A DNA stretch of 23,243 bases from a virus, in the IMG/VR virus record IMGVR_UViG_3300009161_000243, positions 1 through 23,243 of that record. The stretch is one strand, 5' to 3'. Below the pieces are notes generated by a model. It was not told where the DNA came from and made no database searches. It saw only the letters and a program-made list of their open reading frames with translations. Position numbers and translations under genes: made by a program. Shown in pieces: positions 1 through 23,243 of this stretch (position 1 is the first letter of the stretch; each line of letters begins with the position of its first letter).

Positions 1-1
1 A

Positions 2-49
2 CAAATAAGTGGCAAAAAAACAACGAAGCCAAACTTCTCAAATTCCTAA
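2..49 (+). CDS. possible 3' end of an upstream gene (partial)
   Basis: A frame open from the left edge stops with TAA at 47-49, three bases before the next gene's ATG at 53, which fits the close gene packing here. The visible tail is short, basic and Ser/Asn-rich and shows no motif. A competing frame (from base 1, stop at 103-105) is also open at the edge but would overlap the next gene by about 50 bases. Only the sequence left of the window can decide between them. Confidence 0.3.
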   Translation, partial: QISGKKTTKPNFSNS

Positions 50-52
50 AAA

Positions 53-493
53 ATGACATTAAACCAAATAATCAAAAAGATTCAGACCGCAGCCGAAAGC
101 CATAAAATGGTCGGTCACTTTGGCGTTGGTCAGCAATCTAATTTGACGGTGGAGAATGTTGAGTATTATCCATTGGTTTGGTTGTATCCAGATGGCTTCA
201 ATTTGCAGTCAACTGGAAAGTTGATGACATACAACTTTGCATTGATTGTAATGGATCGTGTGTTTGAATCTGAGAGCAACACAATTGAAGTTCTTTCGGA
301 CACGGCACAAATTATGTCTGACATTTTTGCGTTGGTACAAACCAACACGGAATCCGATGGTGACTTTGAATTAAGCATCAACGGTAACGCATCACCATTC
401 TATGATTCAAAAACTGATATATTGGCTGGATATGCAATCAACTTCCAAGTTCTCACTCCTTATCTCAGCAATAGTTGCGTTGTACCTATTTAG
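53..493 (+). CDS. probable head-tail connector / tail completion protein
   Basis: 146 residues with no signal peptide or membrane segment. The mixed alpha/beta composition (hydrophobic stretches YYPLVWLYPDG near 38-48 and YNFALIVMDRV near 60-70, then an acidic helix) resembles the small neck or tail-completion proteins of Bacteroidetes siphophages. In the window it shares a structural block with the HK97 gp10-like gene at 2343, which supports a neck role. The start is the first ATG after an A-rich stretch, with no Shine-Dalgarno sequence, as is common in this phylum. The family is recalled from general appearance and no catalytic motif is visible, so the function is inferred mainly from context. 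It ends in TAG, so TAG is a normal stop here. Confidence 0.75.
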   Translation: MTLNQIIKKIQTAAESHKMVGHFGVGQQSNLTVENVEYYPLVWLYPDGFNLQSTGKLMTYNFALIVMDRVFESESNTIEVLSDTAQIMSDIFALVQTNTESDGDFELSINGNASPFYDSKTDILAGYAINFQVLTPYLSNSCVVPI

Positions 494-716
494 TGTTGTG
501 TGGGCGATGTTCAATTTTGAAGAACATCCAAAGCCAAAAACACTATTGAAGGTAGAATTGCACGAAAGAATTGTGGAAAGGGAAAAAATCAAACGAAGCG
601 TTCTAATCAAATATCTTAATCACTTGGATACAATCTACCTTGACACCTTCCAAAGTTCGTCACAAGGTCTGAAACAAGCAATTGAGATACATCGTACACT
701 TGACACAACTCTATGA
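432..716 (+). CDS. small single-pass membrane protein
   Basis: About 94 residues from the ATG at 432, or 104 from the ATG at 402. Either start makes this gene overlap the previous one by 62-92 bases in another frame, which is unusual. One hydrophobic segment (SLLISAIVALYLFSVVWAMF) near the N terminus is followed by a charged, helical, soluble part (KTLLKVELHERIVEREKIKRS). This is an N-in, one-pass topology, as seen in inner-membrane spanins or other phage envelope proteins. The stop overlaps the ATG of the phosphoesterase at 713. The family is not recognised. A later start at 507 would remove the overlap but also the membrane segment. Confidence 0.6.
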   Translation: MQSTSKFSLLISAIVALYLFSVVWAMFNFEEHPKPKTLLKVELHERIVEREKIKRSVLIKYLNHLDTIYLDTFQSSSQGLKQAIEIHRTLDTTL

Positions 717-1549
717 AGAAAAACAATGTTCTCAAAATTGACAAGCCGTTTGAAGAAACAAAAGTTCTATTGATTAGTGATTTGCATTGGGACAATCCGA
801 AGTGTGACCGGGTAACTCTGAAACGACATCTTGATTTGGCACTCGCTGGAAACAATGACATCCTAATCAACGGTGATTTGTTTTGTTTGATGCAAGGTGC
901 GTATGATCCACGAAAGAGCAAGTCAGACATCCGACCTGAACATAATGTTGCAAACTACTTTGATGCCATTATTGAAACTGCCGTTGAATGGTTCACGCCC
1001 TATGCTCACAACATTAAGCTCATCGGATATGGAAACCACGAAACAAACATTCTCAAACGCCAAGAAACCGACATCATTGAACGCTTTGTCACTTTGTTGA
1101 ACTACAAAACGGGAAGCGATATTCAGGTTGGTGGATACGGTGGATGGATTCGGTATACCTTTGAGCAATACGGCAAAAGTTGTATGTACACAATGAAGTA
1201 TATGCACGGATTCGGTGGTGGTGGTGCGGTCACTCGTGGAACAATACAACACAATCGAATGAGTGTGAATGTAGAGAATGCAGATGCAATTTGGATGGGT
1301 CACGTTCACGAGGACTATGAGCTTACTTACACGGTTGAAACCTTGTCCGTGAAGGGAACTGTTTATCTGCGTGACATCTTGATGATTCGTACTTCAGCAT
1401 ACAAAGAAGAATACGGAGATGGTTCAAAGGGATGGCACATTGAACGAGGTGCATCACCAAAGCCAATCGGAGGTCGTTGGTTAGTGATGAATCCAGTTCG
1501 TGAAGGTGATCATCGCAAGGTTATTGCTTACACCCACAAAACAATCTAA
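713..1549 (+). CDS. calcineurin-like metallophosphoesterase
   Basis: 278 residues with all the metal-binding blocks of the calcineurin-like family in order: D-L-H at 23-25, N-G-D at 53-55, G-N-H-E at 107-110, M-H-G at 164-166 and G-H-V-H-E at 196-200. These place two divalent metal ions for phosphoester hydrolysis. The motif set and length are complete, so it should be active and cytoplasmic. The substrate cannot be read from the sequence; phage relatives include nucleases, cyclic-nucleotide phosphodiesterases and protein phosphatases. The gene starts inside the previous stop (ATGA) and sits among neck genes, where phages often carry accessory enzymes. The family call is secure and the biological role is open. 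Confidence 0.9.
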   Translation: MKKNNVLKIDKPFEETKVLLISDLHWDNPKCDRVTLKRHLDLALAGNNDILINGDLFCLMQGAYDPRKSKSDIRPEHNVANYFDAIIETAVEWFTPYAHNIKLIGYGNHETNILKRQETDIIERFVTLLNYKTGSDIQVGGYGGWIRYTFEQYGKSCMYTMKYMHGFGGGGAVTRGTIQHNRMSVNVENADAIWMGHVHEDYELTYTVETLSVKGTVYLRDILMIRTSAYKEEYGDGSKGWHIERGASPKPIGGRWLVMNPVREGDHRKVIAYTHKTI

Positions 1550-1572
1550 GAGTTAAAAAAACGCAAACGGAT

Positions 1573-1827
1573 ATGATCTTAAAGGTTCAAATTGTACACG
1601 AGCAAAAGAACGACAATTGGATGGGTTTGGTTGAAGGAGAATCAGACATCGTTGAAATCGTTGAAGATGGTGCGATTGATTCTGCACAAATTGTCGGAGT
1701 GAGTGCTTATCACGAGTATTGCATTGTTTATATGCTCGGTGGTCATTCGTTTATACTGGAAGAAGAATATGATATATTTGTAAAGAGATGGATGCAGTCA
1801 ACCCGAAACACTATAAACAAGGATTAA
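1573..1827 (+). CDS. hypothetical small acidic protein
   Basis: 84 residues, beta-rich and acidic, with an internal repeat-like run of Glu/Asp-Ile-Val pairs (VEGESDIVEIVEDG). There is no membrane segment, signal peptide or known motif. It lies 23 bases after the phosphoesterase and its last 40 bases overlap the start of the DUF3310 gene in another frame, consistent with tight phage packing. Function unknown. Confidence 0.65.
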   Translation: MILKVQIVHEQKNDNWMGLVEGESDIVEIVEDGAIDSAQIVGVSAYHEYCIVYMLGGHSFILEEEYDIFVKRWMQSTRNTINKD

Positions 1828-2024
1828 TTGAGTGCATTGATGCGATTGAATCAGCAACCACCAATAAAAAAGGAATCATCGCAGTTTGCACCGGGAACAT
1901 AATCAAATACATTTGGAGGTGCGAGGATAAAAATGGGTTGGAAGATTTATACAAAGCGAAATGGTATCTTGACAAGCTCATTGAAACCAAAGAAAAACAA
2001 TCGCCCAAAAGTGCTACTTTGTAG
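1788..2024 (+). CDS. DUF3310 family protein
   Basis: 78 residues that match the DUF3310 pattern nearly end to end: NPKHYKQG at 5-12, I-E-C-I-D-A-I-E at 14-21, G-N-I-I-K-Y-I-W-R at 36-44 and the closing NGLEDLYKAKWYLDKLI. These proteins are widespread in phages, sometimes labelled nucleotide kinase-like, but no reaction is established. It follows the previous gene with a 40-base overlap and ends in TAG two bases before the next ATG, so it is probably translated as part of the same operon. Confidence 0.88.
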   Translation: MDAVNPKHYKQGLIECIDAIESATTNKKGIIAVCTGNIIKYIWRCEDKNGLEDLYKAKWYLDKLIETKEKQSPKSATL

Positions 2025-2025
2025 A

Positions 2026-2355
2026 ATGTGGTTCTTGTTGTTTCTCATTCCTTTGACCAGTAATGGACAAGTGTTGGTGGATACTTGTGTAATCCAAGAA
2101 GCAAACCATTATTTGGTCAAGGGTGCAATTGCGAGAAGGCAAGTCACAATTCTTCGCAAAATTGTGACATCGGATTCCGTCATCATTGACCAACAAGATT
2201 CCATCATTGGTAAGCAAAAGACAAACATCGGATACCTGAAGGATGACAACAATGCCCTTGTGAAGCGAAATAAAGCCATCTCACGCACTTTAATCAGTTA
2301 CAAGATGCTGAGTGTAGTCCTAACCATTTTAAGCGTTGTGATGTGGCTCAAATAG
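2026..2355 (+). CDS. spanin-like membrane protein candidate
   Basis: 109 residues from the ATG at 2026. The frame opens further upstream, but that part overlaps the DUF3310 gene, and only the 2026 start puts the hydrophobic signal (MWFLLFLIPLTSNGQ) at the N terminus. The order is signal sequence, periplasmic coiled-coil-like region rich in charged and Asn/Gln residues (about 40-85), then a C-terminal hydrophobic helix (MLSVVLTILSVVMWL). A protein tethered at both ends resembles unimolecular spanins, which join inner and outer membrane at lysis. However, the signal ends in NGQ, a signal peptidase I-like site, and the nearest Cys is several residues further on, so a lipobox is not clear. No endolysin or holin is visible nearby. 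Confidence 0.6.
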   Translation: MWFLLFLIPLTSNGQVLVDTCVIQEANHYLVKGAIARRQVTILRKIVTSDSVIIDQQDSIIGKQKTNIGYLKDDNNALVKRNKAISRTLISYKMLSVVLTILSVVMWLK

Positions 2356-2879
2356 ATTTATCAAAATTACCTGATGCCCTTGATACTTATTTAGGTGATG
2401 CATCTCAAGGTTCACTCCTTCAGCAGATCATCGTTGAATGGTGGAACAAGAAGGTGATTCCACCGATTTGGGCGAATCTTGATGCCAATGGAACAAATGC
2501 GTCATCCAAACTCCGACAATCTTTCATTCCTGGTACTATCACCAAGTCACCGACATCAATCAACACCATTCTTTTGGCTGAGGATTATTGGGAGTTCATT
2601 GAATACGGAAGGAAGCCAACACGAGGAGGACATATTGAAGGCACTCCGTACTTGTGGCAATCATTAAAAACTTGGATCAGTCAAAAAGGTATCAAAACGG
2701 CTGAAGGTCAAACTTACGATTCACTTGCCAAAGCCATTGCAAAAAAGATTCACCGAAGCGGAACAAAGGCACAACCATTCTTAGAAAAGGCATTCACCGA
2801 ATCCATTCAGATGGAATTGGTCAACGAGTTGAACGCTCGTTTTGGGGATTTGATATTCTCCGAAGACATAAAAATATAA
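2343..2879 (+). CDS. HK97 gp10-like neck / tail-completion protein
   Basis: 178 residues. The central YWEFIEYGRKPTRGG stretch (about 80-94) is the typical signature of HK97 gp10-like connector proteins, which carry a (F/Y)-x-E-x-G motif. The end is helical (KAQPFLEKAFTES), as in that family. These proteins sit at the head-tail junction and complete the tail or neck. The best start is GTG at 2343, overlapping the end of the spanin-like gene by 13 bases; no ATG lies close downstream. It is the last gene before the early promoter at 2896, so it probably ends the late structural transcript that enters from the left. Confidence 0.75.
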   Translation: MAQIDLSKLPDALDTYLGDASQGSLLQQIIVEWWNKKVIPPIWANLDANGTNASSKLRQSFIPGTITKSPTSINTILLAEDYWEFIEYGRKPTRGGHIEGTPYLWQSLKTWISQKGIKTAEGQTYDSLAKAIAKKIHRSGTKAQPFLEKAFTESIQMELVNELNARFGDLIFSEDIKI

Positions 2880-2895
2880 TTAAAAGTAAATTTTA

Positions 2896-2927
2896 TTTGC
2901 ATTATTGATTTGTTTATTTTACTTTTG
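2896..2927 (+). promoter_or_regulatory. Bacteroidetes-type promoter for the early/recombination operon
   Basis: TTTG at 2896-2899 and TACTTTTG at 2920-2927 are separated by exactly 20 bases, matching the Bacteroidetes consensus TTTG-N19-21-TAnnTTTG in every fixed position. It lies in the 55-base gap after the gp10-like gene. The expected start site is about 4-6 bases after the -7 box, only a few bases before the ATG at 2935, so the transcript should be leaderless or nearly so. Confidence 0.8.
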
Positions 2928-2934
2928 TGTCGTT

Positions 2935-3120
2935 ATGGATTACGCAAAAGCAATTGAAACAATCAAGCTGAAACGAAGACAAGGTCTTTTTCAGATTGTC
3001 GCACGGAAGACCGGAGTATCACTTCCAACCGTTCGCAAGTATTTAGTCGATGGGAACATCGTTTCTCCAAAAGCAAAAGCCGTCGTTGAGATTGCATTGA
3101 GGGAGGTGAACAATGATTGA
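2935..3120 (+). CDS. small helix-turn-helix DNA-binding protein
   Basis: 61 residues from the ATG at 2935. The frame is open 30 bases further upstream, but that part overlaps the promoter. The protein is basic with a helix-turn-helix pattern (FQIVARKTGVSLPTVRKYLVDG, given here in outline: QIVARKTGV, then SLPTVRKYL as the recognition helix). It is the first gene behind the promoter at 2896-2927, the usual place for a phage regulator, so it may control its own operon. Its stop overlaps the next start by 8 bases. The fold call is good; the target site is unknown. Confidence 0.75.
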   Translation: MDYAKAIETIKLKRRQGLFQIVARKTGVSLPTVRKYLVDGNIVSPKAKAVVEIALREVNND

Positions 3121-3382
3121 GTTGGCAATCAACGGATGGATACTGACTGTGCAAGGTCGTATCTGCGAAGAGAAGTATGTCTACACAATTGAGGCGGTTG
3201 ACAATTGGCTTATCGCAAACCACATTGAAGAACTTCACGATTATCTCAATTCAACAACCAGCGGATTTGGTGATTGTTGTATCAAAGAATTTGACGGCAT
3301 CAACTCGGAAGCATTCTTCAATGCTGAACCAACTAAATTTCAGGTTCTATTTATGATAGGACAAAGAACTAACTTTTTATAA
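3113..3382 (+). CDS. hypothetical protein
   Basis: 89 residues. The N-terminal half is beta-rich (ELAINGWILTVQGRI) and the C-terminal half carries adjacent cysteines (DCC near 55-57). No membrane segment or known domain is seen. It overlaps the end of the helix-turn-helix gene by 8 bases and lies just before the ERF gene, so it is probably expressed early with the recombination pair. Function unknown. Confidence 0.7.
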   Translation: MIELAINGWILTVQGRICEEKYVYTIEAVDNWLIANHIEELHDYLNSTTSGFGDCCIKEFDGINSEAFFNAEPTKFQVLFMIGQRTNFL

Positions 3383-3395
3383 AAACAAAAACTCT

Positions 3396-3935
3396 ATGAA
3401 TAAAAGCGAATCAATCAAGAACATTGCTGGTGCATTGGTAAAATTCCAAGCATCGGTGAGCAAGGTCGGAAAGGAATCAAGCAATCCTTTCTTCAAGTCA
3501 AAGTATGCAAGTTTATCAAACATACTGGACACCATTCAAAAGCCATTAAGCGAATGCGGATTGGCAATCACACAATTCCCTGATGATAATGCTCTGACGA
3601 CATTAATCGTTCACGCTGAATCAGGAGAATGGATGGAATCATCCTATGTGATGCCGGTTGCAAAACAAAACGATCCACAAGCAATGGGAAGTGCAATGAC
3701 CTATGCTCGGAGATATGCACTCGGTTCAATCCTAAATCTAAACATTGACGATGACGATGACGGAGAGAAAGCAATGGGACGGCAGTCAGCACCCAAGCGT
3801 GATGAACTCACACCAAAGCATCCAAGTTGGGCAAAAGCCGTTGAGCATTTGAAGACGGGTGGATTGATGACCGACATCACCACGAAGTTTGAAGTATCTC
3901 CAGTAAATCAGAAACTTTTAATTGGCGAGAAATGA
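3396..3935 (+). CDS. erf: ERF-family single-strand annealing protein
   Basis: 179 residues with the classic ERF core: NPFFKSKYASLSNILDTI (about 30-47), PLSECGLAITQ (50-60), and PQAMGSAMTYARRYAL (94-109), followed by an acidic DDDDDG run. ERF proteins anneal complementary DNA strands and serve phage recombination, circularisation and repair. The length is close to the usual core size. It overlaps the YqaJ-type exonuclease gene at 3932 by four bases (ATGA), which makes an annealing protein/exonuclease pair like Red beta/exo. The end after about residue 130 is variable and may contact partners. Confidence 0.92.
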   Translation: MNKSESIKNIAGALVKFQASVSKVGKESSNPFFKSKYASLSNILDTIQKPLSECGLAITQFPDDNALTTLIVHAESGEWMESSYVMPVAKQNDPQAMGSAMTYARRYALGSILNLNIDDDDDGEKAMGRQSAPKRDELTPKHPSWAKAVEHLKTGGLMTDITTKFEVSPVNQKLLIGEK

Positions 3936-4579
3936 AACTTCAACTTCCAACTATTCACACTAATTTGACCGAAGACGATTGGCATCAATTGAGAAGCTCT
4001 CGTTTCACGGCATCTGAAATTCACAAACTGATGGGTACTCCGAAAAATAAATCGGAGTACCTGTCAGAAACTGCGAAGACATTTATCTTTGAGAAGGCAG
4101 CGGAATACCTAACCGGTCAAAAAGCGGAGATGTATGGTCGTGCTTTGGATTGGGGCAAGGAACACGAGAAAGAAGCATTCCACTACTTCTCTCAGCAGAC
4201 CGATGACTTTTACACATACTATGGTGCGGAAACATACACCTTCATCACCTATGGCGAATGGGGTGGATATTCACCTGATGCACTTGGCACACACCTGGTT
4301 GAAATTAAATGTCCGTTCAATAGCGGAAACCACCTTCAGAACTTTTTCATCACCAACAACGAGCAGTTCAAATCAAAACGCCCGGAATACTATTGGCAAG
4401 TTCAAATGGGTATGGTTGCAACCGAGATGACTGAGGCGTTGTTCTTGAGTTATGATCCACGAATGCCCATCGGCAAGAAGCTCACGCAAACCTTGATCAC
4501 TTTGGAGGAGGACATCCAAGAAATCATTGACGAGAAGTTGGCATCGGCTGGAGAACTATTTTTGTCAATTACTAAATAA
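3932..4579 (+). CDS. YqaJ-like viral recombinase (5'-3' exonuclease)
   Basis: 215 residues with the YqaJ/lambda-exonuclease layout: W-x-x-L-R-x-x-R-F-T-A-S-E-I at 17-30, G-K-E-H-E at 75-79, the catalytic S-P-D-A at 114-117, V-E-I-K-C-P at 123-128 (E-x-K nuclease core), and Y-Y-W-Q-V-Q-M-G-M at 153-161. These residues bind Mg2+ in a PD-(D/E)xK nuclease that degrades one strand to feed the annealing protein. It is translationally coupled to the ERF gene by a four-base overlap. All key residues are present, so it is expected to be active. Confidence 0.92.
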   Translation: MKLQLPTIHTNLTEDDWHQLRSSRFTASEIHKLMGTPKNKSEYLSETAKTFIFEKAAEYLTGQKAEMYGRALDWGKEHEKEAFHYFSQQTDDFYTYYGAETYTFITYGEWGGYSPDALGTHLVEIKCPFNSGNHLQNFFITNNEQFKSKRPEYYWQVQMGMVATEMTEALFLSYDPRMPIGKKLTQTLITLEEDIQEIIDEKLASAGELFLSITK

Positions 4580-4650
4580 ATCGTTCATTCACCAAGTCAA
4601 AGAAAAATATATTTTCATTTGTGAAAGTTATTGTGTTGTTTTGAATCACT

Positions 4651-4812
4651 ATGAAACGCTATAAAGTTATTTACCAAGACAATGAAGACAATGATTTGTA
4701 CTTCTGCCAGTTCTACGCTGCATCACTTAAACAAGCAAACGCATTCGCTTACGAAAAGATGGCGAGTAAGAGTGATGATTCAGTAACTTTCACCATTGAA
4801 GAAATTGCATAA
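4651..4812 (+). CDS. hypothetical small protein (53 aa)
   Basis: A 53-residue frame (ATG at 4651, TAA at 4810-4812) fills the space between the exonuclease and the membrane protein at 4815. It begins MKRYKVIYQDNEDNDLYFCQ and ends acidic (TFTIEEIA). The regular beta-alpha-beta pattern (KRYKVIYQD, then SLKQANAFAYEKM, then VTFTIEEIA) looks like a real small fold. The stop lies two bases before the next ATG. The 71-base gap before it has no convincing promoter. Function unknown. Confidence 0.65.
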   Translation: MKRYKVIYQDNEDNDLYFCQFYAASLKQANAFAYEKMASKSDDSVTFTIEEIA

Positions 4813-4814
4813 CT

Positions 4815-5021
4815 ATGGACATAATCTACTTAATCGTAATCACACCCATCACCATTGCGGTGATGTTCGTGTACTGGAAACTGAAGCAGTACTTCAATGA
4901 CTTTGACAACTTGCCTGAGGCATCACCGTATGAATTTGAACGGGACAACTACATCCCCGAATTTGATACCTACACGAAGGCAATCTACAAACACAAATTT
5001 TACAAAGGAAAAAGCAAATGA
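4815..5021 (+). CDS. small N-terminally anchored membrane protein
   Basis: 68 residues with one N-terminal hydrophobic segment (IIYLIVITPITIAVMFVYW, about 3-21), then a polar Tyr- and Lys-rich tail. The topology suggests an anchored cytoplasmic or periplasmic tail. The stop overlaps the next start (ATGA at 5018-5021). No family recognised; a holin would usually have more membrane segments. Confidence 0.7.
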   Translation: MDIIYLIVITPITIAVMFVYWKLKQYFNDFDNLPEASPYEFERDNYIPEFDTYTKAIYKHKFYKGKSK

Positions 5022-5044
5022 CAAACAATAAACAACAAACGGCA
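5016..5044 (+). repeat. translation-start repeat, copy 1
   Basis: These 29 bases, starting two bases before an ATG and encoding MTNNKQQTA, are identical to 9819-9847. The 22 bases from the ATG are also identical to 5256-5277. All three copies begin at a start codon that overlaps or abuts the previous gene's stop. Confidence 0.9.
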
Positions 5045-5269
5045 ATGACAAACAGAGAAGAAAAATTGCAAAACCCATTTTTTGCACCAAAGGAAAAATA
5101 TGATGATACTTTTATTAGTGGGTATAGTAACGCAATTAGACACATAAGAGAAGCAATTGGACACATACAATCTCAAAACGACACTGAGGAATTGAGTGAG
5201 TTATTTATGTATTCCAAATTATTAATTGAAAAGTTAAAAGAAAAATTTTCCAATGATGACAAACAATAA
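5018..5269 (+). CDS. hypothetical protein with MTNNKQQTA leader
   Basis: 83 residues, highly charged and helical, with no membrane segment. The first nine residues come from the repeat copy at 5016-5044. A second ATG at 5045, right after the repeat, could be the older start (MTNREEK). The last codons lie inside repeat copy 2 (5256-5277) read in another frame, so the gene body is bounded by direct repeats. Its base composition looks more A-rich than its neighbours. Function unknown. Confidence 0.65.
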   Translation: MTNNKQQTAMTNREEKLQNPFFAPKEKYDDTFISGYSNAIRHIREAIGHIQSQNDTEELSELFMYSKLLIEKLKEKFSNDDKQ

Positions 5270-5277
5270 ACAACAAA
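5256..5277 (+). repeat. translation-start repeat, copy 2
   Basis: 22 bases identical to 5018-5039 and 9821-9842. Here the ATG at 5256 opens a nine-codon frame (MTNNKQQSK) that stops at 5283-5285, overlapping the ATG of the next gene at 5282. The copy also contains the stop of the gene before it (5267-5269). Confidence 0.9.
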
Positions 5278-5285
5278 GCAAATGA
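5256..5285 (+). CDS. possible nine-residue leader peptide
   Basis: ATG at 5256 to TGA at 5283-5285, encoding MTNNKQQSK. The stop shares bases with the ATG at 5282 (ATGA), so ribosomes ending here could restart on the membrane coiled-coil gene. The first seven residues match the N termini of the proteins at 5018 and 9821. It may be a coupling leader, or only the remains of a start module whose gene was lost. Confidence 0.35.
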   Translation: MTNNKQQSK

Positions 5286-5536
5286 TACAAAACTACTTAA
5301 TTATCGGAATGGCAATCTTGTTTGTCATAACCCTTCTCCAGTTGCACAAAACAACTGAACGAGAAGATGAGCTACTTGAAACCATCTCAAACAAGAATCG
5401 TTTGATTTGGGATTATGAAACCGAACTGCTGGAGATCAGGTCAAAGATTCAAGAAGCAAATGACCGTGCAAAAACTTGGGAACTACAAGCCACATTTCTT
5501 AAAAATAAATACGATGATAAAAGCATTGGTAGTTAG
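5282..5536 (+). CDS. membrane-anchored coiled-coil protein
   Basis: 84 residues. A hydrophobic N-terminal segment (YLIIGMAILFVITLLQL, about 4-20) is followed by a heptad-like charged helix to the end (EREDELLETISNKNRL, then EIRSKIQEANDRAKTWEL). This signal-anchor plus coiled-coil layout resembles inner-membrane spanin components, but no outer-membrane lipoprotein partner is evident nearby. The start overlaps the nine-codon leader stop by three bases. It ends in TAG. Confidence 0.65.
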   Translation: MIQNYLIIGMAILFVITLLQLHKTTEREDELLETISNKNRLIWDYETELLEIRSKIQEANDRAKTWELQATFLKNKYDDKSIGS

Positions 5537-5648
5537 GGCAACAATTAACAACATCGTTAAGTGGCGTGTGTATTTCGCTGGAGAGTTACTAGCAACCTTT
5601 GAAAATGAAGGGGATGCAAGAGATTACGCAGAATTTATCGACCAATAA
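5514..5648 (+). CDS. hypothetical small protein (44 aa)
   Basis: 44 residues from the ATG at 5514, overlapping the previous gene by 23 bases. The frame is open further upstream, but those residues are antagonistic to the coding frame of the membrane gene. The protein reads as a compact beta-beta-alpha unit (WRVYFAGELLATF, then EGDARDYAEFI), the kind of small fold seen often in phage accessory genes. The stop TAA shares its last base with the next ATG. Function unknown. Confidence 0.6.
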   Translation: MIKALVVRATINNIVKWRVYFAGELLATFENEGDARDYAEFIDQ

Positions 5649-5809
5649 TGAGCGAACGATATGCATTGATTTGGGCGATTGCCATCCTTCGTGATGACTA
5701 CCAATATACTTGGTTGACAATATCCAGGAAGATGGGATATTCAATGACTAAGGTGATCCATTTGTACAACCAAGCGAAGCCACACTATAATTTGGAACAA
5801 ATAAAGTAA
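5648..5809 (+). CDS. small helix-turn-helix-like protein (53 aa)
   Basis: 53 residues from the ATG at 5648, sharing its first base with the stop of the gene before, to TAA at 5807-5809. A helix-turn-helix pattern is visible: YTWLTISRKMGYSMTKVIHLY, in outline WLTISRKMG as the first helix and SMTKVIHLY as the recognition helix. It is the last gene before the promoter at 5791-5822, whose -33 element lies inside its final codons, so it could be a regulator of that promoter. This is inference from position only. Confidence 0.6.
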   Translation: MSERYALIWAIAILRDDYQYTWLTISRKMGYSMTKVIHLYNQAKPHYNLEQIK

Positions 5810-5822
5810 TTCGCTATATTTG
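5791..5822 (+). promoter_or_regulatory. Bacteroidetes-type promoter for the leader/HNH/replication block
   Basis: TTTG at 5791-5794, 20 bases, then TATATTTG at 5815-5822: a full match to TTTG-N19-21-TAnnTTTG. The expected start site is near 5826-5828. It precedes a 100-base non-coding leader, not a gene, which is different from the leaderless arrangement at 2896-2927. Confidence 0.8.
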
Positions 5823-5826
5823 TAAG

Positions 5827-5920
5827 AGTGATTGACAAATGCGGGTTTGTCTATAATCAAAACTTTTTGCCTTCCTGATAGATGTGTTCCCGTAAACCTT
5901 CTATCTTGAAGGCTTTTTTT
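5827..5920 (+). ncRNA. candidate phage small RNA or regulatory leader
   Basis: A stretch of about 94 bases begins just after a consensus promoter and ends in a strong hairpin followed by seven T. No gene is in it. It contains a first hairpin, GACAAA (5834-5839) with TTTGTC (5846-5851), and a second, long hairpin at 5869-5913. The 17-base loop of the second hairpin includes TGTGTTCCC (5883-5891), the exact reverse complement of GGGAACACA (5933-5941), codons 2-4 of the HNH gene. It could be a stand-alone small RNA, an attenuator for the HNH and replication genes, or both. Expression is unproven. Confidence 0.4.
5869..5920 (+). terminator. intrinsic terminator with large loop
   Basis: GCCTTC (5869-5874) pairs with GAAGGC (5908-5913). 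After a two-by-two internal mismatch, GATAGA (5877-5882) pairs with TCTATC (5900-5905), closing a 17-base loop. Seven T follow at 5914-5920. The stem plus T-tract is a standard rho-independent terminator shape. The shorter alternative CCTTC/GAAGG (5898-5902 with 5908-5912) would compete with the long stem, as in attenuators. Confidence 0.75.
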
Positions 5921-5930
5921 ATGCAAAAAA

Positions 5931-6443
5931 ATGGGAACACAACAAATAAAATGGACGGCAATTGCGGAATGCAACGGCATCTACTACATCTCGAATCACG
6001 GGCAAGTCAAGAGCTACAAGTATGGGAAAGAACGAATTTTGAAACGAGTAATAACTCCTAAAGGTTATTGGAAAATTGATATTTGGCTCAATGGCAAGTC
6101 AAGATCAATAACAATTCACAAATTGGTGGCATTAGCATTTGTATCAAATCCTGACAATAAACCACAAGTAAACCACAAAGATGGAGACAAATTAAATAAT
6201 GACTTTACAAACCTTGAATGGGTGACTCCTCAGGAAAATATACAACACGCTTGGCAAAATGGTTTATGCGAGTCGTCAAGATTGGCAATAATTCAATACC
6301 AATCAAAACCCGTAATTGACTGTACAACTGGGAAAAAATATAATTCATTAAAATTGGCTTGTATTGATATTGGTGAACCATATAGTCGGCATCAAAAAAG
6401 ACATTTCATAAAATCAAAACTTCAAAGATTTTTTTACTTATGA
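5931..6443 (+). CDS. NUMOD4/HNH homing-type endonuclease
   Basis: 170 residues with three parts. A NUMOD4 DNA-binding motif lies at about 8-30 (W-T-A-I then G-I-Y-Y-I-S-N-H-G-Q-V-K-S). The HNH core lies at about 62-107 (H63, V-N-H-K-D-G at 80-85, N89/N90, N-L-E-W-V-T-P-Q-E-N at 94-103). A NUMOD1-like segment follows at about 127-147. These are free-standing nicking or cutting enzymes that spread their own gene. It stands between a promoter/leader and the replication initiator, and its stop overlaps the initiator ATG (ATGA). Its A-rich codons differ from most neighbours, which suggests transfer. An A-rich stretch precedes the ATG; bases 3-11 of the gene can pair with the upstream hairpin loop. 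Confidence 0.88.
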   Translation: MGTQQIKWTAIAECNGIYYISNHGQVKSYKYGKERILKRVITPKGYWKIDIWLNGKSRSITIHKLVALAFVSNPDNKPQVNHKDGDKLNNDFTNLEWVTPQENIQHAWQNGLCESSRLAIIQYQSKPVIDCTTGKKYNSLKLACIDIGEPYSRHQKRHFIKSKLQRFFYL

Positions 6444-7063
6444 GCAAAGATCCGGCATTCTTATTTTATTCATCCGATTTCTTGACGGGTACTTTGCTGA
6501 TGTCAATGGAACAAAAAGGAAAGTTCATCACCTTGCTTTGTATCCAGCATCAAAAAGGTCATATGTCAGAACGAGATATGTTGCAGATATGCGGAATATA
6601 TGATGAAGATATCTTTGATAAATTCCAAAAGGATTCAGATGGCAAGTTCTTCAATGAGAGATTAAAGGAAGAAATTGACAAACGAAAATCCTATTCAGAG
6701 TCAAGACGAAATAATCGTAAAAAGAAAGATGATATGATTATCATATCTGATACATATGTTCAACATATGGAAAATGAAAATGAAAATGAAAATCAAATTA
6801 TAGAAAAGAAGGTATCAAGATTTGAAAAACCATCCATCCTTGAACTTAAAACCTATATGACGGAAATCGGAATGGCTGATGTATCCGAGAAGTGGTTTGA
6901 CTACTACGAATCCAACGGATGGCTTGTAGGTAAAAACAAAATGAAGAACTGGAAAGCAGCGGTTCGGACTTGGAAAAATAATAATCTTTCAAATAATGTG
7001 ACATCTCCACAAATAATCAACAGAAAAGTATTTAATTTGCAGGACTATGACTCAAGAACTTGA
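6440..7063 (+). CDS. DUF1376-like replication initiation protein
   Basis: 207 residues. The N-terminal domain (about 4-95) has the DUF1376-like pattern D-P-A-F-L-F-Y-S-S-D-F-L-T-G-T, E-Q-K-G-K-F-I-T-L-L-C, then YSESRRNNRKKK. A low-complexity linker (ENENENEN near 111-118) follows. The C-terminal domain (about 128-180) has the E-K-W-F-D-Y-Y-E-S-N-G-W and KNWKAAVRTWKNN blocks seen in phage replisome organisers. Such proteins bind the origin and load the helicase, encoded here by the next gene. It overlaps the HNH stop by four bases and the helicase start by 17. The linker DNA carries a palindrome and a hexamer repeat. Confidence 0.75.
   Translation: MSKDPAFLFYSSDFLTGTLLMSMEQKGKFITLLCIQHQKGHMSERDMLQICGIYDEDIFDKFQKDSDGKFFNERLKEEIDKRKSYSESRRNNRKKKDDMIIISDTYVQHMENENENENQIIEKKVSRFEKPSILELKTYMTEIGMADVSEKWFDYYESNGWLVGKNKMKNWKAAVRTWKNNNLSNNVTSPQIINRKVFNLQDYDSRT
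6731..6747. repeat. 17-bp palindrome in replication gene linker
   Basis: GATATGAT (6731-6738) and ATCATATC (6740-6747) are perfect reverse complements around one base. Two CATATG sites follow at 6753-6758 and 6765-6770. It lies in the part of the initiator gene that codes for the flexible linker. Confidence 0.8.
6770..6793 (+). repeat. hexamer tandem repeat (GAAAAT)4
   Basis: Four exact copies of GAAAAT encode Glu-Asn four times in the linker of the replication initiator. The unit keeps the frame, so copy number changes would only change linker length. The A/T-rich DNA here might also ease strand opening. Confidence 0.9.
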
Positions 7064-8285
7064 AGATTACATAATCGGTCAACTACTATTCTACGACCAA
7101 ACTCGTGCAATGTTGCCACGAATCAAATCGCAATGGTTTGAAGACAACCTGAACAAACGCATTGTCGAATCAATGTTGGAGATGTACATCAATAACGATG
7201 AGATTGATGTGCTGACTTTGGGAAAGAAGTTCAGCCGTGCTGAGATGGTGACAATCGTCAAGCTCACGCAGAATGTTTACGGGATGCCAAACATCAGCAG
7301 TCACCTTCCAGCACTTGAACACAAGTACCTGAAGAAACAATTCATTGAGAACATCACCAACTTGGATTTGACTTCGGACTTAAAAGAGATTCTCACCAAT
7401 GTTCAGACAATGGTCGACAACACCAAGTTCACAACCATCAACGATCCGGTTACGATTACCCAAGTTACCAACAAGACCGTTGATGCTATTATCGAGGCGG
7501 TGCAAAGAGGTGACAAGCTCACGGGAAGACCAACGGGATGGGCAGGACTTGACCGACTATTGGGCGGATGGAACAACGGTGATTTGATTGTTATGGCTGC
7601 ACGACCTGGTCAGGGTAAAACGGCACTCGCATTGTCGCTGATGTATGAGTTCGCAAAGATTGGTGGAAAGGGATTGTTCTTGTCACTGGAGATGAGCAAC
7701 GAGCAACTTGTCAAAAGATACTTGTCCCTGATCACCGACCTTGCCAATTGGAAGATTCGCAATGCCAACCTTCGAGAGTTTGAAGTTCAGCAACTTATTA
7801 ATTCAGCCAACAATCAGACGGTGCAATTCTATATTGATGACGATCCGAATTGCAGTATCCAACAAATCAAATCCAAAGCCAAGATTCACAAAGCGAAACA
7901 CGGACTTGAGTTGTTGGTGATTGATTACATCCAGTTAATCAAAGGAACAAAAACAAACCGAGAACAAGAGATTGCAGAAATTTCCCGAAACTTAAAATTG
8001 CTTTCTAAGGAACTAAATATCACCGTAATAGTGTTGGCACAGTTGTCACGAAAATGTGAGGAGAGAGCGGACAAGAGACCTATGCTGAGCGATATCCGTG
8101 AGAGTGGAAGTATTGAGCAAGATGCTGATGTTGTGATGTTCCCATTCCGCCCGGCATACTATTCAGGTGAGAAGCTCCAAGAAGAAGAAGCCGAACTAAT
8201 TATCGCAAAGAATCGTCACGGTGAATGCTACACAATCAAAACGACATTCATCGGTGAACGCACAATGTACGAAGAACGACTATGA
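7047..8285 (+). CDS. dnaB: DnaB-type replicative helicase
   Basis: 412 residues. An N-terminal helical domain (about 1-100) is followed by a RecA-type motor with Walker A AARPGQGKT at 184-192, the F-L-S-L-E-M-S block at 211-217, Walker B LLVIDYIQL at 289-297, a sensor-like LAQLSRKCEER near 330-340, and L-S-D-I-R-E-S-G-S-I-E-Q-D-A-D at 347-361. It unwinds DNA ahead of the phage fork as a hexamer. It is a little shorter than bacterial DnaB, mainly in the N-terminal domain. It overlaps both neighbours, in an operon with the initiator that probably loads it. No primase gene is visible. Confidence 0.93.
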   Translation: MTQELEDYIIGQLLFYDQTRAMLPRIKSQWFEDNLNKRIVESMLEMYINNDEIDVLTLGKKFSRAEMVTIVKLTQNVYGMPNISSHLPALEHKYLKKQFIENITNLDLTSDLKEILTNVQTMVDNTKFTTINDPVTITQVTNKTVDAIIEAVQRGDKLTGRPTGWAGLDRLLGGWNNGDLIVMAARPGQGKTALALSLMYEFAKIGGKGLFLSLEMSNEQLVKRYLSLITDLANWKIRNANLREFEVQQLINSANNQTVQFYIDDDPNCSIQQIKSKAKIHKAKHGLELLVIDYIQLIKGTKTNREQEIAEISRNLKLLSKELNITVIVLAQLSRKCEERADKRPMLSDIRESGSIEQDADVVMFPFRPAYYSGEKLQEEEAELIIAKNRHGECYTIKTTFIGERTMYEERL

Positions 8286-8758
8286 ACCACTACCAGGAAA
8301 CCCACATACTAAAACAAGAAGTTAAACGCCTTCGGGGTGTTATTGCCGAACTGAATCAAAAACGAATTGACGAGGTCAAGAAACTCAAAGATGAAATCAT
8401 CAATCCAAGATGCAAGATCAACGAGATAGATGCGGAATGGACTGAAGCGATGCGAGTGGTTGCAATCGTCTATGATGTCACACCCGATGCAATCTTGGAG
8501 AAGGTTCGCACTCAAAACATTATGGATGCTCGGCACTTGTTTTGCTATTTATGTAGAAAGCATTTGAAGATGACCTATCTTTCCATCGGCAAGATTCTTC
8601 ACCGTGATCACTCAACCATTATCAACTCCGTGCAAGTTTACGAATCTCTTGTGGAATATGACCGAACAACCAACAAACTATATGTCGAATCTTTATCCTT
8701 ACTGGGTTTGCATTTGCACGAAAGGTCTAAGCTCGTCAATACATATTCTCCGGTCTGA
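8282..8758 (+). CDS. stand-alone DnaA domain IV-like DNA-binding protein
   Basis: 158 residues. The N-terminal part (about 6-40) looks like a coiled coil. The part from about 52 to 125 matches the C-terminal DNA-binding domain of DnaA: Y-D-V-T-P-D-A-I-L at 64-72, A-R-H-L-F-C-Y-L-C-R near 83-92, and the signature RDHSTI at 108-113 followed by INSV. In DnaA this domain reads the DnaA box. The ATPase domain III is absent, so it should bind DNA without ATP-driven oligomerisation. It overlaps the helicase stop by four bases, so a role in origin recognition or in competing with host DnaA is likely but unproven. Confidence 0.82.
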   Translation: MNHYQETHILKQEVKRLRGVIAELNQKRIDEVKKLKDEIINPRCKINEIDAEWTEAMRVVAIVYDVTPDAILEKVRTQNIMDARHLFCYLCRKHLKMTYLSIGKILHRDHSTIINSVQVYESLVEYDRTTNKLYVESLSLLGLHLHERSKLVNTYSPV

Positions 8759-8831
8759 AGATGAGATGTTGCGTGTAAAGAAAAAATACGAAAACAATGG
8801 TTATATTTGTAGTATTGAAAAGAAAATGTGA
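8682..8831 (+). CDS. hypothetical small protein (49 aa)
   Basis: 49 residues from the ATG at 8682, overlapping the DnaA-like gene by 77 bases in another frame. The part after the overlap (RSEDEMLRVKKKYENNGYIC then SIEKKM) reads like a real alpha/beta end, and the stop overlaps the GTG start of the next gene. The long overlap makes the exact start uncertain; an ATG near 8763 would avoid it but leave only about 22 residues. Function unknown. Confidence 0.5.
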   Translation: MSNLYPYWVCICTKGLSSSIHILRSEDEMLRVKKKYENNGYICSIEKKM

Positions 8832-9337
8832 ATAAAGCGGAAATAATAGAGGAACTCTCAAGAGCTGACTGGCTTACCAAAGCCACGAGGAACATCGCCA
8901 AGAACAATGAGTTGGCAAGGGAACTCTATCAATTTTACTTTCTGACCATATTGCAAAAACCTGATGAACAAATTGAAAAAATATACAACGACGGATACAT
9001 CCAGTTTTGGACAATCCGTCTTTTGTACCTTTGTATCAACGGCAACCGGCATCCCTTTGGTGAATCTCGGATATATGATCAATACGATGTCTATGACTTG
9101 CACTTGTCTGAAGAACCCGACCTTCTTTTGGAACGGGAGGAAGATGAACGAATCGAACAAAAGCGAATCAACAAAATAAATCAAGTAACTGAAGAAGCGT
9201 ATTTCTATGAAAGGGAGTTATTCAAGTTATGGTGTTCGGGAATGTCAGCACGAGCAATCCACCGCCAAACGGATATTTCAGTCAGGGAGATATTGCGTGT
9301 AGTAAAATTAATGAAAGAAAGATGTACAACGAAATAA
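8828..9337 (+). CDS. sigma-70-like / helix-turn-helix transcription protein
   Basis: 169 residues starting at GTG (8828; GTGA overlap with the stop before). The N-terminal half has a region 2-like helix pair (ELARELYQFYFLTILQKPDE then IYNDGYIQFWTIRLLYL). The middle is acidic. The C-terminal half has YERELFKLWCSGMSARAIHRQ, in outline a region 4-like helix-turn-helix (MSARAIHRQTDISVREILRVV as two helices). This two-domain form resembles the short sigma-like proteins of Bacteroidetes phages. It may redirect host RNA polymerase to late genes, but the promoter it would read is not known. A plain DNA-binding regulator is the alternative. Confidence 0.65.
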   Translation: MNKAEIIEELSRADWLTKATRNIAKNNELARELYQFYFLTILQKPDEQIEKIYNDGYIQFWTIRLLYLCINGNRHPFGESRIYDQYDVYDLHLSEEPDLLLEREEDERIEQKRINKINQVTEEAYFYERELFKLWCSGMSARAIHRQTDISVREILRVVKLMKERCTTK

Positions 9338-9576
9338 TTGGAATTGCTTGTCTAAGCATCATCATCGTCAACTTCGGCAAACCAGCCGACCTACTCAAAC
9401 GCTATCTCTACGGAAGCGACTATTCCAAATGGAAACGAATGAAACCACTTGACTGTGCTTTTTGCTTGTCGTGGTGGCTTGGCTTGTCGTTTTTTATATA
9501 CACCTACGGATTTGTGGGTATCTTGTACGCATCCATAGCAACGGTAATTGTTGCACTACTTGAAACAAAACTATGA
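9322..9576 (+). CDS. small multi-pass membrane protein
   Basis: 84 residues from the ATG at 9322. The frame is open further upstream but that part overlaps the sigma-like gene. There are two or three hydrophobic segments (EIIGIACLSIIIVNF at 4-18, WWLGLSFFIYTYGFVGILYASIATVIVALL from about 50 on) and a central cysteine pair, C-A-F-C-L-S-W-W. The size and topology would suit a holin-like or accessory envelope protein; the cysteine pair next to two Trp is distinctive, but I cannot name the family with certainty. It sits between the sigma-like gene and small genes, with a 16-base overlap upstream. Confidence 0.7.
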   Translation: MYNEIIGIACLSIIIVNFGKPADLLKRYLYGSDYSKWKRMKPLDCAFCLSWWLGLSFFIYTYGFVGILYASIATVIVALLETKL

Positions 9577-9824
9577 TAGAATTCATCCAGTCACTTCGCC
9601 CGGCATACGAGATCTACAAAAAGACACTCGTGTTCCAATTAACGCCTGAGCAATCCGCACAACTGCAAAATGTACATCGTGAGATATTTGGTCGCAATGT
9701 TCCAAACTGCTCAACTTGTGTGATTGAATCCGTGTTCTCACTTTTAATTTGGGCAGACCAAAAAGCAATTGAGTTGGCACAACTTGCCGATGATGAGCAG
9801 AAACCAAAACGCAAACGGAAATGA
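9573..9824 (+). CDS. hypothetical protein, Cys pair and basic tail
   Basis: 83 residues. Helical N terminus (LTPEQSAQLQNVHREIFGR), a C-S-T-C motif near 46-49, a hydrophobic helix, and a basic tail (KPKRKRK). It overlaps both neighbours by four bases (ATGA). Small proteins of this kind are frequent in Bacteroidetes phages. The Cys pair might bind a metal, but there is only one pair. Function unknown. Confidence 0.7.
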   Translation: MIEFIQSLRPAYEIYKKTLVFQLTPEQSAQLQNVHREIFGRNVPNCSTCVIESVFSLLIWADQKAIELAQLADDEQKPKRKRK

Positions 9825-9847
9825 CAAACAATAAACAACAAACGGCA
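9819..9847 (+). repeat. translation-start repeat, copy 3
   Basis: 29 bases identical to 5016-5044, again placed on a start codon that overlaps the previous gene's stop. They encode MTNNKQQTA. Confidence 0.9.
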
Positions 9848-10096
9848 GTGGAGTGGTTAATTGAAGAACTTGAATACAAGGGAGATTTGCGAGAAACTCC
9901 ATCAATTAGAAAAATTCAATTAAACATTGATACATCTGATTATATGGAATTGAAAATACAAGCCAAAGAAATGGAAATTGCGGGAAAGGAAATGAGTTAC
10001 GCCGATGGTTATGCGGAAGGTTATAAACGAGCAATGGAATTAACGCAATGGGCAATATCAAACTTAATACCACCACACAATGAAAGCAATCCTTGA
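9821..10096 (+). CDS. KQQTAVEWL-type small phage protein
   Basis: 91 residues starting MTNNKQQTAVEWLIEELE. The N-terminal K-Q-Q-T-A-V-E-W-L helix is, from memory, a recurring start among small Bacteroidetes phage proteins. The rest is helical with a Tyr/Gly/Ala segment (SYADGYAEGYKRAMELTQWA). No enzyme motif or membrane segment is seen. Bases 1-27 belong to the 29-bp repeat. The gene body is more A/T-rich than the following terminase genes, suggesting it moves as a unit. Function unknown. Confidence 0.7.
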   Translation: MTNNKQQTAVEWLIEELEYKGDLRETPSIRKIQLNIDTSDYMELKIQAKEMEIAGKEMSYADGYAEGYKRAMELTQWAISNLIPPHNESNP

Positions 10097-10301
10097 ATTC
10101 AACCTTGACGAAGAACGCCATCAATTTGAAGATGCAGTTGACGGATGGAAGTGGAAATGCATCGTATCTGAACTTGATAACGAGTTGAGAACACGGACAA
10201 AGTACGCATCCGATGATACACCTGACGAAGTTGTGGATGCACTCATCAAAATGCGTGACTTCTTGCGTGAATCATTAAACGAGGAGGGATTGATACTTTG
10301 A
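10080..10301 (+). CDS. hypothetical small acidic protein
   Basis: 73 residues, acidic, starting MKAILEFNLDEERHQFEDAV with a W-K-W-K block near 23-26 and a helical end. This pattern is familiar from many small Bacteroidetes phage proteins, none with a known job. It overlaps the previous gene by 17 bases. Its last codons contain a GGAGG-type Shine-Dalgarno sequence used by the HNH gene that follows. Confidence 0.7.
   Translation: MKAILEFNLDEERHQFEDAVDGWKWKCIVSELDNELRTRTKYASDDTPDEVVDALIKMRDFLRESLNEEGLIL
10281..10287 (+). promoter_or_regulatory. Shine-Dalgarno sequence deciding a TTG start
   Basis: GAGGAGG stands about ten bases before the TTG at 10298. Strong Shine-Dalgarno sites are rare elsewhere in the window, and no ATG occurs in frame before residue 40 of the HNH protein, so this site supports the TTG start. 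Confidence 0.55.
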
Positions 10302-10561
10302 AGAAACACACCTTGACATACTTGAACCATTTCGGATATGACATTAGTGACTTCATCCCTTGTGAGGTGTGTGGCAAAACTGCCGTTGACATCCATCACC
10401 TTGAAGCTCGTGGAATGGGTGGAACAACAATGCCGGATGTGATTGAAAACCTTCAGGCATTGTGCAGAGAATGTCACACAAAGTTTGGTGATCAAAAGCA
10501 ATACAAGGAGTGGTTAAAATCACTTCACTTGCAAAAATTAAGTTCGGAAAAAAATTCGTAA
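10298..10561 (+). CDS. compact HNH endonuclease near terminase
   Basis: 87 residues with a complete zinc-ribbon HNH core: C22-x2-C25, D31-I-H33-H34, N51, C56-x2-C59-H60. The start is TTG at 10298, overlapping the previous stop and preceded by GAGGAGG. HNH proteins beside terminase genes are known to assist packaging-linked DNA cutting in several phages (HK97 gp74 type), and this gene ends 12 bases before the terminase small subunit. It could also be a general nuclease. It is distinct from the larger NUMOD-type HNH gene at 5931. Confidence 0.85.
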   Translation: MKKHTLTYLNHFGYDISDFIPCEVCGKTAVDIHHLEARGMGGTTMPDVIENLQALCRECHTKFGDQKQYKEWLKSLHLQKLSSEKNS

Positions 10562-10572
10562 TTAATTCGTAA
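10553..10572 (+). repeat. 9-bp direct repeat before terminase small subunit
   Basis: AATTCGTAA occurs at 10553-10561 and again at 10564-10572, one helical turn apart, between the HNH stop and the small terminase ATG. The first copy includes the HNH stop codon. Confidence 0.7.
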
Positions 10573-10573
10573 A

Positions 10574-10963
10574 ATGGCAACACAAGTACCAGGAAGAAAC
10601 GGAGGAACTTTGACACGACCTGACAAAGGAGAAGTGATGAATCCAAACGGCAGACCAAAGAAGCTCATCACATTGATGAAGGAAATCGGATACACCAAAA
10701 CTCAGGTGGAGGAAACGATGTTGTCTATGTTGTCACTTGGTCGAAAGGAACTGGAGAAGATAGACCGAGGGGATGAGTACACAATAATGGAACGCACAAT
10801 TGCCGGTGCATTGCTCAAAGGTCACGACAAAAACTCGTTGTTCAACTTGGAGATGTTGCTCACACGATCACAAGGCAAACCGAAAGAAACCATTGACCAA
10901 ACAATCCAATCTAAAAACTTTACAATAACTTTGAATCTTGATGAAAAAAACTTGGAGAGGTGA
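10574..10963 (+). CDS. terS: terminase small subunit (probable)
   Basis: 129 residues. The start, with GRNGGTL (7-13) and MNPNGRPKK (22-30), is the basic, Gly/Asn/Pro-rich arm seen in the small terminase or DUF5681-like proteins of Bacteroidetes phages. A helical core follows (LMKEIGYTKTQVEETMLSML then GALLKGHDKNSLFNLEMLLTR). It would bind the phage packaging site and hand DNA to the large subunit. The small HNH gene before it fits a packaging locus. The large subunit lies 2 kb further on, separated by two glycosyltransferases, which is unusual. Confidence 0.72.
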   Translation: MATQVPGRNGGTLTRPDKGEVMNPNGRPKKLITLMKEIGYTKTQVEETMLSMLSLGRKELEKIDRGDEYTIMERTIAGALLKGHDKNSLFNLEMLLTRSQGKPKETIDQTIQSKNFTITLNLDEKNLER

Positions 10964-11126
10964 GGACACATTCCCACCGTACGATGGAGAACTTAAAATC
11001 GTTGCAACCTTTGATGGCGAAATCAAACTTGCACGGTTTATTGACGATATGTGGATTGACGAAAACACAATGGCTTGGATCAATGTGATGTACTGGATGC
11101 CCATCCCAATTCTGCCCAACGAATGA
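10941..11126 (+). CDS. DUF551-like small protein
   Basis: 61 residues from the ATG at 10941, overlapping the terminase small subunit by 23 bases. It starts with a Trp and ends with VMYWMPIPILP, close to the V-T-H-W-M-P-L-P ending of DUF551 proteins, with a D-G-E-x-K-I-V-A-T-F segment before. These short phage proteins have no proven function. The stop overlaps the next ATG. Confidence 0.7.
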   Translation: MKKTWRGEDTFPPYDGELKIVATFDGEIKLARFIDDMWIDENTMAWINVMYWMPIPILPNE

Positions 11127-11302
11127 CATCACAAGACAAAGCACAAGAAATCAAAGAATCGTTCAACAACTCGTTGACGGTCAAGGATTGCTCATTGGTT
11201 GCAGTTGACCAAATTATTGAGGCGTTGTCTCATAACTCGTGGCAGAATCGCAATGAGTTGATGTTCTATTTGGAGGTCAAACAAATACTGCAAGAATTAT
11301 GA
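11123..11302 (+). CDS. hypothetical helical protein (59 aa)
   Basis: 59 residues from the ATG at 11123 (ATGA overlap with the gene before). The whole protein is helical and polar (QDKAQEIKESFNN, then NRNELMFYLEVKQILQEL). The frame is open upstream of 11123, but that part is the other strand of coding logic for the DUF551-like gene. The stop overlaps the next start. Function unknown. Confidence 0.65.
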   Translation: MTSQDKAQEIKESFNNSLTVKDCSLVAVDQIIEALSHNSWQNRNELMFYLEVKQILQEL

Positions 11303-12042
11303 GGGTTATACAATCCGGACATCTTGGTGATTTGATCTATTCACTTACGGCAACCAAGCGAGTTGCGGAGTTGCACGGTGCGGTAGATTTCCACATCGGA
11401 TTCCGTGAGCAGAATACTGTTTTAGGTCATCCAAGCGGAGGGTACTGTATGAACTTAAAATCGTACGAATACATTAAACCCTTGCTTGAGCATCAATTGT
11501 ACATTAAAAGCGTTGAGATGAACTCACACCCCGACATTGGATATAACTTCGACAAGTTCAGGAATCACGGATTGAATCTATCTGCTGGTGATTTAAGGCG
11601 GAATCACTTTCTTGTGTACCCCGAATTAATGTCTGACCTTCACGAACCTTGCATTGAAGCGACTGAACCTATCCCGTACTTTGCGGACAAGATACTTTTG
11701 AACTTCACATCTCGTTATCGCAATTATGATATCAACTATTTCCCACTCAAGGAACACAAGTGCGTTTTCTTTGGATACGAAGATGAGTACATTGCATTCA
11801 CCGATAGATGGCAGTTGGATTGTGAACTTCTCAAATGCCAAGATGCTTTGATGTTGGCAACTATTATTGGCAGTTCAAAGGCATTCATCGGAAATCAGTC
11901 AAGCACCTACGCCATTGCAGAACAAATGAAGGTAAAACGATTGCTTGAGATATGCGTTCACTCACCGAATGTCATCCCCATCAACAATGGCTTTGACTAT
12001 GTCACGAATCAAGCGTTCAATCACCTACTTAAAACTCTATGA
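11299..12042 (+). CDS. GT9/heptosyltransferase-like glycosyltransferase
   Basis: 247 residues. It begins MRVIQSGHLGDLIYSL, the G-x-x-G-D loop seen near the N terminus of heptosyltransferase (GT-B) enzymes. The second half has C-V-F-F-G-Y-E and F-I-G-N-Q-S-S-T-Y-A-I-A-E-Q near 196-209, like the nucleotide-sugar-binding side of the same fold. It should transfer a sugar, acting on the phage particle, on DNA or on host surface glycans. It is shorter than cellular heptosyltransferases (about 350). It is coupled to the neighbours by four-base overlaps and paired with the GT4-like gene. Confidence 0.75.
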   Translation: MRVIQSGHLGDLIYSLTATKRVAELHGAVDFHIGFREQNTVLGHPSGGYCMNLKSYEYIKPLLEHQLYIKSVEMNSHPDIGYNFDKFRNHGLNLSAGDLRRNHFLVYPELMSDLHEPCIEATEPIPYFADKILLNFTSRYRNYDINYFPLKEHKCVFFGYEDEYIAFTDRWQLDCELLKCQDALMLATIIGSSKAFIGNQSSTYAIAEQMKVKRLLEICVHSPNVIPINNGFDYVTNQAFNHLLKTL

Positions 12043-13028
12043 AATTACTGATATTAACTGACGGAATGAATGGTGTAGTTTACCACCGATTATTCACGCC
12101 ACATCTTCGGATGCAAATTGACGGACAAGCGGATGTCAGCGTTTGCCAATCACAAGAAGAATGGCTCACCCTTGACTATCGTGCATTTGATGTGATCATA
12201 TTCTCACGATGGCTTGGTTCAAAGCATTATGATGTGTTGAAGAAGATTGCAGATTCAGGCACTCCCTATGTTGTGGACATTGATGACTATTGGGTTCTCC
12301 CAAAATACAACCCGGCATATTGGGCATATCGCAAAGGAATCAAGCAATGCGTGAAGGATGCTATCAATTACGCTGATGCGGTGACAACCACAACTCTGCA
12401 CCTTGCAAGTGAGATTCGCTTGATCAATGAGAATGTTGTCATAGCATCCAACTGTCTTGACTACACACACAAGCAATGGGAAGCCGAACCTATGGAACGA
12501 ACCGACAAAGTAAAGGTCGGATGGGTTGGTGGAGTAACTCACGAAGAGGATTTGAAGTTGATTGCTGACCAAATCAAAGGACTTGACATTGAGTTCTACA
12601 TTTGCGGTTATACACCAGGAGAGATTTGGAATCGGATTGCCAAGAGTATGCCTGATGCAAAGATAGTTGAAGGTACATCGGTGTTTGAATATGGTGAGGT
12701 GTATCGTCACTTTGACATCGTGGTTGCACCGTTGCAAGACAACAAGTTCAACAACTGCAAATCTGAGCTGAAGATAGTTGAGGCGAGTGCGTATAAGAAG
12801 CCAATCATTTGTTCTGATGTCTATCCGTATATGTACCACTTAGGAAACGATGGGGTGTTGTTTGCAGAACGCAACGATTGGAAACTTGCCATCCAAAAAC
12901 TGATTGATGTTGGTCATTCGGTTCGTCAGTCAATGGGATTGAGCAACTACGACTACTGCCAAAAGCATCACAACCTTGAACTACACAATTTGACAAGATT
13001 GCAGTTATACAAATCGTTGTGCAAATAA
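12039..13028 (+). CDS. GT4-like glycosyltransferase
   Basis: 329 residues. Visible GT-B features are PYVVDIDDYW near 86-95, K-V-G-W-V-G-G-V-T-H at 158-167 (start of the C-terminal domain), and P-L-Q-D-N-K-F-N-N-C-K-S-E-L-K-I-V-E-A-S-A-Y-K-K-P-I near 236-261, which contains the E-x-x-x-x-E-A type nucleotide-sugar site. The order and length fit family 4. The acceptor is not evident. It forms a two-gene glycosylation unit with the gene before it, lying between the small and large terminase genes. Confidence 0.82.
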   Translation: MKLLILTDGMNGVVYHRLFTPHLRMQIDGQADVSVCQSQEEWLTLDYRAFDVIIFSRWLGSKHYDVLKKIADSGTPYVVDIDDYWVLPKYNPAYWAYRKGIKQCVKDAINYADAVTTTTLHLASEIRLINENVVIASNCLDYTHKQWEAEPMERTDKVKVGWVGGVTHEEDLKLIADQIKGLDIEFYICGYTPGEIWNRIAKSMPDAKIVEGTSVFEYGEVYRHFDIVVAPLQDNKFNNCKSELKIVEASAYKKPIICSDVYPYMYHLGNDGVLFAERNDWKLAIQKLIDVGHSVRQSMGLSNYDYCQKHHNLELHNLTRLQLYKSLCK

Positions 13029-13387
13029 ATTACACACGACCATATCTAACCAACTACCAAAAAGACATCCTTGATTGCGATGCCCGTTTCACTATTACGG
13101 CTGCGAGTACCAAGACAGGCAAGACCGCATCACATATTATTTGGCTCTTTGAACAAGCACTCCAATGCAAGGATGGTCAGTCCGTGTGGTGGGTTGCCCC
13201 AGTATACCAACAAGCAGAGATTGCATTCCGAAGGATGAAGAACCAAGTCACGGACAAAAACTTCTTTATCAGCAACGAAACAAAACTATTGTTGACCTTG
13301 CCAACGGGTGCAAGGATTGAATTCAAGTCAGGTGAGAAACCGGACAACCTTTATGGTGATGATGTGTACGCTGCCGTGATTGATTAG
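13019..13387 (+). CDS. terL: terminase large subunit, ATPase part (stops at in-frame TAG)
   Basis: 122 residues, starting at GTG (13019) inside the end of the glycosyltransferase gene. It holds the Walker A-type loop ASTKTGKT at 29-36 and ends Y-A-A-V-I-D at 117-122, the Walker B strand. The next codon, 13385-13387, is TAG where the family has the catalytic glutamate. The same frame continues with A-S-R-M-R-E-E-S-W, which is how this family reads on after Asp-Glu, into the nuclease part. Read through, the protein would be 395 residues, normal for a large terminase. As written, the ATPase fragment lacks its catalytic Glu. Confidence 0.88.
   Translation: MQINYTRPYLTNYQKDILDCDARFTITAASTKTGKTASHIIWLFEQALQCKDGQSVWWVAPVYQQAEIAFRRMKNQVTDKNFFISNETKLLLTLPTGARIEFKSGEKPDNLYGDDVYAAVID
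13385..13387 (+). other. in-frame TAG replacing the Walker B glutamate codon
   Basis: The bases GAT TAG GCA stand where D-E-A is expected. A single G-to-T change turns GAG (Glu) into TAG. The two halves are in the same frame (13019 and 13397 differ by 378 bases). An ATG follows at 13397. Confidence 0.9.
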
Positions 13388-13396
13388 GCATCAAGG

Positions 13397-14206
13397 ATGC
13401 GTGAGGAATCGTGGTACGCACTCCGTTCAACTCTGACTGCTACACAAGGCAAATGCAAACTGATTGGGAATGTCAAAGGCAAGAAGAATTGGTTCTATAA
13501 ATTAGGTGAACGAGCAAGGCAAGGAGAAGCAGAATACAAGTATTTCAAAATAACGGCATACGATGCTGCAAGGGAAGGCATCATCTCGGAGAAAGAGATT
13601 GAACAAGCGAGGCGTGATCTACCTGATTATGTATTCCGTGAACTCTACCTTGCAGAACCAGCCGATGACAAATCAAATCCGTTTGGCTTGGATGCAATCC
13701 GCAAATGTTACCGACCAATATCATCAATGCCCGTTGTTGCGTGGGGTGTGGATTTGGCAAAGTATTCGGATTACACGGTAATCATCGGACTGGATGCAAA
13801 CAACTGCGTGAGTTTCTGCGAACGATTCCAAGCGGATTGGTCAGTCACTCAAGCGAGGATTGTCAAACTGATTGGCAACACACCATCGTTCATTGATAGT
13901 ACTGGTGTTGGAGATCCTATCGTTGAACAACTACAAAGGATTTGTCAAAGAGTGAAGGGATTCAAGTTCACAAGCCAAAGCAAACAACAACTGATTGAAG
14001 GGTTGGTGATGTCGGTGCAACAAACCGATGTCTTTTTCCCTGAAGAACCGATTGGAAGTGAGATGGAGAACTTTGAATTTGAATATACAAGAACGGGTGT
14101 GCGATATACTGCACCGCCCGGACTACACGATGACTGTGTGATGGCTCTTGCACTTGCCGTTGATTGCAAAGCTCACAATAGACCAGGAACATTTTATTTT
14201 GCATAG
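13397..14206 (+). CDS. terL: terminase large subunit, nuclease part
   Basis: 269 residues from the ATG at 13397, in frame with the upstream ATPase part. It carries T-L-T-A-T near 12-16 (ATPase coupling motif), then the RNase H-like nuclease with acidic residues D119 (W-G-V-D-L-A-K), D167 (F-I-D-S-T-G) and D245/D246 (G-L-H-D-D-C). The nuclease cuts concatemeric DNA during packaging. If ribosomes restart at this ATG, a free nuclease half would be made. The ATG is probably just a natural Met of the full-length protein. It ends in TAG, so TAG is a true stop here. Confidence 0.88.
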   Translation: MREESWYALRSTLTATQGKCKLIGNVKGKKNWFYKLGERARQGEAEYKYFKITAYDAAREGIISEKEIEQARRDLPDYVFRELYLAEPADDKSNPFGLDAIRKCYRPISSMPVVAWGVDLAKYSDYTVIIGLDANNCVSFCERFQADWSVTQARIVKLIGNTPSFIDSTGVGDPIVEQLQRICQRVKGFKFTSQSKQQLIEGLVMSVQQTDVFFPEEPIGSEMENFEFEYTRTGVRYTAPPGLHDDCVMALALAVDCKAHNRPGTFYFA

Positions 14207-14250
14207 TGTAAAAAATGCACATTGCTCAAACCGTTACAAATTGAAACGAT

Positions 14251-14811
14251 ATGAATTGGAAAAACATAACCATTCACCAACTACAAGAGATTCACTCTTG
14301 TCGTGATATGTCTGACCTTGAGAGGCAGATGAACATCCTTGCCATTGCTTTGAATCTTTCAATGGATGAGGTCGAGTCAATGACATTGGACAAGCTCACA
14401 ACCGAGTTTGCAAAGTTGTCGTTCTTGAATGACCTACCAAAAGCACCCATTCAGTTTATGTTCAAACTGCGTGGTCGTTATTTCAAGTTAGCCAAAACGC
14501 CAAACGAGATGTGCGGTCACCACTTCATCGAACTCCAGCAAGTATTCAACGGAGATGTGATTGAATCGCTAAACAAGATTGTTGCGTTGCTATCGATTGA
14601 GGTGGATTTCTTTGGAAGGAACAAGAAGGTCGTTGATGCTCAGGCACACTATGAGGACAAATGTGCGTTGATGATGCACTTGCCCGTTCCCCTTCCGTAC
14701 ACCTATGCTCTTTTTTTTTTGGAAGTTTATCCCGAGTTATTGAAAAATATCCTTTGCTCTTTGAAGGAGGAGATGAAGGATATGACGGAGCAGTTGACCA
14801 ATCCCCAATAG
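14251..14811 (+). CDS. tail assembly chaperone, short form (gpG-like)
   Basis: 186 residues, mostly helical, starting MNWKNITIHQLQEIHS. In form it resembles the tail chaperone proteins of Bacteroidetes phages (N-terminal W-x-x-I-T-I, P-x-x-F-M-F-K-L-R-G-R-Y near 72, a helical end LLKNILCSLKEEMKDM). The T10 run at 14711-14720 lies at codons 154-157; in the zero frame it reads L-F-F-L and continues to TAG. The -1 frame continues to 15011, so two products are likely, as for lambda gpG/gpGT. The 44-base gap before it has an ATG mini-frame but no clear promoter. Confidence 0.7.
   Translation: MNWKNITIHQLQEIHSCRDMSDLERQMNILAIALNLSMDEVESMTLDKLTTEFAKLSFLNDLPKAPIQFMFKLRGRYFKLAKTPNEMCGHHFIELQQVFNGDVIESLNKIVALLSIEVDFFGRNKKVVDAQAHYEDKCALMMHLPVPLPYTYALFFLEVYPELLKNILCSLKEEMKDMTEQLTNPQ
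14711..14720 (+). promoter_or_regulatory. T10 slippery site for -1 frameshifting
   Basis: Ten T in a row. In the zero frame of the chaperone gene the heptamer T TTT TTT (14712-14718) has the required X XXY YYZ phase. Slipping one base back joins the zero frame to the open frame ending at 15011. No strong stem-loop is obvious just downstream. Confidence 0.65.
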
Positions 14812-15011
14812 TTTGGCTGGAGATAGTTGACAAGATTGTCAAAGGTGATCGCACCAAATGGGACTTCATTCTTGATATGCCATTGATTGAGTTCTTGAAT
14901 GCGATGGCGTTCTACAAAGCCAAGACCAAAGAACGGCAGAAACGATTGGAGGATGCAGCCGGGAAAGGATTCAATCCGTACATCGTGGCTTGTCTGAACG
15001 AGATGTTGTGA
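14718..15011 (+). CDS. tail chaperone -1 frameshift extension (gpGT-like)
   Basis: 97 codons in the -1 frame relative to the chaperone gene, from the slippery site to TGA at 15009-15011. The segment reads as good protein (E-K-Y-P-L-L-F-E-G-G-D-E near its start, then W-L-E-I-V-D-K-I-V-K-G-D, then helical F-Y-K-A-K-T-K-E-R-Q-K-R). No ATG or GTG starts it before residue 53, so it needs frameshifting, or a distant start. The joined product would be about 253 residues. In the family the long form is thought to bind the tape measure protein. A homopolymer length error could also produce the split. Confidence 0.65.
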   Translation, partial: FGSLSRVIEKYPLLFEGGDEGYDGAVDQSPIVWLEIVDKIVKGDRTKWDFILDMPLIEFLNAMAFYKAKTKERQKRLEDAAGKGFNPYIVACLNEML

Positions 15012-15069
15012 TACCGAACGGTATAATACCAAGCAGTATCAATTGTAATGCCCTAAATTATCCCAATCG

Positions 15070-15097
15070 GTAACAAATAGTGGTGGTTATTTGTTAC
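15070..15097. repeat. perfect 10-bp inverted repeat
   Basis: GTAACAAATA (15070-15079) and TATTTGTTAC (15088-15097) flank an 8-base loop, GTGGTGGT. No T-tract follows, so it is not an ordinary terminator; an operator or an RNA hairpin after the chaperone gene are the options. Confidence 0.85.
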
Positions 15098-15273
15098 AAA
15101 GAAATGGCAGTATTTCAAATTATTGCCAATTTATAGGATTAGTGGCAAATGTTACCCGAATAACTGAATGAAATTTTCCAGTATATTCATTCCTAAAAGT
15201 CATTTGTTGCGATAAGTATTGGGAATCACTACTGATTGCAAAGTATTTATGTCTGATTTGTCCATCATAAGTA

Positions 15274-15287
15274 TACGCATTCGGGTA
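15274..15287 (+). repeat. 14-bp direct repeat, copy A
   Basis: TACGCATTCGGGTA matches copy B (15314-15327) at 12 of 14 bases, exactly 40 bases apart. The core ATTCGGGTA is present as its exact reverse complement at 15153-15161. Confidence 0.75.
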
Positions 15288-15313
15288 TAATGTGGTATAA
15301 AACGCACAAATTA

Positions 15314-15327
15314 TATGCTTTCGGGTA
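15314..15327 (+). repeat. 14-bp direct repeat, copy B
   Basis: TATGCTTTCGGGTA, 40 bases after copy A, with the same TTCGGGTA core and a T/A-rich stretch right after it (copy A is followed by TAAT, copy B by CTATAA). Confidence 0.75.
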
Positions 15328-15389
15328 CTATAAGACACATTATTGTGCAATTTGTGCAAAATAGGCGCAATCAAATAAAAGTGGGCGCA

Positions 15390-15421
15390 TTTGGAACGCA
15401 ACTACCTATCCGCTATTTTTT
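15390..15421 (+). promoter_or_regulatory. near-consensus promoter before the tail genes
   Basis: TTTG at 15390-15393, 20 bases, then TATTTTTT at 15414-15421: this matches TTTG-N20-TAnnTTTG except for the last base. The start site would fall at or beside the GTG start codon at 15425, implying a leaderless message. The spacing match supports it, and the last-base mismatch and GTG start weaken it. Confidence 0.4.
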
Positions 15422-15424
15422 ATC

Positions 15425-16558
15425 GTGGCTCTATCAATCACCCAAAAACCCGATTCGTATCATCCCGGTTTCAATGACACAAACTTTGTCATTACGGAAT
15501 CATCAGGTGGTATTTACACAAAGGACAATTTCAAGTTCATTGCCGATGTCAAAGTAGCAACAACATCAATTGCCAAACTCAAAGCACCAATCTATTTTGG
15601 AAGTACAAACAAGGGGGTGTTCAACATTGGTCGCATAATGGAAAGTTATGTCAGCAATAATTGGAACTTTGCAGATACATCACCAAGCGGTTGTGTGGAT
15701 TCCTTCAGCGATTATTCGGTTGAATTTGGGTATGAGTACTCACCATCTGCAACGGGAACAATCACGGAGTATTTGAACTTGACTTCCGCAACTGGAACGA
15801 TTTGGAATGCTGCCTTGAATCCGTTTGATTTGGTCACTTACGCACAAGCTCAATATCTTGCCACATCATCAAGTGCGAAGTTCTTGACAAATGTCAGAAC
15901 GAGATACATCCATCGCACACAAAAGGATTGGTTGTATGCTTTGAAAGGTGATGCCACAAGCGTTGTAATTACATACTCCGATGCAAGTACCCAAACATTT
16001 ACATTGCCTTCGTCTAAGGTCGTGAGAATACCCGTGGGAAGCCAATTGACAATACCCGGTGGAGCAACCTTCTTTGATGTCGTGTTGAAACTTGGTGGAA
16101 CTGCCAAATCAGAAACCTATCGCATCAACATAAAAGACGAGTGTAGTAAATACGAAACAACGGATATTTTCTTTATGAACCGATTGGGAGGATTTGATTC
16201 CTTCCGTTTCAATATGGTTCGCAGAGATACATTTGAGGTGGAGAGAAAGCAATTCCAATCCAATCCGTACACACTCGGTGCAACATACGGTTATGCCACA
16301 AGCGTTCGCACTCGTTCAAACTACCATACAAAAGCAAGTCAGAAAATCAAGTTAAATTCCAATTGGATTGATGACACGGAATCCGCTTGGTTGAAAGATC
16401 TGATTGAATCACCAGTTGTTTATATGTATGACGGCACTTTGTATGCAGTCAACATTGACAATGCAACCTACGAGCAAAAGAAGGGTGTGCAAGACAAGAT
16501 GTTCAACCTTGAGCTTGACATCACCTTGTCGTTTGCTGACAAATCTCAACGCTTATGA
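15425..16558 (+). CDS. tail structural protein (hypothetical)
   Basis: 377 residues starting at GTG (15425); no in-frame ATG lies close. It is beta-rich with Ser/Thr-rich segments, starts ALSITQKPDSYHPGFNDTNF and lacks membrane or signal segments. Its position directly before the long tail protein and the tape measure, and its composition, fit a tail tube-, baseplate- or distal tail-type structural protein. Its stop overlaps the next ATG (ATGA). No named family motif is visible, so the call rests on context. Confidence 0.65.
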   Translation: MALSITQKPDSYHPGFNDTNFVITESSGGIYTKDNFKFIADVKVATTSIAKLKAPIYFGSTNKGVFNIGRIMESYVSNNWNFADTSPSGCVDSFSDYSVEFGYEYSPSATGTITEYLNLTSATGTIWNAALNPFDLVTYAQAQYLATSSSAKFLTNVRTRYIHRTQKDWLYALKGDATSVVITYSDASTQTFTLPSSKVVRIPVGSQLTIPGGATFFDVVLKLGGTAKSETYRINIKDECSKYETTDIFFMNRLGGFDSFRFNMVRRDTFEVERKQFQSNPYTLGATYGYATSVRTRSNYHTKASQKIKLNSNWIDDTESAWLKDLIESPVVYMYDGTLYAVNIDNATYEQKKGVQDKMFNLELDITLSFADKSQRL

Positions 16559-19401
16559 TCCAGTTATATGTTGGGATTCCTTCTTCGTATTTAGAGCAAA
16601 TCGAAGCAGCGTTTGTTGGTCGTACCAATGATGCGTTTGTGGAAGGAGGCGATTGTCGGATTGATAAACTTGAGGCACTTGGTGGAACTTTTGTCAATCG
16701 CAGATTGGATTTGTATGACAACTTTGATCTTCTTATCACCAAGTCAATCGCAGACATCAAGTCACCCGAATCAAGGTCAAGCGAATACACAAAGACAGTT
16801 CTTATTCCTGGTACTGCTGCCAACAACAAATTGTTTGGTCACATCTTTGAGATTGAGCAAAACATTCAAGGATCAACGCAGTTTGCACCCGACTTCAATC
16901 CGAATAAGAAAGCGGATGTGGTGGTCTTGCTTGACGAGGTTGAGCAGTTGCGTGGATTCATCAGGTTGATTCAAATCAATGTGCTGGATTCAACTCAGAT
17001 TGAATACGAGTGTTCACTACACGGCAAGACGGCTGACTTATTTACCAACATTGCAGACCTAAAATTAAACCAATTAGATTTCACCGAGTACAATCATACA
17101 TTGTCAAGTGGCAACATCATTGATTCTTGGGCAACATCCATCTACAAAAACGGAAACACTCAAGCGTTCTCACTTGGAGAAGGTTATGTGTATGCGATGA
17201 TTGACAAAGGTCATCCCACAAACATTGCAGTTTGGGAAACCAAACAGTTCACTCCTTGTCTTTATGCTAAAACGGTTATTGACAAGATATTCACAAACTC
17301 GGGATTTAGTTATACCAATGATTCGTACTTCAATAGCACGGATTTCAAGAGGTTAGTAATGCCGAACCCGTCGCCATTGAGTGCAGATGCTTCCGTTTTG
17401 GAAGGTCGAAGGTTCAAAGCTTCACGCATAACCACAAGTCAATCTCTTGATTTGAACTCCGTTTTGATATTTCAGAACGATTCAACGAGTGGCAATTATG
17501 ACAATGGCAATAACTACAACAACACAACTGGACAATACACACTTCCCGTTGGTGGTGACTATGCGTTTGATTTGGACTTGTTGATGTTGTATCAATCAAC
17601 CGGATATGTTCCAGTTGTACCCGCAGAAATATGGTTAGTGTTTGGCTTGTATGTCAATGGTGTTTTGAAAGACACATTGACTGTCACACCAAACATCGGA
17701 TCAAATACCAATAGACAATTAACTTTATTTCCATTCACCTTGCTACAAGGTTCGGTTGTCGACATTCGCTTGGTTCAGGTGTATGACGATGCAAACAAAT
17801 ACAACTTGACCAACGCACAATTCTCATTGGACTTGTTGGCAACTTCTAACATTGAAAGCAATCAAAGTGCCTACACATTTGGCGTGGGGGAAACGGTTAA
17901 TTTCAGTATGTTCTTAAACTCGGAGGTCAAGCAAAGCGAAATCTTTATGAGCTTTGTGAAGATGTTCAACTTGTACATTGAACCAACCAAAGACCAACCA
18001 AAAGTTCTGCGGATTGTTCCCCGTGATGACTTCTACAATGGCAGTCAAGTTGATTGGACTAAAAAATTAGATTATTCTCAAGCATTGGATATTATTCCGA
18101 TGGGTGATCTTGATGCAAACCCTTATGTATTTGCTTATAAGGAAGGCAAGGATGAAACCAATGTCATCTATCAACAAAACTATCAAACAACATACGGCTC
18201 ACGCACCTACAAAATTGACAATGATTTTGTAAAAAACGAAAAGAAGATTGACATTGCTTTCTCGCCAACACAAATCAAATCATACAATTCTCAAAAGAAT
18301 TTTGTCTTGTCCCAAATGCCAAATAGTCAAGATGGCGATTTGAGAATAATGTATTATAGTGGTCTTGTGGATGGCGTGAATTGGCGGTTGTGGAATCAAT
18401 ACGCTGGTGTTGGGTTAGATTATTCATATCGCAACCAATTGCCTTTGACATTGCATTATAATTCAATAACCAATCCAACCTTTGACATACTGTTTGGTAT
18501 GCCGAGAGAAATCGGTATTGGTGCTGGTTACAAATACGCCAATGTGAATCTTGTCAATAAATTTTACTATAAGTTTTTGACGGAAATCACAAGTAAAAAC
18601 TCTAAGTTGGTCAGGGCATATTTTAGAATTACTCCAAACGATTGGTTGAACTTGTCTTTTGCTGATGCGTATTTCTTTGAAGGACAGTATTGGAGATTGA
18701 ACAAGGTTGAAGATTACAACCCAATAACCGATGGCGTGTATTTGTGTGAGTTCTTATTGGCTCAGTTTGTCGAACCAGCAACCATCACAACAAAGACAAT
18801 TGGTGCGGGAACTGCTCAAGGTCAACAAGGTGAAACGCTTGGAGATATTTATCCCGGGGGGAATAATCCAATTAAACCAGGAATCAAAGGTGTAAACATT
18901 GGACTTGGACAAGGTGGTGCTGGTGTTATTCAAGGTGACAACATCGTGCAGAACCAAAACACAGTAGATGCGTTTTCAGTCATTTCTTCAAACACAACAT
19001 TCCAAGCGGGAACGGATGGAAGTGGTGCGATATTGTGCGATGACTTCACAGTCACCAAACCTGATACACTCTACATCGGCAATTACGAGATGTATCCAAA
19101 CTATTTGAGTGGTGGTGCAGTTACAACCGTATCAGCAAACTACTCGGCAACGAAAGACGATTGGTTGATAATAGCAAGTACAACTGCCGGGAATTTTACA
19201 ATTACTCTACCTGATCCAACTGGACTAAGTGGTAAAACTTGGATTATCAAAAAGCCATTAGCCGGACATCAAGTGACCATTGACACGGCAACTGCTGCAC
19301 AAATAGACGGCAGCGACACGCACACACAAACAGCACATCATTCATACGATGTCATCACTACTGATGGCGTTCAATTTTACATAATAGCAGAAGGACACTA
19401 A
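16555..19401 (+). CDS. large tail / baseplate protein with adhesin-like end
   Basis: 948 residues, the largest gene here. The first half is mixed alpha/beta (IQLYVGIPSSYLEQIEAAF; F-I-R-L-I-Q-I-N-V-L near 137-146). The middle is Asn/Tyr-rich beta structure. From about 750 on there is a Gly/Gln-rich linker (G-T-A-Q-G-Q-Q-G-E-T-L-G-D), then a fibre-like end (A-G-N-F-T-I-T-L-P-D-P near 885 to AEGH) with a fold often seen at the tip of phage tail proteins. It probably forms the tail tip or baseplate hub and may touch the host. It lies upstream of the tape measure, not downstream as usual. Confidence 0.72.
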   Translation: MIQLYVGIPSSYLEQIEAAFVGRTNDAFVEGGDCRIDKLEALGGTFVNRRLDLYDNFDLLITKSIADIKSPESRSSEYTKTVLIPGTAANNKLFGHIFEIEQNIQGSTQFAPDFNPNKKADVVVLLDEVEQLRGFIRLIQINVLDSTQIEYECSLHGKTADLFTNIADLKLNQLDFTEYNHTLSSGNIIDSWATSIYKNGNTQAFSLGEGYVYAMIDKGHPTNIAVWETKQFTPCLYAKTVIDKIFTNSGFSYTNDSYFNSTDFKRLVMPNPSPLSADASVLEGRRFKASRITTSQSLDLNSVLIFQNDSTSGNYDNGNNYNNTTGQYTLPVGGDYAFDLDLLMLYQSTGYVPVVPAEIWLVFGLYVNGVLKDTLTVTPNIGSNTNRQLTLFPFTLLQGSVVDIRLVQVYDDANKYNLTNAQFSLDLLATSNIESNQSAYTFGVGETVNFSMFLNSEVKQSEIFMSFVKMFNLYIEPTKDQPKVLRIVPRDDFYNGSQVDWTKKLDYSQALDIIPMGDLDANPYVFAYKEGKDETNVIYQQNYQTTYGSRTYKIDNDFVKNEKKIDIAFSPTQIKSYNSQKNFVLSQMPNSQDGDLRIMYYSGLVDGVNWRLWNQYAGVGLDYSYRNQLPLTLHYNSITNPTFDILFGMPREIGIGAGYKYANVNLVNKFYYKFLTEITSKNSKLVRAYFRITPNDWLNLSFADAYFFEGQYWRLNKVEDYNPITDGVYLCEFLLAQFVEPATITTKTIGAGTAQGQQGETLGDIYPGGNNPIKPGIKGVNIGLGQGGAGVIQGDNIVQNQNTVDAFSVISSNTTFQAGTDGSGAILCDDFTVTKPDTLYIGNYEMYPNYLSGGAVTTVSANYSATKDDWLIIASTTAGNFTITLPDPTGLSGKTWIIKKPLAGHQVTIDTATAAQIDGSDTHTQTAHHSYDVITTDGVQFYIIAEGH

Positions 19402-21167
19402 TGGCACTAAACGCAACGATTGACTTAACCGTCAAAAAACCTGACTTCAAATCAATGAAGTCCGAAATAAAGGAACTGACCATCCAAGCTCAACAAGCGG
19501 TGATGCAGTTCGGTGAGTTCTCACCTGAAGCACTCAAGGCAGAAAAAGCACTTGCCGGTGCAAGAGATAGGATGGAGGATTTCAATGATCGTGTGAAAGC
19601 GGTCAATCCTGATAAGTTTGCCAAATTAAATACAGTTGTTTCGGGTGTTGCCAATGGATTTGCAGCAGCACAAGGGGCAATGGCATTGTTCGGAAACGAA
19701 TCGAAGGACTTCGAGAAGACGATGATCAAGTTGCAAGGTGCAATGGCGTTGTCACAAGGTCTTGAAGGACTTGGAAAGATTCAACAACAATTCGGTGCAA
19801 TCTTCAAAGATGTTGTCAGCGGTGCAAAGAAAGCATTTGCAGCAATCAAAGCGGGTATTGGTTCAACGGGTATCGGATTGATTCTTGTTGCTCTTGGGGC
19901 AATTGTTGCATATTGGGATGACATCAAAGAGGCGGTGAGTGGTGTGAGTGAGGAGCAAAAGAAACTTTTGGCAGATGCACAAAAAGCGGAGAAATTAGAA
20001 AGAGACAAACTGGATACGCTGAATGCTCAAGACAACATCTTGAAACTTCAAGGATTGACCGAAGAAGAAATTCTTCAATTAAAAATAAAACAAACCAATG
20101 CGGTAATCACACAACTTGAGGCACAATTGATGGCTCAAGAAACAATGAAACAAGCTCAGATTGATGCTGCTCAAAGAAACAAAGATATCCTTCAAGGAGT
20201 TATTCGCTTTTTGACTTATCCTTTGACTTTGTTGTTGATGACCATTGACAAAGTTGGAAAGGCATTGGGGCAAGATTTCGGATTAGAGGAAGCATTTAGC
20301 GGTGGACTTGCGAACTTGGTGTTTGATCCAAAGGCGGTTGAGAAGGAAGCGGATGCAGCCATCGCTGAAACCAAGAAACAACTCAACACGCTGAGGAACA
20401 CGGTTGCTGGATACACGCTTTCAATTACTGATATCCACAAAAAGGCAGCAGACGATAGAAAAAAAGCACGAGAAGATGCGGACAAAGAAGAACTTGAACA
20501 ATTAAAAAAGCACCAAGAAAGATTGATGGATGCCATTGATTTGGCATATAGCATCAGGCGGAAGAAAATTTATGATAGTGCGGAATTTGAAAAGAAACTC
20601 ACCGGTCAGCAAGTTGTATTGCAAGAAGGACAATACAAAAAAGAGTATTCAGATAGAGAAAAGTTTGGGTTATTTATCAAAACGCAACATTCGGAATTGA
20701 TTGAATCTACACTTGGCTATTTCAATACAATTAGTGAATTGGCTGATGCGTTTGCAACTAATGACGAAGCATCTCAAAAGAGAGCATTCCAAGTCAACAA
20801 AGCGATGAGGTATGCTTCAACCGTGTTGAGTACAATTGAAGGAACACAAAACGCATTCACAACGGCAGCGGATTCACCAATCACCAAAGTGTTTCCTGGA
20901 TATCCATTTGTACAAGCAACGGCAGCAGCATTGTTTGGTGTTGCTCAATTGGCTAAAATCAGAAAGACACAATTCCAAAGTACATCAGCACCATCAGGTG
21001 GCGGACAAATGAATGGCGGTGGAATGCCACAAATGTCAGCACCAAACATCAGCTCATCACTTCCAAAAGTAAGCGGATTTGACACCAAAGTATTTGTGAC
21101 TGAAGGTGACATCCGCAGAACAACCGATCGTGTGGATACTACGAGAAAAGTGTCCGTTGTCAAATAG
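19401..21167 (+). CDS. tail tape measure protein
   Basis: 588 residues. Long charged helices, Ala/Gln/Lys-rich (ELTIQAQQAVMQFGEF, KAEKALAGARDRMEDF), surround hydrophobic stretches near 155-170 (IGLILVALGAIVAYW), 270-285 (FLTYPLTLLLMTI) and 500-515 (ATAAALFGVAQLA), the pattern of tape measure proteins. The C-terminal part is Ser/Gly/Met-rich and flexible. The length sets tail length; 588 residues is short and suggests a fairly short tail. The first base overlaps the stop of the tail protein. It ends in TAG. Confidence 0.82.
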   Translation: MALNATIDLTVKKPDFKSMKSEIKELTIQAQQAVMQFGEFSPEALKAEKALAGARDRMEDFNDRVKAVNPDKFAKLNTVVSGVANGFAAAQGAMALFGNESKDFEKTMIKLQGAMALSQGLEGLGKIQQQFGAIFKDVVSGAKKAFAAIKAGIGSTGIGLILVALGAIVAYWDDIKEAVSGVSEEQKKLLADAQKAEKLERDKLDTLNAQDNILKLQGLTEEEILQLKIKQTNAVITQLEAQLMAQETMKQAQIDAAQRNKDILQGVIRFLTYPLTLLLMTIDKVGKALGQDFGLEEAFSGGLANLVFDPKAVEKEADAAIAETKKQLNTLRNTVAGYTLSITDIHKKAADDRKKAREDADKEELEQLKKHQERLMDAIDLAYSIRRKKIYDSAEFEKKLTGQQVVLQEGQYKKEYSDREKFGLFIKTQHSELIESTLGYFNTISELADAFATNDEASQKRAFQVNKAMRYASTVLSTIEGTQNAFTTAADSPITKVFPGYPFVQATAAALFGVAQLAKIRKTQFQSTSAPSGGGQMNGGGMPQMSAPNISSSLPKVSGFDTKVFVTEGDIRRTTDRVDTTRKVSVVK

Positions 21168-21182
21168 TGCTATTTAAGAAAG

Positions 21183-21764
21183 ATGAAGTTACCAGTTTAC
21201 AAATTAGACATCAACGAGTTTGACGAGGAAACGGGCATTGAGTTCGTTTCTTTGGTAGAAACTCCAGCCATACAAAAGGACTTTCTTGCATTTGAAGAAA
21301 TCACCCAAAGGTTTGAAATCAAAGACGAAGAGAAACGCATCGTGACGGGTGCAGCAATGATTGCCGACCTACCCATATACCGAAGGGATGATGTTCGTGG
21401 TGAATACTATGTGGTATTTGACAAGGAGAGCATCTTCAAGATTGCAAAAAAGTGGGCAAGGGGCAACAAGTACGATGCCGTGAACACTCACCACAAAACA
21501 CCAATTGCAGATGGCGTGAGCTTGTTTGAATCATACATCATTGATCGTGAACGAGGCGTGATGCCACCAAAGGGATTTGAAGAGGTTGCCGATGGTTCTT
21601 GGTTTGTTTCATACTTGATTGACAACGAAGAAGTGTGGTCAAAGGTCAAGTCAGGCGAGTTCAAAGGATTCTCAGTTGAGGGGGTTTTTGACTTTCCCGT
21701 TGATGCTGATGAACAACTCCTTGAGCAAATGAAATCAATCCTTAGCCAATGGAATGGCAAGTAA
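21183..21764 (+). CDS. XkdF-like prohead protease
   Basis: 193 residues matching the XkdF-type phage serine protease pattern: R-I-V-T-G-A-A-M-I at 51-59, D-L-P-I-Y-R-R-D-D at 61-69, E-Y-Y-V-V-F-D-K-E, N-T-H-H at 104-107 with a likely catalytic His, and S-G-E-F-K-G-F-S-V-E-G at about 158-168 with the likely catalytic Ser. It should process the scaffold and capsid during head maturation, and the scaffold-like and capsid genes follow directly. It lies 15 bases after the tape measure stop. Confidence 0.88.
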   Translation: MKLPVYKLDINEFDEETGIEFVSLVETPAIQKDFLAFEEITQRFEIKDEEKRIVTGAAMIADLPIYRRDDVRGEYYVVFDKESIFKIAKKWARGNKYDAVNTHHKTPIADGVSLFESYIIDRERGVMPPKGFEEVADGSWFVSYLIDNEEVWSKVKSGEFKGFSVEGVFDFPVDADEQLLEQMKSILSQWNGK

Positions 21765-21803
21765 AATTGCAACACTTAAACAAAAAACCTAATTAATATA
21801 CAA

Positions 21804-22349
21804 ATGAACGCAAAAGAAACATTGAAGGAAATCCGCACAATGCTCGGATTCTCTGACGAAGAAATCAAAGTCGAGATGGCAACCGCCACATTGACTGATG
21901 GCACGGTAATCTCTTACGAAGGTGAATTGGCAATCGGAACTGCCATCTTCGTTCAAACTGCCGAAGGAAACATTCCTGCACCTGATGCAACTCACGAAGT
22001 TGAAGGTGGAACATTGGTGACTACTGTTGGCGGTCTTGTGACTGAAATCGTAGAACCAGCAGAAACCGAAAACATTGCAAATCCAGTTGCCGCCGAAGAG
22101 TTTGCAACTATGTCTGCATTCAACGAAGTAGTTGCAAAGATGGAAACTGCCATTGCTGAATTGACTGCCAAAGTTGCAACATTGACTGCATCAAACAACA
22201 CACACAAAGAAGCAATGAGCAAAGCAATCGACTTGATCGAGAAAGTTGCTGACTTGCCTTCAGAAGAACCAACCAAAACTCCCGTTTCAAGCAAGAAAAA
22301 CGACAAGTTTGAAGCACTCACAAAATTCAAAAACTCACTAAACAAATAA
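21804..22349 (+). CDS. scaffold-like capsid assembly protein
   Basis: 181 residues. It starts with a short helix (MNAKETLKEIRTMLGF), then a beta-barrel-like repeat domain (T-D-G-T-V-I-S-Y-E-G-E-L-A-I-G near 31-45, P-A-P-D-A-T-H-E-V-E-G-G near 57-68), then a long coiled coil (about 105-155) and a basic end. Protease before and capsid after place it as scaffold or head-decoration protein; the coiled coil favours scaffold. It is preceded by a 39-base A-rich gap and ends five bases before the capsid ATG. Confidence 0.72.
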   Translation: MNAKETLKEIRTMLGFSDEEIKVEMATATLTDGTVISYEGELAIGTAIFVQTAEGNIPAPDATHEVEGGTLVTTVGGLVTEIVEPAETENIANPVAAEEFATMSAFNEVVAKMETAIAELTAKVATLTASNNTHKEAMSKAIDLIEKVADLPSEEPTKTPVSSKKNDKFEALTKFKNSLNK

Positions 22350-22353
22350 AAAA

Positions 22354-23243
22354 ATGTCATTTACCGTATCTTCCTTAGCCGCCTACACCAACGAACAGTC
22401 AACTGATCTGTTGGTAAAAGCATTGTTCAGCAACAAAACTGCTGCAACTTTGTACGCTTCAAATCAAGTGCAAGTTGGAGTAAAATCCGCTGCATCTTTG
22501 AACATCCTTGCTTCAACCGTTTACTTCCAAGCCGATGGTTGTGGTTACAATCCAAGTGGTGTGACTACATTCACTCAGCGTAACATCACCGTTGGTGCTG
22601 TGAAAGTTGAAGAAACTTTGTGTCCTAAAACTTTGGAAGCAAAGTGGATGCAAACACAAATTATGCCCGGTTCACCAACAATGATTCCTTTTGAGGAGCA
22701 GATTGGTAGTGAGAAGGCAGCCGTTATTGCACAAACTTTGGAAACTGCAATGTGGCAAGGTGACACCGCAAGTGGCAATCCTAACTTGAACCGCTTTGAT
22801 GGTTTGATGAAGATCATCGCTGCTGCATCTCCAACATTGGCAAACGCTGCCCCAACAACTTTCACAACCGTAACTGCTGCAAACATTGATGACATCTTGG
22901 ATCAAATCTATGCAAATATTCCAGCTGCCGTTGCAACGAAAACTGACTTAGTTTGTTTCTTGGGTGTCGACGCTTACAAGTTGATGTTGGTAAACTTGAA
23001 GAACGCCAATTTGTTTCACTATGTAGCCGATGCTGCAACTGAAATGGAAATGGTTTATCCTGGAACTAATATGAAGTTGATCGCCGTTGGTGGTTTGAAC
23101 GGAACAAACAAATTGTTTGCTGGTTCATTGAGCAATTTCTACTTGGGTACTGATTTGGCTCACGAAGAAGAAGATGTGAAAATGTGGTATTCTCAAGATG
23201 CTGACGAAGTTCGTGTTCGTTTCACTTTCAAGTATGGTGTGCA
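22354..23243 (+). CDS. major capsid protein (3' end cut by window edge)
   Basis: The frame from the ATG at 22354 stays open to the window end: 296 complete codons, no stop. It starts MSFTVSSLAAYTNEQSTDLL, and then has the helix/beta mix of HK97-type capsids, with E-E-T-L-C-P-K-T-L-E near 88-97, E-K-A-A-V-I-A-Q-T-L-E-T-A-M-W-Q-G near 124-140, and a late block F-A-G-S-L-S-N-F-Y-L-G-T-D-L near 254-267 with R-V-R-F-T-F-K-Y-G at the end. Protease and scaffold-like genes precede it, as expected. The remaining C terminus is outside. Confidence 0.82.
   Translation, partial: MSFTVSSLAAYTNEQSTDLLVKALFSNKTAATLYASNQVQVGVKSAASLNILASTVYFQADGCGYNPSGVTTFTQRNITVGAVKVEETLCPKTLEAKWMQTQIMPGSPTMIPFEEQIGSEKAAVIAQTLETAMWQGDTASGNPNLNRFDGLMKIIAAASPTLANAAPTTFTTVTAANIDDILDQIYANIPAAVATKTDLVCFLGVDAYKLMLVNLKNANLFHYVADAATEMEMVYPGTNMKLIAVGGLNGTNKLFAGSLSNFYLGTDLAHEEEDVKMWYSQDADEVRVRFTFKYGV

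Follow-up and report, generated by a model that had tools for sequence, protein, structure and literature searches.

The large terminase (TerL) gene of IMG/VR record IMGVR_UViG_3300009161_000243, a virus sequence of 23,243 bases analysed here in full (hereafter, the window), contains an in-frame TAG where a catalytic glutamate is expected. This raises the question of whether the codon is a functional feature of the phage (reassigned or suppressed, or the boundary of a two-part terminase), a sign of genome decay, or a difference confined to a single contig.

The terminase frame and its interruption

The TerL frame, starting at GTG 13019 and closing at TAG 14204–14206, was open on both sides of codon 123 ('...AAVID*ASRMREES...'; Table 1). 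An N-terminal ATPase domain with Walker A ('AASTKTGKT') and Walker B motifs and a C-terminal nuclease domain were recognized both in the read-through frame and in the intact homologue. With X written at the stop, the read-through product matched Pfam Terminase_6N across the TAG (residues 29–226, E = 1.4e-6); either half by itself fell below the threshold for this family. The intact homologue, taken from the closest contig, matched phrog_2 'terminase large subunit', and in its alignment with the ATPase of Thermus phage P74-26 TerL (PDB 4zni/4znj), 'VIDEAS' paired with 'ILDEAA'; thus, the interrupted codon corresponds to the Walker B catalytic Glu. The P74-26/P23-45 TerL (4zni for the ATPase, entries such as 5m1f for the nuclease domain) has the same ATPase and nuclease layout at about 29% identity and is uninterrupted. 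Judging by the agreement of the frame, the Terminase_6N match and the structural alignment, the TAG genuinely interrupts the frame of an otherwise single TerL at the Walker B Glu, as the sequence-only reading had proposed. The gene is TerL by descent, yet the sequence in this record would not yield a functional terminase. In HK97 TerL, the E154A substitution at the equivalent glutamate abolishes both ATPase activity and packaging (PMC9410871); what this carboxylate does across terminases is covered in a review (PMC7617512).

Table 1. Coordinates of the features discussed, numbered from the first base of the window.
Feature	Position	Strand	Remarks
Large terminase (TerL) frame	13019..14206	+	Terminase_6N, phrog_2, P74-26 TerL ATPase and nuclease structures; one interruption
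In-frame TAG, TerL codon 123	13385..13387	+	Walker B catalytic Glu in all relatives; one base off the closest contig
ATG put forward as a restart	13397..13399	+	Internal residue, the conserved Met of '(D)EASRM', in intact homologues
True TerL end, TAG	14204..14206	+	TAA in a few relatives
TAG ending the tape-measure gene	21165..21167	+	Same codon in relatives: TAA 22, TAG 10

Downstream of TerL, ORF 14251–14811 overlaps an ORF of the -1 frame ending at 15011, with a T-run at 14711–14720. All 188 aligned loci had a run of at least nine T. Around 14700–14820, the codon position that changes fastest moved from that of the first frame to that of the -1 frame. The region 14251–15011 probably contains a programmed -1 frameshift like that of tail-assembly chaperones (lambda G/GT); a search of Pfam and PHROGs gave no family match for either ORF.

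Codon 123 in related contigs

Relatives were collected using the two TerL halves as queries, the best 80 of roughly 390 candidates being taken per search. Codon 123 was GAG in 113 and GAA in 25 of the 138 relative loci obtained in this way, and no stop was found in these loci, either at codon 123 or elsewhere in TerL. After repeats had been removed, 111 distinct contigs remained, all of which (111/111) carried a Glu codon at this residue, which answers the alignment of related terminases that the sequence-only reading had called for; their 41,565 aligned TerL codons contained no stop. When loci retrieved subsequently were included, every one of 248 aligned rows had GAG or GAA, some contigs being counted more than once. 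A degenerate pattern with TAA, TAG, TGA or TGG in place of the Glu codon gave no matches in 2.9 million viral contigs, a scan that may omit the records nearest the window, so that a second record from that assembly might have been missed. As positive controls, the GAR version of the pattern recovered at least 120 stretches, and the stop version matched the window itself.

The contig IMGVR_UViG_3300027770_000190 (30,730 bases) covered the entire window with 8 mismatches and 0 gaps over 23,243 bases. Its TerL frame is intact, with Glu at codon 123, and differs from that of the window by one base of 1,188, namely the one that separates the Glu codon from TAG. The base at 13385 was G in 147 of 147 relative rows, with T private to the window, in line with the proposed single G-to-T change of GAG. 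This was the sole protein-damaging difference between the two contigs. The remaining seven (2049, 2052, 2061, 9298, 9304, 22407 and 22476) were synonymous in the genes judged real, with 9298 and 9304 scored in gene 8828–9337; the overlapping longer reading of 9229–9576 is interrupted in the closest contig. Several alleles of these seven sites also occur in other relatives, and the differences resemble the usual variation between strains subject to purifying selection. The sites 9298 and 9304 are 6 bases apart, and both segregate among relatives (T...A versus A...T).

TAG as a stop codon and the alternative explanations

The statement that TAG ends several genes in the window proved true, although the positions listed for it (53, 1788, 2026, 5282, 13397, 14251 and 19401) are gene starts; the actual TAG stops of these genes lie at 491, 2022, 2353, 5534, 14204, 14809 and 21165. 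The stop at 2022 was TAA in both relatives that align there. Read-through at 21165 would add 198 codons, running in frame into the next gene. Since relatives have TAA or TAG at the codon that ends the tape-measure gene, TAG is a normal working stop in this phage. Reassignment of TAG was rejected on the stop-codon usage together with the homologues terminating at the same codons. TAG-recoding phages (crAss-like and others; e.g. PMC7886860, PMC10607447) likewise have in-frame TAG in a structural or packaging gene, but they carry it inside many genes, and suppressor tRNAs are discussed for them. A recoded phage would be expected to have in-frame TAG in many genes and not to use it as a stop, whereas in the window a single gene is interrupted by TAG, other genes end with it, and the tRNA search was negative. 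A separate observation concerns the TAG at 5534 (ORF 5282–5536), where relatives mostly have a sense codon (AAA, CAA, AAG) and one has TAA; the next in-frame stop in the window is a TAA three codons on, so the small protein may differ by a few residues at its C-terminal end.

Amber codons are the most readily suppressed type of stop, and the tRNAs of the host may include a suppressor; a real amber mutation in TerL could then still yield enough full-length terminase through a tRNA of the host or one lying outside the sequences examined. However, ARAGORN detected no tRNA gene in the window, nor in ten pieces of five near-full-length relatives (29–32 kb), among them the near-identical 30.7-kb contig that contains the whole window, so no phage-borne suppressor is visible. 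The codon also ends several genes, the tape-measure gene included, where relatives use TAA at the same position; TAG at codon 123 is shared by no relative, and a suppressor would have to supply Glu, or another residue that can do its work. Amber suppression, one of the options raised earlier, accordingly has only a very faint probability. Fainter still, close to nil, is that of a two-part terminase consisting of residues 1–122 and a product restarted at ATG 13397. An in-frame ATG does lie 9 bases past the stop, and neither part carries other damage, but this ATG encodes a conserved Met inside the intact homologues, the Walker A motif and the nuclease would be placed on separate polypeptides, and neither piece would carry the catalytic Glu, which is essential in the homologous motor (PMC9410871). 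A genuinely split terminase would show a conserved split with all catalytic residues kept between its parts; none of the relatives is split, and here the Glu is lost. A conserved split was rejected also by the pattern scan with TRR at the codon, which gave no matches in viral contigs with its controls positive.

A prophage beginning to lose its genes would likewise account for the interruption of an essential gene, and the presence of a 60%-identical terminase in a contig of a Mucilaginibacter genome suggests that the relatives may be prophages; this contig and a Phycisphaerales MAG (50%) were the only cellular matches to the terminase. Decay of this kind would be expected to leave several lesions, whereas no other damage was seen, the other differences from the closest contig being synonymous and free of gaps, and the window showed no flanking bacterial sequence. 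Genome decay was rejected on this whole-window comparison, and a decaying prophage is highly improbable. The defective-prophage option therefore finds no support as a description of a decaying genome, although it may hold in the narrower sense of a single defective genome within a population.

Origin and significance of the private stop

The frequency of such stops was estimated from conserved genes of the other contigs, in which 2 in-frame stops were found per 211,943 codons, plus one apparent frame split; at this rate, an occasional private stop is to be expected when many contigs are scanned. Both stops and the frame split fall in the pair of genes immediately upstream of TerL. In the window, the nearer of these positions is occupied by a glycosyltransferase gene (12039–13028, Pfam Glyco_trans_1_4), preceded by a gene (11299–12042) with no PHROGs family match; both are present in most relatives. 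A single substitution would turn any of 144 of the 395 codons of the intact TerL into a stop, so landing on codon 123 is a modest coincidence. No local tandem array that could have caused the TAG was found.

The TAG is thus most probably (about 94%) a single-base difference without function, private to one contig assembled from a metagenome; it is either a wrong consensus call or a rare deleterious mutation. This agrees with the first option of the sequence-only reading, a sequencing or population variant, since the near-identical contig and all compared relatives carry Glu. Between the two forms, our judgement from sequences alone favours error by roughly 60:40. In other respects the contig looks accurate, with no frameshifts and only synonymous differences, and an error would be the sole visible one, so a real variant is quite possible. 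In that case, one or a minority of genomes would be packaging-defective amid phages with an intact terminase. Translation as written would halt after 122 residues, giving a fragment that keeps Walker A but lacks both the catalytic Glu and the nuclease domain; TerL function would presumably be lost, and such a genome could be packaged only through the terminase of a co-infecting intact genome. It is very unlikely that a real amber TerL allele is maintained in the phage population by host suppression or because co-infecting intact phages complement it, and all functional readings together account for a few percent.

Thus, the TAG is best regarded as a real letter in the record and not as a biological feature of the phage lineage. 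Its biological importance is small. It illustrates how a striking stop at a catalytic residue can vanish on comparison with a near-identical contig. The case calls for caution: recoding or split genes should not be inferred from a single metagenomic contig.
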